Positions 1 to 64,000 of a DNA stretch of 64,000 bases are shown here, piece by piece. Each line of letters starts with the position of its first letter. Within the stretch, counting starts at the first letter, position 1. The notes under the pieces were generated by a model that saw only the letters and a list, made by a program, of their open reading frames with translations, had not been told where the DNA came from and ran no database searches. The position numbers and the translations under genes were made by a program. Origin of the DNA: Mesobacillus jeotgali (GTDB lineage: Bacteria; Bacillota; Bacilli; Bacillales; Cytobacillaceae); NCBI RefSeq assembly GCF_031759225.1, contig NZ_CP134494.1, positions 1,176,501 through 1,240,500 on the forward strand, read 5' to 3'.

Positions 1-533
1 AGCATATGAATGCCTTTATGGAATATCCTGCAGCAACAAAGAACCATCACGAATTTGTTTCAGGACTTGCGTATCATGTTGTCTCAATGCTTGACCTTGC
101 GAAGTCAATCGCAACATTATACCCAAGCCTTGATAAGGATCTTTTGTATGCGGGAGTCATCCTACATGATTTGGGGAAAGTCATTGAATTATCAGGTCCG
201 ATTTCTACGACCTATACAGTTGAAGGGAATTTGCTCGGACATATTTCGATCATGGTCAATGAAATTGGCAAGGCTGCCGATGAGTTAGGCATCAGTGGTG
301 AGGAAATCATCATTCTTCAGCATATGGTCTTAAGTCATCATGGCAAGGCGGAATGGGGCAGCCCGAAACCGCCAATGATCAAAGAGGCGGAAATCCTGCA
401 TTATATCGATAATTTAGATGCGAAAATGAATATGCTGGACCGTGCGCTATCAAGGGTTAAACCGGGCGAGTTCTCTGAAAGAGTATTCGCGCTTGATAAC
501 CGCTCATTTTACAAGCCTGTTTTCCATAAGTAA
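1..533 (+). CDS. yhaM: 3'-5' exoribonuclease YhaM, C-terminal part
   Basis: The gene is cut by the left edge; the reading frame is open from base 3, so only about the last 176 residues are seen. This part is the HD phosphohydrolase domain: the HD pair is in LHDLGKVIE and further histidines are in HMVLSHHG. In the family this domain follows an N-terminal OB-fold nucleic-acid-binding domain, and the protein of about 314 residues trims RNA or DNA from the 3' end using a metal ion. The sequence [16 protein letters not shown] closely matches Bacillus YhaM as I remember it. The neighbour yhaL fits the B. subtilis order. Identification is secure; the N-terminal part cannot be judged. Confidence 0.93.
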
Positions 534-538
534 AAAGC

Positions 539-576
539 AAAAGGCCTTATTCCGTTTTATATGGAGGGGCCTTTTT
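539..576 (+). terminator. Rho-independent terminator after yhaM
   Basis: The arms AAAAGGCC (539-546) and GGCCTTTT (568-575) can pair, with a long loop of 21 bases and a short T-run. It starts six bases after the yhaM stop codon. Confidence 0.6.
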
Positions 577-603
577 GTTATGTTTCTTTTTACTCCTCAA
601 AAG

Positions 604-632
604 GCATATTTGGAAATTTTCTTCATATGAAT
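604..632 (+). promoter_or_regulatory. Possible sigma-E-type promoter of yhaL
   Basis: GCATATT (604-610) resembles a sigma-E -35 box. After 13 bases, CATATGAAT (624-632) is an imperfect match to the -10 consensus CATACAAT. The site is about 50 bases before the start of the sporulation gene yhaL, which I recall being mother-cell expressed in B. subtilis. The match is partial, so this is a suggestion only. Confidence 0.35.
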
Positions 633-680
633 ACAATAAGAGTTCAATTTGGACAACCTTTAAATGGAGGGTATGCAAAA

Positions 681-863
681 ATGTCAATTCCAATCTGGGT
701 AATAGCAGTCGCAGCAGGAATCGTATTCAGTGCCTTCATGGCAGTGAAAACAGGGAAAGAAGAAAGAAAAGAAGAAATGGAAAGCATTGAGCGTGAGGGC
801 GAGCTATACATGAAAAGGCTCGAGAGGGAAAAAGAACAGCGTGAACATTCAACGGAAGCATAA
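681..863 (+). CDS. yhaL: Sporulation protein YhaL
   Basis: A 60-residue protein with one N-terminal membrane segment (IPIWVIAVAAGIVFSAFM, about residues 3-20) followed by a highly charged Lys/Glu-rich tail likely to form a helix. Size, topology and position between yhaM and prsA match B. subtilis YhaL, a small membrane protein linked to sporulation; the molecular role is unknown. The ATG at 681 is chosen because GGAGGG lies at 666-671. The frame is open further upstream, but that part runs through the promoter region. A strong shared terminator follows at once. Confidence 0.8.
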   Translation: MSIPIWVIAVAAGIVFSAFMAVKTGKEERKEEMESIEREGELYMKRLEREKEQREHSTEA

Positions 864-900
864 AAAACGCTGGCTCCGAAAATGGAGCCAGCGTTTTTTG
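862..900. terminator. Bidirectional terminator between yhaL and prsA
   Basis: A perfect 12-bp stem, AACGCTGGCTCC (866-877) with GGAGCCAGCGTT (884-895), has A-runs on the left and T-runs on the right, so it can stop yhaL from the left and prsA from the right. Confidence 0.9.
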
Positions 901-903
901 AAA

Positions 904-1785
904 TTATTGTGGTGTTTGTACTTCTGCTTCTGGGAATTCAGCAGCACCTTTAAGGTCTTTATCCTTGATCTTAACGTTCGCAGCATCAAGCTCACGCTTC
1001 AGGACCTCTTGAATCTTATTAGAGTCAAGCTGAGCAAGCTTCAGTTCATACTCGAGCTCGTCCTTCATTTCTTCGTAAGATCCTTTTTCTTTCTTCTCGG
1101 TTACCTTGATGATGTGGAAACCGTGCTGGGATTTAACTGGTTCACTGATTTTATTTACTTCAAGGGCATAAGCAGCCTCTTCAAATTCAGGTACCATTTT
1201 GCCAGGACCGAAGAATCCAAGGTCTCCGCCCTGTGCAGCTGAACCAGGGTCCTTTGAGTATTCCTTCGCTAAATCCTCAAACTTTGCGCCTTCGTCAAGC
1301 TTCTTCTTCACTTCCTGTGCAGTCTTTTCGTCTTCTACAAGGATATGGCTTGCCTTGATTTCAGGCTTGTACTCTTCATAACGCTTTTTGACTTCATCTT
1401 CACTGACTTTCACGTCTTTAAGTGCAGCTTTTTCCATTAGAAGCTGATCTTTAAGGACTTCTTTTAATTCTTCTTCGTCTTTAAGCTGGTTTTGCTGTAG
1501 AACTAGCTCGAAGTTCTCTCCAAGCTCATCCTTAAGCTCGGCCACTTTTTCCTCAACCTCTTTATCCGTTACTTCATAATTTTCCGCAAGAACTTTTTGG
1601 TATAGCAATTCTTGAAGCGCTTGCTCTCCATACTTTTCCTTCATTGATTGATAAAGTTCTTCTTTCGTGATGTTGCCCGCCTTCGACTCAACGATCACTT
1701 CCGAAGAATCAGCATTATCGTTGCTGCAAGCACCTAAACCCATTACTCCGGCTGCAACCGTGAGGGAAATTATCATTTTTTTCAT
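904..1785 (-). CDS. prsA: Foldase lipoprotein PrsA (parvulin-type peptidyl-prolyl isomerase)
   Basis: PrsA is anchored to the outer face of the membrane and helps exported proteins fold after Sec translocation. The protein has a lipoprotein signal peptide ending in GLGAC (lipid-modified Cys about residue 20), a chaperone-like helical region, and a parvulin PPIase domain at about residues 140-235 with motifs KASHILVEDE, GGDLGFFGPGKMVPEFE and SQHGFHIIKV. The charged helical C-terminus completes the fold. I chose the ATG at 1785 (293 residues): the AGGAG site is nine bases upstream, whereas the ATG at 1794 overlaps that site. Length fits Bacillus PrsA. Confidence 0.95.
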   Translation of the reverse strand: MKKMIISLTVAAGVMGLGACSNDNADSSEVIVESKAGNITKEELYQSMKEKYGEQALQELLYQKVLAENYEVTDKEVEEKVAELKDELGENFELVLQQNQLKDEEELKEVLKDQLLMEKAALKDVKVSEDEVKKRYEEYKPEIKASHILVEDEKTAQEVKKKLDEGAKFEDLAKEYSKDPGSAAQGGDLGFFGPGKMVPEFEEAAYALEVNKISEPVKSQHGFHIIKVTEKKEKGSYEEMKDELEYELKLAQLDSNKIQEVLKRELDAANVKIKDKDLKGAAEFPEAEVQTPQ

Positions 1786-1978
1786 GGTGAACATCTCCTA
1801 AACAGAAAATTCTAGTGGCCGTTTTTAATCCACAAACTCTACTATAACATAATTTCAATTTTCTACAAAAAATATGTAATGGGTAATATTGGGTATTTAT
1901 GGAGATGGGCGAATATCTATACCGTTTTCTCACCGGTGCATAGGATGGAGAGAAGAGAAAAAAAGGAGGTAGTTGAAA

Positions 1979-2059
1979 ATGGGCCACTATAATTCAGGCT
2001 TTGCGTTAATCGTTGTCCTGTTCATCTTGCTGATTGTTGTAGGTGCGGCTTACCTATAA
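1979..2059 (+). CDS. YjcZ-type sporulation micro-protein, copy 1 (26 aa)
   Basis: A 26-codon gene with a near-perfect ribosome binding site (AAGGAGGT, about 1963-1970). The product has the hallmark hydrophobic core GFALIVVLFILLIVVGAA of the tiny one-membrane-segment YjcZ/YhzE family of spore-forming bacilli. Only the short polar head GHYNS differs from its two neighbours. It is the first of three consecutive paralogues on the plus strand, diverging from prsA. The exact function in the family is not known; a spore-associated role is inferred from family expression. Confidence 0.85.
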   Translation: MGHYNSGFALIVVLFILLIVVGAAYL

Positions 2060-2151
2060 TCAACAAAATGGAAGAAAAGCAGGATAGATGCCTATGCGGA
2101 TATGTCATTACTTGAATAAGATACCATAACCATTTGGAAGGAGGTGTTAAT

Positions 2152-2235
2152 ATGGGTGCAGGATACGGCGGCGGCTTCGCGTTAATTGTCGTGTTATTCA
2201 TTCTGTTAATCATCGTGGGTGCAGCTTGGCTTTAA
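2152..2235 (+). CDS. YjcZ-type sporulation micro-protein, copy 2 (27 aa)
   Basis: A 27-codon gene preceded by GGAAGGAGGTG (about 2137-2146). The Gly-rich head MGAGYGGG leads into the same single-membrane core (FALIVVLFILLIIVGAAWL) as copies 1 and 3. The spacing between the copies is about 90 bases each time and every copy has its own strong ribosome binding site, so they probably arose by tandem duplication and are co-expressed. The final AWL, rather than AYL, matches the usual YjcZ ending. Confidence 0.87.
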   Translation: MGAGYGGGFALIVVLFILLIIVGAAWL

Positions 2236-2248
2236 TTTCTGATTGACG

Positions 2249-2276
2249 AGTATGGGGGGACAAAAACCCCCGTACT
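2249..2276. other. G/C-rich hairpin between micro-ORFs 2 and 3
   Basis: AGTATGGGGG (2249-2258) can pair with CCCCCGTACT (2267-2276) with one G-U pair. No T-run follows, so it looks like an mRNA-stabilising or processing stem rather than a terminator. Confidence 0.45.
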
Positions 2277-2328
2277 TCGAGAGCCATGATGTTAAAGCAA
2301 GTTCTAAAAGCAGAAAGGAGGAACCTCA

Positions 2329-2421
2329 ATGTCTGGAGGAGGACATGGATATGGCAGCGGCTTCGCTTTGCTCGTTGTCTTGTTCATTCTGTTAATCATC
2401 ATCGGTGCTTCTTGGCTGTAA
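2329..2421 (+). CDS. YjcZ-type sporulation micro-protein, copy 3 (30 aa)
   Basis: A 30-codon gene with AAAGGAGG about eight bases before the ATG. The head SGGGHGYGS is longer and richer in Gly than in copies 1 and 2; the membrane core FALLVVLFILLIIIGASWL is conserved. It is the last of the three tandem paralogues. Like the others it would be a single-span membrane peptide. The DNA coding the core is similar but not identical among the copies (different synonymous codons), so the duplication is not very recent and the peptide has been kept by selection. Confidence 0.87.
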   Translation: MSGGGHGYGSGFALLVVLFILLIIIGASWL

Positions 2422-2480
2422 GCACATATGGGCAATGCTTTCTGCATGCCTTAATTGAAGGCTAATTTAAAACTCGAAAT

Positions 2481-2509
2481 AAAAAGCGGTGAGGGAAACC
2501 TCACCGCTT
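2481..2509 (-). terminator. Terminator for the minus-strand gene at 2566-2754
   Basis: An 11-bp stem, AAGCGGTGAGG (2484-2494) with CCTCACCGCTT (2499-2509), has a GAAA loop. The T-run is on the minus strand (complement of 2481-2485), so it mainly ends the gene that stops at 2566. Confidence 0.7.
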
Positions 2510-2565
2510 AATGTATGTCCAGCTCAAGCGACTCGTGTGGCTGGGGCTGGAGCTTTTTTATGTAG

Positions 2566-2754
2566 TCACGTATACAAGATTTCAACAAAGGATGAAATCA
2601 GCAAAATTGTAACTAAAATATTGATCGTCCTGAAAATATTTGCATGTTTGTCTTCCGGTATTTCCTTCTGGATGCAGAGGGAGTCTGTAAGCTTGTTTAT
2701 ATAGAAGAGAATGAAGGCAGCAAAAAGGACAAACACCAATAAAATGGAGATCAT
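2566..2754 (-). CDS. Small membrane protein of unknown function (62 aa)
   Basis: I do not recognise this gene. It has two predicted membrane segments: ISILLVFVLFAAFILFYI (about residues 2-19) and IFRTINILVTILLISSFVEI (about 39-58), separated by a polar linker (KLTDSLCIQKEIPEDKHA). The start at 2754 is chosen because AAGGAGGG lies eight bases before it; a TTG or ATG further upstream would overlap the ribosome binding site. It is transcribed toward a minus-strand terminator at 2481-2509 and stands alone between the micro-ORFs and scoC. Confidence 0.6.
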   Translation of the reverse strand: MISILLVFVLFAAFILFYINKLTDSLCIQKEIPEDKHANIFRTINILVTILLISSFVEILYT

Positions 2755-2921
2755 CGAAGAATCCCTCCTTAGCAATCTTTTTATCTTAAATACAATAACA
2801 AATATTTAAGGAAAAAGATAGTTTTTTATATACTCCGTTCTGGAGGGTTATATAAGGATAAATTAACAGATTGAAGGATGATGATTTTAATGTGAGAGAA
2901 TGAGCAAGCCGTAGGAAGAAC

Positions 2922-2957
2922 AAAAAGCGGAATGGTCAATGTTCATTCATCCGCTTT
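2922..2957 (-). terminator. Probable terminator of scoC
   Basis: AAAGCGGA (2924-2931) pairs with TCCGCTTT (2950-2957); the minus strand continues into five T residues. It lies about 100 bases after the scoC stop. A second inverted repeat, AGAGGAAGT (2986-2994) with ACTTCCTCT (3022-3030), sits between it and the stop codon. Confidence 0.65.
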
Positions 2958-3057
2958 ATAAGATGATTCCAGTTCGAAAGCAGCCAGAGGAAGTGGACAA
3001 GTTTGTGTCTCCAAGCGGTTAACTTCCTCTAATCAGGAGTGCCATCATACCTATAAA

Positions 3058-3633
3058 TCAAGCATACTCCTTTGCGGCTGGATCTATCTTTTTAAGTGTG
3101 CCGTCCTCATCGGAAAACTTCCTGTCAATATTCGAAAAAGACTTCTCGAATATTTCCATAAAATCATCGCCGTAAATATTGCGGACAATTGCCATGATTT
3201 CAATGATGTCCGGGAATTTGCCATAGAGTTCCTTCAATGGCATCGCACCTGAAAAAACAGCATTATTATCTGGCTCATAGCTTTCCATCAATGCGAGCAA
3301 AATACCTTCTCCTTCTTCCGTAAGCTGGATATAGGTATTTCTTTTGTCGCTTTCCTTCTTGGAAAACTTTAAATAACCTCGTTCCTCAAGCTTCTTCGAA
3401 AAGTTGAAAGCAGTGGATACATGCATGACTCCAAACTTTGCCACATCAGAAATCGATGCACCATTCAAATGGTAAGCAATCCATAAAATATGATGCTCAT
3501 TGATATTCAAATCGAATGGTTTGATCCATTGCTGCCAGTCCTTCTCGACAGATTTCCATAAAGCCTTGCTCAGCTGGGCAATTCTTTGACTAAACATCAT
3601 TGCTTCTTTCATTGAATAATTTTTATCTCCCAT
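3058..3633 (-). CDS. scoC: MarR-family transition-state regulator ScoC (Hpr)
   Basis: ScoC represses protease, peptide-transport and sporulation genes during the transition to stationary phase in Bacillus. The middle of the protein is almost the family signature: [37 protein letters not shown] and [20 protein letters not shown], which form the winged helix-turn-helix. The C-terminal half has [18 protein letters not shown]. The start is uncertain: GTG 3645, ATG 3639 and ATG 3633 are all in frame. I use 3633 (191 residues) because AGGTGA is then eight bases away. The C-terminus is shorter than in B. subtilis (about 203 residues). Confidence 0.93.
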
Positions 3634-3810
3634 TCTCATATTCACCTACTTTATTGTTTCTATTTTCATTATGCCAATAAAACAAAAATTAATAAAGATA
3701 TAAATTTACAAAATTTTTTGAATTTGTTAAATTCCATCTGAAGTCGGGTTGTTTTTATGTAAAGATTTAATTGTCATAAGAAAATTGCAATTTGCATAAT
3801 ATATCTTTCT

Positions 3811-3863
3811 GGATAAAAAAAGAAAATCCTTCCCCCCGAAAAAAATAACTTTAGGGGAAGGAT
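3811..3863 (-). terminator. Terminator of yhaH
   Basis: ATCCTTCCCC (3826-3835) pairs with GGGGAAGGAT (3854-3863). On the minus strand the stem runs into a long T-rich tract (complement of 3811-3825), just after the yhaH stop at 3872. Confidence 0.85.
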
Positions 3864-3871
3864 CATTCTGG

Positions 3872-4243
3872 TTAATTTTCTTTTGAACTCTCAGCAGCCA
3901 ACTCAGATTCCAAATCTTTAATTGAATCCTCAAGCTCCTTGATATCCTCTTGAAGGCCTTGCATGTTTTCCTCTGTTTGAAGCTTCCACTCGAAGATCGC
4001 TGTCTTTACATCGGTGATAAATGTTTGGATAGAGGCTTTGCCCTCCTTGGAAGCGGTGGCTACTGTGTTTTTCAATTCAACAGCCGCATCCTTTATATCC
4101 TTGATGGATCCGAGATATTCATCTTTATTAGCCAGAAGAGTCCTTCTGGTTTCATAACCTGATTTTGGTGCCGCGAGCAGCGTTGCAATTCCAGCTACAA
4201 CTCCGCCTACAACCATTCCCGCTAAAACATTTTTCGCTTTCAT
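3872..4243 (-). CDS. yhaH: YtxH-domain protein YhaH
   Basis: A 123-residue protein that begins with a hydrophobic glycine-rich segment and the conserved motif of the YtxH family, GIATLLAAPKSGYETRR (about residues 18-34). The rest is a long amphipathic, probably coiled-coil helix, ending in an acidic tail (KELEDSIKDLESELAAES). YtxH proteins are general-stress-related in Bacillus but have no known biochemical activity. Position next to scoC and trpP, and the length, match B. subtilis YhaH. It has its own terminator downstream. Confidence 0.85.
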   Translation of the reverse strand: MKAKNVLAGMVVGGVVAGIATLLAAPKSGYETRRTLLANKDEYLGSIKDIKDAAVELKNTVATASKEGKASIQTFITDVKTAIFEWKLQTEENMQGLQEDIKELEDSIKDLESELAAESSKEN

Positions 4244-4417
4244 GTTGTGACCACCTCTACAATTTTACTGTATATTTTCTCCAAATGAATCACGATTCCT
4301 CTTTTCTTCTATATTTAATTTCCTATTCTCGCACAAATAAACGTTATTAGCTTCATAGCCTTAAATTAACAGGCATAAAAATATAATAACGTCATGTTCA
4401 GGAAGGAGAGGAGGGGA

Positions 4418-4609
4418 GTGGGGATCTTTACAAGTATGGTGTTTCTCATCAGCGTTGCTTTCTTTGCGGGGGCCGTCCATCAGCTCCTTGCGTTAAGAAA
4501 GCCGGGGATGTATCCACCGAAAGCGCTTCTGCGGAAGAGAGCAGGGACGCTGGCAGGAGGAGGAGCCATTTTTTTACTGATCGGGATTATCTTTTACTCA
4601 TTCCAATAG
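4418..4609 (+). CDS. Small two-span membrane protein, unknown function
   Basis: I do not recognise this gene. The frame is open from ATG 4394, but the strong purine tract AAGGAGAGGAGGGGA covers 4403-4417, so a GTG start at 4418 (63 residues) or ATG at 4436 is more likely than 4394. The product has a first membrane segment around MVFLISVAFFAGAVHQLLAL, a basic loop (RKPGMYPPKALLRKRA), then a Gly-rich second segment (LAGGGAIFLLIGIIFYSF). It is convergent with trpP and shares its terminator. Confidence 0.6.
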   Translation: MGIFTSMVFLISVAFFAGAVHQLLALRKPGMYPPKALLRKRAGTLAGGGAIFLLIGIIFYSFQ

Positions 4610-4615
4610 AGCAAA

Positions 4616-4644
4616 ACAAAGCCCCTGTCTATGTAGACAGGGGC
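4616..4644. terminator. Bidirectional terminator between the 4418 gene and trpP
   Basis: A perfect 10-bp stem, GCCCCTGTCT (4621-4630) with AGACAGGGGC (4635-4644), and a four-base loop. T-rich tails exist on both strands. Confidence 0.85.
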
Positions 4645-4653
4645 TGATAATTT

Positions 4654-5172
4654 TTAATTGATTTCAGCGAGCTTTGCTCTTTTGAAAATGTTCGTTGCCA
4701 CTGGATAAAGAATGGCCATGAAAACGGCGTTGAATGCTGCTGCAGGCAGGACAACCGCTGCAAATAATGCAGTGAACGGTCCCGGCAGGCCGATAAGGTA
4801 ATAGGCAGAACCAAGGAAAACGATTCCCGACACAATGGTTCCAACCGCTGTAAGGCCAGCTGCAGTATAAATGGAAAACTTGAAGTTTTTCAGCGCCATC
4901 AGGATTCCGAAAAAGACGAACGCAGTAACAGGCTTGTCAATGATATTCGGAACAAGGCCTCCTGGGAAAGTAGTAGTCAATCCAGAGATCAATCCAGTTA
5001 CGGCAGCAACTAAGAGTACACTCTTTTTGTCAGGAAAAAGGATGATTCCAAGGAACATCATCGTCAGCATCATATCAGGCTTCATCCCAAGGAAAAACCC
5101 GGGTACCACCACATGCAAGACTGCTCCCATCCCCACCAAAAGGGACAATGCTACAAGATTCTTCGTATTCAT
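4654..5172 (-). CDS. trpP: Tryptophan transporter TrpP
   Basis: A 172-residue integral membrane protein with about five hydrophobic segments, matching the tryptophan transporter family of Bacillales: HVVVPGFFLGMKPDMMLTMM near the N-terminus, AAVTGLISGLTTTFPGGLVPN and IDKPVTAFVFF in the centre. It imports tryptophan. The leader contains nine GAG/UAG triplets that run from upstream of the ribosome binding site to just before the ATG, a TRAP binding site, so translation is expected to stop when tryptophan is plentiful. The start at 5172 has GAGGAGAGATGAGAA directly upstream. Confidence 0.94.
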   Translation of the reverse strand: MNTKNLVALSLLVGMGAVLHVVVPGFFLGMKPDMMLTMMFLGIILFPDKKSVLLVAAVTGLISGLTTTFPGGLVPNIIDKPVTAFVFFGILMALKNFKFSIYTAAGLTAVGTIVSGIVFLGSAYYLIGLPGPFTALFAAVVLPAAAFNAVFMAILYPVATNIFKRAKLAEIN

Positions 5173-5174
5173 TT

Positions 5175-5214
5175 CTCATCTCTCCTCTGCTATTCTAGCT
5201 AACTAGTACTCCTC
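5175..5214 (-). promoter_or_regulatory. TRAP binding site overlapping the trpP ribosome binding site
   Basis: Reading the minus strand, nine triplets occur in 40 bases: GAG 5214, GAG 5211, UAG 5205, UAG 5201, UAG 5197, UAG 5192, GAG 5187, GAG 5182 and GAG 5177 (first base given). Most are separated by one to three bases. The tryptophan-activated RNA-binding protein TRAP binds such G/UAG repeats; here they include the ribosome binding site and end just before the ATG, so binding would block translation, as known for B. subtilis trpP. Confidence 0.88.
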
Positions 5215-5295
5215 CTGCAGTGCTCTCTTTGCCTGCAGCGAAAAGCTTTCTCCAATTATAACATATATTTTAATGGAGTAAAGGTTAATATTCTG

Positions 5296-6378
5296 TCAAT
5301 TTCTGTTTCTGAAACGATTCATGAAATCGGCAAGTTTCTCAACGTTTTCAAAGGGAACAGCATTATAGGTCGAGGCTCTGCAGCCGCCAACAGATCTGTG
5401 GCCCGCAAGTCCGATAAAACCAGATTCCTCCGCCTCTTGGAGGAAGGCAGAAGTCAAATCCTCATTAGCAAGTGTAAAGGTGATATTCATCAATGAGCGG
5501 CTCGGTTTTTCCGCATGCCCTTTATAGAAACCATCACTTCTGTCTATCGCATCATAAAGCAATGCCGCTTTTTCCTTATTCATCATTTCGAGTTGTTTAA
5601 CCCCCCCGAGAGCTTCAGCCCATTCAAGCACAAGCTTCAGGAAATATATCGATAACGTGGGAGGTGTGTTATAAAGAGATTTTGAAGCAGCCTGAACCTG
5701 ATAGTTAAGCATTGAAGGCAGTCCTGTTTTAGAGCGCTTGAGCAAATCTTTGTGGATGATCACGACGGTGACTCCGGATGGACCGAGATTTTTCTGCGCA
5801 CCTGCATAGATGAGCCCGAATGATGATAGATTTAGTGGCCTGCTGAGAATGTCGCTGGACATGTCAGCAACAAGCGGAGTAGGCAAGCTCTCAGGGAAGG
5901 AATGCCACTGAGTTCCATAGATGGTATTGTTCGTCGTGATGTGAAGGTAGGATGAGTCATCTGGTATATCGAATTTAGATGTACTGGGGATTGATCGATA
6001 GTTGACATCTTTGGAAGATGCGGCTATTACGGCATTTCCAATTTTCTGTGCTTCTTTCAGTGCTTTCTCAGCCCATGTGCCTGTAAGGACATAGCTCGCG
6101 GATGATCCTTCTTCAAGAAGATTCATCGGTACCATGGTAAACTGCAGGCTTGCACCACCCTGTAAGAAGAGGATCTCATAATCATCCGGGATGGATAGAA
6201 GGCTGCGCATCAAATTCATTGTCTGCTCATTGATGTCTTCAAATTCCTTGCTGCGGTGGCTCAATTCCATGACTCCCATCCCGCTGCTCCGATAATTCAT
6301 CATTTCTTTTTCCGCTTTCGCTAACACGGCCTCAGGCAATGCAGCCGGGCCAGCGTTAAAATTGAGAGCACGTTTCAA
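5296..6378 (-). CDS. serC: Phosphoserine aminotransferase SerC
   Basis: PLP enzyme that converts 3-phosphohydroxypyruvate and glutamate to phosphoserine in serine synthesis (and acts in pyridoxal phosphate synthesis in some bacteria). Family signatures: LNFNAGPAALP at the N-terminus, FLQGGASLQF, TTNNTIYGTQW, the PLP lysine about K196 in YAGAQKNLGPSG, and GHRSVGGCRASTYNA near the end. I use the TTG start at 6378 (360 residues): GGAGGG is six bases upstream, while the in-frame ATG at 6384 abuts that site. The upstream gap holds the 51-bp repeat array. Confidence 0.94.
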   Translation of the reverse strand: MKRALNFNAGPAALPEAVLAKAEKEMMNYRSSGMGVMELSHRSKEFEDINEQTMNLMRSLLSIPDDYEILFLQGGASLQFTMVPMNLLEEGSSASYVLTGTWAEKALKEAQKIGNAVIAASSKDVNYRSIPSTSKFDIPDDSSYLHITTNNTIYGTQWHSFPESLPTPLVADMSSDILSRPLNLSSFGLIYAGAQKNLGPSGVTVVIIHKDLLKRSKTGLPSMLNYQVQAASKSLYNTPPTLSIYFLKLVLEWAEALGGVKQLEMMNKEKAALLYDAIDRSDGFYKGHAEKPSRSLMNITFTLANEDLTSAFLQEAEESGFIGLAGHRSVGGCRASTYNAVPFENVEKLADFMNRFRNRN

Positions 6379-6509
6379 GATCATCCCTCCGAAAAATAAG
6401 ATACGGCATTTCGTTAATGTATTAAAGTTACTATCATGCTACCAGAAAAAGAAGGGGATTTCTAATATTTTCAGAAAAGTTTTGAAAATTGTTAGTAAAA
6501 AAATTAGGG

Positions 6510-6897
6510 AGCTGAATACAGCAAAAAGATTAAATAGAAATATTCTATAAGCCCAAAATCGGTTGGCAACAGTCAAAAGGTCACATAGAAATATTCTATA
6601 AGCCCAAGATCGGTTGGCAACAGTCAAAAGGTCACATAGAAAAATTCTATAAGCCCAAAATAGGTTGGCAACAGCTAAAAGGTCACATAGAAATATTCTA
6701 TAAGCCCAAAATCGGTTGGCAACAGTCAAAAGGTCACATAGGAAAATTCTATAAGCCCAAAATAGGTTGGCAACAGCTAAAAGGTCACATAGGAAAATTC
6801 TATAAGCCCAAAATAGGTTGGCAACAGCTAAAAGGTCACATAGGAAAATTCTATAAGCCCAAAATCGGTTGGCAACAGTCAAAAGGTCACATAGAGA
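6510..6897. repeat. 51-bp tandem repeat array, seven copies plus degenerate ends
   Basis: The core GGTTGGCAAC recurs at 6561, 6612, 6663, 6714, 6765, 6816 and 6867, exactly 51 bases apart. The copies are nearly identical except for linked changes: type A has ATCGG with CAGTCAAAAGG (copies 1, 2, 4, 7) and type B has ATAGG with CAGCTAAAAGG (copies 3, 5, 6). A decayed copy starts near 6510. The array fills most of the gap between the serC start and the hit stop. Because 51 is a multiple of three, an open frame on the minus strand spans it, but I see no ribosome binding site for it. Confidence 0.95.
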
Positions 6898-6920
6898 AGT
6901 TCGGTACTATAAAGTAAACA

Positions 6921-6946
6921 CAAAAAAACTCCCGCAGAGCGGAAGT
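6921..6946 (-). terminator. Terminator of hit
   Basis: ACTCCCGC (6928-6935) pairs with GCGGAAGT (6939-6946) with one mismatch; seven T residues follow on the minus strand. It begins at the hit stop codon. Confidence 0.8.
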
Positions 6947-7366
6947 CTACATCTTGCTATTGATTTCTGCGGCGATTTTTTGATAATCGTCCGTGGTATA
7001 TTGATCCTGGTGGGTTTTCCAGACTGCGCCGAAGCCATCTCCATTGCCATAGCGCGGAATCAAGTGCATATGGAAGTGGAAGACAGATTGCCCGGCGGCT
7101 TCACCGTTATTTTGCAGGACATTCAATCCGATCGGGTCATAGGCAGCCTTGATGGCATTGGCGACTTTTGGAACTGCCTTGAATACATTCGCGGCAATTT
7201 CATCTGTTAATTCATAGACATTTTTCTTATGTACTTTAGGAATGACAAGTGTATGTCCCTTCGTTACCTGGCTGATATCGAGGAAAGCCAGTACATTTTC
7301 GTCCTCGTAAACCTTGCTTGATGGGATGTCGCCATTGATGATTTTGCAAAAAATACAATCACTCAT
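6947..7366 (-). CDS. hit: HIT-family nucleotide-binding hydrolase
   Basis: A 139-residue histidine-triad protein of the Hint type. The catalytic triad is in GQSVFHFHMHLIPR (H97, H99, H101 from the chosen start) and the N-terminal CIFCKII pair can bind zinc. Such proteins hydrolyse adenosine phosphoramidates and related nucleotides. The start at 7366 is preceded by AAGGGTGG; the frame is open a little further upstream without a better site. In Bacillus it lies next to the divergent ecsABC operon, as here. Confidence 0.93.
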   Translation of the reverse strand: MSDCIFCKIINGDIPSSKVYEDENVLAFLDISQVTKGHTLVIPKVHKKNVYELTDEIAANVFKAVPKVANAIKAAYDPIGLNVLQNNGEAAGQSVFHFHMHLIPRYGNGDGFGAVWKTHQDQYTTDDYQKIAAEINSKM

Positions 7367-7522
7367 TTGTTCCACCCTTTCCATTGGTCATGTTTCTGGT
7401 ATTTTATCACATTTTGACTATAAACATAAAGAAAGAAAGGACAGGATCCGCATGGAATCCTGTCCCCTGAAGGGAAAACGATTTACTGTTCATTGACGTT
7501 CTCAGCAGGTATACCTTTGATA

Positions 7523-7800
7523 AACACCTCATTTGTCAATTCATTTGAATTTACATAAATGATGGGTTATTCAGTACCTGGTTCAATCGGACCATCCCCT
7601 GTCTGCTTTAGTCGGTTTCACAACTTATAAAGCGGGAAGTGATCTGCGACACACACCTCATTTCAAAATGTGGAGTGATGTTACTGAACGGCTGGGTTAA
7701 CATTTACGTAGCGCAATGCAACCATCCCCTTGTTTGAACGTTTAAATCAGTGTGCTTATAAAACGAATAATATGTCTTTTACAGACACCTCATTTCGAAT
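7523..7800. repeat. Degenerate repeat of about 130 bp in the hit-ecsA gap
   Basis: The gap between the hit and ecsA starts (about 580 bases) has no convincing gene. ACACCTCATTT recurs at about 7524, 7653 and 7785, and ACCATCCCCT recurs at 7591 and 7721, so units of 129-132 bases are present two and a half times. The sequence between the shared blocks has diverged strongly. The block order is the same each time, which indicates an old tandem duplication. Confidence 0.55.
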
Positions 7801-7945
7801 TATTGCTTGTTTCCCCTTCAAAAATTATGATGCCCCGATTGTCATCATATATGCGGAAAAGTTTCGAAATAAGTTGAAGCTTTTCCTAATGAAGCTGTAT
7901 TTGTTAAAATAACGGTACAGAATACGAACTGGAAGGACGTTGCAC

Positions 7946-8686
7946 ATGTCTTTATTGGAAATTAACGAGGTAACCGGCGGTTATACAAGGAATCCGGTTT
8001 TGAAAAATGTGAGCTTCACTGTCAATAAAAATGAAATCGTGGGATTGATTGGACTGAACGGTGCCGGAAAAAGTACGACAATCAAGCATGTGATCGGTCT
8101 GATGGAACCTCATAAAGGCGACATCAAAATCAATGGCAGAACCTTCTTAGAAGGCAAGGAAGAATATAGGAAACAGTTCACCTTTGTGCCGGAAACACCA
8201 ATTCTTTATGAAGAGTTGACACTTGAAGAGCATCTGCGGCTGACCGCCATGGCATATGGACTTGAAGAAAAGGAATATGAACGACGCATTGATGCTTTAT
8301 TGAAGGAATTCAGGATGAGCAAAAGGCTTAAGTGGTTTCCTGCGCATTTTTCAAAAGGGATGAAGCAGAAGGTCATGATCATGTGTGCATTTTTAGTACA
8401 ACCTTCCCTGTATATCGTTGATGAGCCATTTGTCGGTCTCGATCCCCTTGGAATTCAATCTTTGCTGGATTTGATGGACAAGATGAAGGAAAATGGTGCC
8501 GGGATACTAATGTCGACGCATATTCTCGCAACGGCTGAACGTTACTGTGATCGTTTTGTCATTCTTCATAATGGCGAGGTCAGGGCGCATGGGACGCTTG
8601 AAGAGCTAAGGGAGCAGTTCAAGATGCCTGGAGCAACACTTGATGACCTGTATATCCAATTGACGAAGGAAGAAGACTATGTTTAA
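7946..8686 (+). CDS. ecsA: ABC transporter ATP-binding protein EcsA
   Basis: ATPase subunit of the EcsAB exporter, needed in B. subtilis for secretion, competence and RasP-dependent intramembrane proteolysis. Motifs: Walker A GLNGAGKST (about residues 36-44), Walker B LYIVDEP (about 155-161), switch His in STHILAT. The signature is FSKGMKQK rather than LSGGQ, which is typical of this subfamily. The start at 7946 (246 residues) has GGAAGGA nine bases upstream. It overlaps ecsB by eight bases, so the two are translationally coupled. Confidence 0.94.
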   Translation: MSLLEINEVTGGYTRNPVLKNVSFTVNKNEIVGLIGLNGAGKSTTIKHVIGLMEPHKGDIKINGRTFLEGKEEYRKQFTFVPETPILYEELTLEEHLRLTAMAYGLEEKEYERRIDALLKEFRMSKRLKWFPAHFSKGMKQKVMIMCAFLVQPSLYIVDEPFVGLDPLGIQSLLDLMDKMKENGAGILMSTHILATAERYCDRFVILHNGEVRAHGTLEELREQFKMPGATLDDLYIQLTKEEDYV

Positions 8687-9890
8687 TCCGCAGCACTTAT
8701 GGAAGGAGCGTTTCGGTACCTTTGCCAAGGAAACGGGAAGCTACCTTCGATACATTTTTAATGGCCATTTAGTGATTGTCGTGCTGTTTTTATTGGGAAC
8801 AGCAGCTTTTTACTATCAAGAGTGGATTGCAACGCTGCAGCCGGATTTCCCGGCGGCATGGATCATAGCTTTGGTTCTTGCATCCATACTTACATATAGT
8901 CCAATCCAGACATTTTTGACTGAGGCGGATAAAATCTTCCTGCTGCCGCTCGAAACAAGGTTGAATGATTATTTCAGGAAATCGATCGTATTCAGCCTGA
9001 GCCTGCAATCCTATTTATTGCTGATGGTACTCGCTGTGCTCATGCCGCTGCATGTAAAAATACATGATGCCGACTTCAAATCGTTTTTCATCCTATTGAT
9101 CGCACTCATCCTGATAAAATGGTTGAATATTTTGATACGATGGAATGTACAGTATTTCATCGAAAAAAATGTTAGATTGACAGACAGTGTCATTCGTTTT
9201 TGTATCAATGTGGTGCTTTTGTATTTTATCTTCTCAGGAGCCCAGCTGATCTTTGTGGCGGTTCCGATCGCAGCCTTGATCCTGCTGAACTTGTATTATC
9301 AAAAACAGGCGAAAGACAAAGGCTTGAAGTGGGAGCAGTTGATTGAGGACGAAGAAAGACGGATGAACGCCTTTTATCGCGTGGCCAATATGTTTACGGA
9401 TGTTCCGAAGCTGCGGGACCGCACGAAAAGGAGAAAATGGCTTGACTGGCTGGTTAATGTCATTCCATACAGGCAGGACCTGGCCTTCAGCCATCTATAC
9501 TTAAGGACTTTCGCAAGGTCCGGGGATTATTTTGGATTGCTGGTCCGCCTTTCGCTGATAGGGGGAGCCGCGCTTTATTTCCTCACTTATGGGCCGGGGC
9601 AAATTTTTCTCGCTTTGCTATTCATGTATTTGACAGGGTTCCAGCTATTGCCCTTATGGAACCATCACCAAAACAAACTATGGGTGGGGCTGTACCCAGT
9701 GCCAGAGAAGGCAAGAAAGAAATCCTTCACAAGCTTGCTATTGGGAATCATGATCTTCCAGGCAGCTTTATTTGCTGCAGCAGTCCTGATTAAAGGGGAA
9801 TGGCTGTCTGCCTTGATTGTATTGGCATCCGGCATCGCATTCTCGCTGTTTTTTGTTTATTTTTACAGCCAAAGCAAATTGAAATCCTAG
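8679..9890 (+). CDS. ecsB: ABC transporter permease EcsB
   Basis: A 403-residue membrane protein with many hydrophobic segments (for example HLVIVVLFLLGTAAFYY, AAWIIALVLASILTYS, LLLMVLAVLMPLHV, and a C-terminal pair GIMIFQAALFAAAVLI and LIVLASGIAFSLFFVYFY). A large polar middle loop (RTKRRKWLDWLVNVIPYRQDLAFSH and around) is characteristic of EcsB. It forms the membrane part of the EcsAB exporter; the transported substrate is not firmly known. The ATG at 8679 lies inside the end of ecsA. A terminator follows. Confidence 0.93.
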   Translation: MFNPQHLWKERFGTFAKETGSYLRYIFNGHLVIVVLFLLGTAAFYYQEWIATLQPDFPAAWIIALVLASILTYSPIQTFLTEADKIFLLPLETRLNDYFRKSIVFSLSLQSYLLLMVLAVLMPLHVKIHDADFKSFFILLIALILIKWLNILIRWNVQYFIEKNVRLTDSVIRFCINVVLLYFIFSGAQLIFVAVPIAALILLNLYYQKQAKDKGLKWEQLIEDEERRMNAFYRVANMFTDVPKLRDRTKRRKWLDWLVNVIPYRQDLAFSHLYLRTFARSGDYFGLLVRLSLIGGAALYFLTYGPGQIFLALLFMYLTGFQLLPLWNHHQNKLWVGLYPVPEKARKKSFTSLLLGIMIFQAALFAAAVLIKGEWLSALIVLASGIAFSLFFVYFYSQSKLKS

Positions 9891-9895
9891 TTAAG

Positions 9896-9940
9896 AATCC
9901 TTTTCGTAATCGCTTTAAGCTTTTATGAAAAGGATTTTTT
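9896..9940 (+). terminator. Terminator after ecsB
   Basis: AATCCTTTTC (9896-9905) pairs perfectly with GAAAAGGATT (9927-9936), followed by a T-run. It separates ecsAB from ecsC, which may therefore have its own promoter or rely on read-through. Confidence 0.85.
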
Positions 9941-9990
9941 TGAATCGTTTTTTTGGTTTGATACGTATGTAACAAAAAGGGGTGAGTGCT

Positions 9991-10713
9991 TTGAATGAAT
10001 ATGAATTAAAGGCATATGAAGAGGTAGTTGCCTGGAAGCGGAAGCTGAATAAACGTTCAAGCCTATTTGCGCGGGCATCAAAGAAAGCACAGACAAAGGT
10101 GAATCAGTTGATTCCCGACAAAGTCCATCAACTCTTGACGGAAAGCATTAAGAACATGGTCAAGGCGACATTGGCCGGATCGAATTATACGACGAAGAAG
10201 CAGCAGGGTACGGGGCTGACTCTTGCTGAAAAAGACCAGCAGCTTCTTAAAAAGCTGTCGGCGTACAAGAGGACAGCTGCAGTTGAAGGGGCCGGGACTG
10301 GAGCAGGCGGGATATTGCTGGGAATGGCGGATTTTCCATTGCTTTTATCGATAAAAATGAAATTCCTTTTTGATGCTGCGTCTGTCTATGGGTTTGATCC
10401 ATCAAGATATGAAGAAAGGCTGTTCATCCTATATGTATTTCAGCTGGCTTTTTCAAGTGATGAGCATCGTAAGCAGACACTGGATTTGATTGAGAATTGG
10501 GAAGCAAGAAAAGCTGAATTGACCGAGCTGGATTGGCAGCAATTCCAACAGGAGTACAGAGATTATATCGATTTTGTCAAAATGCTGCAGCTGATGCCTG
10601 GGATTGGAGCTGTTGTTGGAGCTTATGCAAATTACAATCTTCTTGACCAGCTTGGAGAAACAGCGATGAACGTATATAGAATGAGGATACTGCAAACACC
10701 TCCGCAGCTATGA
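9991..10713 (+). CDS. ecsC: EcsC family protein
   Basis: A 240-residue protein of the EcsC family. The centre shows the family's glycine-rich amphipathic stretch EGAGTGAGGILLGMADFPLLLS (about residues 98-119, given here only as location) and MKFLFDAASVYGFDP; the end has MLQLMPGIGAVVGAYANY. The molecular function is unknown, and in B. subtilis ecsC is dispensable for the Ecs phenotype. TTG at 9991 is preferred because AAGGGGTG lies six bases before it; GTG 9982 would overlap that site. Confidence 0.88.
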   Translation: MNEYELKAYEEVVAWKRKLNKRSSLFARASKKAQTKVNQLIPDKVHQLLTESIKNMVKATLAGSNYTTKKQQGTGLTLAEKDQQLLKKLSAYKRTAAVEGAGTGAGGILLGMADFPLLLSIKMKFLFDAASVYGFDPSRYEERLFILYVFQLAFSSDEHRKQTLDLIENWEARKAELTELDWQQFQQEYRDYIDFVKMLQLMPGIGAVVGAYANYNLLDQLGETAMNVYRMRILQTPPQL

Positions 10714-10730
10714 GCTTTGGAGGTGTTTTG
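10693..10730. terminator. Bidirectional terminator between ecsC and yhaA
   Basis: CAAACACCTCC (10693-10703) pairs with GGAGGTGTTTTG (10719-10730). The left arm lies inside the end of ecsC. The two genes converge here. Confidence 0.75.
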
Positions 10731-10741
10731 CATTGGAATAT

Positions 10742-11950
10742 TTATGCTAGTGTCTCACTTTTTTCACGCTTGTTTTGTTCTTTTGTTTGATAGTTGAGTG
10801 CGGCTGCACAAAGAGTCTTTGCCGCGATGACCATCGCTTTTTCGTCAAAATCGAATCTTGGGTGATGGTGTGGATAGGACCCGTTTGTTTCAGGCTTAGC
10901 TCCGGTGAAGAAGAAGGTGCCTTTAACATTCTGTAGATAGTAGGCAAAATCTTCACCGCCCATTTGAAGGGCACTTTCTTCTATTTTAGTCACTTCTGGA
11001 ACCTTTGTTGCGCAGTCAATCAGGAATTCAGTTTCTGCTGCATGGTTGACGACAGCAGGATAGCCTTTATCATATTGGTAATCATAGGTGCAGTCTGTTG
11101 CCAGGCATGTGCCATGGACTACTTTTTCAATTTCCGCTGCAATGAAATCCCGGGTAGATTCGTTGAATGTCCTGACAGTGCCGATCAGCTTCGCTTTATC
11201 GGCAATTACATTAAAGGCATTGTCTGCAACGAAAGAACCGACGGTCACAACGGCAGAATCGACAGGGTCCACTCGTCTGCTGACAATTTGCTGCAAGGTC
11301 GAAACAAGCTGTGCTCCGGTGACGATGGCGTCCTTTGTCTTATGCGGCTGGGCACCGTGTCCGCCTTTTCCCTGGATCGCTATTTCAAACCGGTCAGCTG
11401 CCGCCATTATGGGTCCGATCCGGTACTGGATGGTACCCGTCGGTTCAGTGGCCCACAGATGGGTGCCGAAAATTACATCTACTCCATCAAGACAGCCGTC
11501 TTCAATCATTGAGATGGCCCCGCCTGGAGCGTATTCTTCAGCATGCTGGTGAATCATGACATATGTACCCTGCAAGTTTTCCTTGTTTTCGTATAATACC
11601 TTTGCGAGAACCAATAATGTTGCTGTATGTCCATCATGTCCGCAAGCATGCATCACACCGGGAACCAATGATTTATATGGCACTTCCTTCTCATCTTGAA
11701 TCGGCAAGGCATCAAAATCAGCTCTGAGCGCGACCGTTTTTCCAGGCTTTGCACCTTGGATTGTTGCGACTACTCCATTTCCTCCCACATTTGCGCGGAC
11801 CTTTGCGCCAAGTTTTTCGTAGAATGATTGAATATATTTTGCTGTGTTCACTTCCTGAAAAGACAACTCAGGATGTTGGTGCATATACCGGCGGATTTCC
11901 ACCATTTCCGGAAAAAGGGTATCTATTTTTCTGAAAAGCTGATCCTGCAA
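10742..11950 (-). CDS. yhaA: M20 family amidohydrolase YhaA
   Basis: Metal-dependent amidohydrolase of the M20D peptidase group (aminoacylase, hippurate hydrolase and IAA-amino-acid hydrolase relatives). Metal-binding and catalytic motifs: RADFDALPIQDE, MHACGHDGHTA, HQHAEEYAPGG and, near the end, MGGEDFAYYLQ. The lid or dimerisation domain is the middle (IQGKGGHGAQPHKTKDA). The physiological substrate in Bacillus is not established. The ATG at 11959 abuts AAGGAG, so the TTG at 11950 (nine bases from it, 402 residues) is more likely the true start. Confidence 0.88.
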   Translation of the reverse strand: MQDQLFRKIDTLFPEMVEIRRYMHQHPELSFQEVNTAKYIQSFYEKLGAKVRANVGGNGVVATIQGAKPGKTVALRADFDALPIQDEKEVPYKSLVPGVMHACGHDGHTATLLVLAKVLYENKENLQGTYVMIHQHAEEYAPGGAISMIEDGCLDGVDVIFGTHLWATEPTGTIQYRIGPIMAAADRFEIAIQGKGGHGAQPHKTKDAIVTGAQLVSTLQQIVSRRVDPVDSAVVTVGSFVADNAFNVIADKAKLIGTVRTFNESTRDFIAAEIEKVVHGTCLATDCTYDYQYDKGYPAVVNHAAETEFLIDCATKVPEVTKIEESALQMGGEDFAYYLQNVKGTFFFTGAKPETNGSYPHHHPRFDFDEKAMVIAAKTLCAAALNYQTKEQNKREKSETLA

Positions 11951-12035
11951 TTGATTCATCTCCTTATGTTTAATAGTTTGATAATTTAAATAATTATAGC
12001 ACATAAATAGATTAAAAACATTTTAGAATCATAGC

Positions 12036-12062
12036 AAAAGAAGCTCCCATGAAGGAAGCTTC
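12036..12062 (-). terminator. Terminator of the yhfA-like gene
   Basis: GAAGCTCCC (12040-12048) pairs with GGAAGCTTC (12054-12062) with one weak position; the minus strand then has four T residues. It lies between the 12104 stop and the start of yhaA. Confidence 0.55.
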
Positions 12063-12103
12063 GTATATAAATGGAGCCATTGAATGGCATCCAGTGTTTT
12101 AAA

Positions 12104-13495
12104 TTAGATCAGGAACATTGCGACAATCGTAGTGACAATAAGGCCGAATGTAACAGGAAGCAGATTCCTTCTCGCTAATTCGAACGGATCGACACCGCAA
12201 ATCGCGGCTGCGGGGATCAGTGCCCATGGAACTAAAGTGCCGCCGCCGACCCATATGCCTGCGATTTGGCCAAGCGCAGTCAGGGTAGCTGCTCCTGCAC
12301 CTATAGCAGACGAGAAAATTGCTGCCACCGAGCCTGCAAGAGAAATACCGGAAAAGCCAGAACCGTCGAGGCCGGTTATTGCGCCAACAGCAGTTAGCGT
12401 AATCGCACCAACTTCAGCGCTGAGCGGAACGACAGAAGCAAGCGCCACACCGAGATCATTTACGATGCCCTGGGATGTTTTTGGCAGGAATTCACCGATG
12501 ATTTTGGTGAAGCCTGAATCACCAAGGTAGAAGAAGGCGGCGATCGGGATGACGGCTCCGAAAACCTTGAAACCGAACTGGAATCCTTCAATGAGATAAC
12601 TGGTTGTTTTTTCGAGACCTTTATTTTTGTGTGCTGCGATGGATATGAGAAGAAGGATGAAGATCGAGGTACCGCCTACAAGTGCAGTGGCGTCGCCCCC
12701 CTGTAAGTCGAGAATGGACATGGCAGCGACATCTGCTGCAAATAAAACGGGGATCATGAAAGCGAAAAACTTCCTTGCACCGTTTGATAATAAGCTGGGA
12801 TCACTTGTTTGATCCATTTCCAGCTGCAGCGAACCTCCGCTTTTTAGCTTTCCGTTTTTCATGTCCCTTTTTAATAGGTAGAAAGCGGTGATCGTTGTGA
12901 CAAGACCCATTACAATAACCAGCGGGATGCTGGCCTGGACCACTGAACTGACAGGGATGCCAGCTGCATCAGCAGTCAGTTTTGGAGCTGCCTGGATGAC
13001 AAAGTCTCCCGAGAGAGCGATTCCGTGACCGAAAAGGTTCATTGCGACTGCTACACCGAGCGCTGGCAATCCGACTCTTACTGCCACAGGTAAAAGAACG
13101 GCTCCCATTAAAGCAACCGCAGGAGAAGGCCAGAAGAACCAGGATATGACCATCATGACAATCCCGATCGTCCAATAAGCAAGCGCTGGTGTTTTGATCA
13201 GCTTGGCGAACGGGGAAATCATCGCATCATTGATACCGGTCACCGTAAGGGTCCTGCTCATCGCTACGATAATCGATATGACTAGAATGGTCGGCAAAAG
13301 CTCGGTAATCGCATAGATGAAACTATTGAATATGCTGCTCACCGATGCACTCAGCGACCCAGTCGCGACGACTGCCAGCAGGAATATTCCGATAATCGAT
13401 ATAAGAGTTGTGTCTCTTCTCATGACCATGAAGCCAATAATAAGGAAAATGAATAAAACATAGATCCAATGAAGTGCGGTTAATTCTATTAGCAT
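12104..13495 (-). CDS. yhfA: YhfA-type polytopic membrane transporter
   Basis: A 463-residue membrane protein with about 12 hydrophobic segments, for example WIYVLFIFLIIGFMVM near the N-terminus and a C-terminal region rich in glycine (SSAIGAGAATLTALGQIAGI, WVGGGTLVPWALIPAAAICG). The length and location directly beyond yhaA match B. subtilis YhfA, a predicted secondary transporter whose substrate is unknown. The ATG at 13495 has AAAGGAGC nine bases upstream; an ATG at 13522 lacks a site. It is transcribed away from liaFSR. Confidence 0.8.
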   Translation of the reverse strand: MLIELTALHWIYVLFIFLIIGFMVMRRDTTLISIIGIFLLAVVATGSLSASVSSIFNSFIYAITELLPTILVISIIVAMSRTLTVTGINDAMISPFAKLIKTPALAYWTIGIVMMVISWFFWPSPAVALMGAVLLPVAVRVGLPALGVAVAMNLFGHGIALSGDFVIQAAPKLTADAAGIPVSSVVQASIPLVIVMGLVTTITAFYLLKRDMKNGKLKSGGSLQLEMDQTSDPSLLSNGARKFFAFMIPVLFAADVAAMSILDLQGGDATALVGGTSIFILLLISIAAHKNKGLEKTTSYLIEGFQFGFKVFGAVIPIAAFFYLGDSGFTKIIGEFLPKTSQGIVNDLGVALASVVPLSAEVGAITLTAVGAITGLDGSGFSGISLAGSVAAIFSSAIGAGAATLTALGQIAGIWVGGGTLVPWALIPAAAICGVDPFELARRNLLPVTFGLIVTTIVAMFLI

Positions 13496-13680
13496 AAAAT
13501 AAAGCTCCTTTCTAAATGACATGCTGTTTTCACTTCGCGCAATATAGGCGGATTTCCTAATTGAGTACTACAGGATATGATGGCCGCGGAAAGGTGTGAG
13601 CGGTATGTGATAATTTTTTATCGGTCTCGAGACGGAGGGGGAAAGCTTCTCCAGAGGGGCGGAAAATGTCAAGCTACCCT

Positions 13681-13725
13681 GTAAAATAAAGTAGATTAAT
13701 ATTATGGGTTAACCGTAAAATAAAG
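13681..13725 (+). promoter_or_regulatory. Direct repeat upstream of liaF
   Basis: GTAAAATAAAG occurs at 13681-13691 and again at 13715-13725, a 34-base offset, in the AT-rich leader 60-100 bases before liaF. Such a pair could be a regulator site, but it does not look like the known LiaR palindrome, so its role is open. Confidence 0.35.
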
Positions 13726-13784
13726 GGATTATCCGAGGCAGAAAAGAATAATTGATTATGATGGAAAGAAAGAAGGGGGAACTT

Positions 13785-14537
13785 TTGGGGACACGTTCGG
13801 TGAATCAGATAGCTGCGGCTGTCATACTATCAGGTCTGGGAATTATACTTCTGCTAGTTAACTTAGGTGTCATTTCCTTGGAAATAAAAGAGCTTTTTGT
13901 CGTAACCTATCCTTTTTTACTACTAGTCTATGGATTAGTGCTATTGATGAGAAAGCAGTTCGGATGGGGATCATTCATCACCCTTTTTTCATCGTTGCTG
14001 ATCATGGACCGTTTTGATGTGATTGATTTTCGATTTCTTGATGTCTGGAAGCTATGGCCGCTAGTGTTGATCTATTTTGGGGCAGCCATTCTTTTTAAAA
14101 GTAAAAAAATAAAGGTTATGTACCAAACTGATATATCGTCAACGAAGGAGATGTCTGAAGCCTCCTTAAAGAAAATACGAGGGGTTTCGATTGGAAATGT
14201 GACATTCAAAAAGCAGAACTGGGCAGTCGAACCTATGGATTTATACAATATGGTCGGGGAATATTTTATCGACTTCAGCAAAGGCTTCATTCCGGACAGG
14301 GAGACGCCAATAAGGGTAAGAGGCTGGATTGGTGAAGTGAAGATGCTCATACCGGAGGATGTCCCGGTAAAGATTGATGCGGTCATTGGTGTCGGTGAAG
14401 TAAAGCTATTCGATTATGCGCAGGAGCAAATAAAACACGTCGTCGCCTATAAGTCGGATGATTATGACCAGGCAGTAAGGAAGTTGAATATTACGATTGA
14501 ATTGAAGATCGGTTCTGTAAGAATTGATCGAGTGTAG
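13785..14537 (+). CDS. liaF: LiaF, membrane inhibitor of the LiaRS system
   Basis: LiaF keeps the LiaSR two-component system inactive until cell-wall antibiotics or envelope damage occur. The N-terminal half has four short membrane segments (AAAVILSGLGIILLLVNLG, VTYPFLLLVYGLVLLM, SFITLFSSLLIMD, LWPLVLIYFGAAILF). The C-terminal half is the soluble DUF2154-type domain with repeated beta strands (WIGEVKMLIPEDVPVKID, GVGEVKLFD, LKIGSVRID). I prefer the TTG at 13785 (250 residues), five bases after AAGGGGGAAC, over ATG 13758 or 13761, which have weak sites. First gene of liaFSR. Confidence 0.9.
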   Translation: MGTRSVNQIAAAVILSGLGIILLLVNLGVISLEIKELFVVTYPFLLLVYGLVLLMRKQFGWGSFITLFSSLLIMDRFDVIDFRFLDVWKLWPLVLIYFGAAILFKSKKIKVMYQTDISSTKEMSEASLKKIRGVSIGNVTFKKQNWAVEPMDLYNMVGEYFIDFSKGFIPDRETPIRVRGWIGEVKMLIPEDVPVKIDAVIGVGEVKLFDYAQEQIKHVVAYKSDDYDQAVRKLNITIELKIGSVRIDRV

Positions 14538-14550
14538 GAGGGAGAAGCAA

Positions 14551-15585
14551 ATGACAAGTATCCGATTATGGTTTATCCAGACCTTCTTGATGATGGCTTT
14601 CATAACTTCTCTCATCCTCTTCATCGGCCTTCAAATCTTTATATTCCTAGTGCCCGACAGCGGCCTTTCTACTTCAATGACCTTCTGGTTTTGGCTGTAT
14701 AGCTTTGTAACGATAGCAGCTGTTGGATTTTACTTCAGTTTACGAGGCAGCTATGTAATCAAAGGGCGACTGGGCGACATTTTGCTGTTCATTGCTACTT
14801 TGCGCAGAGGCAAATTCACCGAAAGAATCATGACGGACGAAAAAGACGAAATCGGGCTCATCTCAGAGGAACTCAACCAGTTATCTGAATACCTCCAGGA
14901 GCAGGTCTATTCACTGCAGCGGCTGGCGGAGGAAAAAACAGAGCTATCAAAGACGGTAAAGTCGGTCGCGACCATGGAGGAAAGGCAAAGGCTTGCCAGG
15001 GATCTGCATGACGTGGTCAGCCAGCAGCTATTCGCACTCAGTATGATGTCATCCGCTTCCCTAAGGTGGTTTGACCAGGAGCCAGAAAAAGCCCGAAAGC
15101 AGCTGGAGCAAATTTCTGAAATAGCAGGCAAAGCACAGGGAGAGATGCGGGCTCTTCTTCTTCACTTGAGACCTGTCCAACTGAGTGGGGAGAGTTTGTG
15201 TGAAGGGATTATTAAACTGATCCGGGAACTTAAGCAAAAAACGAACCTGGCATTCGAAGCAAGCGTCGATGAGATCGAGCATATTTCGCAAGCGGCTGAG
15301 GAGCATATTTTTCGGATCGTCCAGGAAGCACTGTCCAATATCCTCCGCCATGCCGATGCGACAAAGGTAAAACTGATACTTTCAGAGGAACAGCAATATA
15401 TCCATCTATATATAGGAGACAACGGCAAAGGGTTTGACATCCACGAAGAAAGGATGGCATCCTACGGCCTTAAGACGATGAGGGAACGGTGCGAGCAAAT
15501 TGGCGGTACATATAATATCCGTTCAAAAGCGGATGAAGGGACATATATTGAAATACGGATACCTGCAATGAGGAGGGAAGAATAA
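14551..15585 (+). CDS. liaS: Sensor histidine kinase LiaS
   Basis: NarL-type sensor kinase with two N-terminal membrane segments (about residues 8-33 and 45-65) and a very short outer loop, as in intramembrane-sensing kinases. A HAMP-like linker follows, then the dimerisation and phosphoacceptor motif RLARDLHDVVSQQLFA (phosphorylated His about H153), and an HATPase domain with DNGKGFD and YGLKTMRERCEQIGG. It senses envelope stress together with LiaF and phosphorylates LiaR. The ATG at 14551 has AGGAGGG eight bases upstream; its stop overlaps the liaR start by one base. Confidence 0.94.
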   Translation: MTSIRLWFIQTFLMMAFITSLILFIGLQIFIFLVPDSGLSTSMTFWFWLYSFVTIAAVGFYFSLRGSYVIKGRLGDILLFIATLRRGKFTERIMTDEKDEIGLISEELNQLSEYLQEQVYSLQRLAEEKTELSKTVKSVATMEERQRLARDLHDVVSQQLFALSMMSSASLRWFDQEPEKARKQLEQISEIAGKAQGEMRALLLHLRPVQLSGESLCEGIIKLIRELKQKTNLAFEASVDEIEHISQAAEEHIFRIVQEALSNILRHADATKVKLILSEEQQYIHLYIGDNGKGFDIHEERMASYGLKTMRERCEQIGGTYNIRSKADEGTYIEIRIPAMRREE

Positions 15586-16226
15586 TGGAGAAAATCAGGG
15601 TGGCGGTAGTGGATGATCATGAAATGGTCCGAAAAGGCATCATTTCCTATTTGGAAACCGAACCGTGTATTGAGATCGTCGGCGAGGCAGATTCCGGAAA
15701 AAGGGCTGTTTCACTAGTGAAAGATACAAAACCTGATGTTGTACTAATGGATCTGTTAATGGAGAATGGGACGGGAATTGAAGCAACAAAGGAGATTCTA
15801 AGTTTCTACCCAGAATGCAAAATCATCATCATCACGAGCTTTTATGACGATGAACAAGTTTTTCCGGCAATCGAAGCAGGAGCATTCAGCTATATGCTAA
15901 AAACAGCTTCTGCATCAGAAGTCATCAGGGCGATTGAAAAAGCGTCCAGAGGAGAAACGGTCATTGAACCAAAGGTAGCCAACAGGATGATGAAAAGATT
16001 AAGGCCACAGGAGCGGAAGCCACACGATGAACTGACAGAAAGGGAGCTTGAAGTACTGAAATGTATTGGAGAAGGAATGACGAATCAGCAAATCAGCGAG
16101 GAGTTATTCATCGGCGTGAAAACGGTCAAAACCCATGTTTCCAATATTCTGGGTAAACTTGGTTTGTCCGACAGAACCCAGGCTGCAGTATACGCAAACC
16201 GGAACGGATTGATTAAGATGCCATAA
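15585..16226 (+). CDS. liaR: Response regulator LiaR
   Basis: NarL/LuxR-type response regulator of 213 residues. The receiver domain has the acidic pair D10-D11 (VVDDHEMVRKG), the phosphorylated Asp D56 in VVLMDLLMENG and the conserved Lys in MLKTASASEV. The DNA-binding domain (about residues 145-205) carries LTERELEVLKCIGEG and VKTHVSNILGKLGL. The start codon overlaps the liaS stop (TAATG), showing tight coupling. No liaIHG genes lie upstream here, unlike B. subtilis, so the main LiaR targets must be elsewhere. Confidence 0.94.
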   Translation: MEKIRVAVVDDHEMVRKGIISYLETEPCIEIVGEADSGKRAVSLVKDTKPDVVLMDLLMENGTGIEATKEILSFYPECKIIIITSFYDDEQVFPAIEAGAFSYMLKTASASEVIRAIEKASRGETVIEPKVANRMMKRLRPQERKPHDELTERELEVLKCIGEGMTNQQISEELFIGVKTVKTHVSNILGKLGLSDRTQAAVYANRNGLIKMP

Positions 16227-16232
16227 GTGTGG

Positions 16233-16260
16233 GAGGGTGTCACGAGATGACACCCTCTTT
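16233..16260 (+). terminator. Terminator of liaFSR
   Basis: GAGGGTGTCA (16233-16242) pairs perfectly with TGACACCCTC (16248-16257), followed by TTTT. It begins seven bases after the liaR stop. Confidence 0.9.
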
Positions 16261-16278
16261 TACATTGATAAAGCTGTG

Positions 16279-16538
16279 ATGGAGACACGAAATGACGCAG
16301 AATCAGAAAAAAGCGCTTGCCATAAGTCTGATGGAGACACGAAATGACGCAGGACCAGAAAAATGCGCTTGCCATAAGTCTGATGGAGACACGAAATGAC
16401 GTGGGATAAGAAAAAAGCGCTAACCATCAGCCTTATGGAGACAAGATACGCCGCGGAATCTGGTAAAAGCGTCATCCATCGGCCTGATGGAGACACGAAA
16501 TAGCCCAATACCAGAAAAAAGCGCCACCCATGACCTCA
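16279..16538. repeat. 52-bp tandem repeat array, five copies
   Basis: ATGGAG starts units at 16279, 16331, 16383, 16435 and 16487, exactly 52 bases apart. Each unit has GGAGACACGAAAT near its start and an A-run followed by GCGCT near its end. Copies 1 and 2 are nearly identical; copies 4 and 5 are more divergent. The last unit runs into the hmoB terminator. The array fills the gap between liaR and hmoB. Confidence 0.93.
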
Positions 16539-16548
16539 AGGGTGGCGC
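16513..16548 (-). terminator. Terminator of hmoB, embedded in the last 52-bp repeat unit
   Basis: GCGCCACCC (16521-16529) pairs with GGGTGGCGC (16540-16548); the minus strand then has six T residues (complement of 16515-16520). Part of the T-run and neighbouring GCGC occur in the other repeat units without the pairing arm. Confidence 0.88.
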
Positions 16549-16561
16549 CAAAGGAAGACGA

Positions 16562-17071
16562 TCATTCGCCTTCAATATAGTATTTTGAGACATATGAGGC
16601 GCTTTCGAAAATATTAGGTCTTGCTCCATCAATTCCAGCCTCTGTCCCGCGATTCTTATGTGCATGTGCATAGGCTTTGGATTTTTGCCAGTTTTCGAAT
16701 GCTCCTTCATTTTCCCAGATGGTCAAAATGATATAAGTGTTGGAGCTCAATGGCCGCAGTACACGGATGGCGACAAAACCTGGTTCGTTCTCGATGAGTC
16801 TTGGCCGGTTAAGGAAGCGGTCCTCAAATAGCGGTCTTCCCTCATCGGTTACAGGGATATTGTTAAAAACAGCAAAGCCTTCATGGCCAAGTTGGCCTGC
16901 TGAATCAATCACTTCATATTTCCTAGGCGAACTGAATAATGTCTTGTTTTCAGTTTCATGGACTAGGATGGATGATTCGTTGTTGTTCATCAGGACCATG
17001 TTTTCGGCCTGGTGTTTTTCTTTTATTTTTAACAGAAAATCAGCAGTTCCCGAAGTTATGAATAGATTCAT
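16562..17071 (-). CDS. hmoB: Haem-degrading monooxygenase HmoB
   Basis: A 169-residue protein matching B. subtilis HmoB (YhgC). The C-terminal ABM-type ferredoxin-like domain (about residues 65-165) has NRPRLIENEPGFVAIRVLRP and a WENEGAFENWQKSKAYAHAH segment; a His near the end of that stretch is the expected haem ligand. It opens haem and releases iron. The N-terminal part is a shorter related half. The ATG at 17071 has GAGGTGAAAAG directly before it. It diverges from the haem biosynthesis genes hemEHY, so haem making and breaking sit together. Confidence 0.9.
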   Translation of the reverse strand: MNLFITSGTADFLLKIKEKHQAENMVLMNNNESSILVHETENKTLFSSPRKYEVIDSAGQLGHEGFAVFNNIPVTDEGRPLFEDRFLNRPRLIENEPGFVAIRVLRPLSSNTYIILTIWENEGAFENWQKSKAYAHAHKNRGTEAGIDGARPNIFESASYVSKYYIEGE

Positions 17072-17267
17072 CTTTTCACCTCATTTTAAATAATTATTGC
17101 TTCCTTCTATTATAATGATTTAACATCTTCATCTATTTTCCCTTTTTGAGAGAAGCTAAAAACAAAAATTCGACAAATTTTCAACAATTTAAAGCGTTTC
17201 CTATGAAATCGGTTAATAAAAACGATATAGTGTATATAGTTTGTTATTTTTTCAATATCAGTTGATT

Positions 17268-17295
17268 TCCATTCCAATCAACTGATTTAAAACGG
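17268..17295. promoter_or_regulatory. Perfect inverted repeat between hmoB and hemE
   Basis: TCAGTTGATT (17268-17277) and AATCAACTGA (17286-17295) are perfect complements separated by eight bases, in the 351-base divergent gap. A possible hemE promoter is TTGTTT near 17354 with TATATT near 17376. The repeat could be an operator or a transcript hairpin; I do not recognise it as a Fur or PerR box. Confidence 0.45.
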
Positions 17296-17422
17296 TGAAG
17301 TGCTATTATATTACATCTGGTATAACCATCACCATTTTATTAGGTTAAAATAGTTGTTTTTTATTTTAATCCTTTTATATTACAATGGATTACAGACATT
17401 ATTGAAAGGTGGACCACACTCA

Positions 17423-18469
17423 ATGAGCAAGGTGATTAATGATACATTTTTAAAAGCAGCCAGAGGAGAAGCTACAGATTACGTTCCTGTCTGGTATATG
17501 AGACAAGCAGGCAGGTCACAGCCTGAATATAGAGAAATCAAGGAGAAATACTCTTTATTTGAAATAACGCACCAGCCTGAGCTTTGTGCATATGTTACAA
17601 GGCTTCCTGTAGAACAATACGACGTTGATGCGGCGATTCTTTACAAGGATATCATGACCCCGCTGCCAGCAATGGGAGTAGATGTAGAAATTAAATCAGG
17701 GATCGGACCTGTCATTTCCAACCCTGTAAAATCATTGTCTGATGTTGAAAAATTGGGTGCGATCAACCCAGAATCAGATATTCCGTATGTGCTTGATACA
17801 ATCAAGCTGCTGACAGAAGAACAGCTGTCTGTTCCATTGATCGGTTTCTCGGGAGCGCCGTTTACCCTTGCAAGCTACATGATTGAAGGCGGGCCTTCAA
17901 AGAATTACAACAAGACAAAGGCATTCATGTACGCCCAGCCGGAAGCGTGGTTCGCGTTGATGGACAAGCTAGGAGATATGGTGATTACATATGTGAAATC
18001 CCAAATCAAGGCCGGTGCTAAAGCAATCCAAATTTTTGATTCATGGGTAGGAGCATTGAATGTCCAGGATTACCGTACATTCATCAAGCCCGTTATGAAC
18101 AGGATTTTTTCTGAACTTAAGAAAGAAAATGTACCATTGATCATGTTTGGTGTTGGTGCAAGCCATCTTGCCATGGAATGGAACGACCTTCCGCTTGATG
18201 TAGTGGGACTGGATTGGCGTCTTCAGGTGAGCGAGGCTCGCGAACTTGGAATCCAGAAAACTGTCATGGGGAACCTTGATCCTGCAATCCTTCTTGCACC
18301 ATGGAATGTGATCGAAGAAAGGGCAAAAGCGATTCTTGACCAGGGTATGGCACAGCCAGGCTACATCTTCAACCTGGGCCACGGGGTATTCCCATCTGTG
18401 AACCCTGAGACATTGAAAAAGCTGACGGCTTTCATCCACGAGTACTCTGCCTCAAAATTAGGCAAATAG
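17423..18469 (+). CDS. hemE: Uroporphyrinogen decarboxylase HemE
   Basis: Cytoplasmic enzyme that removes four carboxyl groups from uroporphyrinogen III to give coproporphyrinogen III. Signatures: [16 protein letters not shown] (substrate-binding Arg residues) near the N-terminus, [17 protein letters not shown] in the centre, and [10 protein letters not shown] and [13 protein letters not shown] near the end. The ATG at 17423 (348 residues) has AAAGGTGG upstream; the frame is open 69 bases further but without a site. First gene of the hemE-hemH-hemY set. Confidence 0.96.
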
Positions 18470-18471
18470 TC

Positions 18472-18529
18472 TATATTCTGCTCCAGAGCATTACATTTGG
18501 TAAAATGGTCTTGTTTTTGGCAGAATATA
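18472..18529 (+). other. Long-range hairpin between hemE and hemH
   Basis: TATATTCTGC (18472-18481) and GCAGAATATA (18520-18529) can form a perfect 10-bp stem closing a 38-base loop in the intercistronic RNA. No T-run follows. It could be a processing or stability element. Confidence 0.45.
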
Positions 18530-18559
18530 AGCTTAGAGACACGAAAAAGAGGTGCAATC

Positions 18560-19498
18560 ATGACTAAGAAAAAGATGGGTTTGCTTGTGATGGCATATGG
18601 CACGCCCTACAAAGAAGAAGATATTGAACGTTACTATACACATATCCGCCACGGCCGTCCGCCGGCACCGGAAATGCTTGAAGACTTGAAACAGCGCTAT
18701 GAAGCAATCGGCGGCATTTCACCACTTGCAAAAATCACGGTGGAACAGGGCGAAAAGCTCGAACAGCATCTGAACAGCGTTCAGGATGAGATTGAATTCA
18801 AAATGTATCTTGGTTTGAAACATATCGAGCCGTTCATCGAGGATGCCGTGAAGCAAATGCATGATGATGGCATTAAAGAGGCAGTAAGCATCGTGCTGGC
18901 ACCGCATTTTTCAACCTTCAGTGTAAAATCGTATAATGGACGAGCTAAAGAAGAAGCAGAAAAGCTAGGCGGACTTGAAATTGTATCAGTCGAGCAGTGG
19001 TACGATGAACCGAAATTCATTAAGTACTGGGCAGACAGAGTAAGTAAAACCTTTGCGGAAATGCCTGCTGACGAGCGCGAAAACGCAGTATTGATCGTTT
19101 CTGCCCATAGCCTTCCTGAGAAGATTCTCCAAATGGGTGATCCTTATCCTGAACAGTTAAAAGAAACAGCGGATCTGATCGCAAAGCAGGCAAACCTGAA
19201 AAATTACGAAGTTGGCTGGCAGAGTGCTGGCAACACGCCTGAGCCTTGGCTAGGGCCTGATGTCCAGGACTTGACGAGGGAACTGTTCGAAAAGAATGGC
19301 TATAAAGCATTTGTTTATGTGCCGGCAGGGTTTGTTTCCGACCATCTGGAAGTACTGTATGACAATGATTATGAATGTAAAGTCGTGACAGAAGAAATCG
19401 GAGCCAGCTATTACAGGCCGGCGATGCCGAATACAGAGCCTGAATTCATCGATGCACTGGCAGATGTCATTTTAAAGAAGCTGTCAACATCACGCTAA
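18560..19498 (+). CDS. hemH: Coproporphyrin ferrochelatase HemH (CpfC)
   Basis: A 312-residue soluble ferrochelatase. In Firmicutes it inserts iron into coproporphyrin III. Motifs: [20 protein letters not shown] at the start, the catalytic His in [24 protein letters not shown], and the second active-site region [14 protein letters not shown] (catalytic Glu). ATG at 18560 has GAGGTG a few bases before it. It lies 90 bases after hemE and 28 bases before hemY. Confidence 0.95.
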
Positions 19499-19526
19499 AA
19501 CTCTTACTTAAAGAAGGCGATTTACC

Positions 19527-20954
19527 GTGACAGAAAAAAAGAAAGTTGTAATTGTAGGCGGTGGCATAACGGGTTTAGCGGCAGCATACTATTTGCGTAA
19601 GCATGCCAGGGAGAACCAGCTTCCTCTTGATGTGAAACTGGTCGAATCGTCCCATCGTGTTGGCGGGAAAATGCAAACGTATGTTAAAGATGGCTTTGTC
19701 ATTGAAAGAGGGCCGGATTCCTTCCTGGAAAGAAAAGAGAGCGCAGGGCGTCTGGCCAGGGAAGTAGGTTTAGGAGATAAGCTAGTCAATAACAGTACAG
19801 GGAAATCGTATGTGCTGGTGAAGGACAAACTCCACCCTATGCCTGGCGGAGCAGTGATGGGAATTCCCACTCAAATCGCTCCTTTTGTTACAACCGGCCT
19901 ATTTTCCTGGCCAGGTAAGTTCCGGGCTGCCGGAGACTTCTTTATACCACCTTCAAAGGTAAAAGGAGACCAGTCCCTTGGCGAATTTTTCCGGCGGAGG
20001 CTTGGCGATGAAGTGGTTGAAAACCTGATTGAGCCTCTGCTCTCCGGTATTTATGCTGGGAATATCGATAACATGAGCCTATTGTCCACTTTTCCGCAAT
20101 TCTACCAGGTAGAGCAGAAATACGGGAGTTTGATTCTTGGCACAAAGAAAACAACTCCTTCGGCAAAAAAGAAGCCTGCTGAAACGGGTCAGGCTAAGAA
20201 AAAAGGAATGTTCCTGACTGTGACGACTGGTCTTCAATCATTTGTTGACGCGATTGAATCCAAGCTTGAACCTGGTTCTGTCATTAAGGGAATCAGGGTC
20301 GATAAAGTGAGCAAACAGGAGAATGGTTACCGTCTGAGGCTGAGCAGCGGCGAATCGCTTGATGCAGACAGCATCCTGATAGCTGCCCCGCATGAAGCAG
20401 CGCTGCATATGTTCTCCGATCACGAACATATTTTTGACCCATTCCGCGATATGCCTTCAACTTCTGTTGCGACGGTTGCCATGGCATTTCCGGAAAGTGT
20501 CATAAAAGAAGATATTGATGGTACCGGCTTCGTTGTTTCAAGGAACAGTGATTATACAATCACCGCCTGCACTTGGACCCATAAGAAGTGGCCTCATACA
20601 ACACCTGAGGGAAAAGTTCTGCTTCGTCTTTATGTCGGCAGGCCGGGTGACGAGGCAATTGTCGAGCTCTCGGATGATGAGATCATCAAGATCGCTCTCG
20701 AGGATTTAAATAAAACGATGGATATCCAGGCACAGCCTGACTTTGCAGTAGTGTCACGATGGAAAGAGGCCATGCCGCAGTATACTGTCGGACATAAGGA
20801 AAGAGTCACGAAGCTGAAGAATGACCTGGCCAGTGAGCTTCCTGGCGTCTACGTAGGTGGCAGCTCGTATGAGGGAGTCGGCCTTCCAGACTGCATAGAT
20901 CAAGGAGAAGCAGCCGTCGAAAAGATCCTGTCATATTTGAAGCTTCGTGGATAA
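19527..20954 (+). CDS. hemY: Coproporphyrinogen III oxidase HemY (CgoX)
   Basis: FAD-dependent oxidase that makes coproporphyrin III in the Gram-positive haem pathway (formerly called protoporphyrinogen oxidase). The N-terminal dinucleotide fold is VVIVGGGITGLAAAYYLRKH; further signatures are RVGGKMQTY, ERGPDSFLERK, and the C-terminal GVYVGGSSYEGVGLPDCI. GTG start at 19527, preceded by AAGAAGG; 475 residues, normal for the family. With hemE and hemH it covers three consecutive steps; the final step (HemQ/ChdC) is not in this window. Confidence 0.95.
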   Translation: MTEKKKVVIVGGGITGLAAAYYLRKHARENQLPLDVKLVESSHRVGGKMQTYVKDGFVIERGPDSFLERKESAGRLAREVGLGDKLVNNSTGKSYVLVKDKLHPMPGGAVMGIPTQIAPFVTTGLFSWPGKFRAAGDFFIPPSKVKGDQSLGEFFRRRLGDEVVENLIEPLLSGIYAGNIDNMSLLSTFPQFYQVEQKYGSLILGTKKTTPSAKKKPAETGQAKKKGMFLTVTTGLQSFVDAIESKLEPGSVIKGIRVDKVSKQENGYRLRLSSGESLDADSILIAAPHEAALHMFSDHEHIFDPFRDMPSTSVATVAMAFPESVIKEDIDGTGFVVSRNSDYTITACTWTHKKWPHTTPEGKVLLRLYVGRPGDEAIVELSDDEIIKIALEDLNKTMDIQAQPDFAVVSRWKEAMPQYTVGHKERVTKLKNDLASELPGVYVGGSSYEGVGLPDCIDQGEAAVEKILSYLKLRG

Positions 20955-20992
20955 AAGGGCTGTCCCTTTTGTGAACAAATATAGTTATTTAT

Positions 20993-21020
20993 AAAAAACC
21001 CTTTTAGGGTTTTTTATTTT
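20993..21020 (+). terminator. Terminator of hemEHY
   Basis: AAAAAACCCT (20993-21002) pairs with AGGGTTTTTT (21006-21015) with a three-base loop and a long T-rich tail. Confidence 0.88.
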
Positions 21021-21070
21021 TTCATCCTTGCCATAGTGTTAATTACATGATAAATTAGTCAGTGACATAT

Positions 21071-21093
21071 TGACCGTTTTTCTCATTTGGTCA
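21071..21093. promoter_or_regulatory. YhgD operator 1, upstream of yhgD
   Basis: A 23-bp palindromic site of the form TGACC-N13-GGTCA, 16 bases before the yhgD ATG. It is the inverted counterpart of the site before yhgE (21710-21732): read on opposite strands, they agree at 21 of 23 positions. Confidence 0.8.
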
Positions 21094-21109
21094 TATTGGA
21101 GGTGATAGC

Positions 21110-21682
21110 ATGGCGGTCGACCGGAGACAGCAGATTATTGAAGCAGCCACCAACTCTTTTTCATTGTACGGCTATAAGGCGACTACAATTGATCAAGTCG
21201 CAAAGCTGGCGAACGTTGGGAAAGGCACAATCTATACCTTTTTCAAAAATAAAGAACAGCTTTTCGATGAAATCGTTAATGGCCTGATCAAAGAAATGAA
21301 AGAAGTCGCTAATGAAGCGGTAAATCCATCAGATTCTTTTTATGAAAATGTCCACAGAGCATTATATAGACTGCTGGAATTTCGTAAAAAACATCAATTG
21401 ACAATCAAACTCTCGCAAGAAGCCCGGGATATTGGGACACCAGCTGTCCTGGAGGTTATGGATAAATTAGAATCGGCCATCCTGAGCTTTATTAAGGAAA
21501 AGGTCATTCAGGCAATCCAAAAGGGAGAAATAAAGGAATGCGACCCGGAGATCACAGCGTTCATAATGATGAAGCTTTATATCGCGCTGATTTTTGACTG
21601 GGAAAAAAAGAACGAGCCACTTGAAAAAGAAGAAATCTCAGATCTGTTTGAGTTTTATATTTTTAAAGGATTGTCTGATTAA
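21110..21682 (+). CDS. yhgD: TetR/AcrR-family regulator YhgD
   Basis: A 190-residue TetR repressor. The N-terminal helix-turn-helix is QIIEAATNSFSLYGYKATTI and VAKLANVGKGTIYTFFKNKE (about residues 8-48); the C-terminal region is the helical ligand domain. The ATG at 21110 has GGAGGTGATAGC just before it. It is followed by the membrane gene yhgE, as in B. subtilis. Both genes are preceded by the same TGACC-N13-GGTCA palindrome, so YhgD most likely represses itself and yhgE and is released by an unknown ligand. Confidence 0.9.
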   Translation: MAVDRRQQIIEAATNSFSLYGYKATTIDQVAKLANVGKGTIYTFFKNKEQLFDEIVNGLIKEMKEVANEAVNPSDSFYENVHRALYRLLEFRKKHQLTIKLSQEARDIGTPAVLEVMDKLESAILSFIKEKVIQAIQKGEIKECDPEITAFIMMKLYIALIFDWEKKNEPLEKEEISDLFEFYIFKGLSD

Positions 21683-21709
21683 GGATGGTCCTTATTTTTA
21701 ACAGAAAAA

Positions 21710-21732
21710 TGACCAAATGAACAAAACGGTCA
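21710..21732. promoter_or_regulatory. YhgD operator 2, upstream of yhgE
   Basis: Second copy of the 23-bp TGACC-N13-GGTCA palindrome, in inverse orientation to the copy at 21071-21093, 26 bases before the yhgE ATG and 27 bases after the yhgD stop. Confidence 0.8.
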
Positions 21733-21758
21733 GAAAATTACATCATGGAGGACTAAAA

Positions 21759-23957
21759 ATGAAAAAGAGTTTATTTACCCAAGAGTTGCTTGCTATTTTT
21801 CGCAACAAGAAGCTTCTTATTCCGATCATTGCAGTTTTATTCATTCCGGTTCTTTACAGTGGAATGTTCTTGTGGGCATTCTGGGATCCGTACGAACATC
21901 TTTCAGATCTTCCCGTAGCTGTTGCCAACAGCGATTCAGGGACAACTTTAGATGGGGAGAAGCTGGAACTTGGCAATGACCTGGTTGAGAAATTAAAAGA
22001 AAACCAGGATTTTGGATTTAAGTTTGTGTCCGAAGAAGAAGGGACTAGGGGACTGGAGCAGCAAAAATATTATATGCTCATCAAAATCCCGGAAGATTTC
22101 TCTGAAAATGCAACAACTTTGATGGATGAACACCCTGAAAAACTCGAACTTGTTTATATGCCTAATGAAAGCTTCAACTTTTTATCTGCTCAGATTGGCG
22201 GGACAGCAGCAGAAAAAATTAAAGCATCTGTGTCCGAGAAGGTTTCTGAAACCTATGCTGAAACGATGTTTGGCAAAGTGGGCGAACTGGCCGATGGTCT
22301 ATCTAAAGCGAGCGACGGAGCTGCTGGCTTGAGCGAAGGAGCAGTCAAGCTAAAGGACGGAAGCCAGGAGCTTAATGATCAGTTATCTGTTTTGGCAAGC
22401 AAGTCGATCGAGTTCAACCAGGGAATGAATTCGGCTAATTCCGGAACAAAAGAGTTGGCTGCTGGAGCAGGAAAACTAGCTGGAGGCCTTGGCCAATTGG
22501 TGGAGGGCGAAACGAAGCTGGAGGATGCTTCAGGAAAGCTCCTTTCAGGCCAGAAAGATTTACAGGCAGGAGCTTCAGGAGTTAAAGCGGGATTAGACCA
22601 AGTAAACAGCAAGATACCAGCAATGGTCGAGGGGACAACTAAAATTGAAGAGGGCGCTGAAAAGCTCGGCCAGAACCTATCAGCATGGAAAGCAGGTGCT
22701 GACAAAGCGGCTGGCGGTGCAGCTGAACTTCATGCAGGCATTCAGGAGCTCAAGAAGCAAATGGAGGCAATGGCGCCTTTATTAGGTGAATACCCTGAGA
22801 AACAGCAGCAACTAGCCCAGGCTCTTAATGAACTTGAAGCTGGCAGTGCAAGCCTTGAACAGGGAACAGCGACACTTTCAGATTCAGCAGGTGCACTGGC
22901 TGGGGGTTCAGAGACATTATCGGCTGGCTTGAAAGAAGTAATGGCAGGCCAGAACCAGCTCCAGCAAGGAATTTCTGAACTTGCAGCTGGCAGTGGAGAA
23001 CTTGAAACGGGTGCTGCAAAGCTGGCAGCCGGCCATGAAGAATTTCAATCTGGCCTACAGCAGTTCGGCGACAAGCTAAGTGAGGCGAAAGCTGGTTCTG
23101 TTGAGCTGGCGAATGGTAGTTCCAAACTTGTTGGTGGAATGGATCAATTGGCATCTGGGTCCTCAGCCATGAGGGATGGAACAGGTCAACTGGCATCAGG
23201 TGCTGAAAAATTGTCAGAAGGCAATACAAAAGTAGCAGATGGGACGACAGAGCTTGCTGAAAAGTTGAAGGATGGAGCGGAGGAAGCACAGCTTAATCCA
23301 AACGAGGATACCTATAATATGCTGGCGGCACCAGTCAAGCTGCAAAGTGAAACATTCAAATCAGTTCCGAATTATGGGACAGGGTTTGCACCTTACTTTT
23401 TATCTCTTGGTTTGTTTGTCGGCGCATTGCTGCTTTCCATAGTATTCCCATTAAGGGAGCCAGCTGGTGTTCCTAAAAGCGGGGTAAGTTGGTTCTTTGG
23501 AAAGTTCGGTATCCTGGCAGGAATCGGAATATTGCAGGCTCTTGCAGCAGATGCCATCCTTCTTTTGGGTCTCGGCCTGAAGGTTGAAAGCATTCCGCTA
23601 TTCCTGATTTTCTCGATTGTCACAAGCCTGACCTTCATTGCATTGATCCAATTCCTTGTGACATTGTTAGGAGACCCAGGACGTTTTGTTGCAATTATCA
23701 TTCTTATTTTGCAGCTTACTACCAGCGCTGGAACTTTCCCGTTGGAATTAATTCCTGGATTTTTACAGGAATTTAACGCTTATTTGCCAATGACATATTC
23801 TGTGCAGGGATTCAAAGCTGTGATCTCGAGCGGCGATTTCAGTTTCATGTGGCAAAATACAGGAATTTTGGCAGGATACATTTTAGTCCTGGCAGCAGGC
23901 ACAGCATTATATTTCCATTGGATGTTCAAAAGGAAATTTGCCATGTTAGTTGAATGA
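21759..23957 (+). CDS. yhgE: YhgE/Pip-type membrane protein (ABC-2-like, coiled-coil outer domain)
   Basis: A 732-residue protein of the YhgE/Pip family (phage infection protein and YueB/EsaA relatives). One N-terminal membrane segment (KKLLIPIIAVLFIPVLYSG) is followed by a large extracytoplasmic region, then five to six C-terminal membrane segments (from about residue 545). The outer region (about 180-525) is made of many L-x2-G-x3-L type repeats (for example LAAGAGKLAGGLGQL, LASGAEKLSEG), expected to form a long helical stalk. ATG 21759 has GGAGGA upstream; an ATG at 21717 overlaps the operator. Some homologues act as phage receptors; the native role is unclear. Confidence 0.88.
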   Translation: MKKSLFTQELLAIFRNKKLLIPIIAVLFIPVLYSGMFLWAFWDPYEHLSDLPVAVANSDSGTTLDGEKLELGNDLVEKLKENQDFGFKFVSEEEGTRGLEQQKYYMLIKIPEDFSENATTLMDEHPEKLELVYMPNESFNFLSAQIGGTAAEKIKASVSEKVSETYAETMFGKVGELADGLSKASDGAAGLSEGAVKLKDGSQELNDQLSVLASKSIEFNQGMNSANSGTKELAAGAGKLAGGLGQLVEGETKLEDASGKLLSGQKDLQAGASGVKAGLDQVNSKIPAMVEGTTKIEEGAEKLGQNLSAWKAGADKAAGGAAELHAGIQELKKQMEAMAPLLGEYPEKQQQLAQALNELEAGSASLEQGTATLSDSAGALAGGSETLSAGLKEVMAGQNQLQQGISELAAGSGELETGAAKLAAGHEEFQSGLQQFGDKLSEAKAGSVELANGSSKLVGGMDQLASGSSAMRDGTGQLASGAEKLSEGNTKVADGTTELAEKLKDGAEEAQLNPNEDTYNMLAAPVKLQSETFKSVPNYGTGFAPYFLSLGLFVGALLLSIVFPLREPAGVPKSGVSWFFGKFGILAGIGILQALAADAILLLGLGLKVESIPLFLIFSIVTSLTFIALIQFLVTLLGDPGRFVAIIILILQLTTSAGTFPLELIPGFLQEFNAYLPMTYSVQGFKAVISSGDFSFMWQNTGILAGYILVLAAGTALYFHWMFKRKFAMLVE

Positions 23958-24002
23958 CAAAGGCCCTTTTCGTATTGCGAAAACAGCCATAATAAAAAAG
24001 AG

Positions 24003-24033
24003 GCCAGCTCGAATAGATATCGAGCTGGCTTTT
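24003..24033 (+). terminator. Terminator of yhgE
   Basis: GCCAGCTCGA (24003-24012, last base weakly paired) and TCGAGCTGGC (24020-24029) form a stem, followed by TTTTC. Confidence 0.85.
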
Positions 24034-24128
24034 CATGTGCAGCTATTACACTGCGGAAAAGGGATTGTATTACACCCGGGAAACCGGGGAAGGAAAACGA
24101 ATCAATTTGAATTATAGACGTATATCTA

Positions 24129-24258
24129 CTTCGAGAATTGTCCAGCTCCATCGCCTAGCCCCTCGAGACGTTTCGGTCCGCCCAATGAAGTCAAAGAACG
24201 ACTTCACTGGTCAGCCCTCCAACGCTTGTCGGGGCTGAACAAGGCGCTTGCGCTTTTC
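24129..24258 (+). repeat. Dispersed structured repeat element, copy 1
   Basis: About 130 bases nearly identical to copies at 46865, 50656 and 54531, all in the same orientation. Common blocks: CAGCTCC, CGCCTAGCCCCTCGAG, the small hairpin GAAGTC-N6-GACTTC (24188-24205), GGGGCTGA and a tail GCGCTTGCGCTTTT. The outer arms AGCGCC-GCCCC and GGGGC-GGCGCT pair in the other copies; here one arm base differs (ATCGCC). It ends one base before the yhfH stop codon. Confidence 0.9.
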
Positions 24259-24393
24259 TTATAGTTTACCAGGGTCCATGCATCCATCACACTTATTTCC
24301 ATAGCACTCATGCTGTTCGTCAATCGATTCTCCACACTCAATACACTGCTTCTTCGGCAAATTACGAAAGAATTCTACGACATTTTGAATCAT
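24259..24393 (-). CDS. yhfH: YhfH family zinc-finger-like small protein (44 aa)
   Basis: A 44-codon minus-strand gene with GGAGGGGAAC just before its ATG at 24393. The product starts MIQNVVEFFRNLPKKQCIEC and has two CxxC-type pairs (C17-C20 and C35-C38) plus C30, in the arrangement of B. subtilis YhfH, which lies at the same place beside yhfI. Likely a small metal-binding protein; the function is unknown. The stop codon directly abuts the dispersed repeat element. Confidence 0.88.
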   Translation of the reverse strand: MIQNVVEFFRNLPKKQCIECGESIDEQHECYGNKCDGCMDPGKL

Positions 24394-24564
24394 GTTGTTC
24401 CCCTCCAAACAAGTTGTGTTTTGGTACAGTATCATTATTTACTCTATTGTATTATAACAGAGTGAAAGGCGTCAATCATAATTTTCTGAAAAAGCCGTTC
24501 TAGTGAAAAAATGGGCAGAATGAAGTATAGTGATAGAAAAAGCGTGATTATAGGAGGGAAATCA

Positions 24565-25299
24565 TTGAAGCTGACTATAGTAGGGTTCTGGGGCGGGTAT
24601 CCAAAAGTGAATGAGGCAAGCACTGGATATTTGCTTGAACATGAAGGATTTAAGCTGATGATCGACTTTGGCAGCGGCGTACTGGCCAGACTCCAAAATT
24701 TCGTCCAGCCTGAAGAGTTGGATGCCATGGTGCTGTCACATTATCATCCAGACCACATCGCAGATATTGGCGTATTGCAGCATGCACGTCTGATTCAGGG
24801 ATTTCTGGGAAAAAGGTCCCCGCAGCTTCCGATTTATGGACATACTCAGGATACACAGGAATTTGCGAAGCTTACATACAAAAACATCACTAAAGGGGTC
24901 GCTTATGACCCGGCTAAAAAGCTGAACGCAGGACCTTTCACGATTTCATTCCTGTCTGCTGTCCATCCGGTTCCTTGCTATGCAATGAGGATCGAAGCCG
25001 GTGGCAAGTCACTGGTGTATACTGCCGATACTTCATTTAAGGAAGAGTTCATCCCGTTTGCTTCCGGTGCAGACTTGCTGCTTTCCGAATGCAATTTTTA
25101 CGGGAACCAGGATGGAAAAGGTGCGGGACATATGAACAGCTATGATAACGGACAGCTTGCGGCTGAAGCAGGTGTTAAGCAGCTGGTCCTGACCCATTTG
25201 CCGCATTATGGGGAAATTGACCAGCTTGTTTCAGAAGCATCAACCATTTTCAATGGCCCTATAACCCTTGCGAGGGAAGGGCTGGAAATCACTCTTTAA
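24565..25299 (+). CDS. yhfI: Metallo-beta-lactamase-fold hydrolase YhfI
   Basis: A 244-residue MBL-fold protein, the same length as B. subtilis YhfI. Metal-binding motif LSHYHPDHIAD (about residues 66-76), further ligands in SAVHPVPCYAMRIEAG, TADTSFKEEF and the C-terminal LTHLPHYGE. It resembles ribonuclease Z and phosphodiesterase-type members, but the substrate is unknown. The TTG at 24565 is chosen because GGAGGGA lies seven bases before it. It ends 13 bases before lplJ, so the two are probably one operon. Confidence 0.87.
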   Translation: MKLTIVGFWGGYPKVNEASTGYLLEHEGFKLMIDFGSGVLARLQNFVQPEELDAMVLSHYHPDHIADIGVLQHARLIQGFLGKRSPQLPIYGHTQDTQEFAKLTYKNITKGVAYDPAKKLNAGPFTISFLSAVHPVPCYAMRIEAGGKSLVYTADTSFKEEFIPFASGADLLLSECNFYGNQDGKGAGHMNSYDNGQLAAEAGVKQLVLTHLPHYGEIDQLVSEASTIFNGPITLAREGLEITL

Positions 25300-25312
25300 A
25301 GGAGAATCAATC

Positions 25313-26302
25313 ATGTTATTTATCGATAATAAAGGAATCACAGACCCAAGGATTAACCTGGCAATTGAAGAATATGCCTTGAAGAACCTTGACATTAATG
25401 AAACGTACTTACTGTTTTATATAAACGAGCCATCCATCATCATTGGCAAAAACCAGAATACGATTGAAGAAATCAATACCGAATATGTCGACAGGAATGG
25501 CATTCATGTTGTCCGCAGATTATCAGGCGGAGGTGCTGTTTACCATGATCTTGGCAACCTGAACTTCAGCTTTATCACGAAGGACGATGGAGAAAGCTTC
25601 CACAACTTCAGGAAGTTTACCGAGCCCGTGGTGAATGCTCTAAGGAAACTAGGAGTCAATGCGGAATTAAGCGGAAGGAATGACCTGTTGGCAGAAGGAA
25701 GAAAGATATCCGGTAACGCTCAATTTTCGACAAGAGGGCGGATGTTCAGCCATGGAACACTTCTGTTTGATTCAGAGATTGAAAGCGTAGTTTCAGCGCT
25801 TAACGTAAAAAAAGACAAAATAGAATCTAAAGGTATTAAATCAATCCGCAGCCGAGTTGCGAATATCTCCGAGTTCCTTTCTGAAAAAGTGACAATTGAG
25901 GAATTCCGTTCCCTTCTGCTAAAAAATATCTTTGATGGATTGGACGATATTCCTGAGTATGTCTTAACAGAGCAGGACTGGGAAAATATCCATGAGCTTT
26001 CCAAAGAAAGATACCAGAACTGGGATTGGAATTATGGCAAGTCGCCTAAGTTCAACCTTCAGCATTCGCATCGTTTCCCAGTTGGCCAGGTCGATGTCCG
26101 CTTTGAAGTAAACAAAGGGATCATTGAAAACTGCAAAATTTATGGAGATTTCTTCGGTGTAGGCGATGTGACTGAAGTTGAGGACAAGCTGACAGGAATT
26201 AAATATGAAAGGTCCCAAATTGCTCAGGCGTTGGAAGGTGTAGATATAAAACATTATTTCGGAAATATTTCTAAAGAAGATTTCATTAACTTAATATATT
26301 AA
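25313..26302 (+). CDS. lplJ: Lipoate-protein ligase LplJ
   Basis: A 329-residue ligase that attaches free lipoate to lipoyl domains of 2-oxo acid dehydrogenases and the glycine cleavage system. Signature motifs: IVIGKNQNT-like IIIGKNQNTIEEIN, RRLSGGGAVYHDLGNLN (lipoyl-AMP binding) and KISGNAQFSTRGRMFSHGTL with the catalytic Lys. The C-terminal accessory domain follows (about 245-329). The ATG at 25313 has AAAGGAG seven bases upstream. It forms a pair with yhfI as in B. subtilis. Confidence 0.94.
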   Translation: MLFIDNKGITDPRINLAIEEYALKNLDINETYLLFYINEPSIIIGKNQNTIEEINTEYVDRNGIHVVRRLSGGGAVYHDLGNLNFSFITKDDGESFHNFRKFTEPVVNALRKLGVNAELSGRNDLLAEGRKISGNAQFSTRGRMFSHGTLLFDSEIESVVSALNVKKDKIESKGIKSIRSRVANISEFLSEKVTIEEFRSLLLKNIFDGLDDIPEYVLTEQDWENIHELSKERYQNWDWNYGKSPKFNLQHSHRFPVGQVDVRFEVNKGIIENCKIYGDFFGVGDVTEVEDKLTGIKYERSQIAQALEGVDIKHYFGNISKEDFINLIY

Positions 26303-26309
26303 CTTTTGA

Positions 26310-26338
26310 AACGCGGTGTTGATGCACCGCGTTTTTTA
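26310..26338 (+). terminator. Terminator of yhfI-lplJ
   Basis: AACGCGGTG (26310-26318) pairs with CACCGCGTT (26325-26333), followed by a T-run. Confidence 0.88.
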
Positions 26339-26469
26339 TTCTGAAAGTAAAATTGTTAGAATTCCGACATATTTTCCTTGAATCCATAATTTTCTTTCAA
26401 TATAATATATTTAGAAAACTTTTTACAAAGTTAGGTGATTCTTGTCACCGCAAAGGGGGAAGGGAGTTA

Positions 26470-28026
26470 ATGAATCTTTCATCACAGCTTCATCACACTG
26501 CCTCAATGCTGAGCAATAAGCCAGCATATTTTTTCATGGACAAAGCAAGCACCTATGCAGAGCTTGATGCTGCTGTAACTAAGTTTGCTTCTGGTCTTGA
26601 GAAACTTGGGGTAAAAAAAGGCGATCATATCGCTTTATTGCTAGGAAACTCTCCACATTTTGTCATCGGTATGTACGGAGCGCTAAGGCTCGGTGCAACA
26701 GTCATTCCCATCAATCCAATTTACACAGCAGATGAAATCGGCTATATCCTGAACAATGGCGATGTTAAAGTGGTCGTTGGTCTGGATTTAATGCTGCCGC
26801 TCGCTGAAAAAATGCATCAGCACCTGCCAAAGGTCGAACACTTCGTCATTGCGGAGACAGGCCAGAGCCAGATGTCTGAAGAGGAAATGTCCAAGCTTCC
26901 TTTAGGGCAAAAAATGAAACCGTTTACACATGTCGTTGGTTCTGGAGACCTGGATTTCAAGGGTCCTGAACTGAATGATGATGATGTTGCTGTCATTCTT
27001 TATACGTCTGGAACAACAGGCAAGCCTAAGGGAGCTATGCTTACACACCAAAATCTTTATAGCAATGCAAAGGATGTAAGCGATTACCTTAAGATGAATG
27101 AAGAAGACAAGGTGATCACGGCTTTGCCGATGTTCCATGTCTTCTGTTTGACAGTTGCCCTTAATGCGCCGCTGATGAACGGCGGAACACTGTTGATTGT
27201 CCCTAAGTTCAGCCCGGCAGAAGTATTCCGGATTGCCAGGAAATATGAGGCGACTGTTTTTGCAGGCGTACCGACGATGTATAACTTCCTATTCCAGTAT
27301 CCAGAAGGAAACCCGGATGACCTTAAGTCACTTCGACTGTGTATTTCCGGCGGTGCTTCCCTTCCGGTTGCACTTCTCCAGAACTTCGAGCGCAAGTTCA
27401 ATGTGATGGTTTCTGAAGGTTATGGTTTGTCCGAGGCTTCACCAGTAACTTGCTTTAACCCTCTTGACCGTCCGCGCAAGGCTGGTTCAATTGGAACTTC
27501 CATTGTGAATGTTGAGAACAAAGTTGTAAATGAAATGGGAGAGGAAGTGGCTCCTGGAGAAGTCGGCGAATTGATTGTCCGCGGCCCGAACGTCATGGCA
27601 GGCTATTATAGGATGCCAGAAGAAACAGCCGCGACTATCAGGGATGGCTGGCTGTATACAGGTGATCTTGCCCGCATGGATGAAGAAGGTTATTTTTACA
27701 TCGTTGACCGCAAAAAGGACCTGATCCTGGTTGGGGGATACAATGTATATCCACGTGAAGTCGAAGAAGTTTTGTATAACCATCCTGAAGTAGTTGAGGT
27801 TGCGGTCCTCGGTGTTCCGGATCCGAACTTCGGTGAAGCTGTACGCTGTTATGTCGTCAGCAAGGACCCTGAGCTGACAGAGGAGCAGCTGCTGGACTAC
27901 TGCCGTGAGCACCTGGCCAAGTACAAGGTGCCGAGCGCAATCGAGTTCCTCGAAGAGCTTCCGAAGAATACAACTGGGAAGATTTTAAGAAGAGCATTAA
28001 AGAATCAGGTTTTACAAAAACAATAA
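26470..28026 (+). CDS. yhfL: Long-chain acyl-CoA synthetase YhfL
   Basis: AMP-forming acyl-CoA ligase of 518 residues, similar in length to B. subtilis YhfL. Motifs: P-loop-like [18 protein letters not shown] (A3), [17 protein letters not shown] (A5), [22 protein letters not shown] (A7-A8) and the catalytic Lys in [14 protein letters not shown] (A10). It activates fatty acids with ATP and CoA. ATG 26470 has GGGGGAAGGGAG upstream; the frame is open 117 bases further without a good site. An enoyl-CoA hydratase gene follows, separated by a terminator. Confidence 0.93.
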
Positions 28027-28040
28027 TTTTTACAGTTGAG

Positions 28041-28067
28041 AGGCAGGCGCCATGCTTGCCTTGTTTT
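28041..28067 (+). terminator. Terminator of yhfL
   Basis: AGGCAGGC (28041-28048) pairs with GCTTGCCT (28054-28061) with one G-U pair, followed by TGTTTTG. A second inverted repeat ATCAAAGC/GCTTTGAT lies at about 28104-28123. Confidence 0.65.
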
Positions 28068-28179
28068 GTGTAATCTCAGCTTCGAAAGCTGGACAGAGTA
28101 AATCAAAGCGCTGGTGCTTTGATAAAGGGGCAGGAAATTTGCTCCCTGGGCTAGAATGTCATTGGAGAAGGAGTTGATC

Positions 28180-28959
28180 ATGGTGGGAAACATCGATTTT
28201 CAATTACAGGGACATACAGCAATCGTCACGCTGAATCGCCCGGATGCATTAAATGCTTTTAATTATGAGACGCTTGATGAGTTACAGAATGTCATTGAAA
28301 AAATCAGGACAAACCGTGAAGCCAGAGTCGTGATTTTTACCGGTGCTGGCGATAAAGCATTCAGCGTGGGAGCTGATTTGAAGGAACGCCGCACTCTGTC
28401 TGATGAAGACGTGAAGCGGAATATCTATAAAATCGGCGAGGTATTCACGATGGTAGACCAGCTGCCGCAGCCGACAATCGCAGCCATCAATGGATTTGCC
28501 TTCGGTGGCGGAATGGAGCTTGCCCTGGCATGTGATTTCCGTGTTGCCGCAGCTGGGACGCAGATGGGATTGACAGAAACGAGCCTGGCAATCATACCTG
28601 GAGCAGGAGGAACTCAACGGCTTCCAAGGCTGATTGGCCAGGCAAAAGCACTTGAGCTGATATTGACAGCGCGCCGGCTGAAAGCTGAGGAAGCACTGGA
28701 TTATGGCCTCGTTACCGCTGTAGTCAAAAAAGAAAGCTTGCTTGATGAATGCATGAAATTTGCCGAAATGATGCTGGCTAACGGACCTGTTGCACTGCAG
28801 CAGGCTAAATACGCCGTCAAGCAGGGGATGAATGCCGACTTACAGACAGGACTGCAAATTGAGCGCAAAGCCTATGAAGTCACCATCCCGACAGAAGACC
28901 GGCTCGAAGCACTGGCCGCATTCAGCGAGAAACGGAAGCCAGAATTTAAAGGAAAGTAA
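28180..28959 (+). CDS. Enoyl-CoA hydratase/isomerase family protein
   Basis: A 259-residue crotonase-fold protein. Typical motifs: TLNRPDALNAFN, the oxyanion-hole segments GDKAFSVGADLKER and NGFAFGGGMELALACDFR, and the catalytic glutamates in LTETSLAIIPGAGGTQRLPR. All residues expected for an active hydratase are present, so it can hydrate 2-enoyl-CoAs in beta-oxidation or a similar pathway. The ATG at 28180 has AAGGAG six bases upstream. It lies 150 bases after the acyl-CoA synthetase yhfL, so a joint fatty-acid role is likely but not shown. Confidence 0.9.
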   Translation: MVGNIDFQLQGHTAIVTLNRPDALNAFNYETLDELQNVIEKIRTNREARVVIFTGAGDKAFSVGADLKERRTLSDEDVKRNIYKIGEVFTMVDQLPQPTIAAINGFAFGGGMELALACDFRVAAAGTQMGLTETSLAIIPGAGGTQRLPRLIGQAKALELILTARRLKAEEALDYGLVTAVVKKESLLDECMKFAEMMLANGPVALQQAKYAVKQGMNADLQTGLQIERKAYEVTIPTEDRLEALAAFSEKRKPEFKGK

Positions 28960-28962
28960 CTC

Positions 28963-28987
28963 AACACGGCCGCGGCCGTGTTTTTTT
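28963..28987 (+). terminator. Terminator of the enoyl-CoA hydratase gene
   Basis: AACACGGCC (28963-28971) pairs with GGCCGTGTT (28974-28982), a perfect stem with a two-base nominal loop, followed by a T-run. Confidence 0.85.
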
Positions 28988-29080
28988 ATGTTGATTGCAT
29001 TCTAGTTATTGCAAAAAAGGATGTTGAGAGACCATATAAATTGCACATTTCTTCGATTCGTACGCCGAATTTTGAAATAT

Positions 29081-29155
29081 ATCGACTACAATTCCATGAT
29101 ATCGACCACTTCTTAGATATATCGACCACATTTTCGAATATATCGGCCAACTGCA
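29081..29155. repeat. 20-bp tandem repeats, four copies
   Basis: ATCGA or ATCGG begins units at 29081, 29101, 29121 and 29142 (spacing 20, 20, 21). Units share ATATATCGACCAC and diverge in the rest. It is the main structure in the 343-base gap before azlC; the remainder shows only a likely AT-rich promoter region. Confidence 0.75.
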
Positions 29156-29303
29156 CTTTTGAGGCCAGCGATTCGAATTTTTAACCGGTCAAATTATTTC
29201 GGTAAAAGAAATACTTTTCCAAGCTGCTGGAAGTATGTATAATATATTTTAATTGATTAAAGGGTTTCGATTTTTACATAGTGATAGAAAGGGCGGGGAT
29301 CTC

Positions 29304-30032
29304 GTGGAAGGTACATTGGCTGTAAAGCATGCAACAGATTTTAAAAAAGGGATTCAATCAGGCATCAGCATTGCGATAGGGTATATGCCGATTGCACTTA
29401 CCTTTGGCTTGATCGCCAAGACAACGGGACTTGCGCTCGGTGAGACGGTCATGATGAGCATGCTGGTATTCGCGGGCGCCGCACAATACATTTCCTTAAG
29501 CCTCCTTGCTCAGGGAATCGGTATTTTTGAAGTTATTCTCACTACCTTTATCGTGAATATCCGCCATTTCCTCATGTCTGCCTCCTTGAATGAAAAGGCA
29601 GAAGAGGATACGGTTGGGGCAAGGATGGGGTATTCCTTCGGGATTACCGATGAGACGTTTTCGGTCGCAGCAACGCGGGAGGGAACGGTCAATGCCGGTT
29701 ATATGTTCGGTTTGAATCTCACTGCCTACTCAAGCTGGGTCGTCTTTTCCGGGCTAGGCTTCCTTGTCGGGGCCGGATTGCCGCAAACTCTTCAGGAAAG
29801 CATGTCAGTCGCATTATATGCTATGTTTGTCGGCTTATTGGTTCCATCAATGAAAACCAATGTGAAAGTTGTATACCTGGCAGCACTTGCTGCTGCGTTC
29901 AACTCGATTTTTACGATGGCTGAACTGATGTCCACTGGCTGGGCTATTGTCCTGGCGACTTTATTGTCGGCCATTATCGTAGAGGTTGTAGAAAGCTCTA
30001 AGAAGGACAGGAGGGCAGAGGCAGATGAGTAA
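29304..30032 (+). CDS. azlC: AzlC family branched-chain amino acid exporter subunit
   Basis: A 242-residue membrane protein with the AzlC motifs: GIQSGISIAIGYMPIALTFG near the N-terminus, FAGAAQYISLSLL, the conserved NIRHFLMSASL, and GITDETFSVA. AzlC with AzlD exports branched-chain amino acids or analogues. GTG at 29304 is used as start because AAAGGGCGGGG lies five bases before it. It overlaps azlD by eight bases, so the two form one transporter operon. In B. subtilis azlCD belongs to a different locus. Confidence 0.9.
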   Translation: MEGTLAVKHATDFKKGIQSGISIAIGYMPIALTFGLIAKTTGLALGETVMMSMLVFAGAAQYISLSLLAQGIGIFEVILTTFIVNIRHFLMSASLNEKAEEDTVGARMGYSFGITDETFSVAATREGTVNAGYMFGLNLTAYSSWVVFSGLGFLVGAGLPQTLQESMSVALYAMFVGLLVPSMKTNVKVVYLAALAAAFNSIFTMAELMSTGWAIVLATLLSAIIVEVVESSKKDRRAEADE

Positions 30033-30330
30033 AGAAATCATCATCATGATCATTGGGATGGCGGTCGTGACCTACATCCCGAGGATGCTTCCGTTCGTGA
30101 TGTTCCGCGGTAAAGAATTGCCGCCTTTCCTGCAGGGTGTTCTGAAAAATGTCCCTTATGCCACACTGGGGGCGCTGATTTTCCCGGCAATCCTGTTCAT
30201 TCAGGAAGACATCTGGTACGGATTGATCGGAGCCGCGGCCGCTTTCATCGTTGCCTTTATGGGTGCGAATGTCATTGTAGTCGTCATAGGATCGATTTCA
30301 GTCTTGACTTTATATTCTTATTTCTTTTAG
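30025..30330 (+). CDS. azlD: AzlD family branched-chain amino acid exporter subunit
   Basis: A 101-residue protein with three to four membrane segments and the family motif VTYIPRMLPFVMFRGKELPP, followed by LQGVLKNVPYATLGALIFPAIL. It is the small partner of AzlC. The ATG at 30025 lies inside the end of azlC, which indicates translational coupling. Confidence 0.9.
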   Translation: MSKEIIIMIIGMAVVTYIPRMLPFVMFRGKELPPFLQGVLKNVPYATLGALIFPAILFIQEDIWYGLIGAAAAFIVAFMGANVIVVVIGSISVLTLYSYFF

Positions 30331-30359
30331 ATCTGCTGGCATGCAGGTCTATTTTTTTT
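30329..30359 (+). terminator. Terminator of azlCD
   Basis: AGATCTGC (30329-30336) pairs with GCAGGTCT (30343-30350) with one G-U pair; T-run at 30352-30359. The arm overlaps the azlD stop codon. Confidence 0.8.
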
Positions 30360-30417
30360 GCCAATGAAAGGGACTAATCTAAAAAAAGGGCTGGCTGATT
30401 ACAAAAATAAAGAAATG

Positions 30418-30445
30418 TTGACAAGATGAATGAATAGATTATAAT
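30418..30445 (+). promoter_or_regulatory. Sigma-A promoter of the ABC importer operon
   Basis: Perfect -35 TTGACA (30418-30423) and perfect -10 TATAAT (30440-30445), 16 bases apart. A dyad directly downstream probably allows repression of this strong promoter. Confidence 0.88.
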
Positions 30446-30446
30446 T

Positions 30447-30479
30447 AACTTTATTAATTCCGACTATACTAATAAGTTT
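30447..30479. promoter_or_regulatory. Probable operator at the transcription start of the importer operon
   Basis: AACTTTATTA and TAATAAGTT flank the core ATTCCGACTATAC, giving an imperfect dyad right after the -10 box. The core reminds me of CymR-type sites in front of sulfur-uptake operons in Bacillales, which would suit a sulfonate or taurine-type importer. I cannot verify that match here. Confidence 0.5.
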
Positions 30480-30500
30480 TATGAGAATAGGGTGGTTAAA

Positions 30501-31289
30501 TTGTTTATCGAAATCAGCAATGTACACAAACAGTATGAAGATAAAAATAATCACCAGGTTGATATTTTAAAAGATATTAATCTAGGAGTGAATAAAGGGG
30601 AATTTGTATCGATCCTTGGTCCATCGGGGTGTGGCAAATCCACGCTTCTTTCGATAGTGGCCGGGCTGACTCCAGCTACAAGCGGAGAAGTTTCAGTTTT
30701 AGGTAAAAGAATTGATAAACCAGGGAAGGACCGGGGGATGGTGTTCCAGCAGGCAGCGCTTTTTCCATGGCTGAATGTCCTGGAGAATGTCCTGTTTCCG
30801 CTTAAACAGGAAATGCCGAAGAAGCAGGCAGAAGCCGAGGCAAAAAAACAGCTGCAAAAGGTCCAGTTGAGCAAGTATCTTTCACATTATCCTCATGAGC
30901 TTTCAGGTGGAATGCAGCAGCGGGTGGCCATTGCCAGGGCGCTGGCGATGAATCCGGAAATCCTCTTGATGGATGAACCTTTTGGGGCGCTTGATGAACA
31001 AACTCGCTCACGCCTGCATGGGCAGCTGGAGACGATTTGGGCTGAAACACAAAAGACTATCTTATTCGTAACCCACAGCATTTCCGAATCCATTAAGCTA
31101 TCAGACCGAATCATCGTGATGGGAACAAAACCAGGAGTGATCCTTAAGGATATTAAAGTGGACATTCCCAGGCCCCGCGATGAGCATAAAAAAGAGATGG
31201 TTGAGCTGGAAGAATATATTATGGGCTACCTGAAGAAGGAGATCGACAAAGTCATCAGGGAGGAGCTTGCAGATGAATCCGCACATTAA
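30501..31289 (+). CDS. ABC transporter ATPase, nitrate/sulfonate/taurine type
   Basis: A 262-residue ATPase of the SsuB/TauB/NrtD group. Walker A GPSGCGKST (about residues 40-48), Q-loop MVFQQAALFPWL, signature ELSGGMQQRVAIARAL, Walker B LLMDEPFGALD and switch FVTHSISESI. The TTG at 30501 is preferred: AGGGTGG is five bases upstream, whereas GTG 30492 lies within that site. It overlaps the permease gene by 17 bases. With permease and binding protein it forms an importer for a small sulfur- or nitrogen-containing compound. The substrate is not determined by sequence. Confidence 0.9.
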   Translation: MFIEISNVHKQYEDKNNHQVDILKDINLGVNKGEFVSILGPSGCGKSTLLSIVAGLTPATSGEVSVLGKRIDKPGKDRGMVFQQAALFPWLNVLENVLFPLKQEMPKKQAEAEAKKQLQKVQLSKYLSHYPHELSGGMQQRVAIARALAMNPEILLMDEPFGALDEQTRSRLHGQLETIWAETQKTILFVTHSISESIKLSDRIIVMGTKPGVILKDIKVDIPRPRDEHKKEMVELEEYIMGYLKKEIDKVIREELADESAH

Positions 31290-32028
31290 GAGAATCATAT
31301 TTTTCGCAGCAATCATTGCATTCTGGTACGCCGGAAGCGAGCTGGAGTGGTGGATGCCAATCATCCTTCCATCTCCGGAAAAGGTCCTAGAGGCATTGGT
31401 CATAGGATTCGAGGATAAAACCTTGATATATGATTTGATTGCCAGCTTCAAGCGACTTGGGATTGGCCTTGGACTTTCCCTGGTAATCGGGACAGCGCTC
31501 GGAGTCCTGCTTGCAAAATCCAAAACGGCGGATGAGACGCTTGGAACAATCGTCCTTGCTTTTCAAAGTGTACCGAGCATTGTATGGCTTCCACTCGCGA
31601 TCATGTGGTTCGGCATGAATGAGAAGGCCGTCATTTTTGTAGTCGTTCTAGGAGGAACATTTGTGATGACCCTTAATATCAGGGTGGGCATCAAAAATGT
31701 TTCACCATTATTCATAAAGGCAGCCAGGACAATGGGTGTGAATGGCTGGAATTTGTATAAGAGAGTGATTTTTCCGGCAGCCATCCCCTATGTAGTCACG
31801 GGTTCAAGGCTGGCATGGGCATTTGCCTGGAGGGCCCTCATGGCAGGGGAACTTTTAAGCACGGGTCCGGGTCTTGGATATACTCTGCGCTACGCTTCAG
31901 ACTTCGGCAATATGGGTCTGGTCATAGGCGTCATGATCATCATTGGCATTATTGGAACAGTGGTTGACCAGCTTATCTTCCAGCGCATCGAAAAATCGGT
32001 GCTGAATCGCTGGGGACTTGAATCATAA
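31273..32028 (+). CDS. ABC transporter permease, nitrate/sulfonate/taurine type
   Basis: A 251-residue BPD-type permease with about six membrane segments. The ATPase-docking loop is visible as KAARTMGVNGWNLYKRVIFP (EAA motif region, about residues 153-172). Typical SsuC/TauC features include LPSPEKVLEAL near the N-terminus and SVPSIVWLPLAIMWFG. The ATG at 31273 has GGGAGGAGC upstream and lies inside the ATPase gene. It is the membrane subunit of the importer; the binding-protein gene follows after 17 bases. Confidence 0.9.
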   Translation: MNPHIKRIIFFAAIIAFWYAGSELEWWMPIILPSPEKVLEALVIGFEDKTLIYDLIASFKRLGIGLGLSLVIGTALGVLLAKSKTADETLGTIVLAFQSVPSIVWLPLAIMWFGMNEKAVIFVVVLGGTFVMTLNIRVGIKNVSPLFIKAARTMGVNGWNLYKRVIFPAAIPYVVTGSRLAWAFAWRALMAGELLSTGPGLGYTLRYASDFGNMGLVIGVMIIIGIIGTVVDQLIFQRIEKSVLNRWGLES

Positions 32029-32045
32029 AAACAGGAGGGAATCAC

Positions 32046-33047
32046 ATGAAAAAAGCTTCGATATTTCTTGCAGTTCTAATGGCATTCGCGGTGCTGCTTG
32101 CAGGCTGCGGTGCAGGAGGATCATCCACAGCATCTGGTGAAAAGGAGAAAATCGTCATCGGTTATTTCCCGAACATCAATCACGTACCTGCCATGGTGGC
32201 AAAAGATAAGGGCTATTTTGAACAGCAGCTTGGAGATGGTACAACAATCGAGTATAAGACATTCGCTGAAGGCGGCTCATTCATGACTGCCTTGAAAACA
32301 GGGGAAATCGATGCAGGTCTTGTCGGGCCGGGCCCGGCTATGAATAACTACTCAACAGGCGCTGATGTTAAGATCATTGCGGGTGCATCCACTGGGGGCA
32401 CGGTGGTTCTCGCAAGGAAGGGAGTCAAGATTGATTCAGTTGAAGACTTCGCAGGCAAGACGTTCATCACACCGGGCGTAGGTTGCACACACGATGTCCA
32501 GTATGAAACGTACCTGGAGGCGGAAGGTATTACATCACAGCGTATCGGCGGGACGATGAAGCATCTTACCGGCCAGCCGGCACAGTACGCGGCAATGCTG
32601 AAGGCAGGCAAGGTGGACATCGCTGTAGCACCAGAACCATGGGCAGCCGTCATTGAAAAAGAAACAGGAGCAGAAGTCGTCATCGGCTGGAATGAAGTAT
32701 CATTTGGCGAAACACTCCCTGCATCCGTAATGGTCACTTCCGGTAAGATGATCGAGGAACAGCCTGAAACTGTCCAAAAAATAATTGATGCTCATAAAGA
32801 TGCTGTGAAATTCATCAACGAAAATCCAGCAGAAGCACAAGCAATCACGATCAACGACATTAAAGAAACAACAGGGCAAGAACTGGAAAAGGATGTAGTC
32901 GAGCTGGCATGGGAGCGCATCGGCTTCACACATGAAGTAGATGCACAGGCAATCCAGGACTTCTCGGATTCATCCTACACTTTAAAGTTCTTGAAAGACA
33001 AACCAGACTTCAAAACATTGATTGACGATAGCTTCCTGAAGAATTAA
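32046..33047 (+). CDS. ABC transporter substrate-binding lipoprotein, SsuA/NrtA type
   Basis: A 333-residue binding protein with lipoprotein signal ending LLAGC (lipid Cys about C21), followed by a Gly/Ser-rich linker. The mature part matches the NMT1/SsuA-like fold: IGYFPNINHVPAMVAKDKGYF, EGGSFMTALKTGEIDAGLVG, TPGVGCTHDVQYETYL and VAPEPWAAVIEKETGA. These proteins bind sulfonates, nitrate, taurine or thiamine precursors. Third gene of the operon; AGGAGGG lies upstream. Confidence 0.9.
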   Translation: MKKASIFLAVLMAFAVLLAGCGAGGSSTASGEKEKIVIGYFPNINHVPAMVAKDKGYFEQQLGDGTTIEYKTFAEGGSFMTALKTGEIDAGLVGPGPAMNNYSTGADVKIIAGASTGGTVVLARKGVKIDSVEDFAGKTFITPGVGCTHDVQYETYLEAEGITSQRIGGTMKHLTGQPAQYAAMLKAGKVDIAVAPEPWAAVIEKETGAEVVIGWNEVSFGETLPASVMVTSGKMIEEQPETVQKIIDAHKDAVKFINENPAEAQAITINDIKETTGQELEKDVVELAWERIGFTHEVDAQAIQDFSDSSYTLKFLKDKPDFKTLIDDSFLKN

Positions 33048-33063
33048 AGAAGCTAGCATAAAG

Positions 33064-33098
33064 AAAAAGGTATCGGGATTTTTTCCTGGTACCTTTTT
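33064..33098 (+). terminator. Terminator of the importer operon
   Basis: AAAAAGGTATCGGGA (33064-33078) pairs with TCCTGGTACCTTTTT (about 33084-33098) with G-U pairs; the tail is T-rich. Confidence 0.75.
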
Positions 33099-33175
33099 GC
33101 TGTTAAAAGCAAATGTCTGACTAGACGAAGAAATGTAGAACTTAGGAATTACTACAACTGAATTGCTGCTATGGA

Positions 33176-33312
33176 GAATTCGGTAACAAGTTGGGTGAAC
33201 ATGTGCCCGAAAAGCGGGGGAGTCGGTGAATTCGGTAACAAGTTGGAAGAACATGTGCCCGAAAAGCGGAGGAGTCGGAGAATTGGGTAATTGTTGGATG
33301 AGCATTTCCTCC
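33176..33312. repeat. 52-bp tandem repeats, two full and one degenerate copy
   Basis: GAATTCGGTAACAAGTTGG starts at 33176 and 33228, and a changed version GAATTGGGTAATTGTTGG starts at 33280, a period of exactly 52. Both full units end with TGTGCCCGAAAAGCGG and GGAGTCGG. The array lies in the 345-base gap before the M48 protease gene. The sequence is unrelated to the 52-bp array at 16279. Confidence 0.88.
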
Positions 33313-33393
33313 TGCCAGCAATAACTTGTTCTATTTTTGGGACAAAGGATTAAAATAGTTATAGACATGGTTGTACGTAAAGGGGGAGAAGCT

Positions 33394-34680
33394 ATGGCGA
33401 GAAAGATGGGTTTTTACGGTGTTATCGCCTATGTGCTTTATGGTTTTGCGGTTTACTGGTACTTATTTTACTTTGCAGATAGCAGCCTTCCATTTGAGTT
33501 CGAAGGTTCGAGAGCTGACCCTGCAACATTCTTGAATGGAAGGGAATTAATGTTGAGTGAGGAATACTCAAAAGTTAGGAATTTATTATTTTTCCTGTCG
33601 ACACCTTTTGAGTGGCTGTTTTACTTTTTGATCTTGCTCTTGGGGCTTTCAAAAGCTTTCAAGAAATGGGGAGAAGAAACGGCGAAGAATAAGTATGGCC
33701 AGACAGCGATTTATTTGATTTGGCTCACATTCTTTGCTTATATCGCGACCTTCCCGCTAAGTTACATCAGTTATACGCTGTCTAAGACCTATAATATATC
33801 GACGCAAACATTTGCTTCCTGGATGAAGGATGAGTTGATTGATTTCTGGATCAATTATGCGATGATGTTCGTGATTGTCATCGTCCTTTACTGGCTGATG
33901 AACAAGTTTAAGCAGTTCTGGTGGCTGTTTGCATGGATGCTGTCCGTTCCGTTCACATTGTTCATCATGTTCCTGCAGCCGGTAGTGATTGATCCGCTGT
34001 ACAATGATTTTTCCCCGCTGAAAAATAAAGAGCTGGAGTCTAAAATCCTGGAAATTGCGGGTGAGGCCAATATTCCCGCTGATCATGTATTTGAAGTGGA
34101 TATGGCTGAAAAAACCAATGTCCTGAATGCATATGTTACGGGAATTGGTTCCAATTCAAGAATCGTTCTTTGGGATACGACATTGAACAGATTGAACGAT
34201 GATCAAATTTTGTTCATAATGGCCCATGAAATGGCTCATTATGTGGAGAAACATTTATATATCGGGATCGCCGGCTACCTGGTTCTTTCTTTGTTCGGTC
34301 TGTACCTTGTCTCAAGATTGATGAACTGGGCAATCAAGCGATGGGGTAGGGAATTCAAGCTGGAGCATCCTGGCGACTTGAGGTCGTTCCCGCTGTTCTT
34401 GATGTTCCTCTCAATGATCATGTTTGCCTCAAGCCCGGTTTCCAATCTTGTCTCCCGCTACCAGGAAACAAGGGCTGACCGGTATGCGATCGAAATGACG
34501 GACAATACTGATGCAGCGATAACTGCCTTCCAGGAACTAACGAAGGCGGGACTGAGCCAGGTCAATCCCCCATGGCTGGTAAAGGTTTTCCGCTACGGAC
34601 ATCCAACCATGCTGGAACGGATTTCCCGACTTGAGGATTATGAAGTGAAGAAGAGAAATGAACAGGAAGACGAATATTGA
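33394..34680 (+). CDS. yhfN: M48 family membrane metalloprotease YhfN
   Basis: A 428-residue CAAX-prenyl-protease-like (Ste24 type) enzyme, close to B. subtilis YhfN in length. Several N-terminal membrane segments are followed by the zinc motif HEMAH (residues 278-282 in FIMAHEMAHYVEKH) and the third ligand in SRYQETRADRYAIEM. In bacteria such proteins take part in membrane-protein quality control; no prenylated substrate is expected. ATG 33394 is preceded by AAAGGGGGAGAAGCT; an earlier in-frame ATG has no site. Confidence 0.91.
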   Translation: MARKMGFYGVIAYVLYGFAVYWYLFYFADSSLPFEFEGSRADPATFLNGRELMLSEEYSKVRNLLFFLSTPFEWLFYFLILLLGLSKAFKKWGEETAKNKYGQTAIYLIWLTFFAYIATFPLSYISYTLSKTYNISTQTFASWMKDELIDFWINYAMMFVIVIVLYWLMNKFKQFWWLFAWMLSVPFTLFIMFLQPVVIDPLYNDFSPLKNKELESKILEIAGEANIPADHVFEVDMAEKTNVLNAYVTGIGSNSRIVLWDTTLNRLNDDQILFIMAHEMAHYVEKHLYIGIAGYLVLSLFGLYLVSRLMNWAIKRWGREFKLEHPGDLRSFPLFLMFLSMIMFASSPVSNLVSRYQETRADRYAIEMTDNTDAAITAFQELTKAGLSQVNPPWLVKVFRYGHPTMLERISRLEDYEVKKRNEQEDEY

Positions 34681-34694
34681 GCAAAGCTAAAACA

Positions 34695-34722
34695 AAAAGC
34701 CCTCGAACATGAGGGCTTTTTT
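34695..34722 (+). terminator. Terminator of yhfN
   Basis: AAAAGCCCTC (34695-34704) pairs perfectly with GAGGGCTTTT (34711-34720), with further T residues. Confidence 0.9.
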
Positions 34723-34754
34723 GAATTCAACAAAGCGATCAGCCTTATTTCGGA

Positions 34755-34784
34755 ATAATAAAATATCCCCTATATAGGGGATAT
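34755..34784 (-). terminator. Terminator of the IDEAL-domain gene
   Basis: ATATCCCC (34763-34770) pairs with GGGGATAT (34777-34784); the minus strand continues TTTATTAT. It is six bases after the stop at 34791. Confidence 0.75.
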
Positions 34785-34790
34785 CACTCA

Positions 34791-35027
34791 TCAAGTGCCA
34801 AATTGTTTGTTGAGATCCTTCAATTCTTCCGTCAAGGTTAAAAACAGGATTTTGTCTCGTTCATCGATTGCTTTATCAATTTTCGTCATCAATTTTTCTT
34901 TCTTGGTATTCAGCTGAATTTCGGAAATTAGCATGTCAACATACAGGTCCAGAACAAAAGATTCCTTGGCTTTAATGCGTTTCATCACGCTGGCCTTCAT
35001 GGTTTCAGAATACGATTTTTCTTTCAT
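34791..35027 (-). CDS. yhzC: IDEAL-domain protein (YhzC-like)
   Basis: A 78-residue charged, mostly helical protein. The C-terminal part, KIDKAIDERDKILFLTLTEELKDL (position about 49-72), matches the IDEAL domain found in small Bacillales proteins such as ComK-adjacent YhzC and YpiB. The domain is thought to mediate protein-protein contacts. It diverges from comK exactly as in B. subtilis. Start at 35027 is preceded by AAGAGGTGAGG. Confidence 0.82.
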   Translation of the reverse strand: MKEKSYSETMKASVMKRIKAKESFVLDLYVDMLISEIQLNTKKEKLMTKIDKAIDERDKILFLTLTEELKDLNKQFGT

Positions 35028-35085
35028 TTACCTCACCTCTTAGACCTTTTTTATATTATATGGATTATCGAAAAGATAATCAACT

Positions 35086-35150
35086 AAATTTTTATAATTT
35101 TTAGAAAATTTATATTCAGACATTAAATGTGGCTAAAAATAGAACTTTTT
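35086..35150. promoter_or_regulatory. AT-rich boxes upstream of comK, possible ComK autoregulation site
   Basis: Two AT-box-like blocks lie before comK: AAATTTTTATAATTTTTAG (35086-35104) and AAAAATAGAACTTTTT (35135-35150). ComK binds pairs of AAAA-N5-TTTT boxes and activates its own gene in B. subtilis. The matches are imperfect (the second has six bases between the A4 and T4 blocks). A -10-like TAAAAT is at about 35182. Confidence 0.4.
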
Positions 35151-35217
35151 ATGTAATTAAAGAAAATTAAAACACTTATGGTAAAATAGGGTATGAGGTA
35201 TACTAGGAGGTGAAGGA

Positions 35218-35790
35218 ATGACAGGAAGTACAAAGAACTTAGTAGAAGAGTACGAAATAAATCCTTTTACCATGATAATTATTCCTGAAGAATACGGCAG
35301 CAGGATTTACTCCAGGGTGATCGAGCTGGAGGAGGAGTATTTATCCCCATTCAGACCAATAGATGTCGTTAAGAAAAGCTGTAAATATTTTGGAAGCAGC
35401 TATGAAGGCAGGAAAGAGGGAACGAAACAGCTTACCGGGATCACCCATAAAACCCCCATCATCATCGACCCTATAAGCTCCATTTATTTCATGCCAACAA
35501 GCTCACCCACAAAACAGGATTGCATCTGGGTTTCACACGAGCATGTATTATTCCATAAGAAGGTGGATGCCCACAGTACACAGGTTACCTTCAGGAATAA
35601 GAAAACCCTGATACTTCCGGTATCCCATCATTCATTTGAAAACCAGGTGCTGAGGACATCCCTGCTTCGCACCAAATTCTTGCAGCGAATGAAAGAAACA
35701 GAACGTAAAGCGTTATATCTGCTCCATGGTCCGAAGTACAGTGACTCACAGGGGTATGGCAATCTCGTCAGTGAGGCATATAAAGACTGA
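35218..35790 (+). CDS. comK: Competence transcription factor ComK
   Basis: A 190-residue master regulator of genetic competence. Signatures of ComK: EYEINPFTMIIIPEEYGS at the N-terminus, KSCKYFGSSYEGRKEGTK, THKTPIIIDP, FMPTSSPTKQDCIWVSHEH and NKKTLILPVSHHSFENQVLR. The gene is intact and of normal length, so natural competence is possible in this organism. ATG 35218 has GGAGGTGAAGGA in front. It is followed by a strong terminator. Confidence 0.95.
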   Translation: MTGSTKNLVEEYEINPFTMIIIPEEYGSRIYSRVIELEEEYLSPFRPIDVVKKSCKYFGSSYEGRKEGTKQLTGITHKTPIIIDPISSIYFMPTSSPTKQDCIWVSHEHVLFHKKVDAHSTQVTFRNKKTLILPVSHHSFENQVLRTSLLRTKFLQRMKETERKALYLLHGPKYSDSQGYGNLVSEAYKD

Positions 35791-35791
35791 G

Positions 35792-35819
35792 GAATCCGGT
35801 TTTCAGCCGGATTCTTTTT
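35792..35819 (+). terminator. Terminator of comK
   Basis: GAATCCGG (35792-35799) pairs with CCGGATTC (35807-35814), followed by five T residues. The stem overlaps the 3' end of the converging gene at 35803. Confidence 0.88.
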
Positions 35820-36192
35820 GTTCTGCTGCCACTGTTTTGAACCGTTTGAAAAGATAATGGACCATCAGTTCCTGGACTTTGTTGCGTATTCGGGGATTGA
35901 AATAGTTATGCTGTTCTTCGTAGCCTTTGTAGATGAAGAGGAACATGGTGAAGGCGTCATCCCGTCTTACTTCTTCAACCTTAAGGTTATTCTTTTTGAG
36001 GTAGCTTTTCACGATGGAGAGTTCTTTCTGGACTGCTTTCATTGTTTCTTCGATTAGTTCCAAATAGGGCTTTTTTAATTTAAATGGACTATTTTCGACG
36101 ACAGAAAGATCCCGATTGAGCACGACCAGTACCATCGGCAAATAGATGGCCTGCTCCATAATATCGCGGTCTTTTTCAGGAATCCTTGTCAT
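35803..36192 (-). CDS. Conserved hypothetical protein, YhjD-like
   Basis: A 129-residue protein without membrane segments, mostly helical (LIEETMKAVQKELSIVKSYLKKNN). The strongest features are AIYLPMVLVVLNRDL near the N-terminus and DDAFTMFLFIYKGYEEQHNYFNPRIRNKV near the C-terminus. Its place between comK and yhjE suggests B. subtilis YhjD, which I recall as similar, so I leave the symbol open. The ATG at 36192 has AAGGGA upstream; the longer frame to 36306 has no site. The function is unknown. Confidence 0.72.
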   Translation of the reverse strand: MTRIPEKDRDIMEQAIYLPMVLVVLNRDLSVVENSPFKLKKPYLELIEETMKAVQKELSIVKSYLKKNNLKVEEVRRDDAFTMFLFIYKGYEEQHNYFNPRIRNKVQELMVHYLFKRFKTVAAEQKESG

Positions 36193-36438
36193 TTTGCTCT
36201 GTCCCTTCAATTTAAAATAAGAACATTTGTTCGTAATTATCGTACCGGATTTTGAAGAGGATTTCAAGAGGATAAAAAAATTACTCCTACCTATCATCTT
36301 CTCCAAAACAAAAGGAAAATTGCAGTAATGGTGTGTAGTCGGTTTTTTTCGGAAAAAGATATCGATAAAAGCAGGAGATTTATTTCTGTTATCGAAATAT
36401 AAAGTGAATAATTTAACTTTGGAAGGATGGCTCCCGTG

Positions 36439-38421
36439 ATGGAAAAAAGATTTATTAAAGCAGAGGATTTATTTGAATTAAAGTCCGTTACTGACCCTCA
36501 GTTTTCTCCTGATGGAAAGAAGTGTGTGTTTGTTCAGACAGAGATGCTGGAGAGCAAGAATGATTATGCATCTAATTTATACATAATTGACATTGAAGGA
36601 GGCGGAGAGCCGAAGCAATGGACATATGGTGAATACCGCAACCATTCTCCGAGATGGTCACCGGATGGATCGAAACTGGCTTTCGTTTCAAACCGCAGCG
36701 GCAAGAACCAGATTTTTGTTCTCGATGCTGCAGGCGGGGAGGCGAAGCAGGCAACCGATTTCAGAAATGGTGCCAATGGTCCAGTCTGGTCTCCGGATGG
36801 ATCTCGGATCGCCTGTTCCGTATCCTTGAAGAGTGACGAGGATTTGCTTGAAAAAGCAGAAGAAAAGAAGGACGACAAAAAGCTGGAACCTTTCGTAGCT
36901 GAGGAAATGAAGTATAAATCAGACGCAGCTGGCTTCTGGGATGGAAAGTATAAACAGACTGTCATTGTGAACCTTGCAGACGGCAAGGCAGAATCAGTGG
37001 CAAAAGGCGAAGTAGACTATCATCTGCAATGCTGGTCTCCTGATGGCAAAAGCCTTGTATTATCGGCTGATGAGACATCTGAACGCGATTTCTCATTTAA
37101 AAGTGATTTGTGGCTGATGGACATTGAGACAGGAAATAAAACGAAGCTGACGAATGGTACAGGCTACTTCGGGAATGCTGTATTTTCACCTGACGGAAAA
37201 TACCTTGGCTATACGGGACATGAGAGAGAGTTTGAGAATGCAACACTAACTCAGCTTTGGGTACAGGACCTCCAGACTGGCAGCATCCAATGTGTCACGG
37301 AGAACATGGATATTCTTGTTGGAGACGCTGTTGCCGCAGACTTCCAGCAGGGCGCTAATAGTCCTGGATTGATCTGGGGCGAAGATGGCAGGAGCTTTTA
37401 TTTTCTTGCAAGTGACCAGGGCAACACGGTTTTATACTTTGGAAACCTTGATGGCGAAGTGTATCCGGCACTTCTTGACCAGCAGCATATTTATGGGTAC
37501 ACTCTTGACGGCAAAAACCAGAGAATCATTGCGGCCATCAGCAATCCAGTGCTGCCGGGAGAATTGTTCCAGCTTGAAGTCACCACTGGTGAGATGAAGC
37601 AGCTGACCTCTGTGAATGAAAAGGTATTGGAGTCAGTCACTTTATCGAAGCCTGAGCAAATTTCTTTCGAAGCAAGTGATGGTACCCCGCTTCATGGCTG
37701 GATCATGAAGCCTGCTGGATATGAAGAAGGAAAGAAATATCCACTGATTCTTGAAATTCACGGGGGACCACACGCTATGTATGCAAACTCGTATTTCAAT
37801 GAATTCCAGGTCTTGGCTGCTGAAGGCTACGGTGTCCTTTATATCAATCCGCGAGGCAGCCATGGGTATGGACAGCAATTCGTCAATGCCGTTCGTGGCG
37901 ATTATGGCGGCGGGGACTATCAGGATGTGATGGACGCTGTCGATTATGCTCAGGAAAATTACGATTTCATTGACAAGGAACGATTGGGAGTGACCGGCGG
38001 GAGCTATGGCGGATTCATGACAAACTGGATTGTCGGTCATACGGACAGATTCAAGGCAGCCGTCACGCAACGTTCAATTTCAAACTGGATCAGCTTCTAT
38101 GGTGTCAGTGACATCGGCTACTATTTTACAGAGTGGCAGATTCAGGCTGACCTCAGCGACTTGGAAACATTGTGGAAGCATTCACCTATCGCCTATGTGG
38201 ATAAAATCAATACACCATTATTGATCCTTCACAGCGAAAAGGACTATCGCTGCCCGATTGAACAGGCAGAGCAGCTTTTCATTGCCTTGAAGAGACAGGG
38301 GAAGGAAACGAAGTTCATCCGATTCCCTGAATCGAACCATGAGCTCTCAAGAAGCGGAAAGCCTAATCTGCGACTCAGCAGGCTGGCGTCCATAGTTGAT
38401 TGGTTCAATAGCCATCTGTAA
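36439..38421 (+). CDS. S9 family acylaminoacyl-peptidase-like serine peptidase (YuxL type)
   Basis: A prolyl-oligopeptidase-family enzyme of about 660 residues. The N-terminal two thirds are a beta-propeller made of repeated WSPDG/FSPDG blades (for example RWSPDGSKLAFVSN, VWSPDGSRIA, FSPDGKYLGYTG). The C-terminal hydrolase has the oxyanion region HGGPHAMY, nucleophile Ser in GVTGGSYGGFMTNW, Asp in HSEKDYRCP and His in SNHELSRSG. It probably cleaves short peptides in the cytoplasm. The start is ATG 36439 or GTG 36436, since the GGAAGG at 36421-36426 abuts the ATG at 36427. It resembles B. subtilis YuxL. Confidence 0.9.
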   Translation: MEKRFIKAEDLFELKSVTDPQFSPDGKKCVFVQTEMLESKNDYASNLYIIDIEGGGEPKQWTYGEYRNHSPRWSPDGSKLAFVSNRSGKNQIFVLDAAGGEAKQATDFRNGANGPVWSPDGSRIACSVSLKSDEDLLEKAEEKKDDKKLEPFVAEEMKYKSDAAGFWDGKYKQTVIVNLADGKAESVAKGEVDYHLQCWSPDGKSLVLSADETSERDFSFKSDLWLMDIETGNKTKLTNGTGYFGNAVFSPDGKYLGYTGHEREFENATLTQLWVQDLQTGSIQCVTENMDILVGDAVAADFQQGANSPGLIWGEDGRSFYFLASDQGNTVLYFGNLDGEVYPALLDQQHIYGYTLDGKNQRIIAAISNPVLPGELFQLEVTTGEMKQLTSVNEKVLESVTLSKPEQISFEASDGTPLHGWIMKPAGYEEGKKYPLILEIHGGPHAMYANSYFNEFQVLAAEGYGVLYINPRGSHGYGQQFVNAVRGDYGGGDYQDVMDAVDYAQENYDFIDKERLGVTGGSYGGFMTNWIVGHTDRFKAAVTQRSISNWISFYGVSDIGYYFTEWQIQADLSDLETLWKHSPIAYVDKINTPLLILHSEKDYRCPIEQAEQLFIALKRQGKETKFIRFPESNHELSRSGKPNLRLSRLASIVDWFNSHL

Positions 38422-38437
38422 AATAAACGAATGACTG

Positions 38438-38469
38438 CCCGCGGCATGTGATATGCCGCGGGTTTATTT
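38438..38469 (+). terminator. Terminator of the S9 peptidase gene
   Basis: CCCGCGGCAT (38438-38447) pairs perfectly with ATGCCGCGGG (38453-38462), followed by TTTATTTTT. Confidence 0.9.
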
Positions 38470-38656
38470 TTGAAAAATTCTCCAGATAAGTTTAAGGTTA
38501 TAGGTAAAGAAGGAAAATAGTAATAAAGTGTTGCTTATGAATCAATGTTGGTAACAACTAACCTGTCATGAATTAAAACATTGCAAAAGCAACAACTTAA
38601 CAAAAAGGACTTAATAAAAGTCAGTTCAATATCTTTAAAGCGGAAGGAACTTTCAT

Positions 38657-39595
38657 ATGAGATCTGAACGGCATCAGCATAAAAAGAAAAGAAAAAGAAT
38701 AAGATGGTCCAGCATTTTTCTGCTGCTGTTCCTGTTGGTCGGAGCCGTTGCGCTGTATTCCTACATGCAATTCCGTTCTGGCGTAAATGATTCGGAAAGG
38801 GCGGGTGAGGAAAACAAGCAGGAATACCATTTTAATGGCGAGAGTGACCGCAATGGCCTCACGAATATCCTGCTGATTGGCAGTGACGCGAGAGGAGAGG
38901 AAAATTCAAGGGCTGATACAATCATGATTGCCAGCTATAATCCAGATACGGAGTCTTATAAGTTGACTTCAATCATGAGGGATACGTATGTGGAGATCCC
39001 GGGACACGGAAAAAATAAAATCAATGCTGCGTTTGCGCTTGGGGGCCCGGAGCTATTACGGCAGACAATTAAGGAAAACTTTGATGTCAGCCTTCAATAT
39101 TATTCAATCGTCGATTTTGAGGGGTTCGTCCGCCTGATTGATGAAGCATTCCCGGAAGGTGTTGAAGTCGACGTTGAAAAGAGAATGTCCGAGGGGATAG
39201 GTGTCACACTCGAACCAGGCGTTCAGCGACTGGATGGGAAGCATCTTCTTGGGTATGTCCGATTCCGCCAGGATGCAGTCGGTGATTTTGGCCGTGTTGA
39301 ACGCCAGCAAAATGTCATAAAGGAAGTCGGCAAGCAATTCGCCAGTATCCAGACTTTGCCGAAGCTCCCTAAGTTGGTGGGAGTTCTTACTCCGTTTGTC
39401 AATACCAATATGGATACAGGCGATATCTTATTTATGGGAAAAGGGCTGCTCTCCAAGGATAATCGGAATATCGAAACAATGAGGATACCCGTTGAAGGTT
39501 CATTCGAAAATCAGAGGGTGAGCGGTGCAGGTGCTGTCCTCGTGATAAACAAGGAAGAGAATAGGAACGCGCTGGAACAATTTTTAACTCAGTAG
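38657..39595 (+). CDS. LytR-CpsA-Psr (LCP) family cell-wall glycopolymer ligase
   Basis: A 312-residue membrane-anchored protein. A basic N-terminus and one membrane segment (WSSIFLLLFLLVGAVALYSY) precede the extracellular LCP domain, with NILLIGSDARGEENSRADTIMIASYNP, the pyrophosphate-binding Arg in SIMRDTYVEIPGHG, KINAAFALGGPELL and YVRFRQDAVGDFGRVERQQ. LCP enzymes attach wall teichoic acid or other anionic polymers to peptidoglycan. B. subtilis has several paralogues, so I give no symbol. The ATG at 38657 has GGAAGGA upstream. Confidence 0.92.
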   Translation: MRSERHQHKKKRKRIRWSSIFLLLFLLVGAVALYSYMQFRSGVNDSERAGEENKQEYHFNGESDRNGLTNILLIGSDARGEENSRADTIMIASYNPDTESYKLTSIMRDTYVEIPGHGKNKINAAFALGGPELLRQTIKENFDVSLQYYSIVDFEGFVRLIDEAFPEGVEVDVEKRMSEGIGVTLEPGVQRLDGKHLLGYVRFRQDAVGDFGRVERQQNVIKEVGKQFASIQTLPKLPKLVGVLTPFVNTNMDTGDILFMGKGLLSKDNRNIETMRIPVEGSFENQRVSGAGAVLVINKEENRNALEQFLTQ

Positions 39596-39726
39596 CTGGC
39601 TTGGCTAAAAACTCCCCAAAATAAAAATAGAGGTGTACAATTATCTCTAAGAGGTAAAAAGGATAAGGGGATCAGAACTTTGACTCAGTGTTCTGATTTC
39701 CGAGTTGTTTGGACAAGGAGATTTCA

Positions 39727-40344
39727 ATGGATGTTGAATTGATGAAAGAATGGTTTACAATCGAAAACATTATGGATTTGCTCAGCCAATACCGTTCATT
39801 TGGGCCGATTCCCGGAATCCTTCTGCCCATGCTTGAGGCATTTTTGCCGTTCCTGCCATTGTTCTTATTTGTCATGGCGAATGCGAATGCGTTTGGGCTG
39901 TGGCTTGGGTTTCTTTTTTCCTGGATTGGAGCAGTTCTCGGTGCCCTGCTCGTTTTCTTGATCTTTCGCAGGTATGGCCAGGGACGGATCCTCAGGTTTT
40001 TGCAGCGCCACCCCAAAGTCCAGAAGGGAATGAATTGGATAGAGCGCCACGGGTTTGGCCCGATATTCCTGATGCTTTGCTTTCCTTTTACTCCATCTGC
40101 CCTCGTCAATATTGTTGCCGGTCTTTCAAAAATCAGCATGGCTCAATATATGCTTGCAGTGATAACAGGGAAAATGGTCATGATTTTCACCATCAGTTTC
40201 GTAGGATATGATATTCGTTCATTGATCACCAATCCGGCGCGAACTGCAATCGTTCTCGCAGTAATTGCCATTCTGTGGTATATCGGCAAAAGAATTGAAG
40301 TAAAAATGAATATGAGTGTTGGAAAAGACGATAATGACAGATAG
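39727..40344 (+). CDS. yhjE: TVP38/TMEM64 family membrane protein YhjE
   Basis: A 205-residue membrane protein of the DedA/VTT superfamily. Visible motifs are FGPIPGILLPMLEAFLPFLPLF, FSWIGAVLGALLVFLIFRRYG and HGFGPIFLMLCFPFTPSALVN, the re-entrant-loop signature of the family. The role is thought to be lipid or lipid-carrier movement in the membrane. It lies directly before sipV as in B. subtilis, where YhjE has about 207 residues. ATG 39727 has AAGGAG six bases upstream. Confidence 0.88.
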   Translation: MDVELMKEWFTIENIMDLLSQYRSFGPIPGILLPMLEAFLPFLPLFLFVMANANAFGLWLGFLFSWIGAVLGALLVFLIFRRYGQGRILRFLQRHPKVQKGMNWIERHGFGPIFLMLCFPFTPSALVNIVAGLSKISMAQYMLAVITGKMVMIFTISFVGYDIRSLITNPARTAIVLAVIAILWYIGKRIEVKMNMSVGKDDNDR

Positions 40345-40371
40345 CAGGATAACAGGTGGTGAAGGAAGTCG

Positions 40372-40926
40372 ATGAGAGAAGTCGTGAAAAGGGAAGGCCT
40401 CGAATGGATCAAGGCTTTTGCTCTCGGAATGATCATTTTTATCTTTATCAGGATTTTCTTTTTTTCCAATTATGTGGTTGAAGGGGAATCTATGCTTCCT
40501 ACACTGGAAGACGGGAATAAAGTCGTTGTCAATAAGCTGGGATACGAGACCGAAGATCTTGAAAGGTTTGACGTGATTGTCTTCCATGCGAATGAGGAAG
40601 AAGACTTTGTAAAGAGGGTCATCGGCCTGCCGGGGGATAAAGTTGAATACCGGGAGGATATGTTATTCATCAATGGCAAAAAGGTGGAGGAACCATTTTT
40701 GAAGCAGTATCGCGAGCAATCCCCCGTGGGCTACTTGACTGGCGATTTTACACTCCAGGATTTGACCGGGATTGAAAGAGTGCCAGAAGGAAAATTGTTT
40801 GTCCTAGGCGATAACCGCCTTGGAAGCTGGGACAGCAGGCAGTTTGGTTTCATTTCAGAAAATCAGGTCGTTGGCAAGGTCAATCTTAGATACTGGCCGC
40901 TCGAGGAAATGGATGTATCGTTCTGA
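40372..40926 (+). CDS. sipV: Type I signal peptidase SipV
   Basis: A 184-residue membrane-bound signal peptidase. One N-terminal membrane segment (AFALGMIIFIFIRIFFF) is followed by the catalytic Ser in VEGESMLPTLEDG (S40), the general-base Lys in EEDFVKRVIGLPGDKVEY (K81) and the box E motif VLGDNRLGSWDSRQFG. It cleaves signal peptides of secreted proteins. The gene starts 27 bases after yhjE, so they likely share a transcript, as in B. subtilis. Confidence 0.93.
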   Translation: MREVVKREGLEWIKAFALGMIIFIFIRIFFFSNYVVEGESMLPTLEDGNKVVVNKLGYETEDLERFDVIVFHANEEEDFVKRVIGLPGDKVEYREDMLFINGKKVEEPFLKQYREQSPVGYLTGDFTLQDLTGIERVPEGKLFVLGDNRLGSWDSRQFGFISENQVVGKVNLRYWPLEEMDVSF

Positions 40927-40945
40927 ACATACATATAGAGAAGTG

Positions 40946-40977
40946 AAAGACTCGTCATTTTTCGAGTCTTTTTTTAT
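40946..40977 (+). terminator. Terminator of yhjE-sipV
   Basis: AAAGACTCG (40946-40954) pairs with CGAGTCTTT (40963-40971), followed by a T-run. It separates the conserved backbone from the accessory block. Confidence 0.88.
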
Positions 40978-41029
40978 TTCGTTCATGTTAGACTTAAAGC
41001 ACCATTCTAAAAAACAGGGCGGAGATTAC

Positions 41030-44000
41030 ATGCAGGGAACATTGCCATTGATCAAAACAAAATTAATTGTTCCTGGCTTACAGGAGCAATGGATAAGGCG
41101 GGCAAAACTATCGAGAAAAATGAAAGCGGTTTCCGAAAAGCCGCTGACCATCATTCAGGCAGGAGCCGGTTATGGCAAGAGTACGGCTCTGGCCTTGCAT
41201 GTCAACGATCAGAAACAGTCATGCTGCTGGTATACCATCACTTCTTCTGATGACGATATTCTTCCGTTTCTGTCCTATTTGACAGCCTCGATTCAAACCT
41301 TGTTCCCGGATTTTGGCCAAGAGTTAATACCCTATATGAAAAAAATGAACCGTTACATAAGGGAAGAAGAACTTAGCATGCTCTCTTCTCTTTTCATCAA
41401 TGAGATACTTCAGATCCCTGAACAAATTGTTGTCATTCTCGATGATTTCCACGCAATCGAACATTCCTACCATATCAATGTCTGGATGGAAAAACTGCTG
41501 GAGCATATGCCAGGCCATCTCCATCTTGTCATTTCAACCAGGACAAAGCCCGGTTGGAAAGTGCTGGCTAAGTTAAGGGCTAAAAATGAATTGAATGAGA
41601 TATCGAAGACAGATTTGATTTTTGGCAAAGAAGAAATTGAACTGCTTCTTTCTGATTATTATCAGCTAGCTATCAGTGACGAACAAATAGACCAGTTGTA
41701 TCAAATTACAGAAGGGTGGGTCATTGCAATAGGAATGATCGCCCAGCAGCTTCCTCACCTGCAGAGTCTGGATGATCTCCTGGCAGAACCGGCAAAGTCG
41801 CTTGAGGATCTGTTTCAATACCTGGTTTATGAAGTGTTTTCAAAACAGCCTCCAATGATTCAGCAATTCCTTGAACAGACAAGTATCTTTGAGGAAATAA
41901 GTACGGATATATGCGATCACATCCTCGGTATGAAGAGTTCCATCCAGATGCTGGAGCAGTTGACTGCGAAAAATCTGTTCATACAGCAGATAGGCGACAG
42001 CCAGTTCAGGTATCATGCCCTTTTTCGCGAATTCCTCGAGACCAGGCTGATCACCAGCCAGCCTGGTCAATACAGAGTATTGATGATGAACAGTGCTCAT
42101 TATTTTGAAAAGAAGGGGCAGTGGGAAGAGGCATTATATTGTTATGAGAAAATTGGCCAATACAGCGCTGCTGCAGCGATTATGGACGAACAGGGGATGG
42201 AGCTTCTCGAAATGGGCAAGCTCGAGAATCTGCAGGAGCGCCTTGCAAAAATCCCCAAGGAGGATAAAAGGCGCTATTGTTCCCTCTTATTTCTTGAGGG
42301 AGAGGTTTACCGATATCGCTCATTGTACAAGCAAGCGGAAGCATGCTATGAGCAGGCCATACAGACAGCTGACAGGATGGGGAATGCAGAATGGAAAAGC
42401 AAGGCACTTGAAGGCAAAGCAAAAATTTATCTGGATACAATCCAGCCGCTTAAAGCTGAACGCATTTTAGCGCAGGCAATCGAGCTTCGGGAAGCGGCGA
42501 TGTTTGATGCTGCCGCGGAGGAAACGGGAAGGCTTTATCGCCTTCTTGCTGAAAACTTGATCAATTCCGGACAGGCATTGAAGGCTGAAAGGTGGATTGA
42601 ACGGGCAAGGTTGATGGGGGTCCATATAGAGGATGGAAACCTGGAAGCCCGGCTATATTTAAGGACCGGCCGATTCCAAGAAATGAGAAAGATTTTAATG
42701 GATGCCAAGGCGCCAGGCCATCTGGATGATAAACTGCATTTGCCGCAATCGCACAGGGAGACCGATCTGCTGCTGGCATTGATTGAAGCTTTTACAGGCA
42801 ATGGCATGCAAGCAAAGGCATTATCTCAATCAGGGATCCAGTATGGGATTGATATCCAGGCTCCATTTGTGGAAGCTTGCGGTTGGATCAGGATGGGCCA
42901 TGCAGTCCAGCTGATTGAAGAATATGATCTGGCTCTTGCTGAAAAATGCTATGAAACGGCACTTGATATCATGGGACGCCTGAGCATCGAACGCGGGAAG
43001 GCTGAACCGCTGATGGGCCTATGCATTCTTTATGGCTCAAGGCGTGAATATGAGAGGGCTGCTGAGGCTGGGAGAAAGGCGCTGCTTGAAACAGAACAGG
43101 TGAAGGATGTCTGGCTTTCGGCTCTCATAACGCTTTGCCTGGCGATTGCATCAATTTACAATGACAGGCACAAGGAGGCGAGTGAGAACCTTCATAAAGC
43201 AGAGGGGCTGATCAACCAGTGTGGTGATGAATATGGCAGGATGCTGCTTTCGTTCTGGAAGTCCTATTATTATTTTTCATTGAATGAAGATGAGGAATTC
43301 AAATCAGCATTTTCAAGCTTTTTAAAATTGATGAAGACAGGCGGATATGAATTTTTCCTGAAAAAACGGACAACATTTGGGCCGCGGGATTTGCAAGTGT
43401 TCTCACCTATGCTCATTGAAGCGGTAAAGCAGTCCATAGCGCCTGGATATGCCGAGAAGCTGTTGGAGGATTTGAAGATCCCCCGCCTGAGTGCCCATCC
43501 TGGCTATACATTAAGGGTCCAAGCGCTTGGCCAATTCCGGCTCTGGCTTGGAGACAGGGAAGTGGAGGACAGGGATTGGCAGAGAGGAAAGGCGAAAGAG
43601 CTTTTTCAGCTATTCTTGACAAAGAGGAACCAGTTCCTGATGAAGGAGGATATTTTCCAGATTCTTTGGCCAACACATGAGGGAAAGAATGCAGACAGAG
43701 ATTTTAAAGTTGCGCTGAATGCCTTGAATAATGTTCTGGAGCCTGCGCGCAAAGCGAGATCCACCCCATTTTTCATTATCAGGGAAGGAACGGGATACGG
43801 AATAAACCCCCAGGCAGCAATTCAACTGGACTCGCGAATATTCGAAGAATGGGCAGAAGCCGGCCTCGAAGAGAAGAATACTGAAAAATCGATGGAGGAA
43901 CTAGAGCGCGCCTTGAATCTATATAACGGGGATTATCTTCCTGAAAGAAGGTATGAGGATTGGTGCCTCAATGAACGGGAGCGGCTGCTTGTATATTTTC

Positions 44001-44272
44001 TGCGTGGTGCTGAAAAGCTGGCGCAGCTGAATGTAAGGCGTGAAAACTATGACTCTGCCATTCATTGGTGCCAAAAAATCCTCCACAGGGACAGAACATG
44101 GGAGGAAGCTTATCGATTGCTGATGTTTTGCTATTATCGTAAGAACAATCGTCCGCAAGCCATCCGCTGGTATAAAAAATGCAGTGAAGTGCTTGAGGAA
44201 GAACTGGGAGTCACTCCGCTGGAACCAACCAAGCATATGTATGAGATGATTATTGAAGGGCAAAATCAATAG
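41030..44272 (+). CDS. SARP-STAND transcriptional activator (MalT-like ATPase, TPR, C-terminal winged helix and BTAD)
   Basis: A 1080-residue signal-integrating regulator. Order of domains: MalT-type STAND ATPase with Walker A AGAGYGKST (about residues 44-52) and Walker B VVILDDFHAI (about 133-142); a helical, TPR-like middle (about 420-800); then an OmpR-like winged helix (LRVQALGQFRLWLGDREVE onward, about 826-915) and a bacterial transcriptional activation domain (about 935-1075, with LNLYNGDYLPERRYEDWCL and LGVTPLEPTKHMYEMI). Large Streptomyces SARPs such as AfsR have the reverse order. It is the first gene of the accessory block and probably controls the promoters at 45510 and 54654. GGGCGGAGAT precedes the ATG. 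Confidence 0.9.
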   Translation: MQGTLPLIKTKLIVPGLQEQWIRRAKLSRKMKAVSEKPLTIIQAGAGYGKSTALALHVNDQKQSCCWYTITSSDDDILPFLSYLTASIQTLFPDFGQELIPYMKKMNRYIREEELSMLSSLFINEILQIPEQIVVILDDFHAIEHSYHINVWMEKLLEHMPGHLHLVISTRTKPGWKVLAKLRAKNELNEISKTDLIFGKEEIELLLSDYYQLAISDEQIDQLYQITEGWVIAIGMIAQQLPHLQSLDDLLAEPAKSLEDLFQYLVYEVFSKQPPMIQQFLEQTSIFEEISTDICDHILGMKSSIQMLEQLTAKNLFIQQIGDSQFRYHALFREFLETRLITSQPGQYRVLMMNSAHYFEKKGQWEEALYCYEKIGQYSAAAAIMDEQGMELLEMGKLENLQERLAKIPKEDKRRYCSLLFLEGEVYRYRSLYKQAEACYEQAIQTADRMGNAEWKSKALEGKAKIYLDTIQPLKAERILAQAIELREAAMFDAAAEETGRLYRLLAENLINSGQALKAERWIERARLMGVHIEDGNLEARLYLRTGRFQEMRKILMDAKAPGHLDDKLHLPQSHRETDLLLALIEAFTGNGMQAKALSQSGIQYGIDIQAPFVEACGWIRMGHAVQLIEEYDLALAEKCYETALDIMGRLSIERGKAEPLMGLCILYGSRREYERAAEAGRKALLETEQVKDVWLSALITLCLAIASIYNDRHKEASENLHKAEGLINQCGDEYGRMLLSFWKSYYYFSLNEDEEFKSAFSSFLKLMKTGGYEFFLKKRTTFGPRDLQVFSPMLIEAVKQSIAPGYAEKLLEDLKIPRLSAHPGYTLRVQALGQFRLWLGDREVEDRDWQRGKAKELFQLFLTKRNQFLMKEDIFQILWPTHEGKNADRDFKVALNALNNVLEPARKARSTPFFIIREGTGYGINPQAAIQLDSRIFEEWAEAGLEEKNTEKSMEELERALNLYNGDYLPERRYEDWCLNERERLLVYFLRGAEKLAQLNVRRENYDSAIHWCQKILHRDRTWEEAYRLLMFCYYRKNNRPQAIRWYKKCSEVLEEELGVTPLEPTKHMYEMIIEGQNQ

Positions 44273-44290
44273 ACATACAGGAGGAACGGC

Positions 44291-44692
44291 ATGGGGACAA
44301 AAAGACAGATTCACAGTTCATTGAAGGTTTTATTAGTATCGGATCTTGCAAAATCGCGGAAGTTTTACAGTGATGTATTAGGCTGTGAGGTGACCGACTG
44401 GTGGGCCATCCGGGATGGGTTTTCAGGACTGGCACTAAAACTGCTGGAAGCGAGCGATCCGAAAGAAGTGAGGCCTAACCCGCCGGCAGCAGGGGAAAAG
44501 CAAGGGTTCGACCTGTATTGCTATGTAGAAGACTGGAATTCGCTTGATGAGCTATACCAAGAATTCAAGGAAAAGGGTGCGCAAATTGCCATCGATCCAT
44601 GGGTTGATGAAAATAATGGTCCTTGGAAGGAGTTTGCCGTCAAAGACCTTGATGGCTACTGCATTGCTTTTGGCGGGACAGACGGCTTTTGA
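44291..44692 (+). CDS. Glyoxalase/bleomycin-resistance-fold protein
   Basis: A 133-residue VOC-superfamily protein (two beta-alpha-beta-beta-beta units). Motifs: LLVSDLAKSRKFYSDVLGCEV near the N-terminus and the second half with KEKGAQIAIDPW and FAVKDLDGYCIAFGG. Members include glyoxalase I, extradiol dioxygenases and antibiotic-binding proteins; the metal ligands cannot be assigned with confidence, so the reaction is unknown. It begins 18 bases after the regulator gene with AGGAGGAACGGC upstream, so it is co-transcribed with the regulator. It may bind the pathway's substrate. Confidence 0.82.
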   Translation: MGTKRQIHSSLKVLLVSDLAKSRKFYSDVLGCEVTDWWAIRDGFSGLALKLLEASDPKEVRPNPPAAGEKQGFDLYCYVEDWNSLDELYQEFKEKGAQIAIDPWVDENNGPWKEFAVKDLDGYCIAFGGTDGF

Positions 44693-44720
44693 CTTGGAAC
44701 TGCTGCATCCTATTACTGCG

Positions 44721-45038
44721 TTAGGCCACGGTTACAATGGTGTCAAAATAACTCTTCAGGATCAGCCATCTTGCGGGATAGGTTACAGCGAAATCCTCGA
44801 TAGACTCTTTTGAATACATCAGCAGGCAATCAATCTGCTTTTTATGGAGTTTTAAATCATAGAGCAGGGCATGTGGGATCGTATAATGCTCGTTCAGCTG
44901 GTATGGATTTAATTTTACAGGCTGAATTCTCTCTGCCTTCATTAGATCAAGCAGCAGTTTTTGCTGAATATCAACACTTTCATCCTGGATATGTCCATTT
45001 ATATGAATCTTTTCATTGATCAGATAGATTCCCATCAT
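44721..45038 (-). CDS. Hypothetical protein (105 aa)
   Basis: I do not recognise this gene. The start at 45038 (MMGIYLINEK) is preceded by GGAGGGGATTTCT, a strong site, which supports translation. The product is soluble, starts with a likely beta strand and contains helices (DIQQKLLLDLMKAE) and a C-terminal stretch DFAVTYPARWLILKSYFD. It runs convergent to the regulator and glyoxalase genes and ends 28 bases after the latter. No domain assignment is offered. Confidence 0.6.
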   Translation of the reverse strand: MMGIYLINEKIHINGHIQDESVDIQQKLLLDLMKAERIQPVKLNPYQLNEHYTIPHALLYDLKLHKKQIDCLLMYSKESIEDFAVTYPARWLILKSYFDTIVTVA

Positions 45039-45137
45039 AGAAATCCCCTCCATGTTTTAGGCAGTTTAGTAACGTTATTGCCATAAAAATGGGAGGGGAT
45101 ACTATTTTATTAGGAAGTTTTATAATGAAAGTCCATT

Positions 45138-45254
45138 TTACCGATCCCGGTACTTATAGATCAATCCTGCAATGATGTTTGCCGGTATGAACAAAATATT
45201 CGATTGAAGGTTCATGTGAAGGATTTCTTCCTGCACAGGCATTTCCTCGTACAT
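45138..45254 (-). CDS. Very small hypothetical protein coupled to the 45256 gene (38 aa)
   Basis: A 38-codon frame that starts one base after the stop of the 46-residue gene upstream (TGAAATG junction), suggesting translational coupling; I see no ribosome binding site of its own. The product MYEEMPVQEEILHMNL is acidic at the start and then has a short hydrophobic stretch (SNILFIPANIIAGLIYKYR). It is a low-certainty call. Confidence 0.35.
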   Translation of the reverse strand: MYEEMPVQEEILHMNLQSNILFIPANIIAGLIYKYRDR

Positions 45255-45255
45255 T

Positions 45256-45396
45256 TCACTTTGTGAAAGCTGCTTCTGTTTCTTTAGTTGTTCCATTTTT
45301 TTTGATATATCTGTACTGGATCGGTGTCATGATGATGGTCGTAATGATCCATGGAAGTGTGAAAAGGATCATGATAAACAAAAATACAGAATCCAT
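45256..45396 (-). CDS. Small single-span membrane protein (46 aa)
   Basis: A 46-codon gene; AAAAGGGGGACAA lies just upstream of the ATG at 45396. The product has one membrane segment (VFLFIMILFTLPWIITTIIM) followed by a polar, positively charged tail (QYRYIKKNGTTKE). It is followed by the 38-codon frame at 45138-45254. It diverges from the binding-protein gene at 45594, and the SARP-type promoter repeats lie between them. Function unknown. Confidence 0.5.
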   Translation of the reverse strand: MDSVFLFIMILFTLPWIITTIIMTPIQYRYIKKNGTTKETEAAFTK

Positions 45397-45509
45397 CGAA
45401 GTTGTCCCCCTTTTTATGTATCTCTCTATACGGAATGCGCCTCTTTTTGGTTTCACTTTTTACAGTTTTTAGAATTTCAACAATTGCTGGCTAATCATAT
45501 CCCCCATGA

Positions 45510-45542
45510 TGTAACTCATTTGTAACTGGCATTCTTTAAGAT
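45510..45542 (+). promoter_or_regulatory. SARP-type promoter of the Liv importer (direct repeat 11 bp apart)
   Basis: TGTAACT at 45510-45516, four bases, TGTAACT at 45521-45527, nine bases, then -10-like TAAGAT at 45537-45542. No normal -35 box is needed because the second repeat occupies that place. The same arrangement with the same spacing occurs at 54654-54686. SARP activators bind 7-bp direct repeats 11 bp apart just upstream of the -10. The binding protein gene begins 51 bases later. Confidence 0.78.
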
Positions 45543-45593
45543 GATGTCAAAGCTTGTAGGCTTTGGAATACCATTTTTAAAGGGGGAAAGGCA

Positions 45594-46838
45594 ATGAAAG
45601 CTGGTCAGCGGAATTTTGTTTTATCTTTTATGCTCATTTTGGTCTTGTTGTTTACTAGTGCCTGCAGTGGATCGGGGACAGAAAAGTCAGGAGGCACTGA
45701 AGGGAAAGAAGGGAACGATGAACCGAAGAACACAGAACCGATCAAAATTGGTGTGCTGGCTTCCCAAACGGGCGGACTTGAAGCTTATGGGAAGCAGACA
45801 CTTCGCGGTTTCGAGCTTGGCCTTGAATACGCAACGAATGGAACAAATGAAGTCGCGGGCCGTAAAATTGAATTCGTTGTTGAAGATACAGAAACCAAAC
45901 CTGAGGTAGCGGTCCAGAAAGCGACGAAACTTCTTGAAGAGGATGAAGTAGACTTCCTGGTCGGATCTTCAAGCTCAGGCGACACGCTGGCAGTTCTGCC
46001 GCTCGCTGAGGAATATGAAAAAATCATGATCGTCGAGCCGGCTGTTGCGGACAGCATCACAGGCTCTGAATTCAATGAATATATTTTCCGCACGGCACGT
46101 AACTCTTCTCAGGATGCTGTTGCGGGTGCCGCTGCAATTGCGAAGGATGGCGTGAAAATCGCAACTCTTGCACCGGATTATTCTTTTGGCCGCGATGGCG
46201 TCGCAGCCTTCAAAGAAGCAGCAGAAAAACTTGGCGCTGAAATCATCCACGAAGAATATGCAGATCCAGCTGCAACAGACTTCACTTCGAACATCCAGAA
46301 AATCATCGACCAAAAGCCGGATTACTTATTTGTCGTCTGGGCTGGGGCGAATTCTCCATGGAACCAGATTTCAGATATGAAAGTACAGGAAAAAGGAATC
46401 AAAATCTCCACAGGCGCTCCTGATATCGCAGCACTTGCAACAATGGAGCCACTTGTCGGCATGGAAGGCTTCACAGTCTATTATCATGACCTTCCGCAAA
46501 ATGATATTAATAAATGGCTTGTTGATGAACATAAAAAGCGCTTCAACGGTGAGCTTCCAGACTTATTCACACCAGGAGGCATGACTGCAGCGATGGCGAT
46601 TGTCGAAGCTTTGAAGAAAACCGAGGGTGACACGGATTCCAAGAAATTGATCGAGACAATGGAAGGGATGAGCTTTGATTCACCAAAAGGAAAAATGACC
46701 TTCCGTGAAGAGGATCATCAGGCACTTCAGGCATTATACGCAATCAAGCTCGAGAAAAAGGAAGGAGTCAACTATCCAGTTCCTGTCCTGATCCGCGAGC
46801 TCTCTCCAGAAGAAACAGCTCCGCCGATAAGGAATTAA
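45594..46838 (+). CDS. Liv-type ABC transporter substrate-binding lipoprotein
   Basis: A 414-residue periplasmic-binding-protein-like lipoprotein (type I, LivK family). The signal peptide ends LLFTSACSG (lipid Cys C24), then an acidic linker, then IKIGVLASQTGGLEAYGKQTLRGFELG, FLVGSSSSGDTLAVLPLAEEY and YIFRTARNSSQDAVAGAAAI. Family members bind leucine, other amino acids, urea or aromatic acids; those from CoA-ligase clusters often bind aromatic or alicyclic acids. It is separated from livGFHM by a dispersed repeat and a hairpin. AAAGGGGGAAAGGC precedes the ATG. Confidence 0.9.
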   Translation: MKAGQRNFVLSFMLILVLLFTSACSGSGTEKSGGTEGKEGNDEPKNTEPIKIGVLASQTGGLEAYGKQTLRGFELGLEYATNGTNEVAGRKIEFVVEDTETKPEVAVQKATKLLEEDEVDFLVGSSSSGDTLAVLPLAEEYEKIMIVEPAVADSITGSEFNEYIFRTARNSSQDAVAGAAAIAKDGVKIATLAPDYSFGRDGVAAFKEAAEKLGAEIIHEEYADPAATDFTSNIQKIIDQKPDYLFVVWAGANSPWNQISDMKVQEKGIKISTGAPDIAALATMEPLVGMEGFTVYYHDLPQNDINKWLVDEHKKRFNGELPDLFTPGGMTAAMAIVEALKKTEGDTDSKKLIETMEGMSFDSPKGKMTFREEDHQALQALYAIKLEKKEGVNYPVPVLIRELSPEETAPPIRN

Positions 46839-46864
46839 CAAGAATAATAAGATAGTATAAAATC

Positions 46865-46994
46865 ACTTCGAGAACTGTCCAGCTCCAGCGCCTAGCCCCT
46901 CGAGTCGCTTCGGTCCTGTCAATGAAGTCAAAGAACGACTTCACCGTCAGGCCCTCCAGCGCTTGTCGGGGCTGACCAAGGCGCTTCCGCTCCA
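46865..46994 (+). repeat. Dispersed structured repeat element, copy 2
   Basis: Same element as at 24129, with intact outer arms AGCGCC-TA-GCCCC and GGGGC-TGACCAA-GGCGCT and the inner hairpin GAAGTC-N6-GACTTC. It lies between the binding-protein gene and livG. The tail differs from the other copies (GCGCTTCCGCTCC instead of GCGCTTGCGCTTTT). Confidence 0.92.
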
Positions 46995-47000
46995 AATATC

Positions 47001-47042
47001 ATAATGAACTTCGGTAACTCAGCCGAAGTTCATTATGCTTTT
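47001..47042 (+). terminator. Strong hairpin between the binding-protein gene and livG
   Basis: A perfect 14-bp stem, ATAATGAACTTCGG (47001-47014) with CCGAAGTTCATTAT (47023-47036), followed by GCTTTTA. It may partly terminate or attenuate transcription, giving more binding protein than permease, as is common for ABC importers. Confidence 0.7.
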
Positions 47043-47078
47043 ACTGAAGGCGTAATTCAATCAAGGGTGGTGAAGTAG

Positions 47079-47852
47079 ATGACGGCAATTATCGAGACGA
47101 AAGACCTCAGCATTACATTTGGCGGCCATACCGCTGTTGATTCTGTCAGCATTTCAGTCCCGCATAATCATTTCAAATCAATCATCGGTCCCAACGGTGC
47201 CGGAAAAACGACTTTTTTCAACCTGTTAAGCGGGCAGCTCGTGCCGACGAAGGGACAGGTCGTGTATAAAGGCAATGACATCACAAACCTTTCTCCGACC
47301 AAAAGGACGAGGGCCGGAATCGGACGGTCCTTTCAGATCACCAATGTCTTCCCCAATTTGACGGTAATGGAAAATGTCCGTCTGGCGGTCCAGTCACATG
47401 AAGGAGTCCGCTATCAGATGCTCAGGCATTTCCGTTCTTTTAAAAAGTTTGAGGAGCAGGCAGAAGAGTGGCTGAAACTGGTCTTGCTCGATGGCAAGAA
47501 GGATGCGCTTGCGAGGAACCTTGCCCACGGTGAAAAAAGGAAGCTGGAAATAGCGATGCTGCTGGCTTTGAACACCGAAGTGCTGCTGCTTGATGAACCG
47601 ACTGCAGGCATGTCACTTGAAGAGGTTCCGGCAATCCTGGAAGTAATCAGGAAAATCAAGGAGCGCGGTGACCGGACGATCATTTTGATCGAACACAAAA
47701 TGGATATGATCATGGATCTTTCGGATTCGATCATGGTTTTATTCAATGGTGCTCTGCTTGCCGATGGGACACCGGAGGAAATCATGAAAAATGAAACGGT
47801 CCAATCTGCATATTTGGGAGGTTTGCATAGTGAGCACGCTGCTGAAGCTTGA
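47079..47852 (+). CDS. livG: Liv-type ABC transporter ATPase LivG
   Basis: A 257-residue ATPase of the LivG group. Walker A GPNGAGKTTFFNLLSG (about residues 35-50), family-typical RAGIGRSFQITNVFPNLTVMENV, signature region LAHGEKRKLEIAMLLA, Walker B VLLLDEPTAGMS and switch ILIEHKMDMI. One of two ATPases of the importer. The ATG at 47079 has GGGTGGTGAAGTAG upstream. It overlaps livF by 23 bases. Confidence 0.93.
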   Translation: MTAIIETKDLSITFGGHTAVDSVSISVPHNHFKSIIGPNGAGKTTFFNLLSGQLVPTKGQVVYKGNDITNLSPTKRTRAGIGRSFQITNVFPNLTVMENVRLAVQSHEGVRYQMLRHFRSFKKFEEQAEEWLKLVLLDGKKDALARNLAHGEKRKLEIAMLLALNTEVLLLDEPTAGMSLEEVPAILEVIRKIKERGDRTIILIEHKMDMIMDLSDSIMVLFNGALLADGTPEEIMKNETVQSAYLGGLHSEHAAEA

Positions 47853-48537
47853 CCAGGTGGAGACATTCATAGGTCAGTATCACATCCTTCAAGGCATCTC
47901 TTTTGAAGTGCCAAAGGGGGAGGTTACCGTACTGCTGGGGCGGAATGGTGCCGGCAAAACAACTACACTGAGAACAATCATGGGATTGAATCCGGCTGCA
48001 AAAGGCTCGGTTATTTTTAAAGGTGAAGAAATCAAGAGCCACCCAACCTATACGATTGCCAATAAAGGAATTGGTTATGTGCCAGAGGACCAGGGGATTT
48101 TTGCCGGGCTGAGCGTTGAGGAAAATATCAAGGTAGCAATCAAAAATGAAAATGATGAAACCCGTCAGCGGCTGGAATGGATTCTTGAGCTTTTTCCTGA
48201 CTTGAAAAAGTTCTGGAAAAAACCGGGCGGGCTTTTGAGCGGCGGCCAGAAGCAGATGCTTTCTATCGCAAGAGCCTATGTCAATGACAATGAACTGCTT
48301 TTGATCGATGAACCCAGCAAAGGCCTCGCGCCAATCATAGTGGAGAAGGTGATGGAGTCGATCCAGCAAATGAAGGATAAGACAACGATCATCCTTGTGG
48401 AACAAAACTTCATGATGGCCAGCAGTATTGGCGACAGCTTTTACATTATCGATGATGGCAGGACGGTTTCGAATGGCTCGATGAACCTCCTTCGTGAGGA
48501 CGAAGAAATGAGACGGAAATATCTCGGCATTGCCTAG
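47830..48537 (+). CDS. livF: Liv-type ABC transporter ATPase LivF
   Basis: A 235-residue ATPase of the LivF group, the usual length. Walker A GRNGAGKTTTLRTIMGL (about residues 37-53), the characteristic GIGYVPEDQGIFAGLSVEENI, signature LLSGGQKQMLSIARA, Walker B LLLIDEPSKGLAP. I chose the GTG start at 47830, eight bases after GGGAGG; this lies within the end of livG. Second ATPase of the importer; it is followed 17 bases later by livH. Confidence 0.92.
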   Translation: MSTLLKLDQVETFIGQYHILQGISFEVPKGEVTVLLGRNGAGKTTTLRTIMGLNPAAKGSVIFKGEEIKSHPTYTIANKGIGYVPEDQGIFAGLSVEENIKVAIKNENDETRQRLEWILELFPDLKKFWKKPGGLLSGGQKQMLSIARAYVNDNELLLIDEPSKGLAPIIVEKVMESIQQMKDKTTIILVEQNFMMASSIGDSFYIIDDGRTVSNGSMNLLREDEEMRRKYLGIA

Positions 48538-48554
48538 GAAAGGGGGAAGCAAGA

Positions 48555-49415
48555 GTGGATGTATTGATTAATTTAAGCCTTAACGGCCTTGCCACAGGAA
48601 TGCTGATCTTCCTCCTGGCAGCCGGTCTTACCTTGATTTTCGGCCTGATGGATGTGCTTAATTTTGCCCATGGCGGTTTGTTCGCCTGGGGTGCCTACAG
48701 CGGCATTTGGATATATTCAACAACAGGCAGCTTTTTTGCCGGGATTATCGGTGCCGTCCTGACGGGCATGATCCTTGGCATCGTCACAGAGCGCTGGATC
48801 ATCAAACCGGTTTACGGCAACCATGTACAGCAAATATTAATCACGCTCGGATTGATGCTTGTTTTATCAGAGATGTTGAAAGTAGTATGGGGCCCTAATC
48901 AGATCTCAGCGGCAACCCCTGATTACCTTTCCGGCAGCTGGGAGTTTGGCGGAATCATCATCATCAAATACCGGGTTTTCATCATTGCCGTAGGATTTGC
49001 GGTATTCCTCGCTGTTCAATATTTGCTTAAAAAGACAAAAATCGGCCTTGTCGTCCGCGCCGGTGTCATGAACAAGGAAATGGTCCAATCACTGGGTGTC
49101 AACATCCAGAGAGTATTCATGTTCGTGTTCATGATAGGAGCGGGAATGGCGGCTCTTGGCGGAATGCTTTTAGGTCCCTATTCAGGTGTGATTTATGCGG
49201 ATATGGGCATGGAGTTTGCGATCCTCGCGTTCATCGTTGTGGTCATAGGCGGAATGGGCAGCTTTACAGGCTCGGTGATGGCTGCGATTTTAGTTGGCCT
49301 GTCAGGTTCATTCATGGCCTATTATGTTCCCGACCTCGCTTTGGCAGCGAACATGCTGCTGATGGCAGTAGTGCTGATTTTCAGGCCGCAGGGCTTATTC
49401 GGGGCAAAGGGGTGA
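48555..49415 (+). CDS. livH: Liv-type ABC transporter permease LivH
   Basis: A 286-residue permease with about eight membrane segments and LivH features: GLATGMLIFLLAAGLTLIFGLMDVLNFAHGG near the N-terminus, KTKIGLVVRAGVMNKEMVQSLGVN (coupling region) and FAILAFIVVVIGGMGSFTGS. GTG start at 48555 with GGGGGAAGC before it. It forms the channel with LivM. The next gene starts five bases after its stop. Confidence 0.92.
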   Translation: MDVLINLSLNGLATGMLIFLLAAGLTLIFGLMDVLNFAHGGLFAWGAYSGIWIYSTTGSFFAGIIGAVLTGMILGIVTERWIIKPVYGNHVQQILITLGLMLVLSEMLKVVWGPNQISAATPDYLSGSWEFGGIIIIKYRVFIIAVGFAVFLAVQYLLKKTKIGLVVRAGVMNKEMVQSLGVNIQRVFMFVFMIGAGMAALGGMLLGPYSGVIYADMGMEFAILAFIVVVIGGMGSFTGSVMAAILVGLSGSFMAYYVPDLALAANMLLMAVVLIFRPQGLFGAKG

Positions 49416-49420
49416 GAAGG

Positions 49421-50431
49421 ATGACAAGATTGTTTTCAAATCGCATGAACATCTTATATTTGCTTGTCGCCGGGTTCCTGGCAGTACTTCCATTTGTCTA
49501 CGATTCCAGGAGCATGCTCATCCTGCTCTCCCAGGTGTTCATTTTTGCCGTACTGGCGATGAGCTACGACATCCTTCTCGGATACACCGGCATCGTCTCA
49601 TTCGGTCATGCGATGTTCTTCGGGATTGGGGCGTATACAGTAGGAGTCTTCATGAAAAGGTTTGAACCTGAAACAAGCTACTTTCTGCTGGCTGTCCTGG
49701 TCACGATTTTGCTGACTGCTGTCGTAAGTTATTTCGTCGGACTGCTGACACTGCGCTTGAAAAGCCACTTTTACGCGATGCTGACTATGGCCTTCGCCGG
49801 ATTGTTTTTAGTACTGGCTGAAAAATGGCGGACGGTTACTTATGGGAATGACGGCTTTACATTCAGGGTTCCGGACTTTCTGAAGGACCGCACTGACTTC
49901 TATTTGATTTGCCTCGGTTCGATGGTCCTGGTGTTCATTTTATTGAGAAGATTCACCAATTCCCCGCTTGGAAGAGTTCTTCAGGCAATAAGGGAAAATG
50001 AACAGCGCACAGAATCGCTTGGATACAGCGTATTGCAATATAAAATCATTGCCAGCGTCGTGTCTGGAGTCATTGCCGGAATTGCGGGGATTTTATATGC
50101 TGTTTCCCTCAGATTCGTGAATACAAGCGTTTTTACAATGGATATCACACTGGATGCCTTGCTGATGACGATCATTGGAGGAGTCGGGACGTTGGTCGGG
50201 GCAATCATCGGCGCGGGAATCATCGAGTTTTCCCATCACTGGCTGACTGAGCTTGCAAAGGTTCACTGGATTTTCGAAAGATGGATCATCTTTTTCGGCA
50301 TCATTTATATCCTTGCTGTCATGTTCTTCCCTCAGGGGATTGTCGGTTCCCTGCAGAAGCTGAAGTTGAGAAAGAAAGAGAAAATCAAGGTTCCGGTTGA
50401 TTCAGAGACAGTAAGCCAGGGAGATTCGTGA
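49421..50431 (+). CDS. livM: Liv-type ABC transporter permease LivM
   Basis: A 336-residue permease with about ten membrane segments and LivM motifs: SYDILLGYTGIVSFGHAMFFGIGAY, LKSHFYAMLTMAFAGLFLVL, coupling region LGRVLQAIRENEQRTESLGYS and IIGGVGTLVGAIIGAG. The start is ATG 49421, eight bases from AAAGGGG; the GTG at 49412 overlaps livH. Its stop overlaps the start of the next small gene by one base. Confidence 0.92.
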   Translation: MTRLFSNRMNILYLLVAGFLAVLPFVYDSRSMLILLSQVFIFAVLAMSYDILLGYTGIVSFGHAMFFGIGAYTVGVFMKRFEPETSYFLLAVLVTILLTAVVSYFVGLLTLRLKSHFYAMLTMAFAGLFLVLAEKWRTVTYGNDGFTFRVPDFLKDRTDFYLICLGSMVLVFILLRRFTNSPLGRVLQAIRENEQRTESLGYSVLQYKIIASVVSGVIAGIAGILYAVSLRFVNTSVFTMDITLDALLMTIIGGVGTLVGAIIGAGIIEFSHHWLTELAKVHWIFERWIIFFGIIYILAVMFFPQGIVGSLQKLKLRKKEKIKVPVDSETVSQGDS

Positions 50432-50610
50432 TGGAAACAAAGCAAGTTACTTCATTCGTTCTCCGCTTCCAGCTCACGGACATCGAAAGCGACAGCGGCA
50501 GAAAATACTGGAGGGTCAAGGTAACCCATGTGCAGGAGGAAAAAGAAGCAGTCTTTGATTCCTTAGAGTCAGCAATGGAATTCATCAAAGGTATAGTTGG
50601 AGAATCATAG
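50431..50610 (+). CDS. Small conserved-looking protein after livM (59 aa)
   Basis: A 59-residue soluble protein whose ATG overlaps the livM stop (GTGATGG), with AGGGAGA six bases upstream, so it is surely translated with the Liv operon. Sequence features: SFVLRFQLTDIESDSGRKYW and WRVKVTHVQEEKEAVFDSLE, predicted as beta strands, then a short helix AMEFIKGIV. I do not recognise the family. As the last gene of the importer operon, it could be a regulatory or chaperone subunit, but that is only a guess. Confidence 0.72.
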   Translation: METKQVTSFVLRFQLTDIESDSGRKYWRVKVTHVQEEKEAVFDSLESAMEFIKGIVGES

Positions 50611-50655
50611 AAGGGGTTTTCTTTTAAAAGTATAAACTTTTGCACTTAGATTAGT

Positions 50656-50836
50656 GTCTAGCTCCAACGCCTAGCCAGTTTTCATCGCTGTGAGTGCCTC
50701 CTCGAGTATCTTGCGAGAAGCGTTAGCTTTGAGCAGCTCGAGGTCGCTTCAGTCCTGCCAATGAAGTCAAAGAACGACTTCACTGTCAGGCCCTCCAGCG
50801 CTTGTCGGGGCTGACCAAGGCGCTTGCGCTTTTCTT
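50656..50836 (+). repeat. Dispersed structured repeat element, copy 3, with a 60-bp insertion
   Basis: Same element as at 24129, 46865 and 54531, but 60 extra bases (50677-50736) sit between CGCCTAGCC and CTCGAGGTCGCTTCAGTCC. The rest, including GAAGTC-N6-GACTTC, the GGGGCTGACCAAGGCGCT arm and the tail GCGCTTGCGCTTTTCTT, is conserved. It lies just before the KAS III-like gene. Confidence 0.9.
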
Positions 50837-50851
50837 AAAGGAGGAACCAAG

Positions 50852-51868
50852 ATGCAAATTGGCATTGTCAGTACGGGAATCTACCTTCCTGAAAACTATG
50901 TCACAGGAGCGGAAATTGCCAGGTTGGCAGGAATTCCCGAACAAGTTGTGGAAGAAAAAATGGGAATAAGGAAAAAGCCGATGCCAGGACCGGAAGACCA
51001 TACATGCGAAATGGGAATCAAGGCTGCAAGGATTGCATTGGAAAAAGCGAACCTGGATCCGTTGGACATCGACCTTGTCATCTATATTGGTGAGGAGTAC
51101 AAGGAATATCCATTATGGACAGCAGGTATTAAACTGCAGGAGGAAATCGGGGCAAGAAATGCCTGGGCCTTCGACACGGCCTTAAGATGCGGAACGACAG
51201 TGATGGCCCTGAAGCTGGCGAAGGGAATGATGGTCTCTGATCCGGCAATCAACACCGTCCTCCTCGCAGGGGGCTATCGCAATGGTGATTTCATAGATTA
51301 CCAGAATCCAAGAACACGGTTCATGTACAATCTCGGGGCAGGCGGCGGTGCGATTTTATTGCAAAAGGACCATCAGGAAAACAGGTTGCTAGAGACAGAA
51401 ATGATTACGGATGGTTCTTTTTCCGAGGATGTCGTCGTCGTTGCCGGCGGAACAAAAAATCCGATTACAGCAGAGAGCCTGGCAAGAGGCCTGTACCAGC
51501 TTGATGTACTTGATCCAGAGGGAATGAAGGAGCGGCTCGAGCAAAAGTCGATGGCCAATTTTTTAAAAGTCATCCGGCGGTCGGTGGAGAAAAGCGGTTT
51601 TTCCGAAAAAGACATCGCCTACGTCGGGATGCTTCATATGAAGCGGTCGGCACATGAATTTGTATTAAGGGAGCTGGGATTAACGGAAGAGAATTCCATC
51701 TACCTAGAAGACTTTGGGCACATTGGACAGATTGACCAGATCCTGTCTCTAGAACTGGCAGAAAAGGCAGGGAAATTAAAGGATGGAGACATTGTCGTCC
51801 TAGTCAGTGCCGGTATCGGCTATGCGTGGGGTGCGACGACTATTGTTTGGGGAAAGGGCGTGTTGTAA
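50852..51868 (+). CDS. KAS III-like (3-oxoacyl-ACP synthase III family) enzyme with altered active site
   Basis: A 338-residue thiolase-fold protein of the KAS III/FabH group. The nucleophile is C113 in FDTALRCGTTVMAL. The histidine region reads GMLHMKRSAHEF (H262) instead of the usual HQAN. The place of the catalytic Asn (YGNTSxAS in FabH) reads EDFGHIGQID, with His at 290. It therefore keeps Cys and His but lacks Asn, as seen in some non-condensing or acyl-transferring KAS III relatives. AAAGGAGGAACC precedes the ATG. It overlaps the next gene by one base. Confidence 0.85.
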   Translation: MQIGIVSTGIYLPENYVTGAEIARLAGIPEQVVEEKMGIRKKPMPGPEDHTCEMGIKAARIALEKANLDPLDIDLVIYIGEEYKEYPLWTAGIKLQEEIGARNAWAFDTALRCGTTVMALKLAKGMMVSDPAINTVLLAGGYRNGDFIDYQNPRTRFMYNLGAGGGAILLQKDHQENRLLETEMITDGSFSEDVVVVAGGTKNPITAESLARGLYQLDVLDPEGMKERLEQKSMANFLKVIRRSVEKSGFSEKDIAYVGMLHMKRSAHEFVLRELGLTEENSIYLEDFGHIGQIDQILSLELAEKAGKLKDGDIVVLVSAGIGYAWGATTIVWGKGVL

Positions 51869-52770
51869 TGGAAAAAACGGCAGTGGAAATGAAGAAGGTT
51901 GACTTGCCAAATGGGGAAACAATCGCTTATAGGGAGCGGGATGGCGGAACCAAAAATGTTCTTTTGGTCCATGGCAATATGACATCATCCAAACATTGGG
52001 ACTTGTTGATTGACGCGATTGATCCTGAATATAAAGTTTTTGCGGTGGATTTGCGGGGGTTCGGGGAGTCCAGCTATCATAAGCCAATCATGTCGATCCA
52101 GGATTTTTCCGATGATGTAAAAATGTTTGTTGATGGAATTGGGCTGAAGGATTTTGCCCTTGTAGGCTGGTCGACGGGAGGAGCGGTAGGAATGCAGTTC
52201 GCCGCTGATTACCCAGGCTATTGTGAAAAGCTTGTGCTGCTCGCTTCCGCTTCTACAAGAGGATATCCTTTCTTCGGCACAAGTGCTGAAGGCCTCCCTG
52301 ATGTGAACAACAGGCTCGTTACTTATGAGGATGTTAAGGGAGATGCTGGTAAAACGATTGCCGTACAGAGTGCTTACGACCAGCAAAATAGAGGATTTCT
52401 AAAGGCAATGTGGAATATGTTGATTTATACCGGTCGTCAGCCGGAAGAACGGCATTATGACGAGTATGTTGATGATATGCTGACACAGCGCAATCTCGCT
52501 GAAGTCTACCACTCTCTTAATACTTTTAACATCAGTGCTTTAAATAATGGCTTGAAGGATGGTACAGATCAGGTGAAGGATATCCAGATTCCTGTGCTTG
52601 TGCTCCGGGGTGACCGGGATCTAGTGGTCACTGGGAGGATGGCAGATGAAATTGTCGAGGACTTTGCAGGGCGTGCAAGGTTTGTGGAATTGAAGGATTG
52701 CGGCCATTCGCCATTAGTGGATGACCTGGATCAGCTATTGCAGCATATCGAAGGATTTTTAGCAGAGTAG
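51868..52770 (+). CDS. Alpha/beta hydrolase
   Basis: A 300-residue alpha/beta-hydrolase. Oxyanion strand VLLVHGNMTSSKHW, DLRGFGESSY, nucleophile Ser in LVGWSTGGAVGMQF (S102), Asp in VLRGDRDLVVT and His in KDCGHSPLVDDLDQL. All catalytic residues are present. The ATG overlaps the stop of the KAS III-like gene (TAATGG), so the two are translated together and probably act in consecutive steps, for example acyl transfer and thioester or ester hydrolysis. The substrate is unknown. Confidence 0.88.
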   Translation: MEKTAVEMKKVDLPNGETIAYRERDGGTKNVLLVHGNMTSSKHWDLLIDAIDPEYKVFAVDLRGFGESSYHKPIMSIQDFSDDVKMFVDGIGLKDFALVGWSTGGAVGMQFAADYPGYCEKLVLLASASTRGYPFFGTSAEGLPDVNNRLVTYEDVKGDAGKTIAVQSAYDQQNRGFLKAMWNMLIYTGRQPEERHYDEYVDDMLTQRNLAEVYHSLNTFNISALNNGLKDGTDQVKDIQIPVLVLRGDRDLVVTGRMADEIVEDFAGRARFVELKDCGHSPLVDDLDQLLQHIEGFLAE

Positions 52771-52782
52771 GAAGGTGTTTTT

Positions 52783-53523
52783 ATGAGATTGAAAGATAAA
52801 GTAGCGATTATTACAGGGGCAGCGAACGGAATCGGGCTTGCTGCAGCTAAAACTTTTGCCAGTGAAGGCGCAAGGGTTGCCATGGCGGACTTTGATGAAG
52901 AAACAGGAACCAAACGTGCGGCAGAACTGTCAGCTGAAGGCAATGATATCGCTTTTTTTCAGGTGAATGTCGCCGACAGATCCAGTGTTGATTCGCTGGT
53001 CCAAAATGTTCTCGGCCACTTTGGCAAAATTGATATTCTAATAAATAATGCAGGCATCACCAGGGATGGAATGCTGCACAAGCTCGCTGCCGAGGACTTC
53101 CAGAAAGTCGTTGATGTCAACCTGACGGGTGTGTTCAATTGTGCCCAGGCTGTTGTTCCAGCAATGGTCCAGCAAGGTTCAGGCAGAATAATCAATACAT
53201 CCTCCGTTTCCGGCGTATACGGCAATGTAGGCCAGACAAACTACGCAGCGACCAAAGCCGGAGTCGTCGGCATGACGAAAACATGGGCAAAGGAACTCGG
53301 ACGCAAAGGCATCAATGTAAACGCAGTCGCTCCGGGATTCATCGAAACGGGCATGACCGCCGCTGTGCCGGATAAAGTGATTGAACAAATGAAGATGCTC
53401 GTCCCGCTGGGAAGGCTCGGATTGCCAGAGGATATCGCACATGCCTACCTGTTCCTCGCATCAGACGAGTCAAAATACGTGAACGGCACCACCCTCCATG
53501 TCGATGGCGGGATCATGATGTGA
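52783..53523 (+). CDS. Short-chain dehydrogenase/reductase, FabG-like
   Basis: A 246-residue classical SDR. NAD(P)-binding TGAANGIG (about residues 11-18), NNAG (88-91), catalytic Ser in NTSSVSGVYG, Tyr154 and Lys158 in YAATKAGVVG, and the C-terminal YVNGTTLHVDGGIMM. The acidic residue after the second strand (ADFDEE) suggests NAD preference. FabG-like enzymes interconvert 3-oxoacyl and 3-hydroxyacyl groups. It starts 12 bases after the hydrolase gene, with GGAAGGTG upstream. Confidence 0.9.
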   Translation: MRLKDKVAIITGAANGIGLAAAKTFASEGARVAMADFDEETGTKRAAELSAEGNDIAFFQVNVADRSSVDSLVQNVLGHFGKIDILINNAGITRDGMLHKLAAEDFQKVVDVNLTGVFNCAQAVVPAMVQQGSGRIINTSSVSGVYGNVGQTNYAATKAGVVGMTKTWAKELGRKGINVNAVAPGFIETGMTAAVPDKVIEQMKMLVPLGRLGLPEDIAHAYLFLASDESKYVNGTTLHVDGGIMM

Positions 53524-53528
53524 TTTTA

Positions 53529-53556
53529 AAAAGCGCATTTGATGCGCTTTTTTATT
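53529..53556 (+). terminator. Terminator of the KAS III-hydrolase-SDR operon
   Basis: AAAAGCGCAT (53529-53538) pairs with ATGCGCTTTT (53542-53551), with further T residues. Confidence 0.88.
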
Positions 53557-53611
53557 TTGGGGTAGGTGTGGGGAGAGGAATGATTTCTATTCTATTGGAG
53601 TGTAAATTATT

Positions 53612-53960
53612 CAACCAGGAATAAAACTGCTCCAACCGGGAATAAATTTCTTTCAACCGGGAATAAATCTGCTCCAACCGGGAATATAACACCGGCAACA
53701 GGGATTAAAATGGCTTACCGGAGAATTATGCTGCAACCGTTAAGAAAATTATCCACCGTATAATAATTCGTGCCAACCATCAAATAAATCGTCTCAACCG
53801 TTAAATAATTCCTCCCAACCGTTAAAATGAACCGTCAAACCGGGAAAAATCCTCCTAACTGGTATTAAAACCGATCCAACTGGTATTAAAAATGCGCTAA
53901 CTGGTATTAAAACTGTCCCAACTGGTATTAAATCTCCTCTAACTGGCATTAAAACTAACT
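53612..53960. repeat. Array of about 17 iterons of 20-21 bp
   Basis: A CAACC or related core recurs at about 53612, 53633, 53654, 53675, 53696, 53716, 53734, 53755, 53774, 53795, 53816, 53836, 53857, 53877, 53898, 53919 and 53940. There are three sub-families in order: CAACCGGGAATAAA, then CAACCGTTAAATAA, then AACTGGTATTAAAA. It fills most of the 580-base gap between the SDR gene and the 54104 gene. Confidence 0.9.
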
Positions 53961-54103
53961 GATCCCAAGAACTTTGCCCCACGCACTCTAAAAACCAGCT
54001 AATCATATGTTCATTTTACTTTTTGAGTCCGCTGATATTCACTTCAGGATTAACTTCCCTCCAAAAGTGGTAAATGGTATTAAAAAAGGATGAGGTGCTG
54101 TAC

Positions 54104-54439
54104 ATGGAAGACACAAAGCAGAAATACTACTTTAATATAGAAAGCGGCGAGGTGCTGGACACGCCGGCTGAGCCGGAGGGCCATTTATTCACGTTGATTG
54201 CGACCGGTGAGGAGATCAAGGATTTACGGGAGTATCTGACGGAAAACTATAAAGCGGATTGGGCCACTTTTGGCAATTCCCATTTGCGCCCTTTTACCGA
54301 CCCAGACCGTGAGCATGCTGAATATGACTTTGCAATGAAGGAAATTTACGCAATGGTTTATAAACTGGGTGATGCTGAAGCCAGGAACCATGTGAAAAGT
54401 ATGGAGATATTTACAGAAGATGAGTTGAAGGGCATATAA
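54104..54439 (+). CDS. Hypothetical protein (111 aa)
   Basis: I do not recognise this family. The ATG at 54104 is preceded by GAGGTGCTGTAC; the frame opens 30 bases earlier without a better site. The protein is soluble and acidic, beginning TKQKYYFNIESGEVLDTPAE and later having TLIATGEEIKDLREYLTENY, then a helical C-terminus (YDFAMKEIYAMVYKLGDAEARNH). It is flanked by the 21-bp iterons and the fourth dispersed repeat, and has its own terminator. It may be a solitary gene rather than part of the pathway. Confidence 0.7.
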   Translation: MEDTKQKYYFNIESGEVLDTPAEPEGHLFTLIATGEEIKDLREYLTENYKADWATFGNSHLRPFTDPDREHAEYDFAMKEIYAMVYKLGDAEARNHVKSMEIFTEDELKGI

Positions 54440-54446
54440 ACTTCTG

Positions 54447-54476
54447 ACACCACGGCTGATGCTGTGGTGTTTTTTG
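54447..54476 (+). terminator. Terminator of the 54104 gene
   Basis: ACACCAC (54447-54453) pairs with GTGGTGT (54464-54470), followed by six T residues in total. Confidence 0.82.
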
Positions 54477-54530
54477 CAGTTTATAGTTATAAAATTATTT
54501 AGTTGTGGATAACTACGAGTAGTTTTCTTA

Positions 54531-54650
54531 ATCCAGCTCCAGCGCCTAGCCCCTCGAGTCGCTTCAGTCCGCCCAATGAATTCAAAGAACGACTTCACTG
54601 GTCGGCCCTCCAGCGCTTGTCGGGGCTGACCAAGGCGCTTGCGCTTTTTC
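54531..54650 (+). repeat. Dispersed structured repeat element, copy 4
   Basis: Same element as at 24129, 46865 and 50656, with intact outer arms. The inner hairpin has one change (GAATTC instead of GAAGTC). It ends only three bases before the SARP-type promoter repeats of the CoA ligase gene. Confidence 0.92.
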
Positions 54651-54653
54651 ATA

Positions 54654-54686
54654 TGTAACTAACCTGTAACTACCATCTCCTAAAAT
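54654..54686 (+). promoter_or_regulatory. SARP-type promoter of the CoA ligase gene (direct repeat 11 bp apart)
   Basis: TGTAACT at 54654-54660, four bases, TGTAACT at 54665-54671, nine bases (ACCATCTCC), then -10 TAAAAT at 54681-54686. This is the same geometry as at 45510-45542, including the CAT three bases after the second repeat and ATGA at the end of the -10. The ligase start is 33 bases downstream. Confidence 0.8.
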
Positions 54687-54719
54687 GAATCCATCAAGAC
54701 GAGAGAAGGAGAGATTGCG

Positions 54720-56237
54720 GTGAGGTGGGAGCTCGACTGGCTTGAATCTAGAGCGGGATTGACACCAGATGCAGTTGCGATTGCCGATGCAGGGACGGCT
54801 CAGGAATGGTCATACAGGGAAATCAATGATCGGGCTAAAGCAATCGCAGTGTGGCTGGGTGAAAAGGGAGTCAAAAAAGGCGACAGGGTTGCGCTGCTTG
54901 CGCCGAACGGAATCAGTTACTTTGATTTGCTGTTTGCCTGCGGCAAAATTGGCGCCATTTTTGTGCCGCTGAACTGGAGGCTGTCCCTCGATGAGCTGGC
55001 ATATATTATTAAGGATTGTGAGCCAAGGCTGCTGGCTTTCCATTCCAATTTAACAAAAGAAGTGACAATGATTTGGGATGAAGAAGACCGTTGCATTCAA
55101 ATTGATGGTTCACGATACGCTCAGCTGCTTGGCGTAACAGTTGGCCAGCTGGATGGAGAAAAAGTGGAGGAAGAAGATCCGCTCGCGATGATTTATACAG
55201 GAGGGACCACCGGAAAGCCAAAAGGAGCTGTTCTGTCACATCGCGCCATCATCTGGAACAGCGTTTCGACGATCGCCAGCTGGAATCTGACGAACGAGGA
55301 CAGAACGGTGACGTATTTACCTTTATTCCATACAGGCGGTTTGAATGCACTATCCATTCCGATCCTGATGGCCGGGGGCACCGTCGTTCTGGCCAATGAT
55401 TTCACACCGGAAAGTGCGATCAAGAACCTAATCGAACATAAGTGCACAATCGTCCTATTTGTGCCGACGATGCATCATATGTTGGTAAAAACGGATCTTT
55501 TCCAGAAGGCGGAATTCACGGATCTTAAGCTGTTTTTATCAGGAGGTGCACCGTGCCCGCTTGAAATTTATGAAGCATACAAACAGAAGGGTATCGCCTT
55601 CAAGGAGGGATATGGGCTGACAGAGGCTGGCCCGAATAATTTTTACATAGATCCTTCAGAGGCGAATGTAAAAAGAGGTTCAGTCGGCAAGCCTATGCTG
55701 TTCCATTCTATCAAGATCCTGGACGAAGCAGGGAACGAGGCTGGAGCGGACGAGGTCGGTGAACTTGCTATCAAGGGGAACCATGCCTTTTCTTATTACT
55801 GGAATAATCAGAATGCGACCGAAGACACCTTGAAGGACGGCTGGCTTTATACAGGTGACCTGGCGAAGAGAGACAGAGATGGATATTATTATATTGTTGG
55901 CAGGAAAAAAGAGATGATCATCACAGGCGGTGAAAATGTATTTCCTCTCGAGATCGAACACTGGCTCTGCTCACACCCATCGATTCACGAGGCCGCGGTC
56001 GTTGGCATCCCAGATGAAAAATGGGGAGAAGTCGTGACTGCGTTCATTGTCCTTGAAGAGGGAGCTGCTTTAGGAGAGCATGAAGCCAAAATGCATTGCA
56101 GGCAGAAGCTCGCCGGCTATAAAGTACCGAAAGTTATCCAAACTATTGGCCATATGCCGAAGACGCATGTAGGCAAAATCGATAAAAAGAAACTGCGGGA
56201 AGTCGCTCTCTCTGCATCGGGCCATAAGCCTGTTTGA
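54720..56237 (+). CDS. AMP-forming acyl-CoA synthetase/ligase
   Basis: A 505-residue ANL-superfamily ligase. Motifs: [20 protein letters not shown] (A3), KEGYGLTEAGPNNFY (A5), YTGDLAKRDRDGYYYIVGRKKEMIITGGENVFP (A7-A8, about residues 378-410) and the catalytic Lys in PKTHVGKIDKKKLRE (A10). It would activate a carboxylic acid with ATP and CoA. GTG start at 54720 with AAGGAGAG upstream. Its promoter carries the same direct repeats as the Liv importer, which suggests that it activates the imported acid. Confidence 0.9.
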   Translation: MRWELDWLESRAGLTPDAVAIADAGTAQEWSYREINDRAKAIAVWLGEKGVKKGDRVALLAPNGISYFDLLFACGKIGAIFVPLNWRLSLDELAYIIKDCEPRLLAFHSNLTKEVTMIWDEEDRCIQIDGSRYAQLLGVTVGQLDGEKVEEEDPLAMIYTGGTTGKPKGAVLSHRAIIWNSVSTIASWNLTNEDRTVTYLPLFHTGGLNALSIPILMAGGTVVLANDFTPESAIKNLIEHKCTIVLFVPTMHHMLVKTDLFQKAEFTDLKLFLSGGAPCPLEIYEAYKQKGIAFKEGYGLTEAGPNNFYIDPSEANVKRGSVGKPMLFHSIKILDEAGNEAGADEVGELAIKGNHAFSYYWNNQNATEDTLKDGWLYTGDLAKRDRDGYYYIVGRKKEMIITGGENVFPLEIEHWLCSHPSIHEAAVVGIPDEKWGEVVTAFIVLEEGAALGEHEAKMHCRQKLAGYKVPKVIQTIGHMPKTHVGKIDKKKLREVALSASGHKPV

Positions 56238-56241
56238 TAAG

Positions 56242-56288
56242 AAAAAAGGCATTTCAGCCAGCGTTTGCTGACTGTAATGCCTTTTTTT
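56242..56288. terminator. Bidirectional terminator between ligase and MFS genes
   Basis: AAAAAAGGCATT (56242-56253) pairs with AATGCCTTTTTT (56276-56287); an inner TCAGC/GCTGA pair extends the structure. A-rich and T-rich sides serve both strands. Confidence 0.88.
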
Positions 56289-57408
56289 GGATCAAAATAC
56301 AAAGTCCAATATTGAAGAAGAAGAGTGAAGATAAGAGAATCATCACACCGCTGAATGGCAGCAGGGCTGCAATGGGCGGAGCGAGGCTGGCTCCTGTCAG
56401 CAGGATGAAAGAATAGAGTGACAATGCTTTGGCGCGCTGGCTGCTGCCGTAAAATCCGATCAAGGTAATGACAGTCGGGATGACGAGTGAAATCGATGAG
56501 ACAAAAAATATGGAAAAGATAATCAAAGCACCGGTGGAATGAAAGAAAAGCAGCATAAAAGCGCTTGTTGACCCGATGGCCAAGCCAAACATCAATGTCC
56601 GCAGCTCACCCCAGCGGTCGATCAGCTTCCCTGTGAAAAGGGAAAGAGAAGCCCCAATCAATCCAACCAGCCGGATCATCAGCAAGTCTGACGAAGGTCC
56701 GTCAAAAAATCGGCCAATAGCGTCATAGAAGGCGATAATCGCGAACAACAGTGAGAATGTAATACTATAGCATTTCATCAAAACAGGCTCTTTGAGCAAT
56801 TGAAAAAAGATTCTCCATAAAGGCTTGCTTTCTGTCGCAGGCGGTGGTGATTCTTTCAGCAGGAATAAAGCACTAGCAAATAGAATGAAATAAAGTGCTG
56901 AGAAGAAAAAGAAGACGCTGTTCCAGGAAAAAACATCCGTCAGAAAGGCGCTGGCAACCTGCCCAAAGATCCCTGCGATTAAAAATCCTGTGTTGATCAG
57001 CACGACCAGAATCGTCCTATGCCGATAATTGAAAATATCATAGGAGTAGGCGAAAGCAACTGAAGCGAAAGTAGCAAGGGTGACTCCCTGCAGTGATCGG
57101 GCAATCCACAAACTGAGGGACCCGGCTGAGAATCCGACTGCCAGTGTCGTCAATGCAGAGGCCAGTAGCCCGAACACAAGGATTTTCTTTCTGCCAGTAA
57201 AGTCGGAAACCGGCCCGAATGACAGCAGTCCGCAGGCGTAGAAGAAAGTGAATAGCCCACCCGCAAGGACTACGTGGGATTCAGCGATCAATAGGTCATC
57301 TGCAAGGACCGAATAAATTGGAATCAATGTATAAATATTGCTAGCGACCATGATGGCACAAAGTGTCAGAAGGATGGAAGCCTTTTGAAAAAAGGACATG
57401 GGTTTCAT
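56254..57408 (-). CDS. Major facilitator superfamily transporter
   Basis: A 384-residue protein with 12 predicted membrane segments. MFS signature after segment 2: GPVSDFTGRKKILVFG (about residues 63-78); a related half-motif GKLIDRWGELRTLMFG lies in the second half. The family resembles drug or metabolite exporters of the YdhP/YceL type, but the substrate is unclear. ATG 57408 has AGGTGATATAC upstream. It converges on the CoA ligase gene. It may export a pathway product or confer tolerance to the imported acid, which is inference from position. Confidence 0.88.
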   Translation of the reverse strand: MKPMSFFQKASILLTLCAIMVASNIYTLIPIYSVLADDLLIAESHVVLAGGLFTFFYACGLLSFGPVSDFTGRKKILVFGLLASALTTLAVGFSAGSLSLWIARSLQGVTLATFASVAFAYSYDIFNYRHRTILVVLINTGFLIAGIFGQVASAFLTDVFSWNSVFFFFSALYFILFASALFLLKESPPPATESKPLWRIFFQLLKEPVLMKCYSITFSLLFAIIAFYDAIGRFFDGPSSDLLMIRLVGLIGASLSLFTGKLIDRWGELRTLMFGLAIGSTSAFMLLFFHSTGALIIFSIFFVSSISLVIPTVITLIGFYGSSQRAKALSLYSFILLTGASLAPPIAALLPFSGVMILLSSLFFFNIGLCILIQKKALQSANAG

Positions 57409-57625
57409 GTATATCACCTGCCACCATCAACATATGCAGACACCACAGTTTTAGCAGGTTGTTTTGGGAAAAATTAACGGGCTTCCTGCTTCCAAAATGG
57501 TCCGCAAAAAAGGTATAATGAAAGATATATAGAACAATCGTTTGGTATGGAAAGGCGCATGAGTATAAAGCGCCTTTTTCAATTTTTATAAAGATAGATA
57601 TTTTAAGAGAGAAAGGGGAAGTCAG

Positions 57626-60600
57626 ATGTCTGTACGTTTAGTAATGGGGCGCTCGGGGAGCGGCAAGACCGAGATGATCATTAAGGAAATCAAGGACAGG
57701 CTCATCTCGGACCCGCAGGGAGACCCGATTGCTTATCTAGTCCCTGAACAAATGTCATTCCTTTCCGAATACAGATTGTCCACTGACCCTGAGCTTGGGG
57801 GAATGATCAGGGCTCAGGTTTTCAGCTTTCCGCGCCTTGCATGGAGAATCCTGCAGGAAACAGGCGGGTACACTCGCCAGCATTTGGACAGTGTCGGGAT
57901 CAGCATGATGATCCGAAAAATCATTGAAGACAAAAAGGACGAGCTGAAGATTTTCCAGAAGGCAGCGGATAAGAATGGTTTTGTCCAGCAGATGGAACAG
58001 ATGCTGATTGAGTTCAAACGCTATGCGATCAATCCTGATGAGCTCACTGGTAAAATGGCGGAAAGCTCATCAGAGAATAAAGCTTTGAAAGATAAAATCC
58101 ATGATCTTGAGCTAGTCTATCGACAATTTGAAGACGAATTATTCGGCAAATATATAGATTCAGAGGATTATTTCAAACTGCTTGCCGAGAAAATACCTGC
58201 TTCTCGATATTTGAAGGATGCAGAAGTGTACATTGATGGTTTCTACAGTTTCACGCCTCTTGAATTGATGATCATTGACCAGCTGATGAGCACATGTAAA
58301 AGAGTGACCATCGCGCTCCCGGTCGACAAGGGTTTTAAAGATGAACAGCCTGACGAACTGCATTTATTCAGGGTAACAGGAGAAACCTGCTCAACACTTC
58401 ATGACATCATAAAAGCAAAAGGCTATGAGCTGGAAGAGGAAATCGTGTTGTCGGAACAGAGGCGCTGGCAGGATGAATCGCTAAAGCATCTTGAAAGGGA
58501 ATTCGATTCCAGGCCTGCTGTTAAATATAACGGGGAGGCTGCAATCCATATTGCCCAGGCTGCCAACAGAAGGGCAGAACTTGAAGGAGTTGCCCGCAGG
58601 ATTCTTGGGCTGGCAAGGGATAATGGTTACCGTTATCGCGACATTGCGGTACTGATGCGAGGCAGCGAATACCGAGAAGTGCTGGAGACGATTTTTGATG
58701 ATTATGGACTGCCATACTTTATCGACCAGAAGCGGAATATGCTTCATCATCCATTGATTGAGCTAGTCCGTTCGAGTCTTGAAACGGTATTGGGGAACTG
58801 GAGGTATGAACCGATTTTCCGTGCGGTAAAAACGGATCTATTGTTCCCGGATGGAGTGAATCTGAATAAGATGCGCGAACAGATGGATGTGCTGGAAAAC
58901 TATGTACTTGCATATGGCATCCAGGGAGATAAATGGACGAAAAAAGAACGTTGGAAATACCGGAGGATCCGCGGCCTGGAGTATGACGGATTGGCCCAGA
59001 CTGATGCAGAAAAGCAGACAGAGCAGGAACTGAATGACCTGAGGCTGCTGATTACATCTCCGCTGCTGCGGATGGCCCGCCGCCTGAAGCGTGCTGATAC
59101 GGGAAGGAAGCTTGCGGAAGCAGTCTATCTGTTCATGGAAGAACTTGATATCCCGGCGAAGCTTGAAGCCTGGAGAATGGTTGCTGAACAGGAAGGCAGA
59201 TTGGTAGAGGCAAGGGAGCATGAACAAGCCTGGAACGCAGTGGTCAATCTACTTGACCAGTTCGTCGAGATGCTTGGTGACACGAAGGTAGCGCCAAAAC
59301 AGTTCGTTTCCATTCTTGATGCAGGTTTTGAATCACTAAGATTCTCCTTGATTCCTCCTGCGATCGACCAAATATTGATTGCCGATCTTGAAAAGACGAG
59401 GCTTGCTGATGTCAAGGTCGCATTCGTCATCGGCGTCAATGAAGGTGTCCTCCCGGCGAAGATGACGGAGGAAGGAATTTTTGCGGATGATGATCGCGAA
59501 CTTCTTCAGTCAAAGGGAATAAAGCTTGCTCCAAGCAGCCGCACCAAGCTCCTGGACGAAAACTTTATTGCTTACAAGGCATTTGTGACACCGTCGGAAC
59601 AACTGTATATCAGTTATCCGATAGCCAATGAAGAGGGGAAAGCTCTGATGCCATCTTCATTCATCAAGAGAATTTCTGACCTTTTCCCTGAACATCAAAC
59701 GCATTTCTACCTGCCCGATCCATCTGAATTGCCGGAGGAAGAGCAGTTGAAATATGCAGCTGGCGAAAATGTCGCTCTGTCCTATTTGACCTCCCAGCTA
59801 CAATTGAAAAAGCGCAACTATCCTGTCTATGATTTCTGGTGGGATGTGTATGATTATTATATAAAGAGTCATCAATGGGGAGATAGAGCACGCAAGGTTC
59901 TTTCAAGCTTATTTTACGAAAACAGGACGAAGCAGCTTTCGGAATCCATCACCAAGGAGCTTTATGGTGAAGAAATTCAGGGAAGTGTTTCAAGGATGGA
60001 GCTGTTCAACAGCTGTCCATTCTCACATTTTGTCCAGCATGGACTGAAGCTGCGCGACCGCCAGATCTTCCGGCTTGAGGCTCCTGATATCGGGGATCTG
60101 TTCCACGCTGCGCTGAAGGAAATTGCCGAGACGGTCATGCAGCAAAACCTCAGCTGGGCCCAGCTGACAAGAGCCCAGGCGGAACAACTGGCAAGGGATG
60201 CAGTCCAGAAGCTGGCTCCTAAATTGCAGAACGAGATTTTGCTAAGCTCGAACAGGCATCATTATATCAGGCAGAAGCTGCAAAATATCATCAGCCGTGC
60301 ATCGCTCGTATTAAGTGAGCATGCAAAGGTCAGCGGATTTTCACCAATAGGCTTGGAACTTGGCTTCGGACGACAGGGAAAACTGCCGCCGCTTGCTTTT
60401 TCTCTTAAAAATGGAACGAAGATGGAGCTCATGGGTCGAATTGACCGCGTTGATAAAGCGGAAGACGAAAAGGGAGTGTACCTGAGGGTCGTCGATTATA
60501 AATCCAGCGTGAAGGATGTCAATTTGACAGAGGTTTATTATGGTGTGGCCCTGCAGATGCTCACCTATCTGGATATCATCATCACTCATTCGCCAATGTT

Positions 60601-61201
60601 AGTCGGCAAGGCTGCTGACCCAGCGGGAGTTCTGTATTTCCATGTCCATAATCCTATTGTCAATGCATCGAAAATGCTGACTCTTGATGAAATCGAGGAG
60701 GAAATCCTCAAACGTTTTAAAATGAATGGATTGCTGCTTGGGGATGAGAATGTCATCAGGATGATGGACAAGGGGCTTGATACAGGAAGCTCACAGATTA
60801 TTTCCGCAGGTTTTAAAAAGGATGGAAGCCTGCTGAAAAGCTCAAAAGTGGCCAGCAAGGAAGACTTTGACCATTTGCGGCAATTCGTCCGCCACAAATA
60901 TGTAGAGACTGGAAACAGGATTGTCAGCGGAATTGTCGATGTAGCGCCTTATAAACTCAAAGACAGGGCCCCATGCACATTCTGTTCTTTCAAGCCAGTC
61001 TGCCAGTTTGACCAGGCAGTTGAATCGAATGATTTCAGGAAGCTTCCGGTCATTAAAAAGGAAGATTTGCTGGCATCGCTCCGTCAGGACCAGCATATGA
61101 AGGCAAACGATGGCTTGCCTGGAGCGAATGAGCGGTTAGAAGAAATCAGGAAACTGGATATTCTCGCATCAATCGGAGAGGAGGAAGAGGATCTTGGCTA
61201 A
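57626..61201 (+). CDS. addB: AddB, nuclease/inactivated-helicase subunit of the AddAB recombination complex
   Basis: A 1191-residue subunit of the ATP-dependent helicase-nuclease that resects double-strand breaks and recognises Chi. N-terminal Walker [12 protein letters not shown] (about residues 8-18). The C-terminal RecB-type nuclease domain has VVDYKSS and QMLTYLDI. Four cysteines for the iron-sulfur cluster are visible: one in FNSCPFSHF and three in [29 protein letters not shown] precedes the ATG. The stop codon is one base before the chosen addA start. Confidence 0.95.
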
Positions 61202-61202
61202 A

Positions 61203-64000
61203 ATGAATATACCGCCAGTGCCTGAGGGGGCAACCTGGACGGAAGATCAATGGAAGGCAATCATGGCCTCAGGGCAGGATATTCTTGTCGCAGCGGCAGC
61301 AGGGTCGGGAAAAACTGCCGTGCTTGTTGAGCGGATCATCAAGAAGATCACTTCGGAAAGCAATCCTATGGATGTTGATGAACTGCTAGTCGTGACGTTC
61401 ACCAATGCTTCCGCTGCTGAAATGCGCCACAGGATAGGAGAAGCGCTGGAAAAAGCAATCGACAGCAATCCGGCTTCGACCCACTTGAAAAAGCAGCTTA
61501 GCCTGCTCAACAGGGCGTCGATCTCAACACTTCACTCCTTCTGCCTTGAAGTGATCAGGAAATATTATTATTTGATTGATGTCGATCCTGGCTTCAGGAT
61601 TGCGGATGAAACAGAAGGTCAGCTGCTTCGGGACGAAGTGATCGAGGACCTTTTCGAGGAAGAATACGGAAAGGCAGACAACCAGCCATTTTTCAACCTG
61701 GTGGATGCGTTCACGAATGACCGCAGCGATGAAGGTTTGAAGGATATCATAGTCGACCTGTTCGATTTTGCCAGGTCCAATCCTTCACCTGATGCATACC
61801 TGGATTCAATCGTTTCGATGTATGACGCAGCAGACAGCGCAACAATGGAGGATCTGCCTTTCATGAAGGTGCTCGTGGCGGATATCGAGCTGCAGCTACA
61901 GGGGGCGAAACAGCTTCTGGAAAAAGCGATGGAAATTGCGAGAATGCCAGGAGGGCCGGCACCAAGGGCGGTCAATTTTACAGAAGACATGCATGTGATA
62001 GATACTTTGCTTGCTGCAAAGGACAGATCATGGGCAGAGCTTTATGAGGCCATTCAGCTCGCCAATTTTGGCAGGGCGAAAACATGCCGCGGTGACGACT
62101 TCAACAAGGATCTTGTAGACAAGGCAGCGAAGCTACGCGACAAGGCAAAGAAAATCGTCCAGGATCTGAGAGCGGAATTATTTTCACGCAGACCTGAGAG
62201 CTTCCTGAAGGACATGCAGGAAATGAAGCCTTTGGTTTCTGTCCTGATCGAACTTGTAAAAGAATTCTCCCGCAGGTTTGGAGAAGTGAAACAGGAACGG
62301 GGCCTCGTCGATTTTTCTGATCTTGAGCATTATACACTTGATATCCTGACAGCCAATATAGATGTGGGAGAAGTGGCACTACCGGGAAAAACTGCACCTT
62401 CAGAGGCAGCACTCGCTTATCGCCAGAAATTCAAAGAAGTTCTTGTGGATGAATACCAGGACACGAACATGGTGCAGGAAGCGATCCTCCAGCTTGTGAC
62501 AGCTGAAGGGGAAGAATCAGGCAACCTGTTCATGGTTGGCGATGTAAAGCAATCCATCTACAAGTTCCGTCTTGCTGAGCCTAATTTGTTCCTGGGAAAG
62601 TACACCAGGTTCACATCCAGCGGAGAAGGAACTGGGCTGAAAATAGACTTGGCCAAGAACTTCCGGAGCCGCAGGGAGGTCCTTGACGGGACGAATTATT
62701 TATTCAAGCAGATCATGGGAATCAAGGTTGGCGAGATTGATTACGATGAAAATGCCGAGCTGAAACCAGGAGCTCCTTATCCTGAGGATGACGAGTTCCC
62801 TGTGGAGCTGCTTTTGATTGATAAAAGCGAGGGTGAATCCACGGAAACAGAACCCGGGGATGAAGCGGCAGAAGGTGAATTCGACGCGGATGACCTTGAA
62901 CAATCACAGCTCGAAGCAAGGCTGATGGCCAAGCATATTAAGGATATGGTAGAAGAACGGCGGGGCGTTTACAATCCGAAGACAAAGACATCGAAGCCCG
63001 TCAATTACCGTGATATCGTCATTCTCCTCCGCTCCATGACATGGGCGCCGCAAATCATGGAGGAGTTCAAACAGCAAGGCATCCCGATTTACGCGAATCT
63101 GTCCACAGGGTATTTCCAGGCAACAGAGGTGGCGGTCATGCTTTCATTGTTAAAAGTGATCGACAATCCTTATCAGGATATTCCGCTTGCTGCTGTCCTG
63201 AGGTCCCCTATTGTCGGACTGGACGAAGAAAAGCTTGCCATCATCAGGGTCAGCCAGAAACGAGGTTCTTTCTATGAGGCGTTGACAGCTTTCTGCGTTC
63301 AAAAGCCGGTTCCTGAAAATGAAGCATTGCATGAGAAGACAAGCCGTTTCTTTGAAAGCTTAAAGAAATGGAGAACTTCGGCCAGACAGGGTTCCGTATC
63401 AGACTTGATCTGGCAATTGTACCGGGAAACCCGTTTCTTCGATTTTGCCGGTGGGATGCCAGGTGGCAAGCAGCGTCAGGCAAACCTGCGAGCGCTCTAT
63501 GATCGCGCGAGACAATATGAGGCAACAAGCTTCCGTGGCCTGTTCCGCTTTTTGCGCTTCATTGAGCGCATGAGGGAACGGGGCGATGACCTTGGTGCTG
63601 CAAGAGCTCTTGGGGAGCAGGAAGACGTGGTCAGGATCATGACGATCCATAGCAGCAAGGGACTTGAGTTTCCGGTTGTCTTCGTTGCAGGGCTTGCCCG
63701 GAATTTCAATACGATGGACCTGAAAAAATTCTATATGCTCGATAAAGAATTTGGCTTCGCGGCAAAATATATCAATCCTGAGAAGCGGATTTCCTTCCCA
63801 TCCTTGCCGCAGTTGGCCTTTAGGCGCAAGAAGAAGATGGAAATGCTGGCAGAGGAAATGCGTGTATTATATGTTGCCTTGACACGGGCAAAGGAAAAGC
63901 TCTATTTGATTGGATCGGTCAAGGATGCAGAAAAGACGATCAGCAAGTGGCAGGACGAGGCAAGCCATCCTGAGTGGCTGCTGGATGAATATTCAAGAGC
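61203..64000 (+). CDS. addA: AddA helicase-nuclease subunit, 5' part
   Basis: The gene is cut by the right edge; about 932 of roughly 1240 residues are present. UvrD-like helicase motifs: Q-motif and Walker [10 protein letters not shown] and [17 protein letters not shown] (about residues 29-45), motif Ia [15 protein letters not shown], motif [12 protein letters not shown], motif [15 protein letters not shown], motif [18 protein letters not shown] and motif [18 protein letters not shown]. The C-terminal nuclease domain lies outside. ATG 61203 is chosen by similarity of the N-terminus (MNIP) to B. subtilis AddA; TTG 61194, nine bases from GAGGAGG, is an alternative. Confidence 0.95.

Follow-up and report, generated by a model that had tools for sequence, protein, structure and literature searches.

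Paired heptamer repeats as probable operators of a MalT-like regulator with a SARP-type output domain, and a likely link to PHB scavenging in Bacillales

Two promoters of Mesobacillus jeotgali carry the same exact pair of heptamer direct repeats, and it is very probably to these boxes that an activator encoded nearby, the product of the gene at 41030, binds (Table 1). Both lie in the window, as we call the whole stretch of 64,000 nucleotides analysed here (contig NZ_CP134494.1, positions 1,176,501 to 1,240,500). We consider it likely that both sites are operators of this protein, and that a MalT-like activator with a SARP output domain turns on the scavenging of extracellular PHB or 3-hydroxybutyrate oligomers in many Bacillales. 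The evidence is the sequence itself, similarity to models, conservation, and linkage of the box to the regulator and to depolymerase genes.

Table 1. Regulator, predicted promoter elements and downstream genes (positions in the window)
Feature	Position	Strand	Basis
Regulator, 1080 aa, MalT-like NTPase + TPR, C-terminal SARP-type DNA-binding + BTAD	41030..44272	+	profiles, structure model
P1 operator (predicted), TGTAACT-N4-TGTAACT	45510..45527	+	pattern search
P1 -10 element, TAAGAT	45537..45542	+	sequence; fixed 9-base spacing in 93 aligned promoters
SBP, substrate-binding protein, branched-chain-amino-acid/urea-type ABC importer	45594..46838	+	PF13458; UrtA/LivK models below cut-off
Importer ATPases + permeases	47079..50431	+	profiles; LivF by position + tblastn only
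LivG	47079-47852	+	
LivF	about 47791-48537	+	named by position and tblastn only
LivH	48555-49415	+	
LivM	49412-50431	+	
KS3, KAS III/thiolase-like enzyme	50852..51868	+	NF005308 PRK06840, 530 bits, cut-off 315
PhaZ-like alpha/beta hydrolase, intracellular short-chain PHA depolymerase family	51862..52770	+	NF050089 i_nPHAscl
SDR, FabG/PhaB-like short-chain dehydrogenase	52783..53523	+	NF004198, 318.7 bits, cut-off 296
Putative terminator closing P1 operon	53528..53552	+	11-pair stem + T run
P2 operator (predicted), TGTAACT-N4-TGTAACT	54654..54671	+	pattern search
P2 -10 element, TAAAAT	54681..54686	+	sequence; spacing as in aligned ortholog promoters
LIG, AMP-forming acyl-CoA ligase	54720..56237	+	PF00501/PF13193

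The P1 site at 45510 reads TGTAACTCATTTGTAACT-GGCATTCTT-TAAGAT (end 45542) and the P2 site at 54654 reads TGTAACTAACCTGTAACT-ACCATCTCC-TAAAAT (end 54686), with 51 bases from the -10 to ATG 45594 and 33 to GTG 54720; the geometry described by an earlier sequence-only reading of this DNA is thus present at both. Transcription is predicted to start at the A at 45549 (P1) and at the A at 54693 (P2), relative to which the box spans -39 to -18. The repeats are heptamers of 11-bp period, lie near the -10 (fixed N9, start inferred) and cover part of the -35 region, as expected of SARP operators if the 41030 product binds them. Exact repeat pairs number two in the window and none in 100 shuffles. With three mismatches allowed, two window matches stand against 3.25 expected, so that the signal lies in exactness and not in a loose motif, and no third pair appears in the window even at this tolerance, which upholds the absence noted earlier. 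Throughout the 4.63-Mb genome the exact pair occurs only at these two sites; 14 further sites have one or two mismatches. The sole site with one mismatch (G000:632607) was rejected; it falls in an open frame of 154 aa, and no -10 stands at the required spacing. That the boxes are chance or ordinary sigma-A promoter sequence hardly deserves credence: the counts at three mismatches would suit this reading, but the shuffles hold no exact copy, a consensus promoter scan lists a sigma-70-type promoter at neither site, and the conservation over an order, in carrier and non-carrier counts and in 100 ortholog loci (below), already contradicts it.

The regulator gene ends 1.24 kb upstream of the P1 site, in agreement with the roughly 1.2 kb given before. 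Its N-terminal half matches the MalT model (NF003420, residues 7-494) with 236 bits, far under the 537-bit cut-off, and combines an NTPase, which we take to be of STAND type, with a matched TPR region. The SARP module occupies residues about 820-1077 of 1080, with PF03704 (BTAD) matching residues 933-1074 at 77.8 bits. The structure predicted for the C-terminal 275 residues (pLDDT 90.8) is that of a SARP domain; Foldseek places AfsR first (E 4.6e-11) and EmbR next (1.9e-9), and a profile comparison of the C-terminal part matches AfsR over 23-271 (E 9.5e-8). Profile and Foldseek together recover the SARP order of an OmpR-type winged helix followed by a BTA domain, although PF00486 gives no match in the regulator at E 0.001 and the wHTH part alone is nearest in sequence to PhoB-type chains, not AfsR. 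The SARP-type label of the earlier reading is supported for the C-terminal part. In large SARPs such as AfsR and PimR, however, the module is N-terminal; here it is C-terminal, and our claim is accordingly one of a SARP-type output domain and not of a classical large SARP. Likewise, the NTPase and TPR region of MalT/LAL proteins is present at a score under MalT's own cut-off, but a BTAD stands where a C-terminal LuxR-type HTH would be expected, and we do not class the regulator as MalT.

As far as the available parts of the literature describe them, two known systems come closest among SARPs. AfsR of Streptomyces coelicolor is a SARP with NOD and TPR domains whose afs box lies at -40 to -19 (PMC10936776). 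It shares with the 41030 regulator the SARP DNA-binding and BTA fold and the NTPase and TPR parts, and its boxes are likewise 11-bp direct repeats that overlap the -35 at a nearly equal distance from the start (inferred here). Unlike the 41030 product, AfsR carries its SARP part at the N-terminus, so that the domain order is reversed, and it serves antibiotic control in an actinomycete, whereas the 41030 regulator would serve carbon scavenging in Bacillales. SARP-LAL proteins of the PimR type also combine a SARP part with a large ATP-binding region and use heptamer direct repeats with 4-nt spacers, but their SARP part is N-terminal, their heptamer is CGGCAAG and they belong to antibiotic and antifungal clusters; the main PimR operator itself breaks the rule of -35 overlap (PMC5930380). 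The SARP-like character ascribed earlier to the box geometry agrees with the boxes of both AfsR (PMC10936776) and PimR (PMC5930380) in these accounts.

The strict pattern TGTAACT-N4-TGTAACT-N9-TAARAT follows the regulator. Within the family (n=193) it occurs in 76/88 regulator carriers versus 0/105 non-carriers, and in the order sample (n=397) in 44/99 versus 0/298, mostly as two sites per genome and nearly always at the importer/ligase cluster; the reversed pattern gave one site in the family genomes and none in the order genomes. At phylum level there are four distant homologs. While the strict pattern misses 55/99 order carriers, a box freed of the -10 requirement is found in 77/80 carriers outside the family, thus it is the -10 that varies. 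Among 80 of the 105 family non-carriers that were tested, 18 have an SBP homolog and six a PhaZ homolog, and none of these 24 loci has a box with at most one mismatch. Three non-carriers that keep the cluster (G003, G007, G031) and one that keeps PhaZ-LIG (G004) lack a box within two mismatches. These counts bear on the idea that another OmpR/PhoB-family regulator, for example PhoP, binds the boxes. PhoP is general in Bacillaceae and its wHTH also binds direct repeats of 11-bp period; the wHTH of the 41030 product is itself nearest to PhoB-type domains, so boxes of both families can look alike. The complete lack of the strict box in the 105 family and 298 order genomes without a 41030-type regulator, and of the box at the same clusters in the non-carriers tested, makes this idea very improbable and speaks for the 41030 product.

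Conservation was followed in 100 ortholog loci (1.98 Mb, regulators 34-96% identical), counting repeat pairs with at most one mismatch and leaving the -10 out of the selection. The box lies upstream of SBP in all 93 loci where SBP was found and upstream of 80/88 orthologous ligase genes. In 93 aligned promoters the unselected -10 is kept at the fixed 9-base spacing, and an A seven bases past it is conserved at 96%. Of 167 exact sites, 91 precede SBP and 71 LIG; three precede KS3/SDR/PhaZ, one a secreted depolymerase (L094, the same box as that of L146) and one has no assigned gene (L132). Eight ligase genes lack a box at this tolerance of one mismatch; two of them, in L082 (two mismatches) and L094, do not lie close behind another gene. 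The sequence-only reading had called for a genome-wide scan and for a comparison of orthologous clusters: the matches are not random, and the repeats stay with the regulator and are missing where the cluster lives without it. Its proposal that one regulator would serve both the importer and the ligase promoters gains support from this co-occurrence and conservation.

The PHB connection is new in the present analysis. The hydrolase scores 455.9 bits against NF050089 (equivalog cut-off 300), which places it in that depolymerase family and predicts the corresponding activity. OleABCD-type olefin synthesis was considered and dropped upon this score. Each importer ATPase/permease gene is present in 93-95 of the ortholog loci. 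The terminator has to be seen against 13 terminator-like sites in the region versus 11.8 in shuffles, which is not above shuffles. Conceivably, the boxes belong to the 41030 product and the substrate is another acyl compound (a branched, hydroxylated or aromatic acid), with PHB depolymerases a side member. The broad type of the importer, a ligase below the cut-offs of the best 25 NCBIfam models listed, and three loci (L056-L058) with KS3, PhaZ and SDR all missing from the stretch fetched point that way; the PhaZ score, a reduced locus (L134) with box, PhaZ, SDR and thiolase, and the depolymerase boxes described next point to PHB, and we regard another substrate as unlikely.

Where a secreted PHB depolymerase is encoded, a box lies just upstream of the gene examined in 21/27 carriers (6/10 in the family, with the best gene of each genome, and 15/17 elsewhere) versus 0/8 non-carriers (Fisher p 1.3e-4), a contrast partly confounded by gene lineage, as all non-carrier depolymerases are of the lower-scoring group. 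In four family carriers (G065, G066, G102, G157) the depolymerase scores lower and no box precedes it, and no box is near the depolymerase in G244 and G562. No secreted depolymerase exceeds the family cut-off in the genome of the window, so that PHB as substrate rests on relatives, nor in 63/80 carriers outside the family, which again suits a different substrate. Distal exact boxes were inspected in 18 stretches from carriers outside the family, among the matches listed and with G390 left out. Eight precede secreted PHB depolymerases (L176, L179-L182, L188-L190) and two precede ligase genes (L192, L193). Seven stretches (L178, L183-L187, L191) hold no PHB-related gene and were judged chance or unexplained; the boxes of L183 and L184 are perhaps not chance, because they are similar and share their gene setting. 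One box, in L177, stands before an operon with a citrate/methylcitrate synthase and prpD; this isolated case was left out of the argument. A role in turning over PHB that the cell itself has stored, in place of scavenging, would fit a hydrolase family named for intracellular PHA depolymerase, and a PHA synthase match (TIGR01836, E 1e-60) occurs in 131/193 family genomes, 44 over cut-off. Yet a store does not go together with an importer and secreted depolymerases, and the same match is found in 0/21 genomes of the window's genus (class I/II synthases lie outside this search), 19 of which carry the regulator. PhaZ in that genus is thus unlikely to act on a store of the cell, and we judge own-store turnover improbable.

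For scavenging, we infer binding, activation, substrate, inducer and enzyme order as follows. The C-terminal SARP domains of two protomers would sit next to each other on the two 7-bp repeats, one to a repeat and a helical turn apart, and the bound regulator would recruit RNA polymerase to promoters with a usable -10 and no -35. Assembly of MalT is controlled by maltotriose; the MalT-like front half may likewise respond to a ligand and govern assembly. The PHB polymer would, in some genomes, be cut by a secreted depolymerase. The ABC importer would take up short oligomers or 3-hydroxybutyrate, imported oligomers would be split by the PhaZ-like hydrolase, the ligase would make the CoA ester of the acid, and the SDR together with KS3 would lead onward to acetyl-CoA. 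With some reserve, we lean towards a regulon that is ancient and spans the order: a MalT-like sensor with a SARP domain fused backwards would detect 3-hydroxybutyrate or its oligomers and drive the entire chain, from secreted depolymerase to CoA activation.

In the accessible parts of the literature, SARPs are described as actinomycete regulators, mostly of antibiotic genes (PMC10936776, PMC5930380, PMC10972967). By their descriptions there, PhaR/AniA (PMC12542648) and PhaQ of Bacillus cereus (PMC7236355) also control PHB-related genes, but for the cell's own synthesis and store, and none is described there as a SARP-type regulator. Titles and abstract starts of the open-access literature in PMC gave no account of SARP/BTAD regulators in Bacillus/Firmicutes that matches the 41030 system, and nothing matching on MalT with BTAD or on regulators and uptake in Bacillus PHB use. 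In the system described here, a SARP output domain is attached to the opposite terminus of a MalT-like protein. It seems to control the scavenging of carbon in many families of Bacillales, through operators that can be stated base by base. If true, SARP regulation would extend beyond actinomycetes to a system dedicated to digesting a natural polyester. The regulon allows a forecast of the genes under common control in the use of PHB. It also yields candidates for a sensor and an importer of 3-hydroxybutyrate, and its two promoters could serve in experiments and in biosensors that report the breakdown of bioplastics.

The heptamer repeat pair TGTAACT-N4-TGTAACT (the box) was located at both positions described in the sequence-only reading, 45510 upstream of the gene for the binding protein (SBP) and 54654 upstream of that for the acyl-CoA ligase (LIG). 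That reading had seen no third copy in the window, and none occurs even if three mismatches are allowed. A genome-wide scan recovered these two sites as the sole exact copies in 4,634,919 bases, and an exact copy was found in none of 100 shuffled windows. A consensus sigma-70 scan called a promoter at neither site, which is expected since a -10 element is present without a -35 element. Occurrence of the box was compared with that of the regulator, the 41030 product. By our sorting, 88 of 193 family genomes encode the regulator (82 full-length, 6 fragmentary), as do 99 of 397 genomes sampled from the order (95 full-length, 4 fragmentary); 16 family genomes belong to both sets. The strict pattern TGTAACY-N4-TGTAACY-N9-TAWNAT was present in 76 of 88 family carriers vs none of 105 non-carriers, and in 44 of 99 carriers vs none of 298 non-carriers of the order sample. 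Some of the genomes counted as non-carriers encode other proteins resembling MalT or BTAD, and in a few (G044, G113) short remnants of the regulator persist. The reversed pattern gave one site in the 193 family genomes and none in the 397 order genomes. Outside the family there are 85 full-length carriers; of the 80 scanned without the -10 requirement, 77 had a box, giving 158 sites in total vs 13 reversed-control matches, and two of the three missed carriers (G334 and G453) contain one-mismatch boxes (loci L139 and L137). Named carrier genera include Mesobacillus, Neobacillus, Cytobacillus, Sutcliffiella, Virgibacillus, Ornithinibacillus, Rossellomorea, Peribacillus and Oceanobacillus, and the window's own genome falls in Mesobacillus by its closest named relatives; among 112 sampled genomes of the phylum, four besides the window's own encode full-length or nearly full-length homologs (34-38% identity).

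As a negative control, 80 of the 105 non-carrier family genomes were searched for target homologs. Homologs of SBP (70-83% identical) were found in 18 and of the PHA depolymerase-like hydrolase PhaZ (42-67% identical) in 6, and none of these 24 loci of about 4 kb contained a box with up to one mismatch. Thus, the box tracks the regulator and not the target genes. Three genomes (G003, G007, G031) retain an SBP-Liv-PhaZ-LIG cluster and a fourth (G004) PhaZ-LIG without the regulator, and their 11-16 kb stretches have no box with up to two mismatches. In two inspected genomes of the other 15 with SBP (G044, G096), the importer belongs to a related cluster that includes a TetR-type gene, so these importers may be paralogs and weaker negative controls. 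A TetR-type gene, a second CoA ligase and a second KAS III-like gene adjoin the importer or a homologous importer in L106, L318, L320 and L321.

We compared 100 ortholog loci: 60 come from the 88 carriers within the family and 40 from the 85 full-length carriers beyond it; in 76, all nine genes (SBP, LivGFHM, KS3, PhaZ, SDR, LIG) lie on the regulator's strand. When one mismatch is tolerated, a box is present in the 260 bp upstream of SBP in 93/93 loci (leaving out 7 in which no SBP was found on the regulator's strand) and upstream of LIG in 80/88 (leaving out 12 likewise for LIG). One of the eight remaining LIG genes (L082) has a two-mismatch box instead. Six start at most 52 bp after the preceding gene, while boxed LIG genes are separated from theirs by at least 57 bp (median 256 bp), hence these six probably share the transcript of their neighbor; L094 is the remaining exception. 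Because the aligned promoters were selected by their repeats, conservation of the repeats is in part a consequence of that selection. The -10 played no part in it, and its bases T28, A29 and T33 (numbering starts at the first base of the box) are shared by 94-100% of promoters at fixed spacing. A40 is found in 96% of SBP and 88% of LIG promoters. If A40 is taken as +1, the box would span -39 to -18, compared with -40 to -19 for the afs box of AfsR (PMC10936776). In none of the 100 loci is the regulator gene preceded by an exact box within 300 bp, and autoregulation through the box therefore does not seem to occur. Paired boxes, one of them with one mismatch, precede the binding-protein gene in L141 (5304-5387) and L142 (5361-5469), and L139 has additional one-mismatch boxes; L132 has one exact site before a stretch in which the search gave no SBP match of sufficient length.

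Residues 7-494 of the regulator match the MalT model (236 bits, under the model's cut-off) and residues 933-1074 match BTAD. The C-terminal 275 residues, modelled from an alignment with 26 orthologs, gave a mean pLDDT of 90.8 and a pTM of 0.84. The closest structural matches of this model are AfsR in its transcription complex (8k60, 8hvr; TM 0.71-0.72), followed by EmbR. The sequence profile likewise matches AfsR (E 9.5e-8), with engineered and designed TPR proteins ranking higher because of the TPR part. To judge from titles and the first lines of abstracts, searches of the open PMC literature found nothing on SARP regulons in Bacillales or on how PHB scavenging is regulated there, and a term search in a SARP review (PMC10972967) returned neither Bacillus nor Firmicutes. 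The system's parts are of known kinds; its novelty lies in the reversed order of the domains, the bacterial group that hosts it, its proposed role and the putative operators defined here.

The cluster region contains further features.

Additional features of the cluster region (window coordinates)
Feature	Position	Location or remark
Dispersed repeat, 114 bases	46878-46991, 50717-50830, 54532-54645	three copies in intergenic gaps of the cluster
Terminator-like hairpin, 16 pairs	47000-47037	between binding-protein gene and LivG
Array of imperfect 21-base units	53610-53958	between SDR and ligase
ORF, 121 aa	54074-54439	between SDR and ligase

The later copies of the dispersed repeat are 75% and 91% identical to the first, and the third ends 8 bases before the putative operator at 54654. 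The array begins with CAACCGGGAATAAA-like units, followed by CAACTGGTATTAAAA-like ones. The hairpin perhaps raises the binding protein above the rest of the importer. At E 0.001 the ORF matches neither Pfam nor NCBIfam models; it is present in L059 and in each of the 17 loci fetched from the genus.

The proposed link to PHB comes from the genes behind the boxes. The window's hydrolase passes the family cut-off for intracellular scl-PHA depolymerases, and distal boxes away from the cluster lie upstream of secreted PHB depolymerases in G073 and G011 as well as in eight order genomes. A secreted depolymerase over the cut-off occurs in 18/193 family genomes; taking the best gene per genome, it is preceded by a box in 6/10 carriers vs 0/8 non-carriers, and the six boxed enzymes are the six top scorers. 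Outside the family, 17/80 carriers have such an enzyme, with a box in 15/17 genomes (16/18 genes); assuming equal base use, a 300-bp stretch would contain such a box (up to one mismatch) by chance with a probability of about 2e-4. A reduced locus (L134) contains a box, PhaZ, SDR and a thiolase. In G513, an exact box (L177:1524-1541) precedes a pair of genes, for a citrate/methylcitrate synthase and for MmgE/PrpD, a single case that would fit propionyl-CoA from hydroxyvalerate units. In G449 (L192:577-2922), a box precedes genes for a 418-aa protein, with weak lipase-like Pfam matches under the cut-off, and an alpha/beta hydrolase. In L183 and L184, from two genomes of a single genus, nearly identical exact boxes occupy the same position, where one gene ends and ahead of another, with no relation to PHB as far as seen. 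The PHA synthase model TIGR01836 (E 1e-60) matches none of 21 genomes of the window's genus, so that these bacteria probably use foreign PHB and not a store of their own. A secreted depolymerase over the cut-off was not found in the window's genome, and its organism may live on oligomers released by other organisms.
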